Source: Desulfovibrio sp. (lineage in GTDB: Bacteria > Desulfobacterota > Desulfovibrionia > Desulfovibrionales > Desulfovibrionaceae). Taken from it: a stretch of DNA of 64,000 nt. Within the stretch, counting starts at the first letter, position 1, and the number at the start of each line of letters is the position of its first letter. The notes under the pieces are model-generated. The model had not been told where the DNA came from. It ran no database searches and saw only the letters and a list, made by a program, of their open reading frames with translations. This document shows positions 1 to 64,000 of the stretch, in pieces. The position numbers and the translations under genes were made by a program. Location: assembly GCA_016208105.1 (NCBI GenBank), contig JACQYS010000012.1:1-64000 (forward strand). The letters are read 5' to 3'.

Positions 1-136
1 AGCATCTTCAAAAATACCTCGATGAATTCTGCTACCGATTCAACCGCCGTTTCTGGCCTGGGCAGGGCTTCGACCGCCTCTTGAGGGCCTGCTCCAGTGC
101 CACCCCTGTCACCTATGCGGAGTTAAGGGGATAGCC
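1..136 (+). mobile_element. Right end of an IS1595-family insertion sequence (transposase C-terminus)
   Basis: Reading from base 3 gives an open frame of 43 residues ending in TAG at 132-134. It contains the run YLDEFCYRFNRRFW and ends TYAELRG. This is the typical C-terminus of ISXO2-like DDE transposases of the IS1595 family. The 5' part lies outside the window. The element end is inferred at about base 136, just after the transposase stop, because the following bases read as host membrane-protein sequence on the other strand. The inverted repeat cannot be verified because the other end is not visible. Confidence 0.8.
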
Positions 137-1096
137 ACGAAGAATTATCGGAATACAAACAAAGACAAACACAATTTGCACATAAAATAGCACATGGAAT
201 TCGGTCACATGTTCGGGTTGGAGCAATGCCCGGATATTAAGGAGCACGTGTGCGGCCAGGAGATGCCATTCCCCGCTGAGCGCCCGCGAGTAGAGCTGCG
301 CCCCAAAGAGACTGCCAGGAAAGGGCTCGTACGGATAAGGGGCAGCAAACACCACATACAGCATGGCGGCTGCAGCGGCCGACACAAAGGCCTTCGCCAC
401 GCTCGCTCCGCACTGCTTCACTGTTCCGGGGCTATCGACAAAGAGAAAATAGGGCAGGAACAATACGCCCCAACTGTAACGCATGAGCGCGCTCACAAAA
501 ATGGAGAGAAACAACAGACTGGAAAGTCCGCCGTAACGCCTAACGGGCATCCCACTTAGGACTCGATAAAACAACCCCGCCATGAAGAACGCCATCGCGT
601 AGTGAAACGCTTCCTGCATCATCATCCCGGAATAGAGATAGAGATACGGAAAGGCGGCGAGAAACGAACCGGCTTTAAGATAATACCGCCAATCGGCGCG
701 CATGAGCCAAACCATCAGCAGCAAACCCAGGGTCATGAACCCCATATTGAAGCATATCCCCGAATAGCTGTGCCACCCAAATACCTTTCCAAGGCTACCG
801 TACAACATGGTGAACCACATGCTATGACTCCCAAAGGTACCAATCCCCAGGGAGGCGGCTTTTGCAGTCAGCTCTTCAAAGCCATAATACCCGCCGTGCA
901 GGCCTGCCATCACGAATGTAGCAATTTCATGCCAGTAGGTGGCCGCGTCGCCGCCAACGGCCACATAGTCTGTCACTTTTCCATGCGTTACGCACGACAC
1001 CAGAAAAACCGTCGCCGCGGCAGGGATCATGCACAACACCATGGCGCACATGAAATCGACAATGCGTCGAGGGCGGCTAAAACAGCATTTTTCCAT
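113..1096 (-). pseudogene. GT-C-like polytopic membrane protein, 3' end replaced by IS sequence
   Basis: The 327-residue product is almost entirely hydrophobic, with about 8 membrane segments. After the first segment comes a loop with GGDAATYW, which resembles the acidic first loop of GT-C (PMT/GT39-type) glycosyltransferases that use lipid-linked sugars. The last residues (RGYPLNSA) are encoded inside the insertion sequence, so the natural C-terminus is lost. Family members are usually 450-550 aa, so truncation is likely. It overlaps the upstream small exported-protein gene by 20 bases and is the last gene of the sugar operon. The GT-C assignment is inference. Whether the shortened protein works is unknown. 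Confidence 0.6.
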
Positions 1097-1634
1097 TTTT
1101 ATGCCAAACCTGCGTCCAGCGCCCTTTCAACTCGATGAGGATATACGCGGAAAATTCTTCCTTGACATAACCATGCTCGACACAACGGAGATCCAGAGCA
1201 TATTGGGCGCTTATGGGGGACCATTTTTCCCCGCCCTGCATGGTAAGCAACTTACTTCTTCCAGGATCATTTATAGAAAAAACAGTGATGCGAGAATCCG
1301 ACCCAGACAAACGGGGATAAAAAAACATCGTATCCCTATCCTTGCGAACAGCAACCACCAACATCCCAGGCAATTCCGGATCCAAAGGCGAAATGATTTC
1401 CCAGCCTTCGACTTCAGCAGGTTCACTTTTCACATTTCGAGAACGATCATACAAAATGGTTTGATCCACGTTGCTGCAAGAAAGGAACTTTTGCCGCAAT
1501 TCCTTATCTTGCTGAAATGGTTTGATGCAATTGCAATGAACGCTGTTGAAGACATCCGGATACACGCTCAGCCCAGCACTGACGGATACGGCTATAGATA
1601 AGACAAGAATACCGTTTGCCAGCTTTCTGTTCAT
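1077..1634 (-). CDS. Small exported or membrane-anchored protein of unknown function
   Basis: A protein of 185 aa begins MNRKLANGILVLSIAVSVS, a signal peptide or N-terminal anchor, and then has a soluble domain of mixed composition. I recognise no family. The ATG at 1634 lies two bases after the TGA of the glycosyltransferase-aminotransferase fusion, so translation is probably coupled. An in-frame start 21 bases further upstream would overlap that gene and is less likely. Its position between the fusion gene and the GT-C-like gene suggests a part in the same envelope sugar-modification process. That role is inferred from position only. Confidence 0.6.
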   Translation of the reverse strand: MNRKLANGILVLSIAVSVSAGLSVYPDVFNSVHCNCIKPFQQDKELRQKFLSCSNVDQTILYDRSRNVKSEPAEVEGWEIISPLDPELPGMLVVAVRKDRDTMFFYPRLSGSDSRITVFSINDPGRSKLLTMQGGEKWSPISAQYALDLRCVEHGYVKEEFSAYILIELKGRWTQVWHKNGKMLF

Positions 1635-1636
1635 GG

Positions 1637-3694
1637 TCAGCTCTGCCGCACCCAATCAAGGCAGGCTTCGATGACGCGATCCTGCGCCTGACGCCCAAGC
1701 CCGGGATAACACGGCAGGCTGGTCACTTGGCTGGTGGCGGCTTCAGCATTGGGGCACGGCCGGGTCAAGGATCGTGCGGCCAAGTAACTGTGACGATGCA
1801 GCGCGAGAGGATAATGCACGCCGGTGTCGATCCCGGCGGCAGCCATGTGACTGCGGAACCGCTCGCGATCCGCCACCCGGACAACGTAGAGATGAGGTGC
1901 CCGCCCCGGCAGCGTGGGCACGGGCTGTAAAGCGCCCAATGCTTCGTCGTACCTGCGGGCGATTTCCTTACGTTGCTGGTTCTGCCCAACCAGTATCTTG
2001 AGCTTTTCCGACAGCAGCGCTGCTTGCATTTCATCGAGGCGCGAGTTGATGCCCAGATCCACGCATTCGCCGAAGTCATCCTGCCCATAAAAGCGCATGC
2101 GCCTGATCCGTCGGGCCACATCCTCGTCTGCCGTGGCCACAACCCCACCATCACCAAACCCCCCAAGGTTCTTGGTCGGATAAAAGCTGAACGCCGAGAA
2201 GTGTCCCAGACTCCCGCAGGGTTTGCCTTCAAAGAAGCTCCCTGAAGACTGGGCGCAGTCTTCGATAACCATCAGCCCCATCTCCCGCGAGAGTGCCAGG
2301 ATGAACTTCATGTCGCAGGGATTGCCGTACAGGTGCACGGGGATGACCGCCTTAAGTCCGGGAGGCGCAGCTTGTTTCAACCCTTGCGGATCAAGGGTCA
2401 GAGTGTCCGGATTCACATCCAGGAACCAGGGGCGGCAGCCCGCGCGCAGAACGGCGACTGCCGTGGCTGGCGCACTGATGGCTGGCACGGCCACCACGTC
2501 ACCATCGCCCAGCCCAGCAGCCCAGAGCGCCAGGGTCAGTGCGTCGGTGCCGTTGGCCACTCCCACCGCATGCGTCAGGCCAAGCTGGGCGGCGAAGACG
2601 GTTTCGAATCTCTCCACCTCCGGCCCTAGAATGAGCGCATTGGAATCCAAGACGCGCCCGGCGCTTTCGGCCAGCGAGCCGCGCACAGGGGCGGAGATGG
2701 CCACGGAATCGAACAGCGCCACCCGGCCTGTATCGAAGGTTTGAGGAGCATGCCCTCCCAGTCGCTTGTCCACGATGAACAGCGGTCTTTTGCGCACCTG
2801 CTCCAACGTGTTCCAAAGATAGGCGCCGATGACTCCTAACCCGCCCATGGAAGTGGACAGCATTACGAGCTGGACGCACATGAGCGACGTCCAGCCCTGC
2901 TGCTCCACCCCCCCGAAGGCCCATGCGCACAAAACGACCAGGATGTATGCTAGGCTCGCAGCCATAAGCGCCGCGCCCGTCACAAGCAGCCCCTTGAGCG
3001 GCAGCGCCGAGAAACTGACGATGGAGTTCACCGCATAATCGAGCTTACGGGTGAAGGTCCACATACTGCGCCCCACTGGTCGTTTGGCCCGGTCGAAGGA
3101 CACCACGGCCCGCTCGAAGCCGCTCCAGAGGATCAGTCCCACTAGGCTCGACTGTTTCTCCGAACTTTGGAGAAGCACCTCCACCACCTGTCTGTCGATC
3201 AGGCACAGGTCGAAGCCACCCACGGGCATCTGGGACATCACGGCCTTGCGAAACAACCAGTTGAACGCCCTGGAAAAAAGCTGGCTCAGAAAGGGATCGT
3301 CCCGAGTGCGCCGCACGCCAAGTACCACCTTGGCACCCTCGCGCCATTTGCTGATAAGTTCGGGAATTATCTCCGGCGGGTCCTGCAGGTCGGCGGCGAT
3401 AATACACGTGGCGTCGTGGTCCCGGACTTCATTGATCCCGGCGGTGATGGCCACGAAGGAACCATGGTTACGCGAGAGCAGGAGCACCCGAACCCTGGAG
3501 TCGCCGGCAGCGAGTTCCTCCAGGACGGCTTGGCTGTTGTCCGGAGAACGGTCGTTGACATACTGGATGGTCAGTTCCGCCGGGAAGTCTCTGGTCGCGT
3601 CGAGAATGCGCTGGTGGAGCGTGCGCAGGGTGGGTTCATTGCCGTAAACCGGCACCACCACGGCAAGACGGCAAGGATTTAAACCGTGGGACAT
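1637..3694 (-). CDS. Fusion of GtrB/ArnC-like GT2 glycosyltransferase with DegT/DnrJ/EryC1 aminotransferase
   Basis: The 685-residue protein has two modules in one uninterrupted frame. Residues 10-310 are a DPM1/GtrB/ArnC-type GT2 domain with VVVPVYGNE near the start, an acidic ADLQD motif around 101-105 and two membrane segments at about 233-260 and 272-293. Such enzymes load a sugar from its nucleotide onto undecaprenyl phosphate. Residues 330-685 are a PLP-dependent sugar aminotransferase with EDCAQSSG near 478 and the Schiff-base lysine K508 in SFYPTKNLGG. The ATG at 3694 follows GGAAGG and overlaps the acetyltransferase gene by 16 bases. The two activities are normally separate proteins. 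I infer coupled amino-sugar synthesis and lipid loading. Confidence 0.85.
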   Translation of the reverse strand: MSHGLNPCRLAVVVPVYGNEPTLRTLHQRILDATRDFPAELTIQYVNDRSPDNSQAVLEELAAGDSRVRVLLLSRNHGSFVAITAGINEVRDHDATCIIAADLQDPPEIIPELISKWREGAKVVLGVRRTRDDPFLSQLFSRAFNWLFRKAVMSQMPVGGFDLCLIDRQVVEVLLQSSEKQSSLVGLILWSGFERAVVSFDRAKRPVGRSMWTFTRKLDYAVNSIVSFSALPLKGLLVTGAALMAASLAYILVVLCAWAFGGVEQQGWTSLMCVQLVMLSTSMGGLGVIGAYLWNTLEQVRKRPLFIVDKRLGGHAPQTFDTGRVALFDSVAISAPVRGSLAESAGRVLDSNALILGPEVERFETVFAAQLGLTHAVGVANGTDALTLALWAAGLGDGDVVAVPAISAPATAVAVLRAGCRPWFLDVNPDTLTLDPQGLKQAAPPGLKAVIPVHLYGNPCDMKFILALSREMGLMVIEDCAQSSGSFFEGKPCGSLGHFSAFSFYPTKNLGGFGDGGVVATADEDVARRIRRMRFYGQDDFGECVDLGINSRLDEMQAALLSEKLKILVGQNQQRKEIARRYDEALGALQPVPTLPGRAPHLYVVRVADRERFRSHMAAAGIDTGVHYPLALHRHSYLAARSLTRPCPNAEAATSQVTSLPCYPGLGRQAQDRVIEACLDWVRQS

Positions 3695-4248
3695 TGCATT
3701 CCTTCCGATGGCTGACTGCCTTGCCAGCCGCCCTGAGGACAGCGCCATGCGCCAGGGGCGCCTTCCAGAACCGCCCCGCAGACGCAGACCAGCCCTTTGG
3801 GCACGGCTGGGTTTCCCAGCACAAGGGTGAAGGGAGGAACATCCTTGGTTACCACCGCGCCCGCGCCCACCATGGCATGGTGGCCGATCACGATCCCGGG
3901 CAGAATCACCGCGCCCGCACCAATGCTACACCCTCGGCGCAGCACGGTCCGAAGGGAGGGTTTATATCGTTTTGAACGAGGGTGTTTGTCGTTGGCGAAC
4001 ACGGCGGAGGGGCCTATGAACACGTGATCTTCCACGCGCAGGCCGTCCCAGAGGGATACGTGGGTCTTCACAGTGACTCCATCACCCAGAACCACGTCGT
4101 TCTCCACGAAGCAGTGGTCGCAGATGTTGGCCTGACGGCCGATCACCGCACCGGGCAGCACATGGGCGAAAGCCCATATCCGCGAACCTTCCCCGACCTT
4201 AAGGCTTTCACACACCCCGAGCGGATGCACATAAACGTCTTGGTTCAC
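3679..4248 (-). CDS. Sugar N-acyltransferase, left-handed beta-helix (WbpD/FdtC-like)
   Basis: The protein has 189 aa built of hexapeptide repeats ([LIV]-G-x4) across residues 15-150. The VEDHVFIGPSAVFANDKHPR segment is characteristic of the WbpD/WlbB/FdtC group, which acetylates a 3-amino sugar on a nucleotide carrier with acetyl-CoA. The C-terminal tail has CVCG and a later CPQGG, like the small cysteine-bearing tail of that group. It starts with GTG inside the stop of the upstream epimerase gene (4-base GTGA overlap). Pairing with the DegT-type aminotransferase downstream fits: amination followed by acetylation of one sugar. The exact sugar cannot be read from sequence. Confidence 0.85.
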   Translation of the reverse strand: MNQDVYVHPLGVCESLKVGEGSRIWAFAHVLPGAVIGRQANICDHCFVENDVVLGDGVTVKTHVSLWDGLRVEDHVFIGPSAVFANDKHPRSKRYKPSLRTVLRRGCSIGAGAVILPGIVIGHHAMVGAGAVVTKDVPPFTLVLGNPAVPKGLVCVCGAVLEGAPGAWRCPQGGWQGSQPSEGMQCPTV

Positions 4249-5267
4249 CAGTAGTGCTCCCTGTGCATCCGGTAGTAATCCAATGTCCGGGCCACGCCCT
4301 GCTCCAAGGAGATCCGGGGCCGCCAGCCGGTCATTTTGTTAATCTTCGTGATGTCTGAAAAGAAATCCCCGGGCTCCTGCGCCTTGCGTTCAGCGCTGAA
4401 TGGGGTGAGCTGCCACCGTGTCTTGGTGTTTCCGGTAATCATCTGGGCAAGCTCAAGAAACGAAGAGGGCTGGTCATGGCCTACATTGAATGTCTCGCCC
4501 ACCACTTCAGGCGTAACCGCCAGGGAGAGCAGTGCGTCCACGCAGTCGTCAACGTACAGGAAGTCGCGTTTAATGAGGCCATCGCCAAAGACGGGAATGG
4601 TTTTGCCTTCAAGAGCCAAGCGCATGAACCAGTTGGCCACTCCAAACTGGTTGTTACGCATCTGTGCCCTGGGTCCGTAAATGTTGGTGAGACGGGCCAG
4701 GACGCAGGCGATCCCGTGGTTGCGATGGTAGGAAGCCATGATGTGCTCGGCCGCCAGCAGAGATATTTCGTAGATCCCTTTAGGCTGACAAGGACTATCC
4801 TCGGTAGCGGGAAGTTTCAGCACCGGGCCGTACTGTCCCCGCGAGCCGAGTTTCACTACCTTGGCTTTGGGATTGTGCTTGCGCAACGCCTCCATAAGAA
4901 CGGCCGTACCGGTGATATTTATGTCGATATCCGGGAAGGGATCGGTCAGGCTCTTCAAATGGCAGACCTGGGCTGCCGAGTGAAAGACATAGTCCTGGTC
5001 TTTGACAAGGCAGGATATGGCCGCACGGTCGCGGATATCGCAATAATTGATGCGGATTTTGTCCAGTATGGAGCTGACATTGAACGGATTGCCTCCGTAC
5101 TCTTCTATCATGGCATCCACCAGGGTGATTTGGGCGCCAAACTGTGCGAGTCGTAATGCAAGACTCGACCCAAGAAAACCCAATCCACCCAGGATGAGAA
5201 CGTGCTTCCCCGAAAACACATCAGAAAAAACAAGAGAAGGAGGCGACTTAGGGAGAATTTGCTTCAT
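4245..5267 (-). CDS. NAD-dependent epimerase/dehydratase (extended SDR)
   Basis: About 340 aa. The N-terminal Rossmann motif is GGLGFLGSSLA (GxxGxxG), and the region LTNIYGPRAQ followed by VFGDG is typical of nucleotide-sugar epimerases and dehydratases. The catalytic YxxxK motif reads YEISL: the tyrosine is present but leucine replaces lysine, confirmed on the nucleotides (CTG). Activity may therefore be altered. It is the first gene of the operon that continues with the acetyltransferase and the GT2-aminotransferase fusion. Start is uncertain: ATG at 5267 or GTG at 5282, neither with a convincing ribosome-binding site. Confidence 0.8.
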   Translation of the reverse strand: MKQILPKSPPSLVFSDVFSGKHVLILGGLGFLGSSLALRLAQFGAQITLVDAMIEEYGGNPFNVSSILDKIRINYCDIRDRAAISCLVKDQDYVFHSAAQVCHLKSLTDPFPDIDINITGTAVLMEALRKHNPKAKVVKLGSRGQYGPVLKLPATEDSPCQPKGIYEISLLAAEHIMASYHRNHGIACVLARLTNIYGPRAQMRNNQFGVANWFMRLALEGKTIPVFGDGLIKRDFLYVDDCVDALLSLAVTPEVVGETFNVGHDQPSSFLELAQMITGNTKTRWQLTPFSAERKAQEPGDFFSDITKINKMTGWRPRISLEQGVARTLDYYRMHREHYW

Positions 5268-5282
5268 AGATGCGTTGAACAC

Positions 5283-5590
5283 GATTTTATGTGAACTCTA
5301 AACAGGCTGGACTGTCGGTTCTTATTTGAACGGTTACTTCCCCTCGTTCGGAGTGACAGCGGAACCCAAGAGAAGTGGAATCGCCCCAAATCTAAGTTAA
5401 CGAATCGCATCAAAAAAGTCCAGGAAAGACGGCGCCGGACGCGAGGGTCCTCCCGACAGAAAAAGACCCGGGCCGGAAACGAACCCCAGAGACCCAGCCT
5501 GGAAATATCCGGACTAAACGCGTAGCAAAGCAGAGAACAGTGACTTCCATGGCCGGGCTGCATGACCCGCTTAGGCAGAGGAGGCCATAT
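5283..5590. other. Intergenic region without a supported gene
   Basis: About 300 bases between the small minus-strand gene and the epimerase gene. Short open frames exist on the minus strand, but they have low-complexity, arginine-rich translations and no ribosome-binding site. The region probably contains the promoter of the sugar operon, but I cannot identify one with confidence. No JUMPstart/ops element was seen. Confidence 0.4.
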
Positions 5591-5836
5591 TTACCGACCA
5601 TGAATGGACTGCCTATTCCTCAGTCTCTCGATGGTCCGCACGCAGGTCAGCTTTTCCCAGCCATAGTAGGTGTTGATGGATTCCTTGCCTGACTTCTCAG
5701 TAACACGCAGGAATTCCTCACCCAGAAACAAAGTGGCCTGTTCGTAGACCTTGCCCTCGTTGATTTGTATCTTGAGGCCCTTGCGCAGTTTACGCGAAAG
5801 CGTGCCGTGAACCGGCATGGACGCGTACTCGAACAC
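5591..5836 (-). CDS. Small conserved-looking protein with an in-frame stop just upstream
   Basis: The open frame gives up to 81 aa (MFEYASMPVHGTLSRKLRKG...), rich in charged residues and with no membrane segment or known domain. A strong ribosome-binding site (AAGGAG) precedes an ATG at 5860 in the same frame. That frame reads MTKATWE and then meets a TAA at 5837-5839, followed directly by the GTG at 5836. Either the gene starts at this GTG, or at ATG 5818, after a seven-codon leader. Alternatively it is a longer gene broken by one nonsense codon. Function is unknown. Confidence 0.5.
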   Translation of the reverse strand: MFEYASMPVHGTLSRKLRKGLKIQINEGKVYEQATLFLGEEFLRVTEKSGKESINTYYGWEKLTCVRTIERLRNRQSIHGR

Positions 5837-6037
5837 TTATTCCCATGTAGCCTTGGTCATTATTCTCTCCTTATTAAGAACTATTCGTTAACCACACCCT
5901 AGCGAGGCCTGTCCGCAAAATTCATCGTTTTTTACAATTTTAGTAATCTTCGTCCCTCTCATCCCAGGGATGGACTCATTGCTTGATGTGGGATATTCGG
6001 CGCGGACAAAGAAATCCCCCGCAAGGAGCGCACGCAT

Positions 6038-6532
6038 ATGGTTCTGATGGAAACCTCCATGGGCCTTATCACCATTGAGCTTTATCCCGACAAAGCCCCG
6101 GCCACTGTGGCCAACTTCCTGAAATACGTAGATGACGGTTTCTACGAGGGCACCATTTTCCACAGGGTCATCGAGAATTTCATGATCCAGGGCGGCGGCA
6201 TGAACGCCACCATGAAAGAAAAGCCCACCAACGCCCCGGTCATCAACGAAGCGGACAATGGCCTGCAAAACCTCACCGGCACTATTGCCATGGCCCGCAC
6301 CATGGACCCCCACAGCGCCACCGCCCAGTTTTTCATTAACGTGACCGACAACGCCTTCCTGGACCACAAGTCCAAGACACCCGACGGTTGGGGATACTGC
6401 GTGTTCGGTAAGGTGGTGGACGGCATGGACGTGGTGAACAAGATCCGCAAGGTCCGCACCCGCCGCGCCGGCTTCCATGACGACGTGCCCGTGGACCCGG
6501 TGACCATCAACAGCTGCCTGCGCGAGGAATAA
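6038..6532 (+). CDS. ppiB: Cyclophilin-type peptidyl-prolyl cis-trans isomerase
   Basis: A 164-aa single-domain cyclophilin that catalyses isomerisation of proline peptide bonds. Family signatures are [15 protein letters not shown] (active-site Arg and the FMIQGG core) and [11 protein letters not shown]. There is no signal peptide, so it is cytoplasmic, and its length is normal for bacterial PpiB. The ATG at 6038 is preceded by AAGGAG. It is the first gene of a compact plus-strand run continuing with a carboxymuconolactone-decarboxylase-like gene and cobA-hemD. Confidence 0.95.
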
Positions 6533-6538
6533 TCGCGC

Positions 6539-6913
6539 GTGGACGGTGATCGCATCGAAAAGGGCCGGGACATCCTGGCCCGGCTCGATACCGGCAACGA
6601 AGAGCGTCTGCGTGCCATGTTCGAGGATGTGGCCCCGGGCATGACGGACATCATCCTGGGCTTTTTCGGCGACGTCTACGCAAGACCAGGGTTGTCCATT
6701 CGCGACAGAATGCTGGTGACCCTATCGGCCATAGCCGCTCTTGGGCATGCCCAGCCACAACTGGCCGCCCATGTGCGCAACGCCCTGAACATCGGCCTTA
6801 CTCCTGAGGAGATCGCGGAAATCTTCATGCAGATCGCCGGGTACGCCGGATTCCCGGCTTCGCTCAACGCCCTGGCCACTGCCAAAGCAGTGTTCGAGCA
6901 GGACAAACGCTAA
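6539..6913 (+). CDS. Carboxymuconolactone decarboxylase (CMD/AhpD-like) family protein
   Basis: The 124-aa all-helical protein carries the CMD-domain pattern RDRMLVTLSAIAALGHAQPQ followed by HVRNALNIGLTPEEIAEIF. It has no cysteine at all, so it cannot be an AhpD-type CxxC peroxidase and belongs with the non-redox members. Substrate is unknown. It starts with GTG at 6539, seven bases after the cyclophilin stop, with GAGGA upstream. Co-transcription with ppiB and cobA-hemD is likely from spacing. Confidence 0.8.
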   Translation: MDGDRIEKGRDILARLDTGNEERLRAMFEDVAPGMTDIILGFFGDVYARPGLSIRDRMLVTLSAIAALGHAQPQLAAHVRNALNIGLTPEEIAEIFMQIAGYAGFPASLNALATAKAVFEQDKR

Positions 6914-6933
6914 CCGCTTCAAGGCTTACACAT

Positions 6934-8451
6934 ATGCCCAACGTCTACCTCATCGGCGCGGGACCCGGCGACCCGGGACTTATCACTTTAAAAGCCAAGC
7001 ACGTGTTGGAGACCGCCGATGTGCTGGTCTACGACTATCTTGCCAACAAGGCCTTTCTGGACTTTAGGCGCCCCGACGCCGAGGTCATCTACGTGGGCAA
7101 GAAGGGCGGAGACCACACCCTGGCCCAGGGCGACATCAACAAGCTCCTGGTGGCCAAGGCCAAAGAAGGCAAGGTGGTGGCCCGCCTCAAGGGTGGAGAT
7201 CCCTATGTGTTCGGCCGCGGTGCGGAAGAAGCCGAGGAATTGTTGGAAGAAGGGCTCACCTTCGAAGTAATCCCTGGCGTGACCAGCGCCGTGGCTGCCC
7301 CGGCCTATGCCGGCATACCCATCACCCACCGTAAGTTCGCCTCCTCCGTAAGCTTCATCACCGGCCACGAAGACCCCACCAAGGACGAATCCGCCCACAA
7401 CTGGCCAGCCCTGGCCCAGGCTGCGTCCACTTTGATTTTCTTCATGGGGGTTAAGAACCTGCCCGACATTTCCCGACGTCTCATCGAAGGCGGACGCGAC
7501 CCCAAGACCCCGGCAGCCTTGGTGCGCTGGGGCACCACGTGCCACCATCGGTCCATGGTCTCCACCCTGGCGGATATTCCCCGGGATGCCAAGGAGCAAG
7601 GATTCAAGTCTCCTTCGTTGCTGGTGGTTGGAGACGTTGTGCAACTGCACGACAAGCTCAACTGGTTCGAAAAGCGCCCCTTGCTGGGCAAAGGTGTGGT
7701 GGTCACCCGTTCACGCGAACAGGCCAGCGATCTGGTACGGACCCTCGCGGACATGGGCGCCTGCACCTGGGAGTATCCCACCATTGACGTTGTTCCCCTG
7801 GTGGATACCACGCCCGTGCGTGAAGCGGCAGGCAGGCTCGCCTGCTTCGACTGGATCGTCTTCACGTCGGTCAATGGGGTCAAATACTTCTGGCACGAGC
7901 TTTCTGCCATGGGCTTGGACGCGCGGGCCTTCGGCAGCCTCAAGGTGGCGGCCATCGGACCGGCCACCGCCCAAGCCCTTGCCGAACGTGGCATCAGGGC
8001 CGACTTTGTCCCCGAGAAGTACATCGCCGAGTCCGTGGTGGAAGGTCTTCTGGCCCTGCAGATAGGCGGCAAGAAGGTGCTCATACCCCGCGCCGCGCAG
8101 GCCAGGGAAGTGTTGCCCGAGGAGCTGTCCCGGGCCGGTGCCCAGGTGGAGGTGCTGCCGGTCTATGAGACCAAGCTGGCCGAGCAGGATCCTGACGAGG
8201 TTATCGCGGCCATAGAGGAAGGCGAGATCCACTATCTCACCTTCACCAGCTCCTCCACAGTAGACAATTTTTTCCAAATGATCCCAGCCACACGTCTGGC
8301 CCCGCTACGCACCAAAGTGAAGATCGCCTGTATCGGGCCCATCACATCGGCCACGCTTAAGAAGCACGGTTTCGAGCCCGACATCCAGCCCGAGGCCTAT
8401 ACCATCCCGGCCCTGGCTGCGGCCTTGGCCCGAACAGCGTCAGAGGTCTGA
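6934..8451 (+). CDS. cobA-hemD: Uroporphyrinogen-III C-methyltransferase / uroporphyrinogen-III synthase fusion
   Basis: The 505-aa protein has two enzymes in series. Residues 1-245 are the SUMT/CobA methyltransferase, with the glycine-rich GAGPGDPGLITLKA and PGVTSAVAAPAYAGIPITHR motifs. It makes precorrin-2 from uroporphyrinogen III using SAM. Residues about 250-505 are HemD, which closes and inverts the D ring of hydroxymethylbilane, with YLTFTSSSTVDNFF near the C-terminus. The fusion feeds precorrin-2 to siroheme, heme (via the Ahb route encoded at 34.8-39.9 kb) and cobalamin (genes at 49.6-53.8 kb). The ATG at 6934 is 20 bases after the preceding gene. Confidence 0.95.
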   Translation: MPNVYLIGAGPGDPGLITLKAKHVLETADVLVYDYLANKAFLDFRRPDAEVIYVGKKGGDHTLAQGDINKLLVAKAKEGKVVARLKGGDPYVFGRGAEEAEELLEEGLTFEVIPGVTSAVAAPAYAGIPITHRKFASSVSFITGHEDPTKDESAHNWPALAQAASTLIFFMGVKNLPDISRRLIEGGRDPKTPAALVRWGTTCHHRSMVSTLADIPRDAKEQGFKSPSLLVVGDVVQLHDKLNWFEKRPLLGKGVVVTRSREQASDLVRTLADMGACTWEYPTIDVVPLVDTTPVREAAGRLACFDWIVFTSVNGVKYFWHELSAMGLDARAFGSLKVAAIGPATAQALAERGIRADFVPEKYIAESVVEGLLALQIGGKKVLIPRAAQAREVLPEELSRAGAQVEVLPVYETKLAEQDPDEVIAAIEEGEIHYLTFTSSSTVDNFFQMIPATRLAPLRTKVKIACIGPITSATLKKHGFEPDIQPEAYTIPALAAALARTASEV

Positions 8452-8453
8452 TC

Positions 8454-9128
8454 GTGGGGCTTCCCATCGCCGTTCTGGTGTCCGGCTCAGGATCGAACCT
8501 GCAGGCCATAATCGACCATATCGAGGCCGGCGTTCTGGAGGCGAAGATCGTCCTGGTGCTTTCCAACAAGCCTGACGCCTACAGCCTGGAGCGGGCCAAG
8601 AACCACAATCTCCCGCACATCTGCATACCACACGCGGAGTATCCTGACCGCCTGGAGTTCGACCGGGCCATGATTCGGGCCATCACGGAAGCTGGAGCCC
8701 AGGCCGTGGTGCTGGCGGGGTTCATGCGCATGCTCTCCGGCGAATTCCTGAGCGCTTTCCACGGGCGAGTGATAAACGTTCATCCCGCCCTGCTGCCAAG
8801 CTTTGCCGGCGTGCACGGACAACGTGACGCCGCGGAGTATGGCGTAACCGTCTCTGGATGCACCGTTCACTTCGTGGACGAGCTCATGGACCATGGCCCG
8901 GTGATCGTCCAAGCGGTTGTCCCGGCCTACCCAGATGACGACGAACACTCCCTGGGCAACCGCATCCTCAAATTCGAACACCGCGTTCTGCCCCAGGCCC
9001 TCCAGTGGCTGGCCACCGACCGCATTCGACTCGAAGGCCGCAAGGTGCGCATCCTGCCCGCAAAAGTCCCCCTGGCAGGGGCTCTTGACTGCGCCCTCGT
9101 CAATCCTCCCCTGGAACAGGGGTTTTAA
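8454..9128 (+). CDS. purN: Phosphoribosylglycinamide formyltransferase
   Basis: A 224-aa GART enzyme of purine synthesis: 10-formyl-tetrahydrofolate plus GAR gives FGAR. Visible motifs are SGSGSNLQAIID at the N-terminus (phosphate loop), NVHPALLPSF with the catalytic His, and FVDELMDHGPVI with the catalytic Asp. Length is normal. The start is GTG at 8454, two bases after the cobA-hemD stop, with GAGG just upstream, so it is translated from the same message. Confidence 0.95.
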   Translation: MGLPIAVLVSGSGSNLQAIIDHIEAGVLEAKIVLVLSNKPDAYSLERAKNHNLPHICIPHAEYPDRLEFDRAMIRAITEAGAQAVVLAGFMRMLSGEFLSAFHGRVINVHPALLPSFAGVHGQRDAAEYGVTVSGCTVHFVDELMDHGPVIVQAVVPAYPDDDEHSLGNRILKFEHRVLPQALQWLATDRIRLEGRKVRILPAKVPLAGALDCALVNPPLEQGF

Positions 9129-9283
9129 CTCTTTTCGCATCCACCCTTCTCTTACGTCCTTTGGAATGATCCCGCCTTCCGGCAACCACTTTCACCAAAG
9201 GACCTCTCCCGCTTTTCCTTCTGAATTCATTAGCCTTCGTAACTTTCTCCTCTCGCATTTCCACAAGGAAGTGTATTTTCCAC

Positions 9284-9314
9284 TTTACACCCATTAGAAG
9301 CCTAATTATTAGGC
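9284..9314 (+). promoter_or_regulatory. Promoter of the MarR-EmrAB operon with overlapping palindromic operator
   Basis: A perfect 15-base palindrome, GCCTAAT-T-ATTAGGC, lies at 9300-9314, 23 bases before the marR start. A possible -35 (TTTACA, 9284-9289) puts the -10 region at about 9306-9312, inside the palindrome. MarR-family repressors commonly bind such sites in their own promoters, so this is the expected autoregulatory operator. The palindrome is directly seen; its function is inferred. Confidence 0.65.
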
Positions 9315-9337
9315 GGCTAACCAATGCGGAGGAACGC

Positions 9338-9850
9338 ATGATCATCAAAGAACTTCCCAGCTACCAAACCCTTCTTGAGAAGGCCGCCCGCTACCCAACC
9401 ATGAACATCCTCGTGACCGAGGCTTATTTGCACGTCCTGCGCACTGGAACCATTCTCCACCACTGCGCGGAGCGCAAACTGGCAAAGCTCGGATTGTCAT
9501 ACGGCCGATTCATGATTCTTGGTCTTTTAAGCCGAGTGGATGGGCCTGTCCCGGTCTGCAAACTTGCCGAAATGGCTGGAGTCACCACTCCCACCGTGTC
9601 GGCAGTGCTCTCGGGCATGGTCCGGGATGGCCTTGTCGAGCGCATGGAGGATTCGGCTGACCGGCGCATCGTGCGCATCGGATTGTGCGAGGAAGGCCAG
9701 AAAATTCTGGACGAGGTGCTCCCTGGCCTGTTCAAGCAACATGCCGAGGTAATGAATGGCCTTTCGGAAGATGAGCTCAACACCCTTATTGCCCTCCTTT
9801 CCAAGGTGCGCCTCGACTCCGGGATGTGTGCGGAGGACGCTGCCAAGTGA
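9338..9850 (+). CDS. MarR-family transcriptional regulator
   Basis: A 170-aa winged-helix protein. The recognition region reads VCKLAEMAGVTTPTVSAVLS and the wing reads RMEDSADRRIVRIGL, the DxRxxxxxL pattern of MarR proteins. The ATG at 9338 has a strong GGAGG. Its stop overlaps the start of the membrane-fusion gene (TGATG), so regulator and pump share one operon, probably repressed by this protein and induced by a pump substrate. Confidence 0.9.
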   Translation: MIIKELPSYQTLLEKAARYPTMNILVTEAYLHVLRTGTILHHCAERKLAKLGLSYGRFMILGLLSRVDGPVPVCKLAEMAGVTTPTVSAVLSGMVRDGLVERMEDSADRRIVRIGLCEEGQKILDEVLPGLFKQHAEVMNGLSEDELNTLIALLSKVRLDSGMCAEDAAK

Positions 9851-10923
9851 TGAAAGACACGTCTAGCTCCCCCGTGAGCGCTGCTTCCAATGGGAGCGTC
9901 GCTAAACCCAGGAAGGCCACGGCGCTGATTCTCATCCTGCTGGGGGCGGCCTCAATGGCCGGTGCTGGAGTCTGGTGGTGGCAGGCCCGGGCATACGAGA
10001 CCACCGACGACGCCTTCATCACCGGGCGCGTTACCTCTGTCTCCTCCCAGGTGGCAGGCCGGGTTCTTGAAGTACGTGTTGCGGACAACCAAAAGGTCGC
10101 TGCCGGCGATCTTCTCGTCCGGCTTGATCCCGCCACTTTCCTGGTAAAGCGAGACCAGGCCCTGGCCAACCTGAACGAGTCTGAACAAAAGCTCAAGGAA
10201 TCCAGATCCCAGCATCTTGCGGCTGTGGCGGCTGTTGAACAGGCCAAGGCGGACGCTGCGTCTGCCCAGGCCCAGGCGGCCAACGCCTCCACGGATCTGA
10301 CCCGCTACAATAAGCTCGTGGTAAGCGGAGCCGTTTCCCAGCAGGCCAAGGACAATGCGGACACTCTTTCGCGCACAACGTCTTCCGCGCTCCAGGCAGC
10401 CCACAAACGCATCGCTGCGGCCGAAGCGCAGGCGGCCCTGGCAGCAACCCAGATCCAAACCGCGCAGGCTGTAGTGGAAAAGAATCAGGCCGCGCTGGAA
10501 CAGGCCAAACTCGATCTGGCCTACTCGGAGATCAAAGCGCTGGTAAGCGGGCGGGTGACCAAAAAGTCCGTGGAGCCGGGCGACTACGTGCAGGTGGGAC
10601 AGGCCATCATGAGCCTGGTCCAGGACGAGATATGGGTTGTGGCAAACTTCAAGGAGACGCAGCTTAAGGGCATGCGCCCGGGCCAGAGGGTGGACTTGTC
10701 CGTGGACGCGTATCCGGACCACCATTTCACGGGCCATGTGGACAGCCTCCAGGCCGGCACAGGTGCGGCATTCAGCCTTCTTCCGGCGCAAAATGCCACC
10801 GGCAACTACGTGAAAGTGGTGCAGCGAGTTCCTGTTAAAATCGTGTTCGACCTGCTTCCTGCCGAGTCCGGCATGCACCTGGCACCGGGCATGTCTGTGG
10901 TCCCAAAGGTTCGGGTCCGTTAG
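9850..10923 (+). CDS. emrA: EmrA-type membrane fusion protein (HlyD family)
   Basis: About 357 aa: one N-terminal membrane anchor (residues 24-45), the typical YETTDDAFITGRVTSVSSQV entry to the lipoyl-like domain, a long alanine/glutamine-rich coiled-coil hairpin (about 100-210), and a beta-barrel domain. Such proteins link an inner-membrane MFS pump to the outer membrane. The ATG at 9850 overlaps the marR stop. An upstream in-frame ATG at 9826 would lie inside marR and is less likely. No TolC-like gene lies nearby. Confidence 0.9.
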   Translation: MKDTSSSPVSAASNGSVAKPRKATALILILLGAASMAGAGVWWWQARAYETTDDAFITGRVTSVSSQVAGRVLEVRVADNQKVAAGDLLVRLDPATFLVKRDQALANLNESEQKLKESRSQHLAAVAAVEQAKADAASAQAQAANASTDLTRYNKLVVSGAVSQQAKDNADTLSRTTSSALQAAHKRIAAAEAQAALAATQIQTAQAVVEKNQAALEQAKLDLAYSEIKALVSGRVTKKSVEPGDYVQVGQAIMSLVQDEIWVVANFKETQLKGMRPGQRVDLSVDAYPDHHFTGHVDSLQAGTGAAFSLLPAQNATGNYVKVVQRVPVKIVFDLLPAESGMHLAPGMSVVPKVRVR

Positions 10924-10926
10924 GCA

Positions 10927-12498
10927 ATGTCCCAGGTGAATCCCCCCTGGCGTCCCTCTGTCAACCTCTGGGTCATTGCCATGTCGGTCATGCTGCCCAC
11001 CATCATGGAGGTGCTGGACACCACCATGGCCAACGTTGCCCTGCCCCACATGGCCGGCAACCTCTCCGCCAGCGAGGACGAGGCCACCTGGGTGCTCACC
11101 AGCTATCTGGTCTCCAACGCCATAGTACTCCCCATGACCGGCTGGCTCGCCGTACGGTTCGGCCGCAAACGCTTCCTGCTGACCTGCGTGGTGCTCTTCA
11201 CCCTGGCATCGGCCATGTGCGGAGCAGCCACCAGCATGCCCATGCTCATAATAGCCCGCATCCTTCAGGGTGCGTCGGGCGGGGCGCTTCAGCCGCTCTC
11301 CCAGTCCATTCTGATGGAGAGCGCTCCGCCGGAAAAAAGGGGCGTGGCCATGGCGATTTTCGGCCTGGGCGTGGTTGTGGCCCCGATCATCGGGCCCACT
11401 CTGGGCGGCTGGGTGACGGACAACTATTCCTGGCGCTGGATGTTCTACATCAACCTGCCCATCGGGGTGCTGGCTTTCATCATGTGCCAGGCTTTCGTAG
11501 AGGATCCGCCCTATCTCAAGCAAGCCAGGGACAAGGCCGGCGGCGTTGACTATATCGGCTTCGCAATCATGGCCCTCTGGTTGGCCACCCTTCAGATCGT
11601 TCTGGACAAAGGCCAACGCGAAGACTGGTTTGAAGCACCTTGGATAGTCTGGTTCTCGCTGATTTCATTCGTCTCCATGGTCGCCTTCATTATCTGGGAG
11701 CTCAAGGCTGAGCACCCCATCGTGGACCTGCGAGTCCTTAAAAACGCCAATTTCGCCATCGGCACAGCCATGATGACCCTTTTAGGCATGGTGCTCTACG
11801 CCACCATCACGCTGCAGCCGCTCTTTTTGCAGGGCCTCATGGGCTATTCGGCCTTGGACAGCGGCCTGGCATTGAGTCCGCGTGGCATTGGGGCCGTTTT
11901 CTCCATGATGATCGTGGCCAAACTCATCGGCAAAGTGGACAGCAGAATTCTCATCGGCACGGGCTTCGTTATTCTGGCCGGGTCATCCTTGCACTTCACC
12001 GGCATCAACCTGGAAATCACCCAATCCCAGTTTACCTGGCCCAATGTTATCATGGGCCTTTCCCTAGGGCTCATCTTCGTCCCCCTGAACACCACCGCCA
12101 TGGGGGGGCTGCCTGTGGAGCGGATGGGGAACGCCTCGGGCATCTTCAACCTGATGCGCAACATCGGTGGCGGCATCGGCATCTCCATAGTCACCACTCT
12201 GCTCGCTCGTGACGCGCAAACCCATCAGACCCTCTTGTGCGCCAACATGAACGCCACCAACCCCCTGTTCCAGGAGTATCTCCAGAACATCACCGCGTTC
12301 ATGGCCCAGAGCTGCGACCCGGTTCTGGCCAAGACACGGGCCCTGGCCGTTCTCCAGGGACTCTTAGGCCAGCAGGCCACCCTGAAGGCCTATATCGATA
12401 ATTTTCGCTTGCTCGGAATTCTCGCCCTGGTATGCATTCCAGCGGTTTTGCTGTTGAGAAAATCAAAAAAACCTTCCAGTGACATACCCATGCACTGA
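10927..12498 (+). CDS. emrB: EmrB/QacA-type drug:H+ antiporter (MFS, DHA2)
   Basis: A 523-aa integral membrane protein with about 14 segments. Segment 1 carries LDTTMANVALPHMAGNL, the DHA2-family motif, and the first cytoplasmic loop has GWLAVRFGRKRF (MFS motif A). It follows emrA by 3 bases, giving the classic EmrAB two-component pump. Probable substrates are hydrophobic toxic compounds; none can be named from sequence. Confidence 0.92.
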   Translation: MSQVNPPWRPSVNLWVIAMSVMLPTIMEVLDTTMANVALPHMAGNLSASEDEATWVLTSYLVSNAIVLPMTGWLAVRFGRKRFLLTCVVLFTLASAMCGAATSMPMLIIARILQGASGGALQPLSQSILMESAPPEKRGVAMAIFGLGVVVAPIIGPTLGGWVTDNYSWRWMFYINLPIGVLAFIMCQAFVEDPPYLKQARDKAGGVDYIGFAIMALWLATLQIVLDKGQREDWFEAPWIVWFSLISFVSMVAFIIWELKAEHPIVDLRVLKNANFAIGTAMMTLLGMVLYATITLQPLFLQGLMGYSALDSGLALSPRGIGAVFSMMIVAKLIGKVDSRILIGTGFVILAGSSLHFTGINLEITQSQFTWPNVIMGLSLGLIFVPLNTTAMGGLPVERMGNASGIFNLMRNIGGGIGISIVTTLLARDAQTHQTLLCANMNATNPLFQEYLQNITAFMAQSCDPVLAKTRALAVLQGLLGQQATLKAYIDNFRLLGILALVCIPAVLLLRKSKKPSSDIPMH

Positions 12499-12535
12499 TC
12501 TAGTCTTTTAATCGCCCAAAACGGAGGTTCGAGAT

Positions 12536-13558
12536 ATGGATTTGGCCGCTCTTCGCAAGAAGGCACGAGAGGAAATGAAGGGATACTGCCGGGTGTGTCC
12601 GGTCTGCGACGGCCGGGCCTGCGCTGGAGAAGTGCCGGGCATGGGCGGGGCCGGCTCCGGCTCCGCGTTTTTCGCCAACCTTGAGGCTCTCAAGTCCTGG
12701 CGGCTCAATATGCGCACCATCCATGGGGTAAAGCAAGCCGACACGTCCACCACCCTGTTCGGCAGGACCCTGTCCTTGCCCATTCTGGCGGCTCCCATGA
12801 CGGGAGTGGTCTATAACATGGGCGGCAAGCTTGCCGAGGACGTCTACAGCGAGATCATCATCGCCGGCTGCGAAGCCGCAGGGACCATGGGCATGATCGG
12901 CGACGGGGCCGACCCCGCCATGTACGCGGGAGGCCTCAAGGCCATCGCCGCCCATGACGGACATGGCATCCCCTTCATCAAACCCCGCGCCCAGGACGCA
13001 GTGCTCTCCCTCATCCGCGACGCCGAAGCCGCCAAGGCCGTGGCAGTGGGTATGGATGTGGACGGGGCCGGGCTCATCACCATGGCCCTCAAAGGCCAGC
13101 CCGTGGGTCCCAAGACCTTCATGGAACTCAAGGAGATCACCGCCTCCACCAACCTGCCCTTCATCGTCAAGGGCATCATGACCCCGGACGAGGCCCAACT
13201 GGCCGTCAGCGCTGGAGCCGCCGCCATCGTGGTCTCCAACCACGGCGGACGCGTGCTCGACCACACCCCAGGAGCCGCCGAGGTGCTGCCCAACATCGCC
13301 GCCAAGGTGAAGGGACGCACCGTTATCCTGGCTGACGGCGGCGTGCGTACTGGCGCCGACGTGCTCAAGCTCCTGGCCCTGGGAGCCGACGCCGCCCTGG
13401 TGGGCCGCCCCATGGCCGTCGCTGCTTTCGGCGGAGGCGTCGAAGGTGTGGCAGCCTGGCTCCAGAAGATGCAGAGCGAGCTGGTCTCGGCCATGCTGCT
13501 CACCGGCACCGCAAACGTCACCGAGGTGTCCTCGGACATCCTATCGGCCAAGCAATAG
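12536..13558 (+). CDS. FMN-dependent alpha-hydroxy-acid oxidising protein with N-terminal cysteine cluster
   Basis: A 340-aa TIM-barrel flavoenzyme of the lactate oxidase/glycolate oxidase family. FMN and active-site motifs are LPILAAPMTG, FIVKGIMTPDEA, SNHGGRVLDH (catalytic His and Arg) and ILADGGVRTGADVLK. At the N-terminus C18, C21, C24 and C29 (CRVCPVCDGRAC) form a cluster that could bind metal or an Fe-S centre, absent from classical aerobic lactate oxidases. GGAGG precedes the ATG. It lies 37 bases after emrB, possibly within the same message. The substrate (lactate is plausible in this group) is not established. Confidence 0.85.
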   Translation: MDLAALRKKAREEMKGYCRVCPVCDGRACAGEVPGMGGAGSGSAFFANLEALKSWRLNMRTIHGVKQADTSTTLFGRTLSLPILAAPMTGVVYNMGGKLAEDVYSEIIIAGCEAAGTMGMIGDGADPAMYAGGLKAIAAHDGHGIPFIKPRAQDAVLSLIRDAEAAKAVAVGMDVDGAGLITMALKGQPVGPKTFMELKEITASTNLPFIVKGIMTPDEAQLAVSAGAAAIVVSNHGGRVLDHTPGAAEVLPNIAAKVKGRTVILADGGVRTGADVLKLLALGADAALVGRPMAVAAFGGGVEGVAAWLQKMQSELVSAMLLTGTANVTEVSSDILSAKQ

Positions 13559-13642
13559 CGACCGCCCCCCGGCAACTGCTTCGTGGGATTCGTGAGCGGT
13601 CCTGAGACCAGGATGGATCCCCAACCAACGATATAACACGCA

Positions 13643-13680
13643 AGAGGCGGGAAGCACGCAAAGCCGCGCTTCCCGCCTCT
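13643..13680. terminator. Strong hairpin between convergent genes
   Basis: Perfect inverted repeat AGAGGCGGGAAGC (13643-13655) and GCTTCCCGCCTCT (13668-13680), 13-bp stem and 12-base loop. It lies between the convergent oxidase and purH genes, but neither side has a clear T-run, so termination could be bidirectional or factor-dependent. Confidence 0.6.
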
Positions 13681-13693
13681 ACGCATTCACAGC

Positions 13694-13753
13694 TTGCTTC
13701 GCATCGATCGATACGAAGCAACACAGGATTCCAAAGGAACAACGTTCCTTTGG
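13694..13753. repeat. Two further palindromes, REP-like
   Basis: TTGCTTCG (13694-13701) pairs with CGAAGCAA (13714-13721). CCAAAGGAAC (13731-13740) pairs with GTTCCTTTGG (13744-13753) around a 3-base loop and is followed by CCGCCGGAGG. The second hairpin closely resembles one at 38443-38463, so this is a dispersed intergenic repeat type rather than a single-copy structure. Confidence 0.6.
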
Positions 13754-13781
13754 CCGCCGGAGGCATCCTCAGGTTTTTTGA

Positions 13782-14375
13782 CTACGCCTGCCCCAGGTAT
13801 CCTGCGATCATTGCATCGTAAGCCGACGTGGCCTTGAAGGTCTCCACAGCCATCTCGTGGCGCAACGCGAGAGGAGCTCTCATGCCGTTGGCCTTGAGGG
13901 CATCGGTAATGCGCCCGTAGTATTCGGGGGAGGGAACAACCAGGATGGAATGAAAGTTCTTGGCGGAAGCCCTCAGCATGGTGGGACCGCCTATGTCGAT
14001 CTGCTCCACCGCGTCCTTGAGGGAGGCTTTGGCCTGAGCTGCCTTGGCGAAGTCGTAGAGATTGACGCAGATGAGGTCGAAGGGCTTGAGCTTGAATTTC
14101 TCAAGCGTGTCCAGATGTTCGGGATTGTCCTTGTCGGCGAGGATGCCGGCGTGGATGTTGGGGTGCAGGGTTTTGACCCGGCCGCCCAGCATTTCTGGGA
14201 AACCGGTGACCTTGTCAACGGCCGTGACCGGAAGCCCGGCGTCTGTCATGGCTTTCTTGGTGCCGCCGGTGGAAACCAGCTCAACGCCGTTCCCGTGAAG
14301 AAATGCGGCAAACTCTGCCAGACCCGACTTGTCAGTGACGGAAAGAATGGCCCTGCGAATGGGCAATAGATCCAT
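13782..14375 (-). CDS. purH: IMP cyclohydrolase (PurH N-terminal domain only)
   Basis: The 197-aa protein corresponds to the MGS-like IMP cyclohydrolase half of PurH, closing FAICAR to IMP. Motifs: ILSVTDKSGLAEFA, ELVSTGGTKKAM, GRVKTLHPNIHAGIL and DIGGPTMLRASAKN. Bifunctional PurH is about 520 aa, and the AICAR transformylase half is absent here and downstream. This is a stand-alone cyclohydrolase, not a truncation, as the end is clean. The ATG at 14375 has GAGG upstream. Another enzyme must supply FAICAR. Confidence 0.92.
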   Translation of the reverse strand: MDLLPIRRAILSVTDKSGLAEFAAFLHGNGVELVSTGGTKKAMTDAGLPVTAVDKVTGFPEMLGGRVKTLHPNIHAGILADKDNPEHLDTLEKFKLKPFDLICVNLYDFAKAAQAKASLKDAVEQIDIGGPTMLRASAKNFHSILVVPSPEYYGRITDALKANGMRAPLALRHEMAVETFKATSAYDAMIAGYLGQA

Positions 14376-14461
14376 GGCTGCCTCGCTTGTTTGGCTTGGC
14401 AGTGCCAAAATAGCCCACGCTTTGCAACCAAGTTCCTTCCTCCCCTCTGTTATTAGGTTGA

Positions 14462-14499
14462 TTCCCGGTCCGGCCGCCGGGAGCGGACCGGACCGGGAA
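14462..14499 (-). terminator. Hairpin downstream of the TPR gene
   Basis: TTCCCGGTCCGG (14462-14473) pairs perfectly with CCGGACCGGGAA (14488-14499). It lies between the TPR gene stop (14537) and purH, both on the minus strand. No clear T-run follows, so intrinsic termination is uncertain. Confidence 0.5.
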
Positions 14500-14536
14500 C
14501 CAATGGGGGAGGGGAGATTGGTCGAAATTTTCCGCC

Positions 14537-15109
14537 CTAGGCAGCCTTGGCTTCCAGGTGGTCCTTGAGTTCCACGGCGCAGGCATGGCCCGGTTCGTGC
14601 TCCAGGATCTTATCCAGCTGGGCCTTGGCGTCGGCGTCGCGGCCGGCCTTCACCAGGCAGCCTGCCAGGGCGTACCTGATGTCGTGCTTCAAGGGATCGA
14701 TGGCCAGGTAATTCTCGAGATGAGGCTCCACCTCGTCCAACCGCTCGATGGCGTGGCCCAGCCTGATGAGGCTGTAGAGCGCCACCATGTTCTCCGGGTT
14801 GTGTTCCAACGCCTGAGAGAAGTGGTCGAATGCCTTGGCGTGCTCGCCCCGCTCCATCTCGATCATGGCCATGCCCGACAACGGCTTGTCGCTGGCCTCG
14901 ACGTTGGCCGCTTTGCGGTAGAACGCGTAGGCGTTGTCCAGCTCCCCGCGGTGCACGGCGATTGTGGCCAACCCCATGTACGGGTCTGGATGGACGCCGT
15001 TGGAGTTCATGGCCTTCTGGTAGTACTCTTCGGCCTTGTCCAGGTCGCCCATGAACAAGTAGCACTCACCGAGTTCCTTGTTGATTTCGTAGTCTAAATG
15101 GCCGCTCAT
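14537..15109 (-). CDS. Tetratricopeptide-repeat protein
   Basis: About 190 aa made of five or so TPR units from residue 5 to the end, for example GDLDKAEEYYQKAM, GELDNAYAFYRKA and GEHAKAFDHFSQALEHNPEN. There is no signal peptide, so it is probably a cytoplasmic scaffold. The ATG at 15109 has GGAGGGG; longer in-frame extensions lack a site. It lies opposite the flagellar operon across about 390 bases. Partner unknown. Confidence 0.85.
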   Translation of the reverse strand: MSGHLDYEINKELGECYLFMGDLDKAEEYYQKAMNSNGVHPDPYMGLATIAVHRGELDNAYAFYRKAANVEASDKPLSGMAMIEMERGEHAKAFDHFSQALEHNPENMVALYSLIRLGHAIERLDEVEPHLENYLAIDPLKHDIRYALAGCLVKAGRDADAKAQLDKILEHEPGHACAVELKDHLEAKAA

Positions 15110-15409
15110 GACTGTCCCCTCCGGTACATGGACTGCCTTGCCAATAATCTCTCCAGTGCAAGGTGTCCGTCGATTCGCTTTCGCGTCAGGAGGGCCCTCC
15201 TGGCCTCCTGTCTCCCCTTCCAAGCCGGCTCCCTACAAATTCCCTCCCGGGGAAAGGCATACCGGCGAGATTCGTTAAGCAACATGCGTGCCAACATACT
15301 GTTCAGGCAATTTCCTCCCTTTGTCTGACCTTCTTCCTTAAAGAAAGCAGAAAACGGGCCGCTGTGGCCTGACCATAAATTATGCTTTAATTTCATTGTA
15401 TTACATCAT
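15110..15409. other. Divergent intergenic region before the flagellar operon
   Basis: Roughly 300 bases separate the TPR gene from the flgB promoter. No convincing gene is present. The stretch at 15370-15405 is AT-rich. Enhancer sites for a sigma-54 activator would be expected here, but I could not define one. Confidence 0.4.
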
Positions 15410-15425
15410 TGGAACAGGAGTTGCT
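15410..15425 (+). promoter_or_regulatory. Sigma-54-type promoter of the flgB operon
   Basis: The sequence TGGAAC-AGGAG-TTGCT has the invariant GG (15411-15412) and GC (15423-15424) exactly 12 bases apart, matching the -24/-12 consensus TGGCAC-N5-TTGCT at all but one key position. It lies about 76 bases before flgB. Early flagellar operons in many proteobacteria use sigma-54 with a FlrC/FleQ-type activator. Transcription would start near 15435. Confidence 0.75.
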
Positions 15426-15500
15426 TGTGGATGTGCCGAGACGGCCCGCGCCAGGTGGAACCCACCCGGCAAAAATGGCCGCCACGCAAGGAGTTACGCC

Positions 15501-15914
15501 ATGCCGGGCATATATGGAACGAATACGGATCTGCTCGCCAAAGTCATGGACATGCGCCTGGAGCGTCAAAACCTCGTCATGTCCAACCTGGCCAATATCA
15601 ACATCCCTGGATACAAGGCCCGCACTCTCGACTTCGAGAACGCCCTCCAGCAGGCCGTGGGCACCGCCGAAATGCGCGGAGCCCTGACCCGGACCAACAC
15701 CAAGCACATCCCAGTGGCATTCAACGCACAGGGGTTCGAAGGCAGCGTTGCCAAGGAATTCAAGCCCCGCACCATCTACGGGGCCGACGCCGTGGACATG
15801 GACAAGGAGATGTCCACCATGGCCAAGAATTCCCTGATGTACAACGCGCTGACCACTGTGATGCAAAAGGGATTCGAAGGCATCACAAAGATCATTCAGG
15901 AAGGAGGTAAGTAG
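15501..15914 (+). CDS. flgB: Flagellar basal-body rod protein FlgB
   Basis: A 137-aa proximal rod subunit. It contains MRLERQNLVMSNLANINIPG, the conserved N-terminal rod-protein motif, and the C-terminal helix LMYNALTTVMQKGFEG. AAGGAG precedes the ATG at 15501; the frame is open further upstream but without a site. It is the first gene of the operon flgB-flgC-fliE-fliF-fliG-fliH-fliI. Exported through the flagellar type III apparatus. Confidence 0.95.
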   Translation: MPGIYGTNTDLLAKVMDMRLERQNLVMSNLANINIPGYKARTLDFENALQQAVGTAEMRGALTRTNTKHIPVAFNAQGFEGSVAKEFKPRTIYGADAVDMDKEMSTMAKNSLMYNALTTVMQKGFEGITKIIQEGGK

Positions 15915-15916
15915 CC

Positions 15917-16354
15917 ATGGATTTCATGACCGCACTTGACATCGGCGGTTCGGCGCTTTCCGCCCAGCGCACTTACATGAACGTGATCGCCATGAACTTG
16001 GCCAACGCCAAGACAACGCGCACGGCCAATGGGGAGGGTCCATACCAGCGCAAGTCCGTGGCCCTTGAGTCCACCCAGGTCACCCCGTTCGGCAAGGCCA
16101 TGAACGCTGCCCTCACCCAGGATCTTCAAGGCGTGCGCGTTACCGGAATCGTCAACGACAACCGCCCCACCAAGCAGGTATACGAACCCGGGCATCCCGA
16201 CGCGGACCAGAACGGCTATGTTCAATATCCCGACATCAACGTGGTCGAAGAAATGACCAACATGATCCAGGTGAGCCGCAGCTACGAAGCGAACACCTCC
16301 ACCATCAGCACCATCAAGGCCATGTACAACAAAGCCCTTGAAATCAGCCGCTAG
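15917..16354 (+). CDS. flgC: Flagellar basal-body rod protein FlgC
   Basis: A 145-aa rod subunit with ALDIGGSALSAQRTYMNVIA near the N-terminus and the family's C-terminal VEEMTNMIQVSRSYEANTST. GGAGG precedes the ATG, two bases after the flgB stop. Position and length are standard for the flagellar rod operon. Confidence 0.95.
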   Translation: MDFMTALDIGGSALSAQRTYMNVIAMNLANAKTTRTANGEGPYQRKSVALESTQVTPFGKAMNAALTQDLQGVRVTGIVNDNRPTKQVYEPGHPDADQNGYVQYPDINVVEEMTNMIQVSRSYEANTSTISTIKAMYNKALEISR

Positions 16355-16365
16355 GAGACATGACC

Positions 16366-16701
16366 ATGGCCATCAATCCCGTCGCTATAAACGCCTACCG
16401 CGCCGCCATGGGCCAAACCACCCAGGGCGTGGCCGGTGTCGAGAAGAAAGTCGCCGAAGCCTTCGGAACCGGCACAAAGAAAACCAGTTTCGTTGATTCC
16501 CTCAAGAATTCCGTGGCTGAAGTCAACGCCGAGCAGATAAAGAAGGACCAGATGGTGGCCTCTTTCGCCACGGGCGAAAACCAGAACGTCCATGAACTGA
16601 TGATCCAGTTGCAGAAGGCCGGCCTGGCCATGTCCATGACCTCGAGCGTGCGCAACAAGGTTCTGGAAATGTACAGAGAACTGGTGAAAATGCCTTTCTA
16701 G
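16366..16701 (+). CDS. fliE: Flagellar hook-basal body protein FliE
   Basis: About 111 aa, small and helical; it links the MS ring to the proximal rod. The conserved segment is HELMIQLQKAGLAMSMTSSV with a C-terminal RNKVLEMYRELVKM. Two ATGs are possible (16360 and 16366); TAGGAG is well spaced only for 16366. It sits between flgC and fliF as usual. Confidence 0.95.
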   Translation: MAINPVAINAYRAAMGQTTQGVAGVEKKVAEAFGTGTKKTSFVDSLKNSVAEVNAEQIKKDQMVASFATGENQNVHELMIQLQKAGLAMSMTSSVRNKVLEMYRELVKMPF

Positions 16702-16724
16702 CTTGGTAACGCAAGGAGCCCGTC

Positions 16725-18323
16725 ATGCCCGTCGCCCTCAAATCCCTTCTGGATCAGGCCACCCGCTTCTGGTCAGGCCGCACCCTGGCCCAGCAGATAC
16801 TTTTCGCAGGCATCGCCGTTTCGGTGGTGTCGGCTTTCGTGCTGATGATCGTGTGGATCAACCAGCCCGACTATAAGGTGCTCTTCACCAAGCTCTCCCA
16901 GGACGACGCCAACCGGGTCATGGAGCTCTTAAAAGCCAACAAGACACCCTACAAGCTTGAAGATGGCGGCCAGACCGTGCTGGTCCCGGTCGACCAGGTC
17001 AGCGAGACTCGACTCAAGGTGGCGGGTGAGGGCAAATTGCGAGGCGCCGGGCTTGGCTATGAGATATTTGACGAAACCAAGGTTGGGCAGACCGACTTCG
17101 TGCAGAGAATCAACTACCAGCGGGCCCTTCAGGGCGAACTCTCGCGCACCATCTCTGAATTCCCACAGGTGGAAAAGGCCAGGGTCCACCTGGTGCTGCC
17201 CCAGAAGAGCCTGTTTATCGAGGAGCAGCGCAAGCCCAGCGCCTCGGTGGTGCTCACTTTGAAAAGCGGTGCCAAGCTTGAGCAAAAACAAATCCAGGGC
17301 ATCGTCAATTTCGTGGCCATGAGTGTCGAAGGTCTGGAGCCGAACCGGGTCACAATCACCGACACCGCAGGTAAGATCGTCTTCCAGGCCAAAGATGGCC
17401 AGAGCATAGACGGCCTCACCAGCACCCAGTTCGAATTCCGCAACAACTACCAGCAGAACGTCGAACGCCGTATTGAAGAGCTCCTGACCCCCATCGTGGG
17501 CGGCGGGAAGTCCATTGCCAAGGTCTCCGCCAGCCTGGACTTCTCCCAGCGGGTCACCAAGCGCCAGTCCTTCGATCCCAACAAGACCGTGGTCCGTTCC
17601 GAGACCCGGGAAGAATCCTCCACCAACCAGAAGGCAAACGTGGACGGATCGGTTCCGGAAACAAACTTCCGGGGCGACGGATTCACCGGCACCCAGAACA
17701 AGGTGGACCAGAACTCCGAAAAGCGCATCACCAACTACGAGATCGACGCCGAGCAGCAGGAAGTCGTCGCGCCTTCCGGGGAGTTGCAGCGTTTGAGCGT
17801 CGCGGTTATCGTGGACTACGTTCAGGATCCGAACAGCAAGGAGCCGAAGTTCATTCCAAGGCCGGCTGAAGACCTGGAGCGCATCAAGCAGGCCGTGGCC
17901 CAAGCCGTGGGCATCGACTCCAAGCGGGGCGACTCCATCGAAGTGAGCTGCATGTCCTTCGGTGACCGGGAGATCATGGGCGAGCCAAGCCTCACCCAGA
18001 ACATGCTGGAATACGCCCAGCGTTTGGGCAAGCCCTTCCTGAACGGTTTCTTGGTGTTCCTCTTCCTGATTCTGGTGGTCAGGCCCGTGGTCATGGCTCT
18101 CATTCGCCCCAGGGTCACCCGCGAGGAGATCGAGCAGATCAGCCGTCTGCCAGAAGCCGAGAGGCGCATCGCCCTGGCGGAGCCGGAAGAGGAAGAAACG
18201 GAACTTTTGGAGATCTCCAAACGGCTTGAGAACGCCAAGGCCCTGGCGCAGCAGCTGTTCGAAACAAACACGGAGCAGGCCATCCTGGTCCTGCGTGGAT
18301 GGCTTAAGCAGGAGGCCGCATAA
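16725..18323 (+). CDS. fliF: Flagellar MS-ring protein FliF
   Basis: A 532-aa inner-membrane ring subunit. Membrane segments lie at about residues 25-45 and 445-470, bracketing a large periplasmic part with the YscJ-like domain (VLFTKLSQDDANRVMELLK). The acidic, leucine-rich C-terminal tail is the FliG-binding part. AAGGAG precedes the ATG. Confidence 0.96.
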   Translation: MPVALKSLLDQATRFWSGRTLAQQILFAGIAVSVVSAFVLMIVWINQPDYKVLFTKLSQDDANRVMELLKANKTPYKLEDGGQTVLVPVDQVSETRLKVAGEGKLRGAGLGYEIFDETKVGQTDFVQRINYQRALQGELSRTISEFPQVEKARVHLVLPQKSLFIEEQRKPSASVVLTLKSGAKLEQKQIQGIVNFVAMSVEGLEPNRVTITDTAGKIVFQAKDGQSIDGLTSTQFEFRNNYQQNVERRIEELLTPIVGGGKSIAKVSASLDFSQRVTKRQSFDPNKTVVRSETREESSTNQKANVDGSVPETNFRGDGFTGTQNKVDQNSEKRITNYEIDAEQQEVVAPSGELQRLSVAVIVDYVQDPNSKEPKFIPRPAEDLERIKQAVAQAVGIDSKRGDSIEVSCMSFGDREIMGEPSLTQNMLEYAQRLGKPFLNGFLVFLFLILVVRPVVMALIRPRVTREEIEQISRLPEAERRIALAEPEEEETELLEISKRLENAKALAQQLFETNTEQAILVLRGWLKQEAA

Positions 18324-18326
18324 ATC

Positions 18327-19322
18327 ATGGCCCTGAACGGACCGCAAAAGACCGCAGTGCTCTGCCTGGCGCTCGGCGACAAATTCTGCTCCGAGGTGTT
18401 CAAGCGCATGGATCGCGGCGAAATCGCCCGCATCTCCAAAGCCATGCTCGAAATCGACACCGTGGAAAAGGAAGGCGTCGAAGAGGTGCTCAAGGAGTTC
18501 AACGAGTCCCTGCAGTACGGGCTGGACATGCTCGTCGGCGGTCCGGACACAGTCAGGCGGATGCTCGGCAAATCCCTCGACGCCGACACAGCCAAGTACA
18601 TTCTGGATTCCTTGGAGATCGCCTCCGGCCCAACGCCTTTCCAGGAGCTGGAGAATGTCTCTCCGCGCATACTGGCCCAGATACTCAGGAGCGAACATCC
18701 GCAGACCCTGGCCCTCATCCTTGGCCACCTCCATCCGGACCAGGCGGCGGAACTTTTACAGAACCTGCCGTCAGGCGTACGGGCCGAAGTGCTCATGCGC
18801 CTGGCCCGCCTGGAAGCCGTTGCCGAAGAGATGCTGGTGGAAGTGGACAAGGTGCTGCAAAGCCAGCTCATCGCCATGGGTGGCAAGGAAGGCAAGAAAG
18901 TGGGCGGCGTGCCGGCCGTGGCCGAAATCCTCAACTCGGTGGACCGCGCCACCGAAGAGGAAGTCCTCTCCGAGATCGAAGAGGAATCGGCGCAGATGGC
19001 CGAGGACATCCGCAACCTCATGTTCGTGTTCGAGGACATCAAGGCCATGGACGACCGCTCCATCCGCGAACTCCTGAAGGAAGTCTCCAACGAGGAACTC
19101 ACCCAGGCACTCAAGGGCGCCTCCGACGACTTGAAGGACAAGTTCTTCAAGAACCTCTCCGAGCGTGCCGCCACCATGATCCGGGAAGACCTGGAGATCA
19201 TGGGCCCGGTTCGCCTGGCCGATGTGGAAGCTGCCCAGCAGAACGTGGTCAAGACCGTGAGAAGGCTGGAAGCCGAAGGCAAGATAGCCATCGGCAGAGG
19301 CGGCGGCGATGTCTTCATCTAA
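18327..19322 (+). CDS. fliG: Flagellar motor switch protein FliG
   Basis: A 331-aa rotor protein. The middle domain contains ILRSEHPQTLALILGHLHPD (the EHPQ motif) and the C-terminal torque domain contains MFVFEDIKAMDDRSIRELLK with the charged residues that face the stator. It starts 3 bases after fliF and overlaps fliH by 14 bases, indicating coupling. Confidence 0.97.
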   Translation: MALNGPQKTAVLCLALGDKFCSEVFKRMDRGEIARISKAMLEIDTVEKEGVEEVLKEFNESLQYGLDMLVGGPDTVRRMLGKSLDADTAKYILDSLEIASGPTPFQELENVSPRILAQILRSEHPQTLALILGHLHPDQAAELLQNLPSGVRAEVLMRLARLEAVAEEMLVEVDKVLQSQLIAMGGKEGKKVGGVPAVAEILNSVDRATEEEVLSEIEEESAQMAEDIRNLMFVFEDIKAMDDRSIRELLKEVSNEELTQALKGASDDLKDKFFKNLSERAATMIREDLEIMGPVRLADVEAAQQNVVKTVRRLEAEGKIAIGRGGGDVFI

Positions 19323-20061
19323 CCAGGACACTGTTGAAACCGGCGCATTCCTGCCCGGAAACGCCCGGGTGGTCATGAGCGTTGGGTCCGCCGGCCCGTC
19401 CGAGATGACCGTTCACGAGATTGAAGGCACCAAGATCCAGGTGCTGGACGAGCAGACCGAGCTGGCCTTCTGGGCCAGAGTCCGGGCCAAGGCCCAAGCC
19501 AAGGCCAAGGACATCCTTGGCCAGGCCATGGCGGAAGCTGAAGTGATACGCGAACAAGCCCGCCAGGAAGGCCTTGCGCAAGGTTTGGCCGATTCCCGCC
19601 AGGCCTGCCAGGCGGAACTTGCCGGCATGGGCGCGAATCTGGCCGGACTGCTTGAGAGCCTTGAAAAGGAGCGGCAGGCTCTTTGGGGCAAACATCGCCA
19701 GGAGTTCGCATCATTACTCAAGCTCGCTGTGGAAAAAACACTCCATACCGAGCTTTCCCTGCGACATCATGAAATTCTGGGCAACCTCATGGATCAGGCC
19801 ATTGAGTTGCTGGACACCCGTGCCGGGTTTACCATCCTGGTGAACCCAAGCGATGAAGCGGCCACCGCCCAGCTTTTGGAGGAAGCCAAAAAGGTCCATC
19901 CCACGCTTGGCGCCTGGAGGATCAAGACCGATCCCAACATGGCCCCGGGCGGAGTCCGCCTGGAGTCCGAGGCAGGCATGGTGGACAATACCTTGGACAC
20001 CCGCTTTGAACAGATTTCCGACCTTCTGGACCGGGTCGAATTCAACGATGGGCAGCCGTAG
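19309..20061 (+). CDS. fliH: Flagellar assembly protein FliH
   Basis: A 250-aa stator of the export ATPase. It has an alanine/glutamine-rich helical middle (residues 55-120) and a C-terminal FliH/HrpE domain with TILVNPSDEAATAQLLEE and APGGVRLESEAGMVDNTLDT. The start lies inside the end of fliG. Binds FliI, encoded next. Confidence 0.93.
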   Translation: MSSSNQDTVETGAFLPGNARVVMSVGSAGPSEMTVHEIEGTKIQVLDEQTELAFWARVRAKAQAKAKDILGQAMAEAEVIREQARQEGLAQGLADSRQACQAELAGMGANLAGLLESLEKERQALWGKHRQEFASLLKLAVEKTLHTELSLRHHEILGNLMDQAIELLDTRAGFTILVNPSDEAATAQLLEEAKKVHPTLGAWRIKTDPNMAPGGVRLESEAGMVDNTLDTRFEQISDLLDRVEFNDGQP

Positions 20062-20063
20062 GA

Positions 20064-21374
20064 ATGGACGCCCCTGCCTGCATTTCACTGCTCTCGGGTC
20101 TGGAACCGGTCCGCACCTACGGCAAGGTAAGCAAAGTTGTTGGCCTCATCGCTGAAGGCAAAGGAATCAAAGCCCCTTTGGGAGCCGTCTGCCGGCTGCT
20201 TGGCGAGGGAGGACACGATGAGGGAGTGCCCGCCGAGGTGGTGGGCTTTCGCGACGACTCCTGCCTGCTCATGCCCTACGGCGACCTGCGTGGCATAAGC
20301 CAGGGCTGTCTGGTCCAGAACACGGCCACCCCCCCGCTGTTGCCAGTGGGTAGGCGTTTTTTGGGCCGCACCATTGACGCCTTCGGCAACCCCATCGACG
20401 ACAAGGGCCCCATCGACCCCAGGCGCTACTACCCGCTCTACGGCGATCCGCCCAGCCCGCTGGCCAGACCCCGCATCACAGAACCCATGGACGTGGGAGT
20501 ACGGGCCATCAACGGTCTCTTGACCCTGGGCAAGGGTCAGCGTGTGGGAATCATGGCCGGATCCGGGGTTGGCAAATCAACGCTCATGGGCATGATCGCC
20601 CGCAACACCAAGGCGGATGTGAACGTCATTGGGCTTATAGGCGAACGTGGCCGGGAAGTCCTGGAATTCATCGAGAAGGACCTGGGGCCAGAAGGCTTGG
20701 CCCGATCCGTACTGGTTGTGGCCACCTCGGACCAGAGCCCGCTGGTGCGCATGCGCGCCGCCTACGCCGCCACGGCCATGGCCGAGTTCTTCCGCGACCA
20801 GGGCGGCGACGTCATCCTGATGATGGACTCCGTGACACGTTTCGCCATGGCCGGCCGCGAAGTGGGTCTGGCTGCGGGCGAACCGCCAACCACCAGGGGC
20901 TACACTCCTTCTGTTTTCGCCCACCTTCCGAAGCTGCTCGAACGCGCCGGGCGTAACACCGTAGGTTCCATCACCGGCATCTACACCGTGCTGGTGGATG
21001 GTGACGATTTCAACGAACCCATCGCCGATGCGACCCGCTCCATCCTGGATGGGCATATCGTGCTCACGCGCGAACTGGCCGACCAGGGACACTTCCCGGC
21101 CATCGACGTGTTGAAGAGCATAAGCCGTCTGCGCACAGACGTCGCCCCCGACGAGGCCATTGCAGCCGGGCGGACATTCATCCGAATGCTTGCCACCTAT
21201 AAGCGTGTTGAGGACATGGTGAACATCGGCGCCTACCAGGCTGGAGCCAGCCAGGAGATCGATCAGGCCCTGCAGATGATCGGCCCCATCCGCGACTATC
21301 TCCAGCAGCATGTTGCCCAGTCTGAAACACTGGAAGGCAGCTTTGCCGCTCTCCAGGCCTTGGTGGGCGACTAA
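20064..21374 (+). CDS. fliI: Flagellum-specific ATPase FliI
   Basis: A 436-aa F1-beta-like ATPase energising flagellar protein export. The Walker A motif is AGSGVGKSTL, preceded by GQRVGIM and followed by GLIGERGREVLEFI. Walker B is in DVILMMDSVTRFAMA, and the C-terminal region matches the family. It is the last gene of the operon; fliJ, which commonly follows, is not found. Confidence 0.97.
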   Translation: MDAPACISLLSGLEPVRTYGKVSKVVGLIAEGKGIKAPLGAVCRLLGEGGHDEGVPAEVVGFRDDSCLLMPYGDLRGISQGCLVQNTATPPLLPVGRRFLGRTIDAFGNPIDDKGPIDPRRYYPLYGDPPSPLARPRITEPMDVGVRAINGLLTLGKGQRVGIMAGSGVGKSTLMGMIARNTKADVNVIGLIGERGREVLEFIEKDLGPEGLARSVLVVATSDQSPLVRMRAAYAATAMAEFFRDQGGDVILMMDSVTRFAMAGREVGLAAGEPPTTRGYTPSVFAHLPKLLERAGRNTVGSITGIYTVLVDGDDFNEPIADATRSILDGHIVLTRELADQGHFPAIDVLKSISRLRTDVAPDEAIAAGRTFIRMLATYKRVEDMVNIGAYQAGASQEIDQALQMIGPIRDYLQQHVAQSETLEGSFAALQALVGD

Positions 21375-21530
21375 ACAGCCACGCTTTTCCCTACGATTCA
21401 CTTTGAAAGAAAACAAAAGAGAGACGTAACTCACGAAAAGCCGTATTCATGCTTTGTGTGAGGGTATCCGTATTGTTGGGCGGGCTTTAATTAAGAATCT
21501 TAAAGCGCGTTTGTCGAAAGGGCTATTGTC

Positions 21531-21866
21531 TTAGTCGGGAAAAAGCGTGCGGCAGTACCTGTTGCACCAGTCGTTGGCGTTACGCAATACACCCGCACAA
21601 GCTCCAGACCTATACGTAGCCGCCAATTTGAGGCGAACCTCCTCGCACCCGGCCATGCACGGCTGAAAACCCGCTTGCGGCGCCCCCACCACATGCAGGT
21701 AGGAGTCGCACAGAGCAATGCTGTCGCAGCCCCCTCTTCGATTATCCGCGGAATGGCAGAAGCCCAAGAACTCCGAATCGGTCATGGGACCACGCGCCGC
21801 GCAGCCGGAGAATACAAGGGCGGCAATGACAAATGCCAGACGTTTCACGGGAAAACTCATTTGCAT
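21531..21866 (-). CDS. Small cysteine-rich lipoprotein
   Basis: A 111-aa product with signal sequence and lipobox (VFSGC); after cleavage it would be lipid-anchored in the envelope. The mature part has eight further cysteines (CHSAD, GGCDS, ALCDS, FQPCMAGC, GACAG, WCNRYC), an even number that suggests four disulfides. No family recognised. AAAGGACG precedes the start. It stands alone after fliI in the opposite orientation. Confidence 0.7.
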   Translation of the reverse strand: MQMSFPVKRLAFVIAALVFSGCAARGPMTDSEFLGFCHSADNRRGGCDSIALCDSYLHVVGAPQAGFQPCMAGCEEVRLKLAATYRSGACAGVLRNANDWCNRYCRTLFPD

Positions 21867-21981
21867 CTGCGTCCTTTTATTCGGATTTCTCTCGTAAGGT
21901 GGTCAAAGCCAGCCCGGAATTATCACCACTTGCCCGGACCTGGATTGAGCCACCGGAAGGATCGTCCGACTGCGAGCGGGC

Positions 21982-22272
21982 TCACTCCACTGACAATCGG
22001 GCCTTTAGATCCTTGATCATCCTGCTTAAGCCTTCAACGTTGCCGAATTCGTCTCCGTAAGCCTCCAGCATGGGCACCAGATGAACGTAATTGCGGTGGA
22101 GGAAATAGTAATCATAGAGCCTTTTGGCCATATACTCGAGCAGAAACCTGATGTTGACGTCCGAGGGATTCTCTGTCTTTCGCCGCTTCCAGGTGGAGAA
22201 CTCGAGGAGCCATTTGAGCGTCTCCTCGTCAATGCTCTCCATCTCAGAGCGTATGGTAGCCTCTCTGCCCAT
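21982..22272 (-). CDS. Hypothetical small protein
   Basis: About 96 aa, basic and helical (LKWLLEFSTWKRRKTENPSD...), no signal peptide or known domain. The frame is open to 22332, so starts at GTG 22332, ATG 22272 or ATG 22242 are all possible, none with a convincing ribosome-binding site. It lies downstream of the polysaccharide locus on the same strand, separated by about 190 bases including a short hairpin (GCGGGA/TCCCGC near 22342-22358). Function unknown. Confidence 0.45.
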   Translation of the reverse strand: MGREATIRSEMESIDEETLKWLLEFSTWKRRKTENPSDVNIRFLLEYMAKRLYDYYFLHRNYVHLVPMLEAYGDEFGNVEGLSRMIKDLKARLSVE

Positions 22273-22460
22273 TCCCCGAGCCTTTGGTTCGAACACTTGT
22301 GCCGCTTCGCCTGCCCCTCTCGGATCAATCACAGCGGGAACATGTCCCGCCTGAAATCATGGTAACCGTACTGTGCGCAATGACGCAAGCAGCAGCCACC
22401 TGCTCTCGGGTTGATACAGGCATTTTCCCACGTACGGCGCAAGACTTCAGTGGCTAGGAA

Positions 22461-23039
22461 CTATCCCCTTCGCGTAGCCACGATGGTGTCCAACAGACAA
22501 TGGCAGATGGAGTGGTGCAGTACCTCTACCTGCCCATACGACTGAACCGGCACGTAGAAGTTGCCATCCCCAAGGGCCCGGAGAGGATTGTCCGGCTCAA
22601 AGCCGGACAGGGTCAACACCTGGCACTTCTTGCTTCTGGCTGCAGCCACCGCGCGCAGAATATTTTCCGAACGGCCCGAGGAACTGATCGCCACCAGCAC
22701 GTCGCCCGGGTCGGCGAACATTTCCACGGGTTTTTCAAAGAGGTGCTGGTAGCCATAATCATTGCCTATGCAGGTCAGACCCGATGAGTCGTTGAAAGCC
22801 ATGGCCCGCATTCCGCCGGTTTTCCAAAAATCCGTTGCCATGTGCGAGGAGATTGCCGCTGAAGCTCCGTTACCGATGAACATGAGCTTGCTCCCTGCCT
22901 GGGTGCGCTCTTGGATCAATTCGGCTCCAGTGGCCACGCCCGAAGCAAGATCCATGCTCTCGCTCCCGGAGCGGGTGTACAGGATGGCCTGGGTGAGCGA
23001 ACACATCGTCTTGTAAAATTCAGCTGCGGAACATTTCAC
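22461..23039 (-). CDS. SIS-domain sugar-phosphate isomerase, GmhA-like
   Basis: A 192-aa SIS domain. LMFIGNGASAAISSHMATDF is the phosphate-binding region with the conserved His, AISSSGRSENILRAV is the second phosphate loop, and the C-terminal VEVLHHSICHCLLD carries the metal-binding His. This is the architecture of sedoheptulose-7-phosphate isomerase, first step of heptose synthesis. The start is GTG at 23039 with GAGGAG. It is the last gene of the glycan operon, so a sugar-precursor role is plausible. Confidence 0.8.
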   Translation of the reverse strand: MKCSAAEFYKTMCSLTQAILYTRSGSESMDLASGVATGAELIQERTQAGSKLMFIGNGASAAISSHMATDFWKTGGMRAMAFNDSSGLTCIGNDYGYQHLFEKPVEMFADPGDVLVAISSSGRSENILRAVAAARSKKCQVLTLSGFEPDNPLRALGDGNFYVPVQSYGQVEVLHHSICHCLLDTIVATRRG

Positions 23040-23051
23040 CTTTGCTCTCCT

Positions 23052-24296
23052 CTATACCGCGGCATTTGCGCGACGGACCTTCAGGAAAAACCAAATGAGA
23101 GTCGCTACCAGAATGAAGACCACTGATGCGAGCAGCATATAGGCTACCTGCATCGCGTTGTCATGCTTCAGGACGACCATGGTGGCGAACAGCGCCACCC
23201 CTGAACCCTGCACCCACATGAAGCCGAACTCGTTGCGCGCCTGGGAGTAGACGAAGAGCACGTTGGCTGTGGCCAACAGGGCCATGGCCGGGGCGATCAC
23301 AGCCAGCAGGGGGCCTCCTGTCACATACTGAGCCCCAAAGAGCAGACGCATCACCAACTCCGGAAATGCCACGCATACCGAGGCGAATCCGCCGCCCAGG
23401 AGTACCGTCATGCCCACGGACATCCACAGACTCTTATCGCCATCCTCCCCGCTGGCTTTAGCCGTGGCTGCCTCCGTGAAAAGCACGCTCATCAGTACAG
23501 CAGGGCCGTAAAACGCAATGCGCCCGAGGATAGCCGCCGTGGCGTAGAGTCCGGCGTCGTTGCCAGGGCAGAAATGGCGCACCAGCACGAGATCCAGGTT
23601 ATTGAGACACATGGTGACCACGGAACTCACGACCATGGCCAGGGAGTACTTCCCCACTTCCTTATGGAACCCATGAGGCAGGGGGTCCGGCTTTATGGGG
23701 AAGATGTCCTTCAGAAATAGGAGAGCAATGCCCGCCTGAAACAAGATGCCTATCAAGCCGCAGAGCATGGCCCCGGTCACGCCCTGGGCCAACCAAGTCA
23801 GCAGGACCAGACTTGCCGCGAAGCGGATGCAGGCGTTGCTGGCTCCGGCCAAGCCATATCCAGTGAAACGCTGCAAGCCCTGGAGCATCCCCCAGGGGAC
23901 CGGCACCATGAGCGACAACACCACAAGACCCAGCATCACGTACACCGGTCCGATCGAGTCCAGGTGGAGAAAATCCCGGAGCAGCGAGGCGCAGGCCAAA
24001 CCAATCACGCCAGCCGCCAAAGCTGCCAGTACCGACAGCTTCATGGCCTTGCCGAAGAGCCCTCTCACCCGGCCCATCCCTTCCAGAGCGAAACCGGCCG
24101 TGAACCGAGCCATGATAAGCGGTACGATCCCCATTGGAGCCGCAAGAATAACCGTGGAGGAGTTGAGTGCGTTGAAACTGCCGAACTCGTCCGGCGACAT
24201 GGCCCGGCCGGCAGTCAGCTGGAACAGGTAGTTGAAGATGTTGCCCGAGTTCATGAGCACGAGGATGAGAAAATTCTGTTTGAGAAACCGCTTCAC
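23052..24296 (-). CDS. Wzx-like polysaccharide flippase
   Basis: About 414 aa with roughly 12 membrane segments, beginning VKRFLKQNFLILVLMNSGNI. It contains AGRAMSPDEFGSFNALNSST near the N-terminus, the usual opening of MATE/MVF-type polysaccharide exporters that flip lipid-linked glycan units. The GTG at 24296 overlaps the stop of the 978-aa gene by 4 bases; the longer frame upstream lies inside that gene. It implies a lipid-linked product of this locus. Confidence 0.82.
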   Translation of the reverse strand: MKRFLKQNFLILVLMNSGNIFNYLFQLTAGRAMSPDEFGSFNALNSSTVILAAPMGIVPLIMARFTAGFALEGMGRVRGLFGKAMKLSVLAALAAGVIGLACASLLRDFLHLDSIGPVYVMLGLVVLSLMVPVPWGMLQGLQRFTGYGLAGASNACIRFAASLVLLTWLAQGVTGAMLCGLIGILFQAGIALLFLKDIFPIKPDPLPHGFHKEVGKYSLAMVVSSVVTMCLNNLDLVLVRHFCPGNDAGLYATAAILGRIAFYGPAVLMSVLFTEAATAKASGEDGDKSLWMSVGMTVLLGGGFASVCVAFPELVMRLLFGAQYVTGGPLLAVIAPAMALLATANVLFVYSQARNEFGFMWVQGSGVALFATMVVLKHDNAMQVAYMLLASVVFILVATLIWFFLKVRRANAAV

Positions 24297-27229
24297 GAGG
24301 TGCCCCCGAGTGAGTTCGAGCGTCTTTTGAGGGAGGTCGCCAGGGCGGCGCAGAACAGCCACAGGCCGCACAGGCCGAGCAGTTCGGACACCATTGCGAT
24401 TCCCGCCATACGGATGAGTGCCGCCAGGGAGGCCGTCGCCAGAAAGCCGCTGCAATAGTAAACCGGCGTGCTCTTGGCCAGAATCGGCAGGTGTCCCTCC
24501 AGCCAGGGTTTGAAAGCGCGCCAAAGTGGAACAGCCAGGGTCGTTCCCAACATCCCAACGATGCGAAAAGTCTCTGCGCCAAGAACCAATCCGGACGCGA
24601 CGACACCCGCACCGCCAATCAGCCAGAACCTGACGGGCAAAGGGTGCCCCTTGGCGTCATGCGAGTGGGACAGCCACTCGGCAAGAATATCGAACGCTCG
24701 GGCTAGGTAGCCCCTACGCACCGCTCCCCAAAGAAGAGTTGCACCGGTCAACGCGGTCAACACCAAAACCCATTTCCCACTTTTCCCTGGTCTGGCTGGA
24801 GCAGCTTCCGACTTTTTGCCCAGGCTTGACAACTCCGGCCCTGAGACGTTCGATAAAAGAAGCGCCTCCATTTCCAGCCAGGGATTTTTCATGAACCTGA
24901 CCGAAGCCGAGCCGGCTGGAATTTCAGCGGCACCCATGGGCAGCCAATTCGCCAGAGCCGCCATTCGTGCGGCCTGGTTTGAATCCAGATGGTCCAGTGT
25001 CCGAGCCTTTCCGGCGAGTTCAAGAAGGGGCTCGTCCCCTAGCACCTCCGGCCAGGTGGCCAAACGTTGCCCGGACAACACTGCGTTTGAACACTCCAAC
25101 CCCGCCCCTGCTCTCCCCCCCGCGAGGGAGATCGACATCCTTGGCCAGTCCGTCCCCTCCGTACGATCATCCGGACCCTGCAAGCCCGGAAGATACACCG
25201 CTATCCGAGAAGACGCGGATGAAATATTGATAACAGCGTGTTTCCCAGCAAACGAGAGCTCCAATTGGGGGTGCTTGTCATTTATGGACCAAGGGGGAAC
25301 GGTTACATCCAAAAGAAGCCACTGGGGACTGAACGCTGGCCCCTTCGGCACCTCCAAAGAGAACCCCCTGTTACCCGAGCGTACGGGCTTTAAGGGTCTT
25401 GTTTCGTCAAAAAGGTAACGTGCCGAGAAAATATTTTGGCGCGCCGCGTCCTTGGCATAGCTTTGCAGCACCGCACGGCGCAGGCTTACGGACATTTCCG
25501 GGCCGCCAGCGGCGAACCGCAGCCTGACTCCTTCGACCTTGTCCGGAAGGGAGGTGAATACCGCCGGGAAGCCTGGTTTTACCGCCACCTTGACGCTTTT
25601 GCCGCCTCCATAGGCCTCGGCCTCAACTCCAGCAAGCCCCTGCCTGAGCCTCCCCAACTCCAGCCACAGACTGTATTCCTTGCCAGGTTCGGGAATGAAT
25701 GCCCCACCGGTCTCCAGGATCAGGTCCCCACCGGAACTCTCCACCGTCAAACCGTCAGTAGCGGATACGAAGCCGAGCCTCCCCGAAGACGAAAATAGTT
25801 TATGGGTGCAGGCAGGAGTGACAACGCCACCGGATTCCGAGGCATTTCCCGCCAGAGGGCCAAAATCAAGAGCCCACAAAGGGGACTGGCCAACCAGTCC
25901 TTTTGGGTCGTCGATATCAAAGGCGGCCCCGAAGCTCGCGCAACGCTCAGCCGTGGCCGCCAACAGGGCCGGGACATCCCGGCGCGGAGCCACATTGACC
26001 AGTCTGGCCGACTCAATGGCCTGAGCAAAAGCAGTCGCGGGTTCCTGGGGAGACTGCAGCACCGACACTCCCGCAAGCGGCATATCTTTCCACGGGGCCT
26101 GGGAGAGCTCCTGGAGATTGGCCGCCAGTTCTCCCCTGCCCGCGAAGACCTCCCTGGCACGGGCCGGGAGATTCCTGGGAAGACCAGCTTCCGTAGCCTT
26201 CGCGTCCAAGCCTGATGGGACGAAAATGACCTTTTCCACATTGCGGGAGCGGACCACATCGTCCTGGTTCTCTTTGAAAAACATGAGGGCCATTTCCTTG
26301 AGCAGGACCATTTTCCGCCCTGGGGCCAGGTCCCTCAGATGTCTCCCCACATACAGGCGCAGGATGGTTCGGCCATCACCCAGCTCGAAAGTGCGCTTGG
26401 GTATGGCATACCAGTCCAGAACGGTCTTTCCCTTTCCCTCCTGGTCCAAGGAAACCACCAGGTTTACCTGTACGTCCTGGCCTCGCAGCAATACCACGTC
26501 CAAGGCCCCTACATCTCGCAGATCTTTCCGGAAGCGGCGCTGCACGAAGGTCGAAAGGCCGTCCTGGGAGTATCTCCACACCTGGTCCGGCTCTCGGTCC
26601 AAAAATCTGCCCAACTGGTATCGGACACCTTTGGAAGCCCACTCGGCGCGGGCCACTGCCACCATATCCCTCCCCTGTCCGTCGGCCCACTCGGGGGTGA
26701 GCTGATCCACGGTTTCCAGAGGATCGGACACGAAGACCACCGGCGAGTCTCCCCCTGCCAATTCAACGGCAAAGCCAAGACAGCCCGGTTTGCCCGGGTC
26801 TGCGGTAAGGTAGTCCAGCCTGGCTTCGTTTACTCCGCCTAGAGTAACCCCAGAAGCCTGCCTGACCAAGTCCATGCGCCGAACACCTGCCTGACCGGAC
26901 CAGCTTGCAGCCTCCTTGGGAAGCTCCAAGCCTCGTTCAGAAAGGACCCGGGAATACTTCACCTTACGCATGGACACCCGGCCTGCAACGTCTCCTTTCA
27001 CGGACGTGGCCCCCCCAGTCCAAAGCGATGGAGGCAGGGCCAACTGCCGCGCCTCGAACTGGGCCGAATGAAGAGTTCCCGTCAACAAACCAAGCAGAAG
27101 AAACGCCAGGGGCAGGCGCCTCCAGAGCCTCATCGTCTTTGCAAGAAACCCGTGAGGGATCACTGTCTTTTTCGAAAGACCTTCCCGGGCCAAACTCTTC
27201 TCCGATTTGGTAAACAACCACGGCGTCAT
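24293..27229 (-). CDS. Large envelope protein (978 aa) with C-terminal membrane segments, unknown family
   Basis: The protein has an N-terminal signal or anchor (LPLAFLLLGLLTGTLHSA, about residues 38-56), about 750 residues of extracytoplasmic, beta-rich sequence, and three or four membrane segments near the C-terminus (about residues 830-960). I recognise no domain. It overlaps the DUF2079 gene by 4 bases (ATGA) and the flippase gene by 4 bases, so it is translationally locked into the glycan operon. Possible roles are co-polymerase, glycan transferase partner or surface anchor; these are guesses. A later start at residue 33 is possible. Confidence 0.7.
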   Translation of the reverse strand: MTPWLFTKSEKSLAREGLSKKTVIPHGFLAKTMRLWRRLPLAFLLLGLLTGTLHSAQFEARQLALPPSLWTGGATSVKGDVAGRVSMRKVKYSRVLSERGLELPKEAASWSGQAGVRRMDLVRQASGVTLGGVNEARLDYLTADPGKPGCLGFAVELAGGDSPVVFVSDPLETVDQLTPEWADGQGRDMVAVARAEWASKGVRYQLGRFLDREPDQVWRYSQDGLSTFVQRRFRKDLRDVGALDVVLLRGQDVQVNLVVSLDQEGKGKTVLDWYAIPKRTFELGDGRTILRLYVGRHLRDLAPGRKMVLLKEMALMFFKENQDDVVRSRNVEKVIFVPSGLDAKATEAGLPRNLPARAREVFAGRGELAANLQELSQAPWKDMPLAGVSVLQSPQEPATAFAQAIESARLVNVAPRRDVPALLAATAERCASFGAAFDIDDPKGLVGQSPLWALDFGPLAGNASESGGVVTPACTHKLFSSSGRLGFVSATDGLTVESSGGDLILETGGAFIPEPGKEYSLWLELGRLRQGLAGVEAEAYGGGKSVKVAVKPGFPAVFTSLPDKVEGVRLRFAAGGPEMSVSLRRAVLQSYAKDAARQNIFSARYLFDETRPLKPVRSGNRGFSLEVPKGPAFSPQWLLLDVTVPPWSINDKHPQLELSFAGKHAVINISSASSRIAVYLPGLQGPDDRTEGTDWPRMSISLAGGRAGAGLECSNAVLSGQRLATWPEVLGDEPLLELAGKARTLDHLDSNQAARMAALANWLPMGAAEIPAGSASVRFMKNPWLEMEALLLSNVSGPELSSLGKKSEAAPARPGKSGKWVLVLTALTGATLLWGAVRRGYLARAFDILAEWLSHSHDAKGHPLPVRFWLIGGAGVVASGLVLGAETFRIVGMLGTTLAVPLWRAFKPWLEGHLPILAKSTPVYYCSGFLATASLAALIRMAGIAMVSELLGLCGLWLFCAALATSLKRRSNSLGGTS

Positions 27230-28776
27230 GGCTGTCTCCGCTTGAGGATCAAGAACCCATCGTCCTCATGTATCGTGTCGAAGAGTTGGCGAGTTTTTTC
27301 CACATACGCCAGGAAAGAACCGGCTACGGATTGGTCGCGGCATACGCCGCCTTGCCATCCGCACCCCAGGTCCACAACAAACCAGGGTCTTTTGAGGTCC
27401 AGAACCACATATTCGGCCAGACTCTGCGTGACCGGAAAATCCGGCTTAATTCCAGTGAAGACAAATCGTCTGAAGTCGGCCCTGGTGGCCTGCCCCGAAT
27501 TCTGCGCCAGATGCGGCTCGAATACCGCCAAAGGAAAACTGTTCGCGAAATAGCGTGAAACCGCCTTCCCCCAGTTCAGGCTATTTTGGGTGACGACCAC
27601 CACACCGGGGTCGTCTGGCAGAATGCTCTCCATGGCCCTTATTATACGGGTGTCGCGCGCATCCGGCCAATAGCCGGCGAACCCCCCGTTCTTCCAAAAA
27701 CCGACCGACAACGGCGACGGCGACAAGGTCATGTGCCCGGCCAAGAGTGTCAGAAACAAGATACCAGCCCACCGATCAACCCGGTTTCTACGGGCGTGTA
27801 CCACTTCCGTGGCCAGGGGGATGGCCTGAGCGAAAGCGATTATCAAGGGAGCAACCAAACCGGCGGTATAGTGGTTGGCGATGGAATAATAGTCCGGACG
27901 GGTGGAAAGAAGCGACAGGGCCAAGGTCGGTAGCGCCACAAGGAGCGGCCCAGGGGAAAGCAGGGGAAGAAACGCCAACCCTCCAAGCAAAGCCCCAAGG
28001 TATTTGAGCTTTTTCACATCCCCGAGCACATGCCCAACAGAGCTCAGCGGATGGGTAATCACGAACCAGATCTTTCCCAGCACGGAGCTGCCGCCAATCC
28101 AGGCAAATGCCCCGGCGGACGCACCCACTCCGCTATCCATGGTGAAGAATGGGATGAGCTTGGCCGTGGCGAGCCAGAACCAGGCAAGGCCAACGACAAA
28201 AACAACCATTCCAGGTATTCCGCCACGGCGCTGGAAAACAAGGTACAACCCGCAGGCTGCGGCCTGAATGGCGAAGGATTCCTTGATGAAGCACAGACAC
28301 AGCGCGGCGAAAGCCGCCGCCCAGGGGCGCTCGTCCTGTACCCGGAAAAAAAACCATAAGCTGATCGGAATAGCCAAGTGATCCGGATGGAAATCAAAAA
28401 GCCCGTTATGCCAGACAGCAAAGTAACCGAAATAGGCCAGTGCGGTGAACACGCCGTACCGCCAGGCCAGAAACGGCAAGGGCAGGCTCAGCATGAACGC
28501 CTGGGCGACCATGAGGCCAAGAGGAGCAAGCCAGTCCGGCAAGGGCCTTATCATCCAGGAGTAGACCCACAGCACGGGCTGGATATGCCCGTTCAAGGCC
28601 CTCCACCATTCACCGCCTTCGCTCATGGCCGTTAAGTTGCAGACGAACACTCCCAGGTCGAACACCGTGGAGCGCAACGCCAGGTAGCGCATGCAGGCCA
28701 GGGCAGCCAGCAGGCCGAAGAGCGTAATGCCCATGGTCCATGGCCAGCGGGGACGATCAGCCGGAATGATGCCCAT
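27226..28776 (-). CDS. DUF2079-like polytopic membrane protein (GT-C superfamily)
   Basis: A 516-aa protein with about 10-12 membrane segments. The first external loop reads STVFDLGVFVCNLTAM and continues NGHIQPVLW, the FDLG and HxxPxL pattern of DUF2079 membrane proteins, distant relatives of GT-C glycosyltransferases. The C-terminal 100 residues are soluble. The ATG at 28776 is one base after the upstream stop; the frame extends further but into that gene. Likely acts in the membrane on lipid-linked sugars (inference). Confidence 0.75.
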   Translation of the reverse strand: MGIIPADRPRWPWTMGITLFGLLAALACMRYLALRSTVFDLGVFVCNLTAMSEGGEWWRALNGHIQPVLWVYSWMIRPLPDWLAPLGLMVAQAFMLSLPLPFLAWRYGVFTALAYFGYFAVWHNGLFDFHPDHLAIPISLWFFFRVQDERPWAAAFAALCLCFIKESFAIQAAACGLYLVFQRRGGIPGMVVFVVGLAWFWLATAKLIPFFTMDSGVGASAGAFAWIGGSSVLGKIWFVITHPLSSVGHVLGDVKKLKYLGALLGGLAFLPLLSPGPLLVALPTLALSLLSTRPDYYSIANHYTAGLVAPLIIAFAQAIPLATEVVHARRNRVDRWAGILFLTLLAGHMTLSPSPLSVGFWKNGGFAGYWPDARDTRIIRAMESILPDDPGVVVVTQNSLNWGKAVSRYFANSFPLAVFEPHLAQNSGQATRADFRRFVFTGIKPDFPVTQSLAEYVVLDLKRPWFVVDLGCGWQGGVCRDQSVAGSFLAYVEKTRQLFDTIHEDDGFLILKRRQP

Positions 28777-28777
28777 C

Positions 28778-31642
28778 CTAGCCACGAGAATCTCTCCTGA
28801 ACGCCCAATCCCTGGCCTGCAGAATTCCCCACGCCAGAAGGGCCAAGACCACCGTTGAGCCGGACACCACCAGGCCCAGAATATAGAACCGCTGCGGCCT
28901 GAATTCGATGATGAAGTCCATATCCACCCCTCCCGAGGGGTTGGGCCGGACATAGCGGCTGGCATCCTTGCCGAGGCATTTTACGATTGTGGGCTCAATC
29001 CACCAGGCGTTGGCGAATCCACCGGCCTGCCAGTGCAGGAGTTCGGGCCAGGGCATAGCTTTGCCCGAATCCGCACCTTCGGACCGCCAGGAAGAAGGGA
29101 GGAGAGGGTTGAAGTCCGTCTTGTCCGACCCCACAGGATCAATGTTGCCCTCGTTCCAGGTCGCTCGCATGGGCGGGGCAGGCAGATTATCGTTTTGCAG
29201 GCTGGTCACAAAACGCCTGGAAACGAAATCCACCTGGTAGGTATCGGTTCTGGTCTTGACCACTTTTCCGCCTGGACCGTACTGAGAAGTGCTCCTGGTC
29301 TTCGGCCCTCCGTCGCCCAGGGTGCTTACCCAGCCCTTTGCGATGAAATCAGCCAATTCCACCGGTCCGGCTTGGTCCTCCTCGTTGTCAGCGAATATCT
29401 TATATTCAGGCAGGAGCGCTTGCGGTTTTGGCCAGTCACGCGTCTCGAGAGGCACGAGGTAGGCCCGCCAACCCTGGTGGAACGTCTCCTGAAAAAGAAG
29501 CGGGAAGCCTTGCGTTACTCCAGAGAGCCTGACCACGCATGTGGTGGGGCCGACCCTGCGAAACTCCACAGCAGGGGGCTGGTAGGCCTTGCCCCGGTAC
29601 AAAAGCGCCTGGCGTTTGCCTGAGCGGTCCGAAAGAAAGGCCCTGTCACGACTCTCACCCATAGCCTGTCCCAAGAGAGCCAGGAAGCGGGGATCGTTGC
29701 CCGCGGATATCAGGGTCTGCCCTGGCCTATACAAGTCCACGCCCACCGCGTCGGGCAGCGTAGCGGCCACCAGGTCGGCCCCGTTGCCCGAGGCGTCGGC
29801 CACGGCCAACAGCTGATCCGCCGCCATCACGTAGGGCGCAGCCAGCGGATTTCGGTAGAGGTCAACTGATTCGAAGCGGCGCTCCAGAACCAGTCCCTCC
29901 TGCTGGGCCAAGGCCTTGTCCAGAACAGGCTTGTAATTCTTGAACCCGTCCACAACCGGTTCTGCCCGGTAACCGGGCTGAAAGTCCTGGTAGGAAATGA
30001 AAAAATCGTACCGGGGATAGACGAGATACTTGACCGACGCCAAGCCGAAGAGCCTGTCCAGGTGGGGACTCGGCTGCTCGGCAAACATGCTCTTAATTAT
30101 CTCGTTGCCCAGGGGGTTGTTGTAAAAGGCCAGGAAAAACGGCTTCGGCGAGTAGGCCGAGGACCACTCATAACCATACAGGGAGTCCCCTGGCCAGCTG
30201 ATGCCCACCGGGGGGAGATAGGCCACCCGGAAGCCCGCCCGCTGGTCTCGCAAGAAACAATAAACCGCCGCATCCTCGGGGTGTATGGGAGTCTGCTTCA
30301 AGGTGAGCGGTTGGGGGATCTTGTCCTTCGGAGAATTATCCAGGAGCTTCTGCCCCAGATATGGAGAAACGAAGACAAGAACCACGGCGAGCATGCCCAG
30401 CCGAAGCAGCCAGGGACGCCTGATCCCTCTCTCCTCCCAGGCCTGGGGCAGCTGGAAGGCAAGAAGGGCATACGCTGTGACAATGAGCGGCAGCCATCTG
30501 GTGGTGTTGGAAAAAGCCGCAAAAAGAATGGGCACGAACCCTTTGAGCAGCCATTGATAGAAGACGATTCCGAAAGGGGTCCGGGAACCGCACACCAGGA
30601 GCACACCGGTGACCGCCACCACGAAAAGCCCGGGAACCTCGTCTCTGCCTCGGCGCGCCAGAAATGAACACAAGGCCATCCCGGCCAGGACCATGGACGC
30701 CGCTATCCAGGCCAGACGCATGCCCCCTGGGGCCGGGAAAGCGTATTCGGTATCCATGCCAGGACGTAAGTCAAGACGTATGACAGCATCTACCGGTTGG
30801 CTGGTGGACTGGTGGAATCCCTCGCGCATGGGCAGTTCGGTGTCCACCGTGACATCGCCCTTGGCAGAGGCCGACAGCCCCCACCCGTGACGGATGGCTC
30901 CCTTGCCGAGATAGTCCGCCAGGAACGGAGCCATGAAATGGATGTTCATGAACATGGCCAGGGCGAAGATGGACCCGACCGCGACCAGAAGACGGCCCCG
31001 GCCCGGCCCCCTGACCAGATAATACAGACCAAGCAGACAGAGCATAGCCACGGAGCCCACGCCCACACTGGGATGCAGGGAGGTGAGACCCAAGAGCAGG
31101 CCGCAGACAATGACCAGTTTCGCCGAGATACGCCCCTTCTCCCTGATGGACGCCACCAGGTTGAAAAAGCCCAAGAGCAAAAGAGGGATGAGGGCGAAGC
31201 CCGCTAGCATGGGCATGTGACCGGCCACAACCCGGCTGAAGGTATAGGGTGAAAGGCTGTAGAAGACCGCTGCCAGCGTGGAATAGAACCAATTGAGACC
31301 GAGCCTGCGGGCCAGGGGGAGCATGGCCAGTCCCGAAACCGTCACGAAAAAAAGCGGCAGGAGCTTGGACATCCATTCCCCGCCGATAACGGACAGGGGG
31401 GTAATAAGCTGCCAGTAGAGCAGTTCGAGCTTGAAATAGTGGTAGCGGCCGGTCTCGAAGTACGCGTCCCAGGTGGAGAAATGGTGCTCGGCCATGGAGC
31501 GGAACTGCTCGGCGAAACTTGGGATGCCCCAATCCCAGGTATGGCCTACCAGGCCCGGCCTGGCCAGAACCCCGGAGAAGGAGGCCCACGCCAGGGCGGT
31601 CACTGCGGCCGCGGCCAGGAGCATCTTCACCGGTTCACGCAT
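28778..31642 (-). CDS. Very large polytopic membrane protein (954 aa), GT-C/YfhO-like
   Basis: Residues 1-440 hold about 11 membrane segments; the first external loop contains GHTWDWGIPSF with an acidic residue where GT-C enzymes keep theirs. Residues 450-920 form a large extracytoplasmic domain with repeated YLVYPRYDF-type beta segments, followed by one final membrane helix and a basic tail. This layout resembles YfhO and related bacterial GT-C proteins, but I cannot name the family. It starts 3 bases after the GT4 gene stop. Confidence 0.7.
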   Translation of the reverse strand: MREPVKMLLAAAAVTALAWASFSGVLARPGLVGHTWDWGIPSFAEQFRSMAEHHFSTWDAYFETGRYHYFKLELLYWQLITPLSVIGGEWMSKLLPLFFVTVSGLAMLPLARRLGLNWFYSTLAAVFYSLSPYTFSRVVAGHMPMLAGFALIPLLLLGFFNLVASIREKGRISAKLVIVCGLLLGLTSLHPSVGVGSVAMLCLLGLYYLVRGPGRGRLLVAVGSIFALAMFMNIHFMAPFLADYLGKGAIRHGWGLSASAKGDVTVDTELPMREGFHQSTSQPVDAVIRLDLRPGMDTEYAFPAPGGMRLAWIAASMVLAGMALCSFLARRGRDEVPGLFVVAVTGVLLVCGSRTPFGIVFYQWLLKGFVPILFAAFSNTTRWLPLIVTAYALLAFQLPQAWEERGIRRPWLLRLGMLAVVLVFVSPYLGQKLLDNSPKDKIPQPLTLKQTPIHPEDAAVYCFLRDQRAGFRVAYLPPVGISWPGDSLYGYEWSSAYSPKPFFLAFYNNPLGNEIIKSMFAEQPSPHLDRLFGLASVKYLVYPRYDFFISYQDFQPGYRAEPVVDGFKNYKPVLDKALAQQEGLVLERRFESVDLYRNPLAAPYVMAADQLLAVADASGNGADLVAATLPDAVGVDLYRPGQTLISAGNDPRFLALLGQAMGESRDRAFLSDRSGKRQALLYRGKAYQPPAVEFRRVGPTTCVVRLSGVTQGFPLLFQETFHQGWRAYLVPLETRDWPKPQALLPEYKIFADNEEDQAGPVELADFIAKGWVSTLGDGGPKTRSTSQYGPGGKVVKTRTDTYQVDFVSRRFVTSLQNDNLPAPPMRATWNEGNIDPVGSDKTDFNPLLPSSWRSEGADSGKAMPWPELLHWQAGGFANAWWIEPTIVKCLGKDASRYVRPNPSGGVDMDFIIEFRPQRFYILGLVVSGSTVVLALLAWGILQARDWAFRRDSRG

Positions 31643-31645
31643 GCA

Positions 31646-32803
31646 CTATGCCTTGAAAGATTCGCCGAACACCCTGTCCAGGATGGAAGACCAAGAATAA
31701 GAAGCCATGTATTCAAGAGCGCTGGCTCGCATGGCCCGCCATCCCTCCGGGTCGGCAAGCATCTGGCCTATAGCTTCGGCCAAGGGTTCGACGTCGTACT
31801 CCACGACCAACCCCGCCTTGCGGGAAGCGATGTCCTTGTGGATCTCGGGCACCGGAGTGATGACCACGGGCAGGCCGCAGGCCAAGTAGTCTTTGACGCG
31901 GCTGGGGTCAGCCCACTGGGAAAGATTGTTGGGCGAGGGTTTGTACAGGGCCAGGCTTATGTCGTAACCGGGCAGCATGCGCAGCACATCGTCGTGCGGC
32001 TTGGCGCCGTGCAGGATCACGTCTTCCCCCAGAGCGGCCAGCCGAGGTTCGTAGGGCTGGTAGACCACCCCGTCCTCCACCGCGTCATGGGGCGTCTTGC
32101 CTATCACGTGAAGCTTCAGCTGCGGGAAGCGCTCCTTGAGCTTGGGAAAGGCCTCAATGACCAGATCAACTCCCTTGGACGGGGCCAAAGCTCCAAGCAG
32201 CACCAGCTCCGAAGGGTTTGTCCCGGCCTTGTCCGGCAGGTCGATCTTTTCCAGGTCCACACCAACCGGCACCAGGATGTTCTTGGAATCCGGCAGGCCC
32301 TGAGAGCGGCGGACATCCTGGATGCGTGGCGAGATGTTCCAGGCCGCGTCGCAGTGGCGCACGCAGAAACGGTCCAGCCAATGGTAGACCGCGTTCAGCA
32401 CCTTGTTGGAGAAACGCTCCGGCATCCAGTCGATGGTGTAGAAGATCACGAATTTCGTCAGTCCCAGCCACTTGAGCAGCACCCCGACCACCGTGTTCAG
32501 GGGGTCTGCTCCGAGGAAGACGTCGAAGCGTCCTCCCAGCCTGAAGAAATACACTAAGGAAAACAGCGCATCCTTCACGTAGGTCAGCAGGGGGGGGAGG
32601 TTCCATCCTCCCTGGCGAAGCTCGCGAGTCGGACGACCATCGCGATACTCCTTGAGGCGGGAACGGCGGTCGGCGCAGTAGTGGAAGGGGTGATAGATTA
32701 CGCCCAGCCTGTCCGACCGGCTCTTGAGATAATTCTCCACCGCCTCGGAAGGGCCTGAAAGGTCCGTCACGTGGCTGACCAGGACAATGGATTTGAATCG
32801 CAT
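31646..32803 (-). CDS. Glycosyltransferase family 4 (GT-B fold)
   Basis: A 385-aa cytoplasmic glycosyltransferase. N-terminus MRFKSIVLVSHVTDLSGPSE; C-terminal donor-binding domain with LVLLGALAPSKGVDLVIEA and the region LKDYLACGLPVVITPVPE, typical of GT4. The ATG at 32803 is 8 bases after the fcl stop; an extended frame upstream lies within fcl. Donor and acceptor are unknown; GDP-fucose made by the neighbour Fcl is an attractive donor. Confidence 0.85.
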   Translation of the reverse strand: MRFKSIVLVSHVTDLSGPSEAVENYLKSRSDRLGVIYHPFHYCADRRSRLKEYRDGRPTRELRQGGWNLPPLLTYVKDALFSLVYFFRLGGRFDVFLGADPLNTVVGVLLKWLGLTKFVIFYTIDWMPERFSNKVLNAVYHWLDRFCVRHCDAAWNISPRIQDVRRSQGLPDSKNILVPVGVDLEKIDLPDKAGTNPSELVLLGALAPSKGVDLVIEAFPKLKERFPQLKLHVIGKTPHDAVEDGVVYQPYEPRLAALGEDVILHGAKPHDDVLRMLPGYDISLALYKPSPNNLSQWADPSRVKDYLACGLPVVITPVPEIHKDIASRKAGLVVEYDVEPLAEAIGQMLADPEGWRAMRASALEYMASYSWSSILDRVFGESFKA

Positions 32804-32811
32804 GTGTATTG

Positions 32812-33768
32812 TTATCCGTCGAAGCGGGGTTCGGTGCGCAAACTGTCCAGATGGTTCAGGAACCAGCGGTAGGTGTCCGCCACACCCTCTTCCAGGCCGA
32901 TGGAAGCCTGCCAACCGAGAGCATTGATGCGCGAGACGTCCAGAAGCTTGCGCGGAGTTCCATCGGGCTTGGTGGCGTCAAAGACCAGTTCGCCCTTGTA
33001 GCCCACAACCCGGGCCACTGTCTCGGCCAGTTCCCTGATGGTCACGTCCTGTCCGGTGCCCAGGTTGAGGATATCCTCCCCCTGGTAGTTCTCCATGCAC
33101 CACACAATGCCCTTGGCGCAGTCGTCCACGTGCAGAAACTCCCGCCTGGCGTTGCCCGTACCCCAAACGGTCACGCTGGGAGCTCCCGCGACCTTGGCCT
33201 CGTGAAAGCGGCGCATGAGCGCCGGCAGCACGTGGGAGTTGAGCTTGTCGAAATTGTCGCCCGGGCCATACAGGTTGGTGGGCATGAGGCTTATGGCATT
33301 GAAGCCGTATTGGCGTCTGTAACCCTGGCAGATCTTTATCCCCGCGATTTTCGCCACCGCATACCACTGGTTCGTGGGTTCAAGTTCGCTGGTGAGCAGG
33401 CACTCCTCGCGCATGGGCTGGGGAGCGAATTTCGGATAGATGCACGAGGAGCCGAGAAAAACCAGTTTCTCGGCATCGTTGCGATAAGCCGCATCAATGA
33501 CGTTGCACTGAATGATGCAGTTGTTCCAGACGAACTCTGCAGGGTAGGCGTCGTTGGCGCGGATGCCCCCCACCTTGGCGGCGGCAAGCACCACGGCCTG
33601 GGGCCGCACGTCCGCCATAAAGCGGCGTACAGCAGCCTGGTCCGTGAGATCAAGCTCGGCCCGGGTGCGCGTGATGACCTCAACCCCGCCGCAACCGGCA
33701 AGGGCCCTCACTACGGCCGAACCCACGAGGCCCCTGTGGCCCGCTACGTATATGCGAGAATAGTTCAC
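32812..33768 (-). CDS. fcl: GDP-L-fucose synthase
   Basis: A 318-aa extended SDR with the hallmarks of Fcl/WcaG: N-terminal [28 protein letters not shown], the [16 protein letters not shown] stretch and the catalytic YAVAKIAG (YxxxK). It converts GDP-4-keto-6-deoxymannose to GDP-L-fucose. The usual partner, GDP-mannose 4,6-dehydratase, is not in the window. Start is GTG. It is the first gene of the glycan operon. Confidence 0.93.
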
Positions 33769-33832
33769 TTGAAATCCACCGCTGGGGACTTAGAGAAGGC
33801 CCGCGCCTCTTACCATGGGGGGGAATGGTTGG

Positions 33833-34162
33833 CTAGTGCCCATTCAGGAAGCCGCGTAAGCCGTTCTGCAAGGCATCCAATTTCTCACCCGCCTCTTTGG
33901 CATTACCGCTGAGCAGGCCCCTCTCGATTGCGCCAATTTCTTCGGCCATCCGGGCCAGGCCGGCGTTCAGAAGAGTTCCCTTCAGGCTGTGCGCCCATCG
34001 GGCGGCTTCTTTTGAATCTGAAGCTTCAAGGGAGATGCTCAGTGCTGCAAAACCCTCGACAAGGGCTGTCCGGCTCGTTTCCGTGAGCCGCTCAATGGCT
34101 TCATCCGGCAGGTTGAACGCCGTCCTGAAATGATTCCGGATCCGCCCAGCTACGTCGGTCAC
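33833..34162 (-). CDS. Histidine phosphotransfer (Hpt) domain protein
   Basis: A 109-aa single Hpt domain. The phosphorylatable histidine lies in RWAHSLKGTLLNAGL, the H-S-L-K-G pattern of Hpt domains. It would relay phosphate in a multistep two-component system; no hybrid kinase is adjacent. The GTG at 34162 overlaps the rpe stop by 4 bases, so it is expressed with rpe. Confidence 0.85.
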   Translation of the reverse strand: MTDVAGRIRNHFRTAFNLPDEAIERLTETSRTALVEGFAALSISLEASDSKEAARWAHSLKGTLLNAGLARMAEEIGAIERGLLSGNAKEAGEKLDALQNGLRGFLNGH

Positions 34163-34821
34163 TCACCAGCTCCGGCTGCGGCATCAAGAAATGCTCGGTG
34201 CCTTTGCCCATAGGGAGGCTTAGAAAAGAAGGCTGAACCTGAGACCAAGACATCCGCCCCGGCCTGGACCAACTCCCCGCAGTTCTCCACCGTAACCCCG
34301 CCATCCACCTGGATCAGGGTTTGCGCACCCTGTTTTTGGATCATGGATTTGAGTCTGCGAATCTTTTCCAGGCTAAAGGGTATGAACGACTGGCCACCAA
34401 AGCCGGGGTTCACGCTCATGATCAGCACCATGGAGAGCTGTGGCAGAAGATATTCCACCATGTCGAGGGGAGTGGCCGGATTAAGCGCCACGGCTGGTTT
34501 CGCCCCGAGTCTGGCAATCTCAGCCACTGCGCGCTCAAGGTGCATGGTCGCCTCGGCATGCACGCACACCAGATCCGCGCCGGCATCGACAAATTCGGTC
34601 AGGTAGCGTTCCGGGCGCTCTATCATGAGGTGCACGTCGAAAAATAGTTTGGAACGCTTGCGAAGCGCCTTGATCACCAGCGGACCGATGGTGATGTTGG
34701 GTACAAAAAGCCCGTCCATCACGTCCCAGTGCACCCATTTGAGATCAGCGGCCTCAAGTGCGGCCAGCTCTTCGGCCAGACGCCCAAAATCGGACGAGAG
34801 CAGTGAAGGGGATAGTATCAC
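34159..34821 (-). CDS. rpe: Ribulose-phosphate 3-epimerase
   Basis: A 220-aa TIM barrel interconverting ribulose-5-P and xylulose-5-P. Motifs: ILSPSLLSSDFGRLAEE, WVHWDVMDGLFVPNITIGP, HLMIERPERYL, MSVNPGFGGQSFIP and QVDGGVTVENC. GGAGGAG precedes the GTG start, which overlaps the upstream stop by 4 bases. Normal length. Confidence 0.95.
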   Translation of the reverse strand: MILSPSLLSSDFGRLAEELAALEAADLKWVHWDVMDGLFVPNITIGPLVIKALRKRSKLFFDVHLMIERPERYLTEFVDAGADLVCVHAEATMHLERAVAEIARLGAKPAVALNPATPLDMVEYLLPQLSMVLIMSVNPGFGGQSFIPFSLEKIRRLKSMIQKQGAQTLIQVDGGVTVENCGELVQAGADVLVSGSAFFSKPPYGQRHRAFLDAAAGAGE

Positions 34822-35270
34822 GACTCCTCCATGGCGAAATCGACCTTTATTTTAAAGAGCTTCTCTGCCGGCAGGTTCAATACGGAAATACCCGTTGCCC
34901 TGGAGATCTCGCCCAGGGTTTCCCTGACAGCCTCCATGGATGGGCCGACGCAGGTGAACCACACATTGTAGGAGTGTTGTCGCAGATAGTTGTGGGTCAC
35001 TCCGGGATGGCGGTTCACCTCGGCCACGAAGGACTCCACCTGATCCTCCGGCACCCGGGCCGCGCAGAGCGTTGACTGCCACCCCAGCTTGTTGGATTGG
35101 AAATTGGCCCCGATGCGGCGGATGACGCCCTTCTGCTTGAGTGCGCGCACCCGGGCCAGCACTTCAGCCTCGGTGAGCCCAAGCTGCGCGCCCACTTCAG
35201 CGTAAGGCCTGGCGGCAATCGGATACTTCGATTGAATGATGTCCAGAATTTTACGGTCGTATGCGTCCAT
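34818..35270 (-). CDS. Siroheme decarboxylase subunit (AhbA/AhbB, Lrp/AsnC-like)
   Basis: A protein of about 150 aa with an AsnC-type N-terminal helix-turn-helix (DAYDRKILDIIQSKYPIAAR) and a C-terminal RAM-like domain containing HSYNVWFTC. Members of this family next to ahbC/ahbD form the heterodimer that decarboxylates siroheme to 12,18-didecarboxysiroheme. Only one subunit gene is present here, and I cannot tell A from B. It follows the ahbD terminator and overlaps rpe by 4 bases. Start at ATG 35270 preferred over 35282. Confidence 0.85.
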   Translation of the reverse strand: MDAYDRKILDIIQSKYPIAARPYAEVGAQLGLTEAEVLARVRALKQKGVIRRIGANFQSNKLGWQSTLCAARVPEDQVESFVAEVNRHPGVTHNYLRQHSYNVWFTCVGPSMEAVRETLGEISRATGISVLNLPAEKLFKIKVDFAMEES

Positions 35271-35312
35271 GGGCAACACCATAGCCTATCAAGGGCCCAA
35301 GGCAAAGAGCAC

Positions 35313-35347
35313 AAAAGGGCGGGATCCGAACACCGGACCCGCCCTTT
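35313..35347 (-). terminator. Intrinsic terminator after ahbD
   Basis: On the minus strand, AAAGGGCGGGTCCG pairs with CGGATCCCGCCC around a short loop and is followed by TTTTG. This should end the hemB-HEPN-ahbD transcript, so the AsnC-like gene and rpe probably have their own promoter. Confidence 0.85.
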
Positions 35348-35369
35348 ATGAAGCATCAAAAAGACAATT

Positions 35370-36512
35370 TTAGCCCCGCTTGGGCTGATATGTACACAAC
35401 GGCTCGGGAGCCATGGGATCACCCTGCATGGTGTGGGCTCTGGCCCGGCAGCCGCCGCAGACCTTGTGGTATTCGCATGGGCCGCACTTGCCCTCATACG
35501 CCTTCTGATCCCGGAACTTCTTGAACCAAGCCGTGTTGGCCCATATTTCCGGAAACGGCGTCTCCAAAACGTTGCCGCAATCAAGCTCCAGGTAGCCGCA
35601 GGGCTGTACCATCCCCGAGTGGGAAATGAAGCAGAAACCTATGCCCCCCAGGCAGCCCCGGGTCATGGCATCAAGGCCGAACGTGTCAGGAGTTACCGAA
35701 ACCCCCTCCTCCTTGGCACGCTGGCGCATGATGCGATAGTAATGCGGGGCACAGGTGGCCTTGAGCTGCATGGTGGTTGTCTTGCGGAAATCGTAGAACC
35801 AGTTCAGCACTGTCTCGTATTCCTCGGCAGTGATGACCTGGGCCGCTATCTCCGTGGCCCGCCCTGTGGGCACCAGCAGGAAGATGTGCCAGGCGCTGGC
35901 CCCCAGGCTTTCGCATAGTTCAAAAATCTTCTTGAAATTGTGAAGGTTGGACTTGGTGACCGTGGTGTTGATCTGGAACTCGATGCCCGCGTCCTTTAAA
36001 TACTGTATGCCCCGGAGCGCTCCGTCGAAAGCCCCCTTCTCCCCACGGAACTCGTCATGGGTGGTCGCGTCCGGGCCGTCGATGGAGATCGAGCAGCGCT
36101 GGATGCCGACCTCTTTCATGCGTTTGGCGTTCTCGGCGGTTATCAAGGTGCCGTTTGGGGCCATGACGCAGCGTAGGCCCTTGGCATTGGCATAGGCCAC
36201 CAGGTCGTCCCAGTCCGGACGCATGAGGGGCTCGCCACCGGTGAAAATAATGATGGGGTTGCCCACCTCTGGGAAGGTGTCGATGAGAGCCTTGGCCTGG
36301 GCGTTGGAGAGTTCGCCGGGATAGGGGGCGAAGTGGGCCTCGGCCCGGCAGTGCTTGCAGGCCAGGTTGCAGCGGCGGGTGATCTCCCAGGCGATGAGGC
36401 GAACCGGAGGAGCGCCGTTAGGGAGCGTTTTTGGCATTCCTCCAGGGTGACTCCCGGGGTGGCCGCCGTGAGATCCTGCCAGCTGGGAGCCTGGGCTGCT
36501 AAACTTTTGCAT
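35370..36512 (-). CDS. ahbD: AhbD heme synthase (radical SAM)
   Basis: About 380 aa. The radical-SAM cluster motif is RRCNLACKHC (CxxxCxxC), followed by FTGGEPLMRPDW. The C-terminal SPASM-like cysteines are in CGPCEYHKVCGGCRARA. This pattern fits AhbD, which oxidatively decarboxylates iron-coproporphyrin III to heme b. The N-terminus carries an unusual Gly/His/Pro-rich stretch (GSHGGHPGSHPGG, about residues 14-26). The ATG at 36512 has AGGTGA upstream. AhbC and HemB genes are close by on the same strand. Confidence 0.88.
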   Translation of the reverse strand: MQKFSSPGSQLAGSHGGHPGSHPGGMPKTLPNGAPPVRLIAWEITRRCNLACKHCRAEAHFAPYPGELSNAQAKALIDTFPEVGNPIIIFTGGEPLMRPDWDDLVAYANAKGLRCVMAPNGTLITAENAKRMKEVGIQRCSISIDGPDATTHDEFRGEKGAFDGALRGIQYLKDAGIEFQINTTVTKSNLHNFKKIFELCESLGASAWHIFLLVPTGRATEIAAQVITAEEYETVLNWFYDFRKTTTMQLKATCAPHYYRIMRQRAKEEGVSVTPDTFGLDAMTRGCLGGIGFCFISHSGMVQPCGYLELDCGNVLETPFPEIWANTAWFKKFRDQKAYEGKCGPCEYHKVCGGCRARAHTMQGDPMAPEPLCTYQPKRG

Positions 36513-36532
36513 TCTAATCACCTATAGCAACG

Positions 36533-36551
36533 ACAGGTATTTACTACCTGT
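36533..36551 (-). promoter_or_regulatory. Inverted repeat upstream of ahbD
   Basis: ACAGGTA (36533-36539) and TACCTGT (36545-36551) flank a 5-base spacer, about 20 bases before the ahbD start and just after the HEPN-like gene. No T-run follows on the minus strand, so it looks more like a binding site than a terminator. Function unknown. Confidence 0.4.
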
Positions 36552-36570
36552 AGTTTTAGCACAAGTTCAG

Positions 36571-37389
36571 TTAAATTTGATTATCTTTTGGTTCTTTACG
36601 CAATTCTCGGCATATCCCTATAATGCCATGAACTCTATCGTAACTATCTTTTTCAGAATATTTAATAATATCATTTATAAATGAATCAACCAAACACAAT
36701 GATACGTCATCAAATATATTAAACGCCTTCCAAAAGTACCCTTCTGGGATTGGAACCGGAGAAAGTTCACATTTATCCTTCGAAACACACACTTTGCCCT
36801 CATCATCGATCACTATATCAAGAAAGCACTGATCGTGGACCAATGCGTTTCTCAGTTCAAAGACGTTAAGAAAAGATTGATAATCCACATCAGAAATATT
36901 TATCTTTAATCCAAATGATTTTTTAAGAAATTTCAACCTATCCTTCATTGTCATATATGACAACTTCTTGCACTTTACATCGACGACTGAACGCTTTAGA
37001 GCGGAAATTGACTTTGCATTTTCTATTGCATTCCAGTCGGCGGAAAGAGAATCTCTTACCACCCCTGGATGATATAAAATCAGCAATTTAGTTATACTGT
37101 CAACGTACGACTCAAATACACTAACTAAATAAACTATACTACTTGCCAATGAAATATATTCATTTGACGACAACTCATCATCTAACACACGTCCTAAAAA
37201 ACCATGAAATCCCTCAATACAGAGCCTTCCCTCGGAATTCTCATCACTCTTAGGTTCAGTTTTTAAGTAATGTAATATTGTTTTATGCTGAAAAATCCTC
37301 GCATTCATCAAGCGGACTAAACCCGTACCATAAGCCATACTAAGACTGATAAAAGCATGATAAAACCTTTTCTGTCTTTCATCATCCAT
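36571..37389 (-). CDS. AT-rich HEPN-like protein inserted in the heme locus
   Basis: A 272-aa helical protein, no signal peptide. Residues 88-100 (LVSVFESYVDSIT) and 176-186 (NVFELRNALVHD) resemble RiboL-PSP/MAE_28990-type HEPN domains. The RxxxxH motif of HEPN RNases is present as R180-N-A-L-V-H185. Base composition is far from its neighbours (12 G/C of 60 at 36661-36720 against 42 of 60 in hemB at 37621-37680). The ATG at 37389 overlaps the hemB stop (TGATG). No antitoxin-like partner is adjacent. Horizontal acquisition is likely; function and the HEPN call are inference. Confidence 0.6.
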   Translation of the reverse strand: MDDERQKRFYHAFISLSMAYGTGLVRLMNARIFQHKTILHYLKTEPKSDENSEGRLCIEGFHGFLGRVLDDELSSNEYISLASSIVYLVSVFESYVDSITKLLILYHPGVVRDSLSADWNAIENAKSISALKRSVVDVKCKKLSYMTMKDRLKFLKKSFGLKINISDVDYQSFLNVFELRNALVHDQCFLDIVIDDEGKVCVSKDKCELSPVPIPEGYFWKAFNIFDDVSLCLVDSFINDIIKYSEKDSYDRVHGIIGICRELRKEPKDNQI

Positions 37390-38366
37390 CACAGAAGCTC
37401 CGCCAGAACTTCTTCAGTAAAATAGGATAAAATCAAATCCGCGCCCGCGCGTTTGATGGACGTGAGCGACTCCATCATGACCGCTTGTTCGTCGATCCAG
37501 CCGAGCTGGGCCGCAGCCTTGATCATGGAATACTCGCCGCTCACCTGATAGGCGGCCACGGGCAGGTCGTAATTATCGCGCACCAGCCGGATGATGTCCA
37601 AATAGGGCCCGGCGGGTTTGACCATCAAAAAGTCCGCCCCCTCGGCCACATCCGCCGAGGCCTCGCGCAGGCCTTCGCGCCAGTTGGCCGGGTCCATCTG
37701 GTAGGATTTGCGGTCCCCGGACTTGGGCGCTGATTCAGCAGCCTCCCGGAAGGGGCCGTAGTACGCCGAAGCGTATTTCACTGCGTAGGACATAATGGGA
37801 ATATTCTCATGTCCCTTGGCGTCCAGCGTAGCTCGAATGGCAGCAACTCTGCCGTCCATCATATCCGACGGAGCCACGATGTCCGCCCCGGCTTCGGCGT
37901 GCGACAAGGCCACCTTGGCCAACAGCTCCAGGGTCGGGTCGTTCAGGACCTGCCCTTCGTCGGTCAGAATGCCGCAATGTCCGTGGGAGGTGTACTCGCA
38001 CAGGCACACATCCGTGACCACCACCAGGGCCGGAAATTTCTTCTTGAGTTCGCGAACGGCGCGCTGCACCACGCCGTTCTCGGCGTAGCCCTGGCTGCCC
38101 ACCGGGTCCTTGTCCCTGGGGATGCCGAACAGGATGACTGACTTGAGGCCCTTGTCCACTGCCTTGGCCACGCGCTCCACCAGGGCCTTCATGCCAAGCT
38201 GGTTCTGGCCGGGCATGGCCCCGATGGGCTTGACCATGTCCTCGGGGCCGGTTTCGGCCACGAAATAGGGCATGATCAGGTCGTTCCGGGAAAGGGCGGT
38301 CTCGCGGACAAGGTCGCGCAAGGCTGGGGTGCGGCGCAGGCGGCGGCCGCGATGGAAGTCGAACAT
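37389..38366 (-). CDS. hemB: Porphobilinogen synthase (delta-aminolevulinic acid dehydratase)
   Basis: A 325-aa enzyme condensing two aminolevulinates to porphobilinogen. The zinc-site cysteines are in [13 protein letters not shown], so it is the zinc-dependent type, and the catalytic lysines lie in [16 protein letters not shown] and [18 protein letters not shown] precedes the ATG at 38366. It lies between ahbC and the HEPN-like gene, all on the minus strand. Confidence 0.97.
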
Positions 38367-38703
38367 GGGGTTTCTCCTGGCCTGTATTGCTGGAGAGGGC
38401 CTGGGCTGCCAGAGAGGGCGCCGCCCTCTCTGAACTCTCCCGCCAGGGAACTTCGTTCCCTGGACCCATCATAGCTTCGCGTTGAGATTCGCCAATTTGG
38501 CGTACCCCCGCGGTTCTTTTGCTTATCTCGCCGCTTCGGCGATGGCGATCCGCAGGAAGAAGCCGCTTTGGGCGTTCCCGGCGGCTGACCCGCATCAGAT
38601 TCCACCCAACTCACGACTCCCGCGAACCCATTGCCGGGGTCCGGGGGGGAGGCTCTCCCCCCAGCGGGTCCAAGGCGAAGCCCTGGCCTTCTCTTACTCG
38701 CTC
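38367..38703. repeat. Intergenic region with REP-like hairpins between ahbC and hemB
   Basis: This stretch of over 300 bases has no convincing gene. AGAGAGGGC (38411-38419) pairs with GCCCTCTCT (38423-38431), and CCAGGGAAC (38443-38451) pairs with GTTCCCTGG (38455-38463) around a 3-base loop. A GC-rich CTGGGGGGAGAG/CTCCCCCC structure lies near 38640-38665, just after ahbC, and may terminate it. The second hairpin resembles the one at 13731-13753. Confidence 0.6.
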
Positions 38704-39885
38704 TTATTTCCTGATCTCGTCGTCAGTCAGGTAGCAGGCGGGGTCCTGGGCCCAGACGTCGCCGTAATAGGCTTCGGCTCGGGCGCGGAAGTTGCCGCCG
38801 CAGATGTTCAGGAAGCGACAGTCAGCGCAGCGGCCGCCAACGTACTTCTTTTTCTCCTTCAGCTTGGAGAGCAGCTCGATATTGGGATCGTCCCAAATCT
38901 GCGAGAAAGGCCGCTCCAGGACGTTGCCAAAGGTGTGGATGCGCCAGAACTGGTCGGCGTGAACCTGGCCGTCCCAGGAGATGCAGCCGATGCCGCGCCC
39001 GGAGTTGTTGCCCTCGTTGTACTGGAGCAGCTCCATGACTTCCTCGGCGCGCTTGGGATCTTCCTTGAGCAGGCGGAAGTACACGTAGGGGCCGTCCGCG
39101 TGGTTGTCCACAGTGAGAACTTCTTTCTCGTGCCCGGCTTCGAAGAGAGCCCGGGTTTTATCCATGATCAGGTCCACAACCTGACGGGTCTCGGCATGGT
39201 CCAGATCTTCCTTGATGAGTTCCGAGCCGCGCCCGGAATAGACCAGGTGGTAGAAACAGATGCGGGGAACCTCGAGGTCGCGGATCAGGTCGAACAGTCC
39301 CGGGATCTCGGTCCAGTTGCGCTTGTTGATGGTGAAGCGCATGCCCACCTTGAGGCCTTCGGCCTTGCAGTTCTCGATGCCCTGGATGGTCTTCTTGAAG
39401 GAACCGGGCACACCGCGGAACTTGTCGTGGATTTCCTCCAGGCCGTCCACGGAGATGCCCACATAGGAAAGGCCAACATCCTTAAGCTCGCGAGCTTTCT
39501 CCTTGGTGATGAGCGTGCCGTTGGTGGATATGACCGCGCGCATGCCACGACCCACGGCGTGGTGGGCCAGCTCGACAAGATCCTTGCGGACCAGCGGTTC
39601 GCCGCCGGAAAAGAGCATGACCGGCGCACCGTAGGCGGCCAGGTCGTCGATCATGGTCTTGGCCTGATCGGTGTTGATGGGATCGCTGCCGGATTCGTCG
39701 ATGGCCTTGGCGTAGCAGTGGACGCATTTCAAGTTGCAGCGTTTGGTCATATTCCAGACCACCACCGGCTTCTTGTCCTTGGAGAACTGAAGCAGGTGGG
39801 AGGGGAGCTTGCCGGAGTGGCGGCCGTAGCGCAGTGCGTCGGATGCTTCCACGGTGCCGCAGTAAAGCTTGGAGATGCCGATCAT
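38704..39885 (-). CDS. ahbC: AhbC 12,18-didecarboxysiroheme deacetylase (radical SAM)
   Basis: A 393-aa radical SAM enzyme beginning MIGISKLYCG, a typical AhbC N-terminus. The cluster motif is KRCNLKCVHC, then FSGGEPLVRKD. C-terminal cysteines in CADCRFLNICGGNFRAR would bind an auxiliary Fe-S cluster. AhbC removes two acetate side chains to give iron-coproporphyrin III, the AhbD substrate. GAGGA precedes the ATG. Confidence 0.9.
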   Translation of the reverse strand: MIGISKLYCGTVEASDALRYGRHSGKLPSHLLQFSKDKKPVVVWNMTKRCNLKCVHCYAKAIDESGSDPINTDQAKTMIDDLAAYGAPVMLFSGGEPLVRKDLVELAHHAVGRGMRAVISTNGTLITKEKARELKDVGLSYVGISVDGLEEIHDKFRGVPGSFKKTIQGIENCKAEGLKVGMRFTINKRNWTEIPGLFDLIRDLEVPRICFYHLVYSGRGSELIKEDLDHAETRQVVDLIMDKTRALFEAGHEKEVLTVDNHADGPYVYFRLLKEDPKRAEEVMELLQYNEGNNSGRGIGCISWDGQVHADQFWRIHTFGNVLERPFSQIWDDPNIELLSKLKEKKKYVGGRCADCRFLNICGGNFRARAEAYYGDVWAQDPACYLTDDEIRK

Positions 39886-39973
39886 GCTATGTCCTCGATT
39901 GTTCTTTTAGGTGGGGGGGTGCTAGCATTTTTCCCCCCGGCCCGAAAGGACCTGGATCACATTTTTAATGGAC

Positions 39974-40004
39974 AAAAGCCTTCCCCGATTCAGAGGAAGG
40001 CTTT
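39974..40004 (-). terminator. Intrinsic terminator after the lipoprotein gene
   Basis: AAAGCCTTCC (39975-39984) pairs with GGAAGGCTTT (39995-40004). On the minus strand the stem ends in TTTTG, a good terminator for the upstream 242-aa lipoprotein gene. Confidence 0.8.
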
Positions 40005-40050
40005 CGTTTAGACAGATTAAATTAAGACAGCAAAAACATTCGGCAAGATG

Positions 40051-40779
40051 CTAGTTCTCCAGCTTGGAGCTCTGGAGCGGCTGTTTCGGCGGGGGCGGCG
40101 GGGAATGCTCCTTGGGGACCGCAACCTGAACGGATGTTGCCCCGGAAGACTGGAACTGCAGCCCGGTGTTCCACTTCTTGATCGGTCCGCCCGTATCATG
40201 GGCCAGGGCGGTCATGATGGACCAGAGCGGATCCTGGGGCATGCGGCTTTCACGCTTGAACAGCACGAAGTCCGAACTGCGGTCCGGGTCCATGCGCCCT
40301 GCCTGGGCCATGGACCAGATACGCTGCCCGGTGTTCACGTCGAATATTTCAAAAGAGAGGGACACCGCGGAATCCGAACGGGTGCCACCAGCCAGGATGT
40401 AGGCCAGACGGCCCGTAACAACGCAGTCCGCGCCACGATCGCGCCCCACAAGTATGGCCTGCTCAGTCGTGAGGCCTTCCATGGAGGGTTCGTAGAACAG
40501 CGTTGGAAATACTTGGTCCTGGCTCCAGGTGTTGGCGAATATTTCGGTGAGCTGTTTGGAGAGGTGCCTGGCATTATAGACGTCCTGCTGCACGGCAAAG
40601 GGCAAGACCACAGCCTTGAACGGCCTTGAGGGGGCGTTCATAGGTTGAATGAACACTGAGGGATTATTGCGTTTCACGTGGATGTCCACATAGACGATGG
40701 GCTGCTCGGCGAGCTTTGGGTCCAGGGCGCAGGCGGGGAGAAAGACGGCCAGCGCCAAAATCATGGCGATACGTTTCAT
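40051..40779 (-). CDS. Predicted lipoprotein, CsgG/LpoB-like
   Basis: The 242-aa product has a signal sequence with lipobox LPAC at residues 14-17. The mature domain (KAVVLPFAVQQDVYNARHLS ... EQAILVGRDRGADCVVTGRL) resembles the CsgG/LpoB/GNA1162 group of envelope lipoproteins with an anticodon-binding-like fold. The tail is proline-rich. GAGGAG precedes the start. Role unknown; it leads no clear operon. Confidence 0.7.
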   Translation of the reverse strand: MKRIAMILALAVFLPACALDPKLAEQPIVYVDIHVKRNNPSVFIQPMNAPSRPFKAVVLPFAVQQDVYNARHLSKQLTEIFANTWSQDQVFPTLFYEPSMEGLTTEQAILVGRDRGADCVVTGRLAYILAGGTRSDSAVSLSFEIFDVNTGQRIWSMAQAGRMDPDRSSDFVLFKRESRMPQDPLWSIMTALAHDTGGPIKKWNTGLQFQSSGATSVQVAVPKEHSPPPPPKQPLQSSKLEN

Positions 40780-40832
40780 AAGGGCTCCTCGTGGGAGTTT
40801 TTACTCGGTTTCAAGCAAGAACCGGACCTTCC

Positions 40833-41168
40833 CTACTGCGGCCTGGTGGTTGGCGGAGGGGCGGTGGAGACGGTGTCCATGAGCTGCGTTTTGGAATGGA
40901 GCAGGCTCTCGCGCAATTCCAGGCGTTTTTTCAAAGGTAGAAGTCTGAATTCTGGCTTGGCTGTCAGCTCATCGAGCTGATCCATCTCTTCGCGAATATT
41001 TTTTATCTTCGTTTGGAAGGATGACTCCTCGGGCCACACGCGTGAAGCGATCTCTGCGAGCTCACGCAATTCCCTGGAGAGATCCCGAAAGGCTTTCGGA
41101 CCGGTGTCATTGGACATCCGCCGGCGCTGAAGCGCTTTTTTGATGCTGCGCGTAAGCCAAGCAAACAT
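40833..41168 (-). CDS. Hypothetical small helical protein
   Basis: A 111-aa charged, helical protein (MFAWLTRSIKKALQRRRMSN...), probably coiled-coil around residues 25-90, ending in a proline/threonine-rich tail. There is no membrane segment. GGAGG precedes the ATG at 41168; the longer frame upstream overlaps the next gene. Ten bases separate it from the Yip1-domain gene, suggesting co-transcription. Family not recognised. Confidence 0.6.
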   Translation of the reverse strand: MFAWLTRSIKKALQRRRMSNDTGPKAFRDLSRELRELAEIASRVWPEESSFQTKIKNIREEMDQLDELTAKPEFRLLPLKKRLELRESLLHSKTQLMDTVSTAPPPTTRPQ

Positions 41169-41178
41169 GCCATTCCTC

Positions 41179-42609
41179 CTATCTGCGCGTAATGAGCACG
41201 TGCAAGATGGCGAAGGAAGCCATGAAGAACAGGGACCACTTGACCAGCACCGACGCGAGTACCTGAGGATAGCCAGCCTGATGGAGCTTTTTAAGCCCAA
41301 TGGCCTGAAGCGTCATGTGCCAGATCAATATAACAGGAATAAGATAGGAATACGGCACTGGCAAGGCCGTAAGAATCCAAGGGCCTCCAGAGTAGCAGAT
41401 CGTGCGGAAGGTTTCGTCGAAAGGCCTGGTGGCGGATCGCAGAAGGCCCAGCAGCAGATGCGCCAGTGCGGCGTCCAGGAAAACGAAGCCAATCAGTACG
41501 ATAGGAGAGAGTCCCAGCAGGGCCAAACCGCCCAGCGCCCCGGACCCAAGGCCTTGGAAGCCGTCGGTGCGCCCAAGCTCGTACAGATTCGGCCCAAGCC
41601 CGAAATAATTCCAGATGAGCCCGAAGAGCATGGACACAACGCATAAAACCATGGCGAATATCAGAGGACGCAGCTTGCCGGATACGTGAGGCAGTTGGTC
41701 GAAAAAATCGCCGGGCTTGAGCAAAATGCTTTTGATAGTGTTCAGGAATGCGGGAACAACGCCGTAGTGCTCCAGTTGCTCCCAGGGAGCGCCTGAATCC
41801 GAATGAACGGCAGCGGGTGCGACCGACTCCCCCTCAGGCTGGCGGTACGCTCCGGCCGCAACATTGGTCTCGCCGCCCATGGCTTGGAGCCTGGCCCAAA
41901 TGTCTCGCACGGAGTCTTCTCCGGCCACCGCTTCGGAAGGCTGCACCTCAGCCTGATGCGGCTGTTCCGACTGAATCCCCTCGTTCCCGGAATCGGTGGA
42001 ACCGGGTTCCGGCATTGCGTACTCAGGTGGCAACGGTTCATGCTCAACCGGCGCAGGATGGGGAGGAAGGTTCCTTTCTATTACGGGGGAAGCAAGAGGC
42101 GATGCGGCTTCGGACGTTTCTTCATACGCCCAGACCGCCTCCGGAGCAGGGCCTGGCAAAGAATCCCCAATGGGCTCGTATGCAACGGCACGGGGGGGAG
42201 TGCCCGGAGATTGATCGCCCAGCCTGCCGAAATCCGGAGCCCCCTGCTCCGCAGGGTCTACCGATCTGGACGGTTCGGGATCTGGCAGCCAGCGGGCTTG
42301 AGGTCTTGGGGGCAGATGACCGTAATGTTCGGGCTCCCCGGAATGATCCACGGCATAGGAACGCTGGGTCCTGGGTTCATACGGGGCGGATTGGGTATAC
42401 GCAGGGGGGTCCGGTTCCACCGTTGGACGGGACGGCCTCGGAGGATACACGGGCTCATCCGGCGCATCGTCCTGAGGGGACGGCGCCTGAAGGCCCCTGA
42501 ACCGGAAGCGGAACTGGCACTTGGGACAGGTGGCTATGCTGGAGCGGGCCGGGACTTTATCCGCAGGGATGTCCCGGCTGTAGCCGCATTGCGGGCAGAC
42601 GATGCGCAT
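41179..42609 (-). CDS. MJ0042-type zinc finger and Yip1-domain membrane protein
   Basis: A 476-aa protein. Residues 1-40 form a zinc ribbon (CPQCGYSRDIP ... CPKCQFRF), residues 45-265 are a long, proline- and glutamate-rich disordered linker, and the C-terminal 200 residues hold about five membrane segments of the Yip1 type (for example LVLLGLSPIVLIGFVFLDAA). Zinc ribbon-linker-membrane proteins of this kind are common in this bacterial group, with unknown function. GAAGGG precedes the ATG. Confidence 0.8.
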   Translation of the reverse strand: MRIVCPQCGYSRDIPADKVPARSSIATCPKCQFRFRFRGLQAPSPQDDAPDEPVYPPRPSRPTVEPDPPAYTQSAPYEPRTQRSYAVDHSGEPEHYGHLPPRPQARWLPDPEPSRSVDPAEQGAPDFGRLGDQSPGTPPRAVAYEPIGDSLPGPAPEAVWAYEETSEAASPLASPVIERNLPPHPAPVEHEPLPPEYAMPEPGSTDSGNEGIQSEQPHQAEVQPSEAVAGEDSVRDIWARLQAMGGETNVAAGAYRQPEGESVAPAAVHSDSGAPWEQLEHYGVVPAFLNTIKSILLKPGDFFDQLPHVSGKLRPLIFAMVLCVVSMLFGLIWNYFGLGPNLYELGRTDGFQGLGSGALGGLALLGLSPIVLIGFVFLDAALAHLLLGLLRSATRPFDETFRTICYSGGPWILTALPVPYSYLIPVILIWHMTLQAIGLKKLHQAGYPQVLASVLVKWSLFFMASFAILHVLITRR

Positions 42610-42673
42610 CGGTAACCCTTCATAGGCTTAAGGCCTGCCAAGGCATTAGCCCGCCTCGGCCTGCAAATCAATG

Positions 42674-43816
42674 TCAAAGGGGCTGGAAACTGACCGTTTC
42701 CGGCCAAGTTCCGATAATTGGATGCTCCGTAAGCGAAGAAAAGAACGAGTCCTCAAGCGTGGGGTACACCAAATTCTGCCTGTGCAGCCTCTGGAATCCT
42801 CCTGCGGCATCGAACAGCGCATGCTTGCGTGCCAACGTTTCCGGGGTTTTAAGGACATCGCTCAGGTGTCTGATCGATGCACCCACAACCAGTCCGGTTG
42901 GACCGCTGAGTCCCTCGAGCCGTTCATGCACCGGGCGGACGAAACGAATTCCGGGATTGTTCTTGAACAAGCGAATCTGCAGGTCGGGCCACAATCCCCA
43001 GCCAATCTTGATCCCCGTGTTCGTCACCGCCATTCGCGGAAAGGCGAAGCAGTTGCACTCATTAACGCCAAGAAGATGTGGAAGAATATCGACAAGAGAT
43101 GGGGCCAGCCTTTCGTCGCCATCCAGATAAAGTACCCAGTCCCCTGTACAGGCGGACAGCATCCGGTTGCGCTGCGCAGCGAAATTCCTCTCCAACCTAT
43201 GCGCCAAATGCCTGACCGGCACAGGAGAAGCCGGGACGGCATCCGGAACGCTATCACTGTCCCAAACAACCACAGCCTCTGACGCTGCCGTGGGCAGCGC
43301 GGCGAAGAAATCCTCTAGTTCAGGCTCGTCCGGGTGGAGGATGGCTGACACACTAAGACTCGCATTGCTGGCCCTTTTAATTGGGTCAATTGGCGAGAAA
43401 GACGCGTGGAGTTTTTGGATCATCTGAAAGCGGCTACGTGTCTTAGGATCGTCTATCTCGGGATTTAGGATGCAGGAGGCACTTTCCCGAAAAAGCCCAA
43501 CAGAAAACAACAACCAAACCAAGGCCACCGGCGAAGTATCCACCAGAAGCGGCAAGCCATCCCCGACACCCCGAGCCTTCTCCGGATACAACTCGCAGAC
43601 AGTAAAACCGGTACCAGCTGGCAAAACACTGGCCAGCTTCCTTGCTGTCTCCCCATTACCCACGCCCAGCAACACGCAGTGCCCCGAACGGAGTGCTTGT
43701 CGCAAAATGATGTCCAAAACTCCGGGGGATGCCGGTTTAGTCTCGTAGCTGCCCCCCCCATCGCCTAGCTGGAAGGAAAGCAAAGCCCGTGAGTATTGCT
43801 CGAATGCGCTCAGCAT
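42674..43816 (-). CDS. GT2-family glycosyltransferase with extra N-terminal Rossmann-like domain
   Basis: A 380-aa protein. The C-terminal part (about 160-380) is a GT2 domain: RNFAAQRNRMLSACTGDWVL, then YLDGDERL with the metal-binding acidic motif, then FRLFKNNPGIRF-like acceptor region and HERLEG. Residues 1-150 contain LLGVGNGETARKLASVLPAG, which looks like a methyltransferase-type SAM or nucleotide loop. It overlaps the GT4 gene by 7 bases. Close to fliS, fliD and two flagellins, so flagellin glycosylation is a plausible role (inference). Confidence 0.75.
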   Translation of the reverse strand: MLSAFEQYSRALLSFQLGDGGGSYETKPASPGVLDIILRQALRSGHCVLLGVGNGETARKLASVLPAGTGFTVCELYPEKARGVGDGLPLLVDTSPVALVWLLFSVGLFRESASCILNPEIDDPKTRSRFQMIQKLHASFSPIDPIKRASNASLSVSAILHPDEPELEDFFAALPTAASEAVVVWDSDSVPDAVPASPVPVRHLAHRLERNFAAQRNRMLSACTGDWVLYLDGDERLAPSLVDILPHLLGVNECNCFAFPRMAVTNTGIKIGWGLWPDLQIRLFKNNPGIRFVRPVHERLEGLSGPTGLVVGASIRHLSDVLKTPETLARKHALFDAAGGFQRLHRQNLVYPTLEDSFFSSLTEHPIIGTWPETVSFQPL

Positions 43817-44874
43817 GGCCGTTCCAAAAGTTCTGTATAAATATCAGCCAACTGACCGGCTATTTCCTGAGCCCGGTACAGCCTGCGAGCCTTATCCTTT
43901 CCGGATAGCCCCATGCGCTTTGCTGCATCCGGGTTGCGCCACAACCACACCATGGCCCCGGCATAGTCTTCAGCCGTCTGGGCCACCAGACCGGTGACGC
44001 CGTGCTCCACAAGCTCCAACTGGGCGTTGTCTCTGTTTCCCTCCGCGGGATGCGTGACCACCGGAAGCCCGGAGGCCATGGCCTCGGCAATTGCCATGCC
44101 GAAAGATTCTCCCGTGTCGTTGGCATGAGCCAGGAGGCTCACTTCCCCGAAAAATGCTGCCAGCTCTTCGTCCCGCCCGGCCTGAGGCAGGAGTTGCACA
44201 TTGTCCCGCAAGCCCTTTTCCTTGACGAACGCTTCAAATTGAGGGGTTGCGCCGATCACCAAAAACCTGAAACCGGGCTCCAACGTTTTCACTATGGGCA
44301 GGGTTTCAAACACCAGGCGGGACCACTTGCCGGGGTCTGGTCGCGAAAGCCTGCCGGCGGTCGGAGAGCTAAAATCTCCCGGAGTTGCAAGACGCCCGAA
44401 AAGATCGGTGTCCACAGGATTATAGAGCACCCGGTACCGGGCCAGGTTCACCTTCGAGCCATGATGGGACGCGAACCTACCCAAGCAGAAATGGGAAACG
44501 AACAGGTGCATGTCTATGGTGTCAGCCAAGGGCGAATCATCCAACCTGCCAAAGACGTTCGTCTCGACAACCACCTTCGGCCTATAGCGTTTAATGGGCC
44601 TCATGAGGCCGGATTCAGCCCAGCCAGCCCTGTGAACATGAACAATTTCCGGTTTCAGACGCTCGAGGGTGGCAAGCAGGTCCCCACCCAGAATAACAGG
44701 CACTCCCGCTTCCTTCAGTAGACTTCGGCGTTCACCGTCGGACACGCTGAAAACAAAAGGGGAAAACCGGGAGCGGTCCAGGTTCGAGACCATGAGCTGC
44801 ATGGCTTTTTCAGTGCCACCGAGGCCAAGAGAATTGACCACGTGCAGGACGCGGACAGGCAGGCTTGCCGACAT
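43810..44874 (-). CDS. Glycosyltransferase family 4
   Basis: About 354 aa, GT-B fold. N-terminus VRVLHVVNSLGLGGTEKAMQ, the typical acceptor-side glycine motif, and donor-side FLVIGATPQFEAFVKEKGL, ESFGMAIAEAMASGLPVV (EX7E region). Start is uncertain: ATG 44874 fits the family's N-terminus; GTG 44946 is also open. It lies 141 bases after fliS on the same strand and overlaps the GT2 gene downstream, forming a pair of glycosyltransferases beside flagellar genes. Confidence 0.85.
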   Translation of the reverse strand: MSASLPVRVLHVVNSLGLGGTEKAMQLMVSNLDRSRFSPFVFSVSDGERRSLLKEAGVPVILGGDLLATLERLKPEIVHVHRAGWAESGLMRPIKRYRPKVVVETNVFGRLDDSPLADTIDMHLFVSHFCLGRFASHHGSKVNLARYRVLYNPVDTDLFGRLATPGDFSSPTAGRLSRPDPGKWSRLVFETLPIVKTLEPGFRFLVIGATPQFEAFVKEKGLRDNVQLLPQAGRDEELAAFFGEVSLLAHANDTGESFGMAIAEAMASGLPVVTHPAEGNRDNAQLELVEHGVTGLVAQTAEDYAGAMVWLWRNPDAAKRMGLSGKDKARRLYRAQEIAGQLADIYTELLERPC

Positions 44875-45014
44875 GATCGAAGTATCGCCCGAAATGTCCT
44901 GGCAGTCCAGCGGGGCAGCTTCGGGCGATCTCAGCTTTTCAGGCACTCCTGTGCCGCCAAGAGAAAACCCGGCGCCCGGACGGCCCTCATTGGGAGTCGG
45001 GAGTGGGTTCGTCG

Positions 45015-45533
45015 CTAGCTTGCTTCCTTTGTGGCCTGGGCTTGGGAGTAGGCCGCAAAGGCCTTGTGGGCAGGGGCCCCCGCGGAAGGAGCCGCGAGCC
45101 CTGAGGGGGGGAGGAGAGTTCCGGTCGCCCGGGCGGCCTGCGTTGGTCCTGGCGAAGCCGGAACGAATTCAGGCGTGTTAATCTGGGAGAACGCGTCTCG
45201 GACACCGGTTAAGATGCGGGCGACTTCGTCCAACATGTTCTGGTCCATGTTCATGTTGGCCGCCAGCAGTTTGGTGGAGCACAGGAGGTAGAGCTTGCGC
45301 AGATTCTCAGCGACCTCACCGCCCTTTGCCGAGTTCAAGCTTCCCTGCAATTCTGACAGAATATCGAGGGCTTTGGATATAAGTATCCCTTTTTCCGCAT
45401 AGTCTTTGGCGGCCATCCGCTCTTTGGCCCGCCCGATGAACTTGAGCGCGCCGTCGAAAAGCATGATGAGCAGGTCTCCCTGAGTGTTGGTGGTTACCTG
45501 GGTCTGCAAGTATGCTTGTGCTGCCTTTTGCAT
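45015..45533 (-). CDS. fliS: Flagellin export chaperone FliS
   Basis: A 172-aa protein. Residues 1-125 are the FliS helical bundle (AYLQTQVTTNTQGDLLIMLFD, typical opening). The rest is an alanine/proline-rich tail of about 50 residues not found in standard FliS (about 125-130 aa). FliS binds the flagellin C-terminus in the cytoplasm. It lies 23 bases after fliD, the usual pairing. Confidence 0.93.
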   Translation of the reverse strand: MQKAAQAYLQTQVTTNTQGDLLIMLFDGALKFIGRAKERMAAKDYAEKGILISKALDILSELQGSLNSAKGGEVAENLRKLYLLCSTKLLAANMNMDQNMLDEVARILTGVRDAFSQINTPEFVPASPGPTQAARATGTLLPPSGLAAPSAGAPAHKAFAAYSQAQATKEAS

Positions 45534-45556
45534 AACGACTTCTACCTCGCGGCAAG

Positions 45557-47239
45557 CTAATCTTTTGTAATCTGTGTAATTTGCGATGTCAGCTGAGACT
45601 GCAACTGACTGTACTTCCCTAAGAGAGTGTCCAGCCGGGAGTACTGGTCCTTGAGGCGTGCCGCCATTCTGGCAATGCGTACGTTCTCGTCGTCGATCTT
45701 CTTCTGTATGTTATCGGCAATCGTGACATAGTTTTTCTGTAGGATGTTAAGCGTCCCATTGTCAGCATTTGTCAGCGTGGCGAGTTCATCAACCAGTTCG
45801 CCGCTTTTTCCCAAACGCAAATTGACGTTGTGAGTATATGTTCCGTCGGTGAGATTGTTGACCCTTATCACCAAACCTGCCTCGTCTTTTCCTGAAGCAC
45901 CCGTAATGAAGGCCGAATTGGAGCTAAAGATCGCTGCGTGCCCGTTGATGGTTGCGGAGGTGATTTTGCCACCCGCAACCGTATAGCTGACGGGATAGGT
46001 TCCGGCCTTGGTTATTCCGCTGATATACGAGGAGTAGGTTATGTTTGCGCTATTTGTGTCGCCTATGTACTGGGCGGAAAAAATCTTGCCAACGGCATAT
46101 GCGTTGGATGCAAGAGCGGCTCGCAACTTCGTTTCGTCCAGGAGTATTTGTCCCAGGGTGGCTGATCCTTCCGTCGCGTCCGTGGTCAATCCAAGCGGAG
46201 CTAGCGAAACATAGGTATCGATGTTGCTGTCAAAACCTATGCCAGGCGCGGCTGTAATATTCTTCATGATGGTGTCGATCATCTGCAGGCCATAGTTGCC
46301 CGTCAGTATCGACCCTTCCTTGGAGTTGGGGTCGTACTTGGTGAGATCCTGGATCTGCTTGCGTACGACGTTGACCTGGTTGACGAAGGTGCGCACGTTT
46401 TCCACCACGGCGTTGATATCCGTTTCCACGGTTATCGTTCCGGCCCCGGAGGATTTGAGATTGAGCGTGATGCCCGCGAGCACATCCGTGACCGTGTTAG
46501 ACGCCCTTGAGATATAGGCGTTAGAAAGCGGCCAACCGTTTATCTTGAGTTTGGCGTCCTGGTTGTTCTGCGTGGTAAGGAAATTCGAGCTGCCGAAACC
46601 AGGGAGCGTGGTGCTCCCGGAAATGGTCAAGCTGGCATTGGATCCAGTGTCCAGACCGCGAAGTTGAAGATAATAGTTGCTTCCATCGAATATCGTGGTC
46701 GCTCGTACACCGTTGTTGGCTGAGTTCGTATTGATGATACTGGCCAGATCCGCAAGGGAAGCGGTGGCCGGAACCGAATTGGATACCGTGACGCCCTTAT
46801 AAGAGTAGACGAAGTTCGCCGCTGTTCCTAATGAATTGATGTTCTGGGTGAGCGTCGCGTACCCTGAGCTGGTGACCATCATCTTGTTCTTAGCCAATTG
46901 CTGAACCGAATAGGTGACCGTTCCGGTCTCGGCTTCACCGCCCGCGGTGGCGGTAAGAGTCGTTGTGTTGGAGGAAGTCGCGCCTTTCTTGAGGAATTCG
47001 CCGATGGTGTCTATTCCCTGCAGTGTGGTCCGCAGGGAGAGCATCTTGGAATTCAGGTCCTTGAAGGCTACGTTTTTGTCGAGCCAGGACTGCTTCCAGG
47101 TCTGGTAGGTCTTGACGCGGGTCTGCTCGACCTGGACCAGCTTGTCGATGAGCGTGCCAAAGTCCGTTCCGCTTCCAAGACCCTGGAAGTTTATTTGGCC
47201 GGAAGTTGTAGTGCCGGTAGTGACATCTCCGATCGACAT
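45557..47239 (-). CDS. fliD: Flagellar filament cap protein FliD
   Basis: A 560-aa cap protein. The N-terminal FliD_N domain starts after INFQGLGSGTDFGTLIDKLV, the centre is variable, and the C-terminal domain (NADNGTLNILQKNYVTIADN ... DQYSRLDTLLGKYSQLQS) ends in the coiled-coil that caps the filament. AGGGGAA precedes the ATG at 47239. Exported through the flagellar apparatus; sits between flagellins and fliS. Confidence 0.95.
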   Translation of the reverse strand: MSIGDVTTGTTTSGQINFQGLGSGTDFGTLIDKLVQVEQTRVKTYQTWKQSWLDKNVAFKDLNSKMLSLRTTLQGIDTIGEFLKKGATSSNTTTLTATAGGEAETGTVTYSVQQLAKNKMMVTSSGYATLTQNINSLGTAANFVYSYKGVTVSNSVPATASLADLASIINTNSANNGVRATTIFDGSNYYLQLRGLDTGSNASLTISGSTTLPGFGSSNFLTTQNNQDAKLKINGWPLSNAYISRASNTVTDVLAGITLNLKSSGAGTITVETDINAVVENVRTFVNQVNVVRKQIQDLTKYDPNSKEGSILTGNYGLQMIDTIMKNITAAPGIGFDSNIDTYVSLAPLGLTTDATEGSATLGQILLDETKLRAALASNAYAVGKIFSAQYIGDTNSANITYSSYISGITKAGTYPVSYTVAGGKITSATINGHAAIFSSNSAFITGASGKDEAGLVIRVNNLTDGTYTHNVNLRLGKSGELVDELATLTNADNGTLNILQKNYVTIADNIQKKIDDENVRIARMAARLKDQYSRLDTLLGKYSQLQSQLTSQITQITKD

Positions 47240-47315
47240 GGCTTTTCCCCTAGGAATTTTTTGCCTGGCTCTTCGCCTTGACCGGAAGATAGCAATCATC
47301 GCGCCGAGTGCGCGA

Positions 47316-47347
47316 AACGGCCGAGCCGCTCAAGCGACCCGGCCGTT
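47316..47347 (-). terminator. Hairpin after the first flagellin gene
   Basis: AACGGCCG (47316-47323) pairs with CGGCCGTT (47340-47347) with a 16-base loop. On the minus strand it is followed by TTTCG. Probably limits read-through from the flagellin gene into fliD. Confidence 0.55.
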
Positions 47348-47380
47348 GTTTTCTGGTTTCCCCCTACCCGGTAGCTACCG

Positions 47381-48268
47381 CTAGCCGAGGAGCTGCATGG
47401 CCATCTTGGGCAGGCTGTTGGCCTGCGACAGCATGGCCACCGCGGACTGCGACAGGATCTGCTGGCGGACGAATTCGGTCATTTCGGTCGCCACGTCCAC
47501 GTCGGAGATCTGCGATTCGGCGGCCTGGGTGTTCTCGGCCTGAATCTGCAGGTTCTGCACGGTGTTGGACAGCCTGTTCTGCAGGGCGCCAAGGTTCGCG
47601 CGGATCTTGTCCTTGGACACGATGGCCTTGTTGATCTGATCCAGGGCACGCTGGGCCAGATCCTGTGTGGAGATGGTCCTTCCGTTGGAACCGGCCGCGC
47701 CAATGCCGACGCCAAGGGCGGAGGCGGTGGAGGTGTTAATCTGGACGTAGTAGTAGTCCTCAGCCGAGAGGTTGCCGGCGCCGAAGTGCACCTTCAGCTT
47801 GCCAACGGCAGCCAGCCCGGCGCCATCGTGGGTAGAGCTGGAGAGGTTACCGTTGAGCAGATAAATGCCGTTGAAGTCCGTGGCGCTGGCGATACGGGTG
47901 ATTTCCGAAGCCATGGCCTGATACTCGGAGTCGATGATCAGGCGCTGGTCCGAGGTGTAGGTACCCGTGGCCGCCTGGGTGGCCAGTTCCTTCATGCGGA
48001 TGAGCTTTTCGTCGATAACGCCCAAGGCTCCGTCCGCGGTCTGGATCATGGAGATGGCGTCGTTGGCGTTGCGCACACCCTGGTTAAGAGAAGCAATGTC
48101 AGCGCGCATAAGCTCGCGGACCGCCAGACCCGCTGCGTCGTCAGCCGCGGTTCCCACACGCAGACCAGAAGACAGGCGACGGGTAGACACGCCAAGGCTT
48201 GAATACGACTGCGAAAGGTTGCGAGACGCATTCATTGCCATCAAGTTGTGGTTGATAACGAGAGACAT
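47381..48268 (-). CDS. fliC: Flagellin (copy 1)
   Basis: A 295-aa flagellin. N-terminal D0/D1: INHNLMAMNASRNLSQSYSS and LSSGLRVGTAADDAAGLAVR; C-terminal D1/D0: NRLSNTVQNLQIQAENTQAA and SAVAMLSQANSLPKMAMQLL. The middle is short, so the filament has small outer domains. GGAGGAAG precedes the ATG, and a sigma-28 promoter lies about 112 bases upstream. It is nearly identical in plan and equal in length to the adjacent copy. Confidence 0.97.
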   Translation of the reverse strand: MSLVINHNLMAMNASRNLSQSYSSLGVSTRRLSSGLRVGTAADDAAGLAVRELMRADIASLNQGVRNANDAISMIQTADGALGVIDEKLIRMKELATQAATGTYTSDQRLIIDSEYQAMASEITRIASATDFNGIYLLNGNLSSSTHDGAGLAAVGKLKVHFGAGNLSAEDYYYVQINTSTASALGVGIGAAGSNGRTISTQDLAQRALDQINKAIVSKDKIRANLGALQNRLSNTVQNLQIQAENTQAAESQISDVDVATEMTEFVRQQILSQSAVAMLSQANSLPKMAMQLLG

Positions 48269-48379
48269 GGTTCTTCCTCCGTGAATTAAGCTTGGCATCC
48301 TTGCCAGACAACCCCGCCGGGAACCTTTCCCATCCGTCCGGGTCCCTGACCCGTCCGTGGCGAGGTGCCATTGTCCCTC

Positions 48380-48406
48380 ATATCGACCAGCTCTATTTTT
48401 CCTTTA
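48380..48406 (-). promoter_or_regulatory. Sigma-28 (FliA) promoter of flagellin copy 1
   Basis: On the minus strand, TAAA (48403-48406), a 15-base spacer and GTCGATAT (48380-48387) match the sigma-28 consensus TAAA-N15-GCCGATAA at the key positions. The location, 110 bases before the flagellin start and after the terminator of the other flagellin, fits a class III flagellar promoter. Confidence 0.75.
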
Positions 48407-48430
48407 GGGTCTTTTTCACTTTCCCAATTG

Positions 48431-48461
48431 AAAAGGCCGGGCCGCTTTCGCGACCCGGCCC
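48431..48461 (-). terminator. Intrinsic terminator after flagellin copy 2
   Basis: On the minus strand GGGCCGGGTCGC pairs with GCGGCCCGGCC around GAAA, followed by TTTTC. This is a strong terminator for the flagellin at 48491-49378. Confidence 0.85.
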
Positions 48462-48490
48462 ACGGAGGAGGGAGTCTCTCGTTCCCTCTT

Positions 48491-49378
48491 TTACCCGAGA
48501 AGCTGCAACGCCATCTTAGGCAGGCTGTTGGCCTGGGAAAGCATGGCCACCGCGGACTGCGACAGAATTTGCTGCCGCACGAATTCGGTCATTTCAGTAG
48601 CCACGTCCACGTCGGAGATCTGCGATTCGGCAGCCTGGGTGTTCTCGGCCTGAATCTCCAGGTTCTGCACGGTGTTGGACAAGCGGTTCTGCATGGCGCC
48701 AAGGTTCGCGCGGATTTTGTCCTTGGACACGATGGCCTTGTTGATCTGATCCAATGCCCGCTGAGCCAAATCCTGGGTGGAGATGGACAGGCCGTTGCTG
48801 GAAGCGGCGCCCATGCCGATGCCGAGAGCTGAGGCGGTGGCATTGTTAATCTGGACGTAATAGTAGTCCTCGGCGGAAAGGTTGCCAGCGCCGAAATGCA
48901 CCTTCAGCTTGCCTGAAGCCTGCAGGCCGGCTCCGTCGTGGGTTCCGCTCGAAAGGTTTCCGTTCAACAGATAGATACCGTTGAAGTCGGTCGCCTTGGC
49001 AATACGGGTAATTTCCGATGCCATGGCCTGGTATTCGGAGTCGATGATCAGGCGCTGGTCCGAAGTGTATGTGCCCGTGGCCGCCTGTGTGGCAAGCTCC
49101 TTCATACGAATGAGCTTTTCGTCGATAACGCCCAGAGCTCCGTCCGCGGTCTGGATCATGGAGATGGCGTCGTTGGCGTTGCGTACGCCCTGGTTGAGAG
49201 AAGCGATGTCTGCGCGCATGAGCTCGCGGACGGCCAAACCGGCTGCGTCGTCGGCAGAGGTGCCGACCCGGAGACCGGAAGACAGGCGGCGAGTGGACAC
49301 CGCCAGGCTGCTGTACGATCCGGAAAGGTTCCGGGCCGCGTTCTGAGCCATCAAGTTGTGGTTAATGATAAGAGCCAT
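48491..49378 (-). CDS. fliC: Flagellin (copy 2)
   Basis: A 295-aa flagellin paralog of copy 1, with IINHNLMAQNAARNLSGSYS, LSSGLRVGTSADDAAGLAVR and the C-terminal SAVAMLSQANSLPKMALQLL. Differences from copy 1 are few and scattered. GGAGG precedes the ATG at 49378 and a sigma-28 promoter lies 100 bases upstream, so each copy has its own promoter and terminator. Confidence 0.97.
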   Translation of the reverse strand: MALIINHNLMAQNAARNLSGSYSSLAVSTRRLSSGLRVGTSADDAAGLAVRELMRADIASLNQGVRNANDAISMIQTADGALGVIDEKLIRMKELATQAATGTYTSDQRLIIDSEYQAMASEITRIAKATDFNGIYLLNGNLSSGTHDGAGLQASGKLKVHFGAGNLSAEDYYYVQINNATASALGIGMGAASSNGLSISTQDLAQRALDQINKAIVSKDKIRANLGAMQNRLSNTVQNLEIQAENTQAAESQISDVDVATEMTEFVRQQILSQSAVAMLSQANSLPKMALQLLG

Positions 49379-49477
49379 TACGATTCCTCCTTGAATTACG
49401 GTGGCATCCTTGCCGTGCGTGGCTTCTCCCCTCCCCCCGGAAGGGTGCCACGCTCTACTGCACCCTTTCTGGCGTAC

Positions 49478-49504
49478 TTATCGTTCACCCGGGGAGAATC
49501 TTTA
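49478..49504 (-). promoter_or_regulatory. Sigma-28 (FliA) promoter of flagellin copy 2
   Basis: On the minus strand TAAA (49501-49504), 15-base spacer, AACGATAA (49478-49485): six of eight matches to the -10 element GCCGATAA and exact spacing. It gives a leader of about 90 bases. Confidence 0.8.
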
Positions 49505-49592
49505 GAGCAGCGCTTTAAGAAATCGTGAACAACAAAGAGAGGTTGCCCGAACACATCGGACAACCACCTGTAATTACAAAGCTTTAATGGCG

Positions 49593-50294
49593 CTATTTTT
49601 TTACGAGCAGAAGCGAGAAATAAGGCGGCCGTTCTGGACAATCAGCCAGCCCCCGAACAATGGCTTGGCCTTCAAGGCCACATTGGCTGACGAGAACGGC
49701 GTTTTCAGAAAGCCCCATGGCGCTAAGCATTTCCCGAAGCGCGGGGAAACTTCGATAGGCCTTCAGTATTACCGCGCTGTCGCAGGCCTCAAGAGCCTGG
49801 CGTAAGCGTTCTGGTTCATCCACGCCAGAGAGAATGGCCAGGTTCTGACCGGACTCGGCGAGCCCGAATCCGGCGGCTGCGGCAGCCGCATGGATGGAAC
49901 TCACTCCGGGAACTATCTCCACCGCCAAATCCGGAAGAAGATTTTGCATGGTTCGCCAAAGATAGAGAAAGGTTGAGTAGGTCATGGGGTCGCCCAAGGT
50001 GATGAAGGCCGCGTCCTCCCCCTTGGAGAGGTGATCGATAACCAGAAGGGCGTTGGTCCGCCATGCCTCTTCCAGGACAACCGGGTTCCTGGTCATTGGA
50101 AAACCCAGCCGGATCACTGGCGTATCCGGGCGCATGTGGGGAGCCGCTATGGACAGAGACAGGGAATGATCATTCTTCGTTGAGGCGGCCGCAAAGACCA
50201 CTCCTACATGGTTCAAAACTTTTACAGCCTTCAAAGTGAGCAACTCCGGGTCTCCCGGCCCAACCCCCACCGCATAGAGCGTGCCGCGTTCCAT
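49593..50294 (-). CDS. cbiL: Precorrin-2/cobalt-factor-II C20-methyltransferase
   Basis: A 233-aa SAM-dependent methyltransferase of corrin synthesis. N-terminus TLYAVGVGPGDPELLTLKAV, then ITLGDPMTYSTF and EIVPGVSSIHAAAAAAGFGL, the CobI/CbiL signatures. It methylates C20 of the cobalt complex made by CbiK, encoded at the head of the same operon. The ATG overlaps the preceding stop (TGATG). It is the last gene of the operon. Confidence 0.92.
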   Translation of the reverse strand: MERGTLYAVGVGPGDPELLTLKAVKVLNHVGVVFAAASTKNDHSLSLSIAAPHMRPDTPVIRLGFPMTRNPVVLEEAWRTNALLVIDHLSKGEDAAFITLGDPMTYSTFLYLWRTMQNLLPDLAVEIVPGVSSIHAAAAAAGFGLAESGQNLAILSGVDEPERLRQALEACDSAVILKAYRSFPALREMLSAMGLSENAVLVSQCGLEGQAIVRGLADCPERPPYFSLLLVKK

Positions 50295-51166
50295 CAATTG
50301 CCCCCGGCCATTGCAAACATCTCTGGGTACAGAATCGCCGCCACCTGGTGTATCCCCTCCAACAGCCTCGGCGTTGGACGGCTGACCAGGGCTTCATCAA
50401 CAAGATACACGCGCCCCTCACGTACCGCCTTCAGGCTCTTGAGACCCGGCGTGCCCTGTATCTCCTCGACGCTTACCGGGTTCATGGGCCCTTTCTGAGC
50501 CAAATACACATCCACGGAATCTCCGAGGGCGATAATCCGCTCCAGGCCGTAATGAGCCACATTGAATTCCTGCACAGGGTCCGCATCCGGAGCAGCGTTG
50601 ATCCCTCCCCCCGATTTGAGAACGAAGGCCGCCATGGAATTCGGACTCACCGTCTTCATTTGGCGGTGGATTGCTTCAAAAAACACACGCTTGCGGGACT
50701 CGGGAGGGATGGCATCCACCCTCCGGGCAAACTCCGCAAGCCCCTGGAGAAACCGGGCCACCATGGCGCCCGCCCCGTCTTCGCGGCCGGTGAAGCGGCC
50801 CAGGGAAAGCCAATAGGGTTCGATCTCCTCGGAGGTACTCGGAAGTATACAGGCCACGGTGATTCCCATACTCTCGAGCTGCTGAAGAAGGGCCGGATGC
50901 GTGGACCGGTGCATGGGCCTGGCCAGAACAAGATCCGGCTTCAAGGCCACAATGGCCTCCGCTCCATCGCGGGCGCTCACCACCGGGAGAGAACCCATCG
51001 GTTCACTGACCCCAACGAGAACATCACCCGCCCCCATGGCCACGAGATTCTCTGCATGGGCCGGATAGAGGCTTACCACGCGCCTATAGGTGCGCTCCCC
51101 AGCCCAGGTGGACCAAGGAAATATCAGCAACACAACAAGTATGCACACCATCCGCAACCGCATCAT
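50294..51166 (-). CDS. BtuF-like periplasmic substrate-binding protein
   Basis: A 290-aa protein with a signal peptide (MVCILVVLLIFPWSTWA) and a two-lobed binding domain (RVVSLYPAHAENLVAMGAGD; GEDG-free helix linker; FNVAHYGLERIIALGDSVD). It belongs to the siderophore/B12 class. It overlaps its ATPase gene by 4 bases. Context, a cobalamin riboswitch operon, points to a corrinoid or cobalt-tetrapyrrole ligand rather than iron siderophore (inference). Confidence 0.82.
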   Translation of the reverse strand: MMRLRMVCILVVLLIFPWSTWAGERTYRRVVSLYPAHAENLVAMGAGDVLVGVSEPMGSLPVVSARDGAEAIVALKPDLVLARPMHRSTHPALLQQLESMGITVACILPSTSEEIEPYWLSLGRFTGREDGAGAMVARFLQGLAEFARRVDAIPPESRKRVFFEAIHRQMKTVSPNSMAAFVLKSGGGINAAPDADPVQEFNVAHYGLERIIALGDSVDVYLAQKGPMNPVSVEEIQGTPGLKSLKAVREGRVYLVDEALVSRPTPRLLEGIHQVAAILYPEMFAMAGGN

Positions 51167-51918
51167 TCCTCCAAAAACCGTACATGCCGCCCGTCGATCC
51201 GGGCCCGCACGCCAAACACCCGGGCCACATTCTCAGGCGTAAGTACATCGGGGGTGGCTCCATACGCCGCAATGCCCCCGGCATCAAGCATGAGCATCAT
51301 GGGGCAGAACATGGCGGCCAGATTGAGATCGTGGAGAACCACCGCCACCGCTGCCTTGAGCGTGACCGCCAGCGAGGTGAATGCGCGCATGGCCATAAGC
51401 GCATGCCTGATATCCAGGCCTGCGGCAGGTTCGTCGAGCAGGTAGACGCCCCCCCCCTGGGCCAGGGTTCTGGCCAGGGCAACCCGGCGTTTCTCACCCC
51501 CGGAAAGATTCGTTACCGACCTGTCCGACAGATGGACCAGGTCCATGGCGGAAAGGGCGCGGCCAGTAGCTCCTTCGTCCTCCAGAGAGAGGGAGCCGAA
51601 CCTGGACACCCAGGGATGACGCCCCATCAGTACGGCTTGGCGGACAGTGAATCCGAAGCGCTCTTCCGATTCCTGCGGTGAATAGGCTATCCTCCGGGCT
51701 ATCTCACGCCGGGAACAGTCCGCCATGGGGCGTCCGTCCAGCAGAATCTCGCCCCGGGAAGGCGCAAGAATGCCCGCCATGCAGCGCAGGAGTGTGGTTT
51801 TTCCAGCGCCGTTGGGGCCCACTATGGCCAAAGCCTCACCAGGACGAAGCGACAGGCTCACTCCTTGAAGCGCCAGGGTATTCCCGCGTCGGACCTGGAC
51901 AGACCGAGCTTCAAGCAC
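51163..51918 (-). CDS. BtuD-like ABC transporter ATPase
   Basis: A 251-aa ATPase of the Fe3+-siderophore/B12 class: Walker A GPNGAGKTT, signature LSGGEKRRVALA, Walker B VYLLDEPAAGLD. It starts with GTG at 51918, overlapping the permease stop by 8 bases; the longer open frame upstream is inside the permease gene. Energises uptake with the neighbouring permease and binding protein. Confidence 0.92.
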   Translation of the reverse strand: MLEARSVQVRRGNTLALQGVSLSLRPGEALAIVGPNGAGKTTLLRCMAGILAPSRGEILLDGRPMADCSRREIARRIAYSPQESEERFGFTVRQAVLMGRHPWVSRFGSLSLEDEGATGRALSAMDLVHLSDRSVTNLSGGEKRRVALARTLAQGGGVYLLDEPAAGLDIRHALMAMRAFTSLAVTLKAAVAVVLHDLNLAAMFCPMMLMLDAGGIAAYGATPDVLTPENVARVFGVRARIDGRHVRFLEE

Positions 51919-52918
51919 CGACGCGTCCCCGCACGAAGAGCAGACAGAAATACGGTCCTCCCAGCATGGCCGTGAGCACGCCCACCGGAACCTCGTGAGG
52001 CAGAAGGGTCCTGGAAACCGTATCCGCCCCCAGGAGCAGAAGCATTCCGCCACAAGCGGCTAAGGGCAGCAGCCGGGAATGTACCGGCCCTGCGGCCAGA
52101 CGCACGATGTGGGGCACTATGAGCCCCACGAAGCCCACTATGCCGGAAACCGCGACGCAGCAGGCGGTCATAAGGGCCGCGGAGCCCAGGAGGAAAAGGC
52201 GGGTACGAGACACCGACACCCCAAGGGCAGCGGCCTGTTCATCCCCCAAGCACAGTGCGTCCAGATCCCTGGAAAGCAGCAGGGCAACAGGAAGGCAAAC
52301 ACATACCCCAGCCCAGGCTATTCCTGCTTCGGCCCATGTTTTCGCGGAAAGACCGCCCATGAGCCAGAACACCAGCCCAGCCACATTTTCCCCAGCCAGA
52401 AACTTCACAAAACCGATGGCCGCTTGCAATGTGGCCGCCACCATGACTCCGGCCAGAACCAAGGTAAGAGTGTCGAACCCCCCCCCCGCCCGGGCCATGA
52501 GTAGGACCACCGTAAGGGCAGCCACGGATCCCGCCAAAGTGCACACCGGCACGGACAATACTCCAATCCCGGTGAATCCCGTCAGCAGGCAGAGGCAAGC
52601 TCCCAAAGCCCCTCCGGCGGAAACTCCCAGGGTATAGGAATCCGCAAGAGGGTTTCGTAACACTCCCTGGAATATCCCTCCCGACACGGCCAGACCGCAG
52701 CCAACCGCCAAGGCCGTGGCGACTCGCGGCAAGCGCACGTCCCAGACCAAGGCCACAGCCATGTCCGGAACTCCGACCATCCACTCCGAGCGCGCCAGGA
52801 GTTTGCCTCCCAGGATTCTGACCGTGTCCAGAGGTTGGACAGGCACGGTCCCGCTCCCGGCGGCCATAAGAGCCAGGACCACCAGGACAGGCACCAACAG
52901 CATCCAGGACCTTGTCAA
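51911..52918 (-). CDS. BtuC/FecCD-type ABC permease
   Basis: A 335-aa integral membrane protein with about 10 segments. FecCD hallmarks: LPRVATALAVGCGLAVSGGI, NPLADSYTLGVSAGG and GFVGLIVPHIVRL. The start is probably TTG at 52918 with GGAGA upstream and overlaps the cbiK stop; ATG 52903 is an alternative. It dimerises with itself and couples to the ATPase encoded next. Confidence 0.93.
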   Translation of the reverse strand: MTRSWMLLVPVLVVLALMAAGSGTVPVQPLDTVRILGGKLLARSEWMVGVPDMAVALVWDVRLPRVATALAVGCGLAVSGGIFQGVLRNPLADSYTLGVSAGGALGACLCLLTGFTGIGVLSVPVCTLAGSVAALTVVLLMARAGGGFDTLTLVLAGVMVAATLQAAIGFVKFLAGENVAGLVFWLMGGLSAKTWAEAGIAWAGVCVCLPVALLLSRDLDALCLGDEQAAALGVSVSRTRLFLLGSAALMTACCVAVSGIVGFVGLIVPHIVRLAAGPVHSRLLPLAACGGMLLLLGADTVSRTLLPHEVPVGVLTAMLGGPYFCLLFVRGRVGA

Positions 52919-53811
52919 CGCGCTTTCTCCATGGCAGCCCGCGCCCGCTCAGCCAGCATGTCAGCAAAGGCATCCACTTCCCCCAGACCCCGCAACCGGC
53001 AATCGACCGAGTAGCCGGATTTCTCAAGGACAGATTTCCAGGAGTCCTTCTCCGGGCCGCAGAGGTCCTCTGAAGCATGCACTCCGGCACCGAAAAGCAG
53101 CGGAAGGAGCAAGACTTTCTTCGCCCCGCGTTTCTTCAAGCCGGCCTGGACGTCCGCAATACCAGGTTTTGATTCCAGGGTCCCAGCAAGGATCACCACG
53201 CCCGGATAGGTTCGAGACATTGTCTCCTGAAACGTCTTGACCTCCTGGGCCTGCCATTTTGGATTCCCATGGGACGCATACACCAGCGCGGCTCCGTTGC
53301 TCTTGGCCTCCAGCACGTCCCCGGACAAGGCCCCTGCCGTTTCGGCAACTGAAACGGCATCCCCGGACCGGGACCGGCCGAGGGCCGTGTCGCCCAACAC
53401 GATCATGGCGAAAGGCGGCTTGTTTCCGCCAGTTTTTACCAGAGAGTTTAGAGCAGCCGACAAGGCGCGCAAATCTTCATATTCGGCGCCGGCGCTCACG
53501 TGCAAAGGCTGGATCAGTATGTTGCGGTAGCCTTCGTCCCCGAGTTGGGCCATGGCCGTCAACACTCCAGGAGCCTTGAGGGACATAATGGCGTGGCGGC
53601 TGGTGAGACCGACTCGCACCGGAATGCCCGGCAAAGAAGCCTCGACCCGGGACTTCACTTTGTCCACTCCGGCCATGCCCTCAGGCTTGGTGGAGCCGAA
53701 CACCGCCAAAACCACGGCCCACTGTTGCTTTGACTTTGCGGGCTCCTGGGCCAGCGCCACCGATTGAAGGGCGAACAAAAGAAGTAAGATGGAAAGAGCC
53801 AGACGTTTCAT
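52915..53811 (-). CDS. cbiK: Periplasmic sirohydrochlorin cobaltochelatase CbiK
   Basis: A 298-aa class II chelatase with a cleavable signal peptide (residues 1-21, ending ALAQ), so it works in the periplasm. Active-site histidines are H181 (YASHGNPKW) and H245 (GAGVHASEDL). H104 in PLHVSAGAEYEDL may be the heme ligand known from the exported CbiK of Desulfovibrio vulgaris. GGAGG precedes the ATG at 53811. It is the first gene of a five-gene operon under a cobalamin riboswitch. Cobalt insertion outside the cytoplasm is unusual for a biosynthetic step. Confidence 0.92.
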   Translation of the reverse strand: MKRLALSILLLLFALQSVALAQEPAKSKQQWAVVLAVFGSTKPEGMAGVDKVKSRVEASLPGIPVRVGLTSRHAIMSLKAPGVLTAMAQLGDEGYRNILIQPLHVSAGAEYEDLRALSAALNSLVKTGGNKPPFAMIVLGDTALGRSRSGDAVSVAETAGALSGDVLEAKSNGAALVYASHGNPKWQAQEVKTFQETMSRTYPGVVILAGTLESKPGIADVQAGLKKRGAKKVLLLPLLFGAGVHASEDLCGPEKDSWKSVLEKSGYSVDCRLRGLGEVDAFADMLAERARAAMEKAR

Positions 53812-53963
53812 CACATCCTCCTCGGGAGTGGACGGTTACAGCCATCCGAGGAAGCGGGATGAGCCCAATACAAGCGCCCAGGAGCATGGAAGAAAGAAGA
53901 ACCTGGAATGCGTTTGCGCGTGGGCATGTGGCCGCCGTCTCTCGCAAGGCCGACACGGAACTG

Positions 53964-54120
53964 GCCTGGGCAGGTCTTCTGGCTCACGGATCAACCTACT
54001 CCCCGCGCCTTCCCGCCTTGCGGCAGTGGTCTATGCGGCTTTCGTCCCCGTTTACAGCGGCGGGACCGCTCCGGAATTACACCGGATTCCCTTTTGTGCC
54101 CCAACGCGGGGCACCCAGGC
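53964..54120 (-). ncRNA. Cobalamin riboswitch
   Basis: The minus strand shows all main parts in order: closing helix 5' GCCTGGG (near 54114-54120), a GTGCCCC/GGGGCAC hairpin, AAAGGGAATCCGGTG, AATTCCGG, the B12 box GCCGCTGTAAA (54051-54061), a GGCGGGAAGGCG region, AGCCAGAAGACCTGCC, and closing CCCAGGC (53964-53970). It lies about 150 bases before cbiK and is expected to shut the operon down when adenosylcobalamin is plentiful. The leader between it and cbiK has no obvious terminator, so translational control is possible. Confidence 0.95.
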
Positions 54121-54126
54121 GCTCAA

Positions 54127-54155
54127 AAGCTAGGGCAAAACTTGAGGCATGTCAA
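54127..54155 (-). promoter_or_regulatory. Promoter of the cobalamin-riboswitch operon
   Basis: A perfect -35 (TTGACA, 54150-54155) and a weaker -10 (TAGCTT, 54127-54132) are 17 bases apart just upstream of the riboswitch. Start of transcription would be near 54120, the first base of the closing helix. Confidence 0.55.
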
Positions 54156-54251
54156 AACCAGGCCCGGCTTTTCCATGCCTCGTCCGGGCTTGATGGCATG
54201 AGGAACAACTCTTTTTGACCCTTCGCCACAAGGAACAAAAGGGCAATCCGC

Positions 54252-55037
54252 TTACTCGTCGAGCCCGAGCAAGTGTCTAAGGAGGGGGCGGCATGTCTTC
54301 CAGTCGGGTTCATACCGCACAGCGTCAATTTGTATGACAGGCTGTATTCCTCCGAGGCTGTTCAGCCAATAAACATGTTTGAACTCCTGGATGCTCCCCA
54401 AGTTCACTTCCACCTCATCAATCGGCAGGAGCCCTCTGGCGGCTTCGAGGGTCAAACTCGGGAGCCGGAAAGGAGTGCGGCTGACATAAAACCCATGTTC
54501 GTCCGAAAAGAGCAGTGCGGCGCTGGCAGCCTCCAGGACGAGGCCGCCCTTCCCCAAGAGCACCGCATCGTCCATTCCTTCCCGCTGGGCGTGTTCCCAG
54601 GCCAGCCTCTGGTGCAGATTGGCCATGGTCTTGTGGCCGCACAGATACGATTCGTGAACATTCGGGTAAACTGAAAGCTTGCGAACGCCATCGAGGTCGA
54701 TGGCATGCGCCATGACCGTGACACAGAGACTGGCTTTCGCACCAGGCAGGTCCTGAAAGCCGAAAAGGTTGACCCGTGCTGTCTCGCCGGCCAGCCCGTT
54801 GGCCAAGGCCACATCGAGAACCACTCGCCGCAGCTGCGAACCACCAGGGATGTCGTGCGGAATACCCAAGGCGTCTAGGCTTGAAACCAACCGTTCAACA
54901 TGGCGTTCGAAACGCGGCAACTGATGCACATGGTGCAGGACAGTCTCGAAGACACCCATCCCGCAACGGAAAGCCGGCCCCACAAGATGGAGGGGGGCGG
55001 CATCCTCGACCAGATGCCCGTCCAACCACGCGATCAT
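54252..55037 (-). CDS. pabC: Aminodeoxychorismate lyase
   Basis: A 261-aa class IV PLP enzyme releasing pyruvate from aminodeoxychorismate to give p-aminobenzoate. The PLP lysine is in CGHKTMANLHQR, and AFRCGMGVFETVL is the family opening. The start overlaps the pabB stop (ATGA). With pabB and pabA it forms a complete pAB operon for folate synthesis. Confidence in the exact function comes from context. Confidence 0.88.
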   Translation of the reverse strand: MIAWLDGHLVEDAAPLHLVGPAFRCGMGVFETVLHHVHQLPRFERHVERLVSSLDALGIPHDIPGGSQLRRVVLDVALANGLAGETARVNLFGFQDLPGAKASLCVTVMAHAIDLDGVRKLSVYPNVHESYLCGHKTMANLHQRLAWEHAQREGMDDAVLLGKGGLVLEAASAALLFSDEHGFYVSRTPFRLPSLTLEAARGLLPIDEVEVNLGSIQEFKHVYWLNSLGGIQPVIQIDAVRYEPDWKTCRPLLRHLLGLDE

Positions 55038-56299
55038 TGCCGTTTCCTCCTGCCCAGAGCCAGAAATTTTGCGGCTTTCGCCAGGGTTTCCTCATACTCT
55101 GTGTATGGGTCTGAGTCCACAACGATGCCGCTTCCGGCATGAAAGCTGAAGATCGATCGGTTCTCATCGACCACGGCTGTCCTGATGGCAACCGAGCTGT
55201 CCAGGTCGCCGGGGCCGTGGACGGCCACCAAGCAGCCACAGTAGGCCTCGCGGTGGTGCGGTTCCAACCCCGCGATGATCTCGACTGCCCGCTTTTTGGG
55301 GCATCCGGTTACTGAGCCTGGAGGAAGCGCGTCCCACAGAAGGTCCAATGCCGTTGATCCAGGCCTGAGTCTGCCCGTAACATTGGAATACATCTGCAAG
55401 AGCCCATCCACCTCGAAAACGGACTTGTGTCCCTCAACACCGACGGATCCGTACTCGCAATGGGGGCTCACATCGTTCCGGATAAGATCCACAATCATAG
55501 ACAGTTCGGCATCCTCCTTGTTTGAGGCGCGCAGCGCGCGGACTTCCGCCAGCAGGGGTGTTCGGGCAAGCCGGGTGCCTTTAATGGGCTGACTGAGAAC
55601 TCGTCCCTGGCAAACCTTGATAAACCTCTCCGGCGACGTTGAGAGAATTGTGAACGGGCTGTCGTAATACAAAGCGTAAAATGTTGCTGGATGTACCTCC
55701 ATCAGCTGGGTGAAGAGGCTCATGGATTCGAGACCCGCCGGCCTTTCGGTTTCAAAGCGAATGGAAAGGTTCAGTTGATAGACGTTGCCCGCGAGAATAT
55801 GCTCCACTGCGCTACGCACTCTCTGTTCAAAGGCTTCGCGGTCCAGCGATGCCCGCACGGGGGAAACGAGCTCAGGAATCTCCGCGTGGAAACACCGCTT
55901 CCCCCGCAGGAGCCGCTCTGCGTGAAGGGCCAGGGTGGCGTTCTGCGCGAAAATGTGCACCGTTCGGGCGCCGGAGCCAGGCGAAAGAACGACCCCGTAT
56001 TTCCTGAATACTCCAGCGGGAAAATCCGGCTCAGGCAGAGAGAGCCCGAGCCCGCTGAACCCGGCATGATAGCTCAGAAAGCCCAAAGCCGGACCGGGGG
56101 TTGAGAAACAATACTCCTTGAGCCCCTCCCTGCCTCCATCCTGACCACACCTCCATTCCGACACTGGCCAAAGCCCCACCATACCGCTCACGGAAGAACC
56201 CGGCATTGGCGGAGTAAGAAACACGTCCGGTTTTTGCGGGGCCAGGACGCTCAGCCAGGAAAGCCCGTCAACCGGACAGGAGCATCTGTAGGGCGTCAC
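55034..56299 (-). CDS. pabB: Aminodeoxychorismate synthase component I
   Basis: A 421-aa chorismate-binding enzyme. The motif SQPIKGTRLARTP carries the lysine that distinguishes PabB from anthranilate synthase (which has PIAGT). Other motifs: NVYQLNLSIRFE, LSMIVDLIRND, VTGCPKKRAVEII and FHAGSGIVVDSDP. The GTG at 56299 overlaps pabA by 32 bases. It works with PabA, which supplies ammonia. Confidence 0.93.
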   Translation of the reverse strand: MTPYRCSCPVDGLSWLSVLAPQKPDVFLTPPMPGSSVSGMVGLWPVSEWRCGQDGGREGLKEYCFSTPGPALGFLSYHAGFSGLGLSLPEPDFPAGVFRKYGVVLSPGSGARTVHIFAQNATLALHAERLLRGKRCFHAEIPELVSPVRASLDREAFEQRVRSAVEHILAGNVYQLNLSIRFETERPAGLESMSLFTQLMEVHPATFYALYYDSPFTILSTSPERFIKVCQGRVLSQPIKGTRLARTPLLAEVRALRASNKEDAELSMIVDLIRNDVSPHCEYGSVGVEGHKSVFEVDGLLQMYSNVTGRLRPGSTALDLLWDALPPGSVTGCPKKRAVEIIAGLEPHHREAYCGCLVAVHGPGDLDSSVAIRTAVVDENRSIFSFHAGSGIVVDSDPYTEYEETLAKAAKFLALGRRKRQ

Positions 56300-56801
56300 G
56301 TATGATCCCCTCCCCCTGCGGCGTCAGAAAAGATTCCGGGTGGAACTGAAGGCCTAATACAGGAAGCCTCTTATGTTTGGCGGCCATGGGAATGCCCTGA
56401 AATTCAGCCAGAACGTCCAGGTCTGCAGCCACCTGGCTCAAGTAGAGTGAATGGTACCGGGCTGCCTCAATCTCCTTTCCGAAGAGGGTAAATCGGCTGA
56501 TACGGCCATGGATGCAGCCCTGAAGACGATCCACAGCCCCTCCGAAGTGGACATTTATTATCTGGAGTCCGAGACAGATGCCGAGCACCGGTCGTCCGGG
56601 TCCGAAAAGCCCCTTGTAGCCCGGATAGTCGTCCGGATGGCCTGGCCCAGGCGAAAGTACCGTTACATCGTACCCATGGACCATCTCCGGAAAAAACGTA
56701 GCGTAGGGAACAATGACGGGAACAGACCCGGACGCAGCCACAATCAGATGTTCCAGGTTGCGGGTGAAGCTGTCTTTGTTGTCGACCATCAGTATGCGCA
56801 T
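56268..56801 (-). CDS. pabA: Aminodeoxychorismate synthase glutaminase component
   Basis: A 177-aa class I glutamine amidotransferase, with the catalytic Cys in LGICLGLQ and His-x-Glu in QFHPESF. The N-terminal motif is DNKDSFTRNL. It delivers ammonia to PabB. First gene of pabA-pabB-pabC, divergent from the metal permease across about 95 bases that should hold both promoters. Confidence 0.92.
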   Translation of the reverse strand: MRILMVDNKDSFTRNLEHLIVAASGSVPVIVPYATFFPEMVHGYDVTVLSPGPGHPDDYPGYKGLFGPGRPVLGICLGLQIINVHFGGAVDRLQGCIHGRISRFTLFGKEIEAARYHSLYLSQVAADLDVLAEFQGIPMAAKHKRLPVLGLQFHPESFLTPQGEGIIRDALQMLLSG

Positions 56802-56895
56802 GCAGGCTCTGGGTAGTGAAGGGGACCATAGCGGTCAAGTATGTTGACCGCACAGCATGCCCGGAGTATCGGGCTCGTCTTGGAGAAAACGCAAC

Positions 56896-57858
56896 GTGCC
56901 GACACCTGAAAACATCGACCTCTTCGCGCAGCTGTGCGTGGCCATTCTGCTTGAGGCCTCGCCGTTTCTGCTCCTGGGCGCCCTGGCGTCCGGATTCTTC
57001 GAAGTCTTCGTGCCCCGGGAAAGCCTGGAACGGTTGATGCCAAAATCTCCTCTAGCCGGAGTGTTGGCGGGAGTATTCCTCGGCATGGTGATGCCTTGCT
57101 GCGAATGCGGCATTGTGCCGCTCATCAGACGCCTTCTGGCCAAAGGCGTCCCCCCGGCCACGGCCATGACCTTCATGCTGGCCGGACCTGTTATCAACCC
57201 GGTGGTGCTCGCCTCCACGTTCGTGGCCTTTCAGGGTGACCACAAGATCGTTGTCCTGCGCTGCGCCCTGGTTGGGCTTGTGGCCATTGTGATCGGCTAC
57301 ACACTGCGCAACAGACGCCCGGAAGACATGCTGCTTGCCAGGTCCGGTTCGGATCATTGCGCCTGCGGATGCACCGGGGAGCCTGACCTGTTCGGATCCC
57401 TTTCGGACGCGGTGCCCTTGGCCCAGGCGAACACTCCATCCCTGACCAAACGCTTTGACCATGCGCTGCGCCACGCCCAGGCGGATTTTCTGGACATGTT
57501 CAAGATTCTCGTGTTCGGCGCGATCATTGCCGCAGCCTTCAAAACACTGGCCCCAGCAGGACTCATCACTCTTTTGGAAAAGGACCTGCTCCTTGCCGTG
57601 ACAGGCATGATGGCCCTGGCCGTAACACTTTCCTTGTGCTCCCAGGCGGACGCGTTCGTGGCCGCTTCTTTCACTGGCTTCCCCATGGCCGCCAGCCTGG
57701 CCTTTCTTTCCCTTGGGCCAATTCTTGACTTCAAACTGGTGCTCATGTGGCAGAGCGCGTTCAAAAAGGACGTGGTTCGCCTTCTTATTGTGGTGCCGGC
57801 CGCAATGGTCTTTGCAGCGTGCCTTCTTCTTGGCTCGTATGGGAGGATCGGTTCATGA
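56896..57858 (+). CDS. DUF318-type permease (ArsP/SO_0444-like metal efflux)
   Basis: A 320-aa protein with about 8-10 membrane segments. MVMPCCECGIVPLIRRLL and FMLAGPVINPVVLASTFVAF are the DUF318 permease signatures. A cytoplasmic loop has a metal-binding-like cluster DHCACGC. The GTG at 56896 has GGAG upstream; an ATG at 56857 is also in frame. It overlaps the next gene (ATGA). Substrate could be a soft metal or metalloid; not decided by sequence. Confidence 0.8.
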   Translation: MPTPENIDLFAQLCVAILLEASPFLLLGALASGFFEVFVPRESLERLMPKSPLAGVLAGVFLGMVMPCCECGIVPLIRRLLAKGVPPATAMTFMLAGPVINPVVLASTFVAFQGDHKIVVLRCALVGLVAIVIGYTLRNRRPEDMLLARSGSDHCACGCTGEPDLFGSLSDAVPLAQANTPSLTKRFDHALRHAQADFLDMFKILVFGAIIAAAFKTLAPAGLITLLEKDLLLAVTGMMALAVTLSLCSQADAFVAASFTGFPMAASLAFLSLGPILDFKLVLMWQSAFKKDVVRLLIVVPAAMVFAACLLLGSYGRIGS

Positions 57859-58634
57859 ACACACGCCGCACACTCCCTGGACTCGTCGAGGCATCATGTC
57901 TTTTGGGCTTGGCCTGTTTCCTGGCCTATTTGATCATTGGCGGGAACTACTGGATGTATTTAAACCCCAAGTTCAAGAGCCTCTCCTGGGCAGCGGCGGC
58001 TGTACTGGCTGCCCTGGGAGTATACTCGCTGCTGCGGCCTCCCATCGGGGCCACATGGTTCAGGGCCGCGATTTACGTGTTCGTTCTCGCCCTCTGTGGC
58101 ATGAGCGAAGTAGGGCTAAAAAGATGGGCTTCGGCGTCTGGGATCGATTCCGCAGCTGCCTTGCAGGAAGCCCCGCAACTGCCCTCCCGGGTCACTCAGG
58201 GCGGAGTAGAGTACGTGCGGATAAACCTTGGGGAACTTTACGATATCGCTGCCAATGCCAAACCTGATAAATTGGGATTGAACTACGCTGTCAGGGGATT
58301 CGTTCGCCGCTCTCCCGAGATGGACGCCAAGGGAGAATTCGTTCTCTACAGGGTGGCCCTCTACTGCTGCTATGCGGATTCGACCGCCGTGGGCTTCAGG
58401 GTTCTAACCCCGCAGGGCATTCCCTTGCCGGAGAATGGAACATGGTTGGTGGCCTACGCAGGCCTTGCCTCAGTCAAGGAAACTAAAGAAACACCCCAGG
58501 CCTCGATGGAAGGATCGGCGTTCTCGTCCGTGCAGCCTGACTACCGGCTCGATGCCCGCCGGCTCGAACCCGAGAAGGCCCCGGGCATGGGCATGATGTA
58601 CGAATGGCGGTCTGAGGAGCCCTACGCGTACTAA
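57855..58634 (+). CDS. TIGR03943/DUF1980-like putative permease subunit
   Basis: A 259-aa protein with three or four membrane segments in the first 90 residues (ASCLLGLACFLAYLIIGGNY ...) and a C-terminal soluble domain containing VALYCCYADSTAVGFRV, which is conserved in this family. Its gene partners DUF318 permeases in many bacteria, as here by a 4-base overlap. Together they probably form one transport system (inference). Confidence 0.8.
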   Translation: MNTRRTLPGLVEASCLLGLACFLAYLIIGGNYWMYLNPKFKSLSWAAAAVLAALGVYSLLRPPIGATWFRAAIYVFVLALCGMSEVGLKRWASASGIDSAAALQEAPQLPSRVTQGGVEYVRINLGELYDIAANAKPDKLGLNYAVRGFVRRSPEMDAKGEFVLYRVALYCCYADSTAVGFRVLTPQGIPLPENGTWLVAYAGLASVKETKETPQASMEGSAFSSVQPDYRLDARRLEPEKAPGMGMMYEWRSEEPYAY

Positions 58635-58702
58635 CCTTGGGACTTCTGCTGGCTTAAAAACCCAGGGTTTCCAGTCTGCCCATCGCTCATATATCTCCGC
58701 AC

Positions 58703-59611
58703 TTATCCCAGCTCGGCCAGCAGGGTTTCTATCTTCTCCCTTCGCGTGAGTGTCTGGAGCCAGGCGGACGGCAGAGATTCGATCCCCTTCCAAGCACACA
58801 GCACCATGCCTACCAGTAAGTTCCGGGCAGCAGAATCACCTCCGGCCATGGCCGAATCGACCAGGGCTTCGCCCGGATGGTCCTGGTGCCTGGCTATAAG
58901 CTGCACCGTGGATTGGAAGGCCCCGTCTATATGGCAGCTCTGCCCGAAACGGGCCACGGCCTGAATGGAATCCTCGCCAGAAGCGTCGACTCCGTCCTTA
59001 AACCAACCATGCAGAGGCGAACCCGGCAGACGATCCGCCAAAGCGCTCTCCATGGCCCGAACTGGCGGGGTCCCAGCCAAAACCGCGTGGGCGGTGCGGG
59101 CGAAGAACTCGGCCGCATCCACAACCTTTCCGTTGTTGTGGGTCATGGCCGTCTGGCTTCGGCAGGCCTTCACCATGGCTTCCACGTCGACTCTGTAAGC
59201 ATACACGAGAGGTGCTATCCTGGCTGCTCCGGACAAATCATCCGAAACGGACCCGGCATCCTGGGGCTCCCACCCGGCCGCAAGCTGCGACAGGGTGGCG
59301 GAGGTGGCTTTGTCCACATACCCGGTGTAACCGCCCTGGAAAAGATTCAGCCAGCGCGCCGAAAAATCCGCTGAGTCGAATCCCCCCTTCTCAGCCAGTG
59401 ATTCCAGGAGCACCAGGGTCTGATCCCCATAGTGTGTGAAATCCCCGGCAAGTTTCGTTGGATGGTAGGACCCAGGGCCAGCAGCCTTGAGGGCGTCCAG
59501 ACGCCCGTGAAGGGTGGCGATGGTTTTCTGGTCGTATATCCAGTGAACGCCAAGAGCCAAGCTGTCGCCAAGAAACGACCCAAGGACCATGGATTTCGAT
59601 CTGTCAGTCAT
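58703..59611 (-). CDS. ADP-ribosylglycohydrolase-family protein with altered metal motif
   Basis: The 302-aa protein starts MTDRSKSMVLGSFLGDSLA, typical of the ADP-ribosylglycohydrolase fold. The first metal motif reads HYGDQT and the C-terminal motif reads AMAGGDSAARN; the usual GGDTDT has lost its second aspartate. It may therefore bind one metal or act on another substrate. GGAGGAGG precedes the ATG at 59611. No ADP-ribosyltransferase gene is nearby. It ends convergently against the permease pair. Confidence 0.82.
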   Translation of the reverse strand: MTDRSKSMVLGSFLGDSLALGVHWIYDQKTIATLHGRLDALKAAGPGSYHPTKLAGDFTHYGDQTLVLLESLAEKGGFDSADFSARWLNLFQGGYTGYVDKATSATLSQLAAGWEPQDAGSVSDDLSGAARIAPLVYAYRVDVEAMVKACRSQTAMTHNNGKVVDAAEFFARTAHAVLAGTPPVRAMESALADRLPGSPLHGWFKDGVDASGEDSIQAVARFGQSCHIDGAFQSTVQLIARHQDHPGEALVDSAMAGGDSAARNLLVGMVLCAWKGIESLPSAWLQTLTRREKIETLLAELG

Positions 59612-59699
59612 GATGAGCCTCCTCCGGTGTACTGTAGTTTCTGTAACCCCCGGAGTGTTGCTGGGCAAGGCTGATGAGGGGAGCAAACGAGCGGTCTAA

Positions 59700-60128
59700 C
59701 TATCCATCTGGCTTGGCTAACGCTTTGGCTAGCCAGGGTGCGAGGTCGTGCATTTCCAGCGGCTTGGATAGAACCCCCTCCATCCCCGCATCCAGGCAGC
59801 TCTTATGGTCGTGATCGCCTGAGTACCCCGTGAGGGCCAGTATGATGGCCCCTGCCTGGTGCTCCCCGGCAACGCCGCCGCGTATGCGTTTGGCCGTCTC
59901 GAGTCCTGACAGGCCCGGCATGTCGAGGTCCAGCAGGATGAGGTCGAAATAGCCTGACCTGAGTACCTCCAAAGCGTAAAGGCCATCATCCACGACAACG
60001 TTCTCGAACCCGGCCCGCTCAAGGAGCATTGCGTCCAGGCGCCTGTTTACGGGGTCATCATCCGCCACGAGGATACGGAGAGCTTTGCGAGGTATGGTTG
60101 AAGCGGACCTTTCGGGTATTTTGCCCAT
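59700..60128 (-). CDS. Single-domain response regulator (receiver) protein
   Basis: About 142 aa, a CheY-like receiver domain: RILVADDDPVNRR (acidic pair), LILLDLDMPGLSG with the phosphorylatable Asp, a Thr in ALTGYSG and the Lys in LSKPLEM. No output domain. The start is uncertain (ATG 60128, or upstream GTG/TTG), and no clear ribosome-binding site is visible. No kinase is adjacent; the Hpt protein at 33.8 kb is a candidate partner only in a general sense. Confidence 0.82.
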   Translation of the reverse strand: MGKIPERSASTIPRKALRILVADDDPVNRRLDAMLLERAGFENVVVDDGLYALEVLRSGYFDLILLDLDMPGLSGLETAKRIRGGVAGEHQAGAIILALTGYSGDHDHKSCLDAGMEGVLSKPLEMHDLAPWLAKALAKPDG

Positions 60129-60192
60129 GGGAGACGTCGCAGTGGTTGGAAACAGGTGAAGCACCAACCCAGGGGGCGCCCGGGAAGGTACG

Positions 60193-60224
60193 AAAAGGCG
60201 GAACGGGCTCGGGCCCGCTCCGCC
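60193..60224 (-). terminator. Intrinsic terminator after the EF-hand gene
   Basis: On the minus strand GGCGGAGCGGG pairs with CCCGTTCCGCC around a short loop and is followed by TTTTCG. Ends the EF-hand protein message. Confidence 0.8.
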
Positions 60225-60230
60225 CGGGTG

Positions 60231-60542
60231 TTATTGAGGTACGTCAGCCTTGGTTTTACGGGTTTTCGCCTTTTCGCGGGCTTTTTCCCGGGCCGCTGTA
60301 AAATCGTCCTTCGTCAGGTATCCTTTATTATCCTTGTCCAACTTGGCGAAACGGGCTTCCGCCCGTTTCTGGGAGGCGGCAAGGAATTCTTCCTTGGTCA
60401 CCTTTCCGTCTCCATTGGCATCGAGCACTTTAAAGCCCCTTTCGCCCCTGGGGGCTGATGCGGCGTCGTCCTGGGCCTGGGCAGCCACGGAAATGCCAAT
60501 GATCAGAGCCAAGGCGGTCAAGAAACACACGGCACGTTTCAT
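60231..60542 (-). CDS. Exported EF-hand calcium-binding protein
   Basis: A 103-aa protein with a signal peptide (MKRAVCFLTALALIIGISVA...AQA) and two EF-hand loops, DANGDGKVTKEE and DKDNKGYLTKDD, each with the Asp-x-Asn/Asp-x-Asp/Asn-Gly pattern. The C-terminus is lysine/arginine-rich. Likely a small periplasmic calcium-responsive protein. AAGGAG precedes the ATG. Confidence 0.88.
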   Translation of the reverse strand: MKRAVCFLTALALIIGISVAAQAQDDAASAPRGERGFKVLDANGDGKVTKEEFLAASQKRAEARFAKLDKDNKGYLTKDDFTAAREKAREKAKTRKTKADVPQ

Positions 60543-60570
60543 GCGAAACTCCTTGGAAAAATTTGCGCGA

Positions 60571-61776
60571 CTATAGAAGTCCACCAGCATATTGTCCAGA
60601 CGAACCGATGATCTCAAGGCCCAACCCGCGCAGATTCTGGCGCCAAGTCAAAGTGCTTAAAGACGACGGAAGCACGGCCAGCTCCGGGCCCGACTCTTCC
60701 CGAACTCTACGGCAGGCCTCGGCCACACCACTGGCCACGGCCTGGGGCTCAAGCTCGTGGATGGAGACGATGCCAGGATGAGACTGGGACAAATCCTTTG
60801 AGGCGTACCGGTTGGTCACTGTCTTCAAACCGAACAGGGCCATCTCCAGAGGGGGATAGGACGGGTGCGGAGAGGCCATGAGAGACAGGCCCACGTGGCT
60901 TTGTTCAAGAAGGGCGGCATAGCTCGTAAGCGGCAGCTTCCCAAGACTTTTCAGCACCGCCCCGGGGGTTAGCATAATGTCCTGATGCGGCTGGCCGACG
61001 GAAAAAAACGCGTAGCGGTTTCTTTCACTCTCAGGGATTGCCCCGATGAACAAAGCCAGCCCCTGCACGGTGGTCTGGAACCTGTTCCGGGGGGACAAGG
61101 GCCGGCCGTACACCAGAACGACCAGCGGAGCCGGCTCAGGTTTGGCGAGCCTCCACCGCCTCTCATCCAGAAAAGCTCGAAGATCAGGGTTGAGTGATGG
61201 CGCAAAGGCGTGGGTTCTGGCGAATCTGTAGCCGGAGCGGCTGAAATGCCTGGCCAGTTCAAGGGAATTGATCACCGCGGTGCAGCGTTCCCCGTGGCCA
61301 TAGCTTGCCTGAGCGCGAAGGCGTTTTTCCCCCTCAGGCAGAAAATCCGGCTCGAAGTCCTGAATGAGATAGTAAAAATCCGGAGCGCGAAGGCCAATGC
61401 TCTCCATGGCCTCGTCATACGCCCGCCAGGTTCCCACAGTACTCCAATGGGTGCACAGGAAAATTTCGCGTCCATGGCAGACCAGCTCGCCTCCGGCCAG
61501 GCTGACCACCTCGTACTGTCCGTCTTCTCCTGATTTGATCGGGGCAAACATCCGCCCGGATTCCGGAAGGGGCATCTGGGAGATCATCCGCACCGACGCG
61601 TAGCCATCAGCCAGCAACCTGGCCAATTCCACAGCGGTGGAAATGCCGCCGAACGCCCCGCGGGCGTCCACATGGGGCAGAACGACGTTCAGCCGGGCCG
61701 GAGCATCCGGCCGGGCCTCGAAAAGAATTCGCGGGGGCACGGAAAAATCCAGGTCGTGCTCAGAACTCTCACCCAT
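60571..61776 (-). CDS. WsaF-like glycosyltransferase
   Basis: A 401-aa protein resembling WsaF rhamnosyltransferases. Central features are FYYLIQDFEPDFLPEG and, in the C-terminal half, VVLVYGRPLSPRNRF and SYPPLEMALFGLKTVTNRYA. A Gly-rich ARGAFGGISTAVELARLLA precedes them. GGAAGG stands before the ATG. It lies alone, upstream of the EF-hand gene and downstream of mntP. Probably adds a deoxysugar to a surface glycan; donor unknown. Confidence 0.8.
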   Translation of the reverse strand: MGESSEHDLDFSVPPRILFEARPDAPARLNVVLPHVDARGAFGGISTAVELARLLADGYASVRMISQMPLPESGRMFAPIKSGEDGQYEVVSLAGGELVCHGREIFLCTHWSTVGTWRAYDEAMESIGLRAPDFYYLIQDFEPDFLPEGEKRLRAQASYGHGERCTAVINSLELARHFSRSGYRFARTHAFAPSLNPDLRAFLDERRWRLAKPEPAPLVVLVYGRPLSPRNRFQTTVQGLALFIGAIPESERNRYAFFSVGQPHQDIMLTPGAVLKSLGKLPLTSYAALLEQSHVGLSLMASPHPSYPPLEMALFGLKTVTNRYASKDLSQSHPGIVSIHELEPQAVASGVAEACRRVREESGPELAVLPSSLSTLTWRQNLRGLGLEIIGSSGQYAGGLL

Positions 61777-61869
61777 TCAGACCTTCCTGGATGCTGTGGT
61801 TTCACAACCGGAGTTGCTGAGAAATTCCGTAGAGAAAATTTCTTCGTGCCCGCTTGCCTAAACCGCCTT

Positions 61870-62457
61870 TCAGGACAAGAGCGCCAGGGCGTCATGCTCA
61901 GCGAGTATCTTCACGCCAATCCCGATGAGCGTCACGCCCCCAAGGACTTCAGCGTATCGGCTCACGGCTGAAACATGCCCGGCCATGCAGCCTATTCTTA
62001 CTCCCAGAGCGGTGATGACGAAGCAGACCAAGCCTATCACCAACGCCGGGAACCAAATTGGCTCGCCCAGCACAGAAAAGGAGAGTCCAACGGCCAAGGC
62101 GTCAATGCTGGTGGCCACGGACAAGAGAATGAGCTGGAACCCCTTGGTTGGATCTTTGGGATCACACGTCTCCCCCGCGTCTTCGCCTTTAATACCTTCG
62201 TAAACCATCTTGCCCCCCACCAGGGCAAGAAGCCCGAAAGCCGCCCAATGGTCGTAGCTTTCGATGTGGGAACGAACCGAAAGTCCAAGCAGCCAGCCCG
62301 CGACGGGCATCAGAGCCTGGAAGAGGCCGAAGGCTCCCGCCATGCGAAGGACTTGTCCTGCTTTGGCCTGACGAAGGCATATTCCGGTGGCCAGAGACAC
62401 GGCAAAGGCGTCCATGGCCAGGGCCACCGCAATGGCCAAGAGAGTGACAAAGGGCAT
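61870..62457 (-). CDS. mntP: Manganese efflux pump MntP
   Basis: A 195-aa membrane protein with six helices. The two conserved acidic helix motifs are AMDAFAVSLATG and SIDALAVGLSFS, which bind Mn2+ in this family. Length and layout are standard. AAGGA precedes the ATG. The upstream 250 bases show no clear yybP-ykoY manganese riboswitch. Confidence 0.92.
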   Translation of the reverse strand: MPFVTLLAIAVALAMDAFAVSLATGICLRQAKAGQVLRMAGAFGLFQALMPVAGWLLGLSVRSHIESYDHWAAFGLLALVGGKMVYEGIKGEDAGETCDPKDPTKGFQLILLSVATSIDALAVGLSFSVLGEPIWFPALVIGLVCFVITALGVRIGCMAGHVSAVSRYAEVLGGVTLIGIGVKILAEHDALALLS

Positions 62458-62614
62458 CGGCTGTCCTTAAGGGTGTCTCAGTTGCGCGAAGGCTGACCCT
62501 CGCCGGGGTTATTCATCAGAATCATCCGCCATTTTTTGCACACGCAAGGGTCTGGCTACCAAATTGAAAGGGGAAGCCGCAAGCTGCCTCTGGGAAAGAC
62601 CTATTCGAAAGCGC

Positions 62615-62648
62615 CGCGCCCGCTACCGGAGAACCGATGGCGGGCGCG
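62615..62648 (-). terminator. Hairpin after the small zinc-ribbon gene
   Basis: CGCGCCCGC (62615-62623) pairs with GCGGGCGCG (62640-62648) and the interior also pairs in part. The T-run is weak (CTTTCG a few bases on). Separates the zinc-ribbon gene from mntP, which leaves about 150 further bases with no supported feature. Confidence 0.5.
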
Positions 62649-62709
62649 ATTTGCATGGACCGGTTGCCCAAGACACGAGTCGGTCCTGGCGACAGGTTCG
62701 CTCTCTGGC

Positions 62710-62955
62710 CTAATCCCGGCAGGCGCCGTGCCAGGCAACCAGGCTGAAGGGGATATAATTGTTGTCAGGGTCCTCGGCGTAGCGGCAGCCGAGGGGCTGC
62801 CCCTCTTCCGTGTTGCGGATTGCGGCGGGTGATCCTTTGAAGAAGGTGCACTCGTTGTTGTTGCAGACCAGAATCTTGCCCCAGCCGGTTTCGGGGGGCC
62901 CAAGCCAATCCGTCAATTCGACGCCGCAGTGCGGACAGCAGCGGGTACTGGACAT
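62710..62955 (-). CDS. Small zinc-ribbon protein
   Basis: An 81-aa protein with four cysteines in zinc-ribbon spacing: CCPHCGVELTDW and, 20 residues on, LVCNNNECTFF. No membrane segment. The C-terminal part includes a RYAEDPDNNYIPF stretch. GAGGAG precedes the ATG at 62955. Similar small proteins are common in this bacterial group; function unknown. Confidence 0.75.
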   Translation of the reverse strand: MSSTRCCPHCGVELTDWLGPPETGWGKILVCNNNECTFFKGSPAAIRNTEEGQPLGCRYAEDPDNNYIPFSLVAWHGACRD

Positions 62956-63038
62956 GATATACTCCTCTTTCGCAGCGATAATGCTAGGCGTTTTCCGCCA
63001 CGCCCAGTGAACTAGGCATAAAACAGCGGGTGTCAAGG

Positions 63039-63067
63039 CCGGCCGCCCCTTGCACAGGGACGGCCGG
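63039..63067 (-). terminator. Hairpin after the CBS-ACT gene
   Basis: CCGGCCGCCCCT (63039-63050) pairs with AGGGACGGCCGG (63056-63067) with one mismatch. On the minus strand it follows the CBS-ACT stop by about 12 bases; only a weak T-run follows. Confidence 0.55.
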
Positions 63068-63078
63068 AGCATGGAATG

Positions 63079-63759
63079 CTATGGGATGATGGGGTTTAAG
63101 TTGTCGCGCACCCAGTAGAGAAGGGTGTATTTGGTGGAGAGCTGGGCCACCATGTCGTTCAAAACGGCCTTGTCCGGATCCTGGATGCGGATGTAGACTG
63201 CGCGGTGGCCTTCGTCGGCATGGGTGAAGGAGGTGAGCACGCTGATAACGCGGGCGTTGAAGTCCTTCATGTCGTCCAACACGGACTTGAGAGAGCCAGG
63301 CGAATTAGGCAGGCTAAAGGCCAGCTGCACCCCGCCCTCGGTGATGCCGGTGATGTTCACCAGCACCTTGAACACGTCGGAGTCCGTTATGATGCCCACC
63401 ACTTTCAGGTTTTCGTCCACCACGGGCAGCCCCCCGAAGTGGTTGTTCATCATGAGCACGGCCGCCTTCTCCACCGTTTCCGACGGTTTCACGGCCAGCG
63501 GGGCCTTGGTCATGATGTCTTTGACCTTGATTTCGGAGAGCAGGTAGTAAAGCTCGTGCATGTCGAGTGAAGTGGCCTTGGACGGGGAAGCTTCCTTGAG
63601 GTCGCGGTCGGAGACGATGCCCAAGAGGCGGTTGGAATCGTCCACCACCGGAATCCTGCTGATCTTGTGTTCGCGCATGAGCTTGGAGGCCTTCATCATG
63701 GAGGTATCCGGGCCCACGGTGATCACTTCCTTGGTCATCCAGTCGCGAATAAGCATAAG
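63079..63759 (-). CDS. CBS-pair and ACT-domain regulatory protein (AcuB-like)
   Basis: A 226-aa cytoplasmic protein. Two CBS motifs lie at residues 1-60 (MLIRDWMTKEVITVGPDTSM) and 75-135 (VKDIMTKAPLAVKPSETVEK), followed by an ACT domain from about 145. Such proteins sense adenine nucleotides or amino acids; AcuB of Bacillus is the nearest named type. GAGGA precedes the ATG at 63759. Target unknown. Confidence 0.85.
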   Translation of the reverse strand, partial: LMLIRDWMTKEVITVGPDTSMMKASKLMREHKISRIPVVDDSNRLLGIVSDRDLKEASPSKATSLDMHELYYLLSEIKVKDIMTKAPLAVKPSETVEKAAVLMMNNHFGGLPVVDENLKVVGIITDSDVFKVLVNITGITEGGVQLAFSLPNSPGSLKSVLDDMKDFNARVISVLTSFTHADEGHRAVYIRIQDPDKAVLNDMVAQLSTKYTLLYWVRDNLNPIIP

Positions 63760-63903
63760 TTCCTCTCTTTGTTGGCGGCCAACCAGCCGTTTGGCATCAT
63801 TACAGAAAGACGGGCCCAAGGGCAACGCCAGACTGCGTCCCGGGCCTTGATAGCCACGGCCCGTCGCGCTACAGCAAGGCAAAGACTTGAACCAGGACGA
63901 TCC

Positions 63904-64000
63904 ATGCCCAAACCCCTTTCTCTTGCCTTGAACAAATTAAGAGCCGTCTGCCCTCCCATGTCCGTGCCTTTTGAGGACAGCCGCGAAATCCCCGTCGGGG
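63904..64000 (+). CDS. Start of a plus-strand gene running off the window
   Basis: An open frame begins ATG CCC AAA at 63904 with AGGA seven bases upstream, and reads MPKPLSLALNKLRAVCPPMS and onward without a stop to the window end. About 32 residues are visible; the family cannot be recognised. It is divergent from the CBS-ACT gene. Confidence 0.5.
   Translation, partial: MPKPLSLALNKLRAVCPPMSVPFEDSREIPVG

Follow-up and report, generated by a model that had tools for sequence, protein, structure and literature searches.

Several known systems provide points of comparison for the locus examined here. The WxcM-like/FdtD bifunctional ketoisomerase-acetyltransferase (PDB: 4MZU), named in a reference of PMC8040287, also fuses two steps of one acetamido-sugar pathway, but it joins a ketoisomerase to an acetyltransferase and lacks a membrane glycosyltransferase, unlike the GT2-DegT fusion described below. 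In three-component glycosylation, represented by the pentofuranose systems of PMC11127046, a lipid-linked donor synthase, a flippase and a GT-C transferase are encoded alongside an accessory enzyme that modifies the sugar. In those systems this enzyme is a free-standing short-chain dehydrogenase-like protein (SDR), whereas in the fusion the sugar-modifying enzyme is part of the synthase. Both functions, accompanied by an acetyltransferase of the same type, also occur in split operons of the order DegT / GT2 / GtrA / WxcM-like (HEX+FdtA) in Actinomycetota and others, and an Azospirillum plasmid carries GT2, WxcM-like and DegT genes consecutively. In both cases, however, the functions reside in separate genes.

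The window, by which we mean the whole 64,000-nucleotide stretch of DNA that was analysed, carries instead a single open frame at 1637–3694, on the minus strand like all window features given below, which encodes a GT2-DegT fusion protein of 685 amino acids (evidence: ORF, Pfam, relatives and model). A preliminary description of this DNA had read it as a GtrB/ArnC-type GT2 with two membrane segments, joined to a complete DegT/EryC1 aminotransferase with the PLP lysine K508 and preceded directly by an acetyltransferase gene with a 16-base overlap. The ORF translation and the Pfam domains of both halves bear this out, as do the best PDB matches and the two helices of the model for the first half, the near-full profile and invariant K508 for the second, and the overlap, which lies at 3679–3694. 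The frame starts with the ATG at 3692–3694; another ATG further upstream would give 703 amino acids, and the shorter start was used because conservation with the relatives begins there.

In Pfam, Glycos_transf_2 covers residues 12–138 (66.7 bits, cut-off 23.3) and DegT_DnrJ_EryC1 covers residues 344–677 (318.8 bits, cut-off 19.8), the latter over profile positions 10–358 of 360. The structure model was built from 85 sequences, has a mean pLDDT of 92.9 and replaced a 5-sequence model with a mean pLDDT of 54. On the basis of Pfam and PDB sequence matches, residues 1–312 (2759–3694) form a GT2 domain of the GtrB/ArnC-type polyprenyl-phosphate glycosyltransferases, in which the model places two membrane helices, at residues 231–259 (2918–3004) and 268–301 (2792–2893). 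The hydropathy profile has three hydrophobic stretches within 225–289 and a borderline fourth one at 398–416, inside the DegT half. A linker of about residues 313–325 (2720–2758), which is poorly conserved in the alignment and has low pLDDT at 317–319, leads to the DegT/DnrJ/EryC1/StrS aminotransferase domain, assigned from Pfam and from sequence and fold matches to residues 326–685 (360 amino acids; 1640–2719). The codon of K508, at 2171–2173, was located by motif alignment and by its invariance; the lysine lies within FSFYPTKNLG, which aligns to the same motif in DesV.

The best PDB sequence matches of the GT2 half are GtrB (sll0501; 5EKP, 5EKE) and ArnC, which align over residues 9–310 and to which the model corresponds in having the membrane helices after the catalytic domain. 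With a catalytic domain above the family cut-off and C-terminal membrane helices behind it, this half is a predicted member of the GtrB/ArnC/DPMS group. The GtrB and ArnC chains in the PDB (322–363 amino acids) stop at this point, whereas the fusion continues with the 360-residue aminotransferase. In the fold search of the model, aminotransferase folds occupy the best 50 rows of each list, none of which informs on the GT2 half.

For the DegT half, the best PDB sequence matches are the sugar transaminase 7B0D, DesV, WbpE and QdtB. The 15 best structural matches have Z scores of 50.5–53.3 and include DesV, QdtB, WlaRF/WlaRG with TDP-Qui3N, WbpE and Pcryo_0616, while GDP-perosamine synthase (Z 49.1) and ArnB (Z about 47) are found lower. 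The structure titles of QdtB, WlaRF/WlaRG and Pcryo_0616 name 3-amino sugars; some of the top 15 rows, among them 7B0D and 4QGR, have titles without a substrate. DesV and WbpE aminate the C3 position, perosamine synthase and ArnB the C4 position. The nearest solved relatives of the DegT half are thus C3-aminating enzymes, about 1.4 Z above the C4 enzymes, and amination is most likely at C3 rather than C4, a preference that rests on similarity and on this gap of about 1.4 Z. QdtB, WbpE, DesV and WlaRF/WlaRG share with the DegT half the fold (Z 50.5–52.5), the region around the PLP lysine and the NSRLD motif; their solved chains are single-domain, whereas the DegT half is joined to a membrane glycosyltransferase.

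Among the matches listed, the fusion was found in seven genomes, six of Desulfovibrionaceae and one Nitrospinota MAG. Six of the 288 genomes in the family search carry it among the matches listed, namely five of the seven of the genus (G000–G004, G000 being the window's own genome) and one of another genus (G289), and it was not found in the genus members G005 (96% complete) and G006 (66% complete). The class search returned the same six carriers (6/348 genomes), and in a phylum-wide draw of 345 genomes the window's own genome was the sole match at an E value of 1e-90 or better, in both cases among the matches listed. The Nitrospinota MAG (G643, locus L048) is the one genome with the fusion out of 24 of its phylum. 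Since the ranked match lists were bounded by E-value and length, with only some candidates scored per genome, weak or unrelated GT2-DegT fusions may have been missed. As full-length copies recur in four other genomes of the genus (56–58% identity, among the matches listed), the frame is not a product of chance.

A scan of the species-genome collection, which could recover only loci matching either of two short peptides exactly, gave 49 GT loci, which represent part of the family. Three of these are fused (L048, L049 and L051, where L051 appears to be G001 and L049 to be G289), one (L050) has GT, SDR and HEX without DegT, and 20 have a separate DegT gene nearby. The remaining 25 are weaker GT matches, of which L078 has an opposite-strand DegT gene nearby and 24 show none. 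An earlier pattern scan of genome contigs, with a single-protein query, had given 12 pattern matches, none of them a relative. Two further candidates, G258 and G369, aligned across both halves but proved to be two abutting in-frame genes separated by a stop. At L125:7310-9499 and L133:5459-7690 the GT2 and DegT genes abut in-frame with a stop codon (TAG and TGA, respectively) between them.

The order GT2-DegT is thus kept in seven genomes, and the junction is open, with no stop, in 7/7. The preliminary description had named an artefact or a frameshift in the region 2700–2740, and split homologues with a stop at the junction in close relatives, as points that would count against a fusion; the former is ruled out by the open junction in seven genomes, and none of the latter is seen among the seven carriers. 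An assembly or sequencing artefact joining two genes could be suspected from the fact that the window starts at a contig end, 1.6 kb from the fusion gene, but the presence of this open junction in seven separate genomes, with the other six proteins 55–58% identical to that of the window, reduces its probability to a negligible level. The fusion is genuine and, although rare, has stayed intact in some related bacteria. In the literature searched, at the level of titles and abstract openings and with few subscription papers, no description of a GT2-DegT fusion was found, and "undescribed" is therefore provisional. Each part is known in itself, and it is their combination in a single protein, conserved across two genera and in a MAG of another phylum, that is provisionally new.

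We also considered whether both halves are maintained as enzymes. All 19 hand-picked active-site positions, twelve in the aminotransferase and seven in the glycosyltransferase, are invariant in 7/7 carriers; they include T383, D384, E478, D479, Q482, S503, K508, N550 and R552 of the DegT half, and D48, D102, Q104, D105, R128, R205 and S210 of the GT2 half, the latter invariant also in four unfused relatives. Besides the PLP lysine K508, these DegT residues include D479 and Q482, the Asp and Gln at the PLP ring. The dN/dS ratios were obtained for five of the seven carriers (G000, G001, G003, G004 and G289). In the closest pair, G001 and G004, the GT half has a ratio of 0.084 and the DegT half one of 0.181; for G003 and G289 the values are 0.078 and 0.108. 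More distant pairs reach 0.36, and their dS is often saturated or greater than 1. As judged from these alignments, purifying selection acts on both halves in these five carriers. Some members of the aminotransferase fold perform other chemistry or none, and the DegT half might accordingly be a non-catalytic scaffold or regulator. The nine invariant DegT residues, K508 among them, and the low dN/dS make this very improbable.

Directly upstream of the fusion, at 3679–4248, lies the gene of a 189-residue left-handed beta-helix sugar N-acetyltransferase of the WlbB/WxcM-N type (HEX), assigned from Pfam and PDB matches. Its best PDB matches are the N-acetyltransferase 7S43/7S3U, the WxcM-like protein 4MZU and the WlbB-type 3MQG. 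HEX, GT2 and DegT are contiguous in 7/7 carriers, and HEX overlaps the fusion by 16, 16, 16, 16, 11, 7 and 7 bases with the starts used here.

That the two steps normally reside in separate proteins, as the preliminary description had it, holds for the relatives found. In G011, of the same family, SDR, HEX, DegT and GT are four separate genes, and of the 20 of 49 GT loci in which a DegT gene of its own lies near the GT, which are in other phyla, 18 also have HEX. These split homologues are more distant (GT about 36–42% identity), so the unfused arrangement lies outside the group and does not point to a frameshift in the window. Three of the 18 HEX proteins beside split DegT-GT pairs were checked, and 3/3 have a PF05523 (FdtA) ketoisomerase domain, which is absent from the HEX of the window; two small neighbours of split pairs that were checked are both GtrA-type. 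An SDR is seen near the 20 split loci as a single match, of 26%, in L066. Because the split pairs sit with HEX+FdtA, GtrA-type and WxcM-like genes, they suggest a path in which an acetamido sugar is made and finally placed on a lipid carrier.

From homology and gene order, we consider it probable, although well short of certain, that the fusion is a bifunctional membrane enzyme that makes an acetamido sugar and loads it, with HEX acting between the two steps. The route that we infer, from the substrates and the C3 position to the acetylation in the middle, the undecaprenyl phosphate acceptor, the role of D2 (see below) and the channelling, would run as follows. The cytosolic DegT half, using PLP at K508 and an amino donor, would convert an NDP-keto-sugar to a 3-amino nucleotide sugar (C3 being the most likely position), and HEX, translated from the overlapping upstream frame, would N-acetylate the new amine. 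The GT2 half, held by its membrane helices, would then transfer the acetamido sugar from the NDP-linked form to undecaprenyl phosphate, and, once flipped, the lipid-linked sugar would serve a GT-C-type membrane transferase, possibly D2, as donor for the decoration of a glycan or protein at the surface. The fusion would thereby keep steps one and three at the membrane, around the middle enzyme HEX. The gene order agrees both with tethering at the membrane and with an acetyltransferase that would act in between. The locus offers a natural test of whether nucleotide-sugar synthesis and membrane loading are physically coupled: with the first and last of three steps in one polypeptide, channelling through HEX becomes measurable by comparing the fused and the cut enzyme.

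It is important to note that three genomes of genus g25 (G030, G286 and G294) have a GT at 55–58% identity that stops close to the junction and is not followed by a DegT, while the order SDR-HEX-GT is kept. The missing DegT half reflects domain loss or a pre-fusion state and is no sequencing slip, and fusion in cis is therefore not required everywhere. These three relatives, with SDR-HEX-GT and no DegT, would also suit a scenario in which the DegT half serves a different glycan and is fused for co-expression only, the GT2 half loading an unrelated sugar. However, the pair are also separate neighbours in G011 and in the 20 loci of other phyla, and co-expression needs no fusion, as the HEX and fusion frames already overlap; we regard this scenario as unlikely. 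An unfused SDR-HEX-GT cluster, corresponding to the G030 copy, is present on the 132,673-base plasmid pDCAR1 of Solidesulfovibrio carbinolicus (L140, NZ_CP026539.1 59750-76679), close to genes for an IS5 transposase, a recombinase and TraK.

A quick 65-row tree, from which four duplicates and one distant match had been removed beforehand, groups the fused DegT halves in a single clade (SH-aLRT 100), and the fusion therefore probably arose once, as far as this phylogeny goes. The GT tree was built after removal of L135, which duplicates L048, and of five distant GT rows. It places the unfused g25 proteins of G030, G286 and G294 among the fused ones, so that two changes are needed. A single fused clade is absent from the best GT tree, and it is not rejected either (AU p = 0.121). 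The simplest scenario is a single fusion with a single later loss, while G030, G286 and G294 may represent the pre-fusion state. The tree relationships disagree with the genera in that G003 pairs with G289, and this pairing suggests transfer between genera.

We now turn to the source of the keto sugar. An extended short-chain dehydrogenase-like protein of up to 345 amino acids (4245–5282, with a later start possible at 5267) overlaps the start of HEX by 4 bases. This SDR stands directly before HEX in five of the seven carriers (G000, G002, G003, G289 and L048); in G001 and G004, D1, D2 and a third gene (PF03706 in G001) separate the two, the SDR being some 3.5 kb upstream. In place of the YxxxK motif it has Y171-x-x-x-L175, and the corresponding YEISL is found in 10/10 genomes, the seven fused and the three GT-only ones, with YEIST in G011 and YELSS in G656. 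When aligned to GalE- and RmlB-type structures, the Lys is replaced by Leu and the Asp-Glu of the 4,6-dehydratases by Arg-Gly. In related SDRs beside the DegT genes of four other loci (L028, L128, L130 and L132) the Tyr is replaced by Asn. C3-type aminotransferases thus seem to be accompanied by SDRs whose active sites are altered.

The FdtA ketoisomerase (PF05523) was not found in five of the seven carrier genomes (G001, G002, G003, G004 and G643). It is present in G000, in another cluster, and in G289. The G000 cluster (L126:6084-10267, contig C20) comprises FdtA, an NDP-hexose 2,3-dehydratase, a Gfo/Idh/MocA protein and a DegT, and is a separate path, probably for a deoxy-amino sugar. All four g25 genomes examined (G289, G030, G286 and G294) have FdtA, whether fused or not, and its presence therefore does not explain the missing DegT half. 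Because FdtA is not found in most carriers, this system cannot be assumed to follow the known dTDP-3-keto route, and because FdtA/QdtA is not found in 5/7 we do not assign the system to the dTDP-Qui3NAc/dTDP-Fuc3NAc (Qdt/Fdt) pathway. The upstream SDR is a candidate for the source of the keto sugar. Few carriers with FdtA, together with an SDR lacking the lysine, point to a keto-sugar route that lacks an assigned enzyme.

These observations bear on another option, namely that the sugar is built on the lipid, with the GT2 half first loading a common sugar that SDR, the DegT half and HEX then oxidise, aminate and acetylate. This would explain an aminotransferase tied to a membrane enzyme, the FdtA not found in 5/7 carriers and the changed active site of the SDR. 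No aminotransferase is known to act on a lipid-linked sugar. Modification of sugars at this stage does occur, as ArnD deformylates Und-P-Ara4FN. Likewise, DprE1/DprE2 convert decaprenyl-phosphoryl-ribose, according to PMC11127046. On the other hand, the solved DegT relatives are titled with nucleotide-sugar ligands (TDP-Qui3N, TDP-3-aminoquinovose), and the split counterparts resemble an ordinary nucleotide-sugar operon. In addition, the Pcryo_0638/0637 aminotransferase-acetyltransferase pair uses UDP-sugars according to PMC8040287, although it is a C4 pair and not among the closest relatives. Taken together, we find building on the lipid rather improbable. Assembly of the amino sugar at the membrane, possibly on undecaprenyl phosphate, with the GT2 half loading a precursor, the YxxxL SDR with its rebuilt active site introducing the keto group independently of FdtA, and the tethered DegT half and HEX finishing, is in our estimate a speculative proposal with a low chance of being correct; if true, it would mean an aminotransferase acting on a lipid-linked sugar. 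Synthesis of the acetamido sugar at the nucleotide level, followed by loading, is the reading that we consider probable.

Finally, we consider the genes on the other side of the fusion. D1 (1077–1655) is a small protein with no Pfam match, conserved beside D2 in the carriers; the listed frame starts with TTG at 1655, and this start is provisional. D2 (113–1096) is a membrane protein with no Pfam match, and is a candidate GT-C transferase by its position and hydrophobic look. With regard to the flippase and GT-C transferase of the three-component systems, the fusion cluster shows the conserved membrane protein D2, which has no family match, and in G001 a PF03706 protein between D2 and HEX; the window contig ends beyond D2. 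Matches of D1 and D2 lie near the cluster in the six Desulfovibrionaceae carriers, and no match was found in the 9.5 kb that make up L048. In the window D2 has 327 amino acids, compared to the 482–530 called in the five other Desulfovibrionaceae carriers. Its alignment breaks off at about residue 320, a short distance from position 1, where the contig ends, and the window D2 may be broken or the contig end wrong.

A few minor features of the surroundings were also observed. The D1 of G003 matches in two successive frames (L044:15189-15754) and looks frameshifted, with ORFs beside it that appear transposase-like by eye. Judged by eye from the ORF lists, the cluster seems to occupy the same chromosomal site in G000 (window 4245–9128) and G002 (L045:1692-8577), with shared flanks of peptidyl-prolyl isomerase-like, cobA/hemD-like and PurN-like genes, and D1-D2 are on opposite sides of SDR-HEX-fusion in the two genomes. 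A B12-binding radical SAM protein is encoded near the cluster in six of the ten relatives examined (L042:5017-6483, L043:12413-13879, L046:10397-11866, L121:6204-7655, L122:2389-3873 and L124:2-1021). The L042 copy has BchE/HpnJ-like scores below the cut-offs, and the other copies look similar at the N-terminus.
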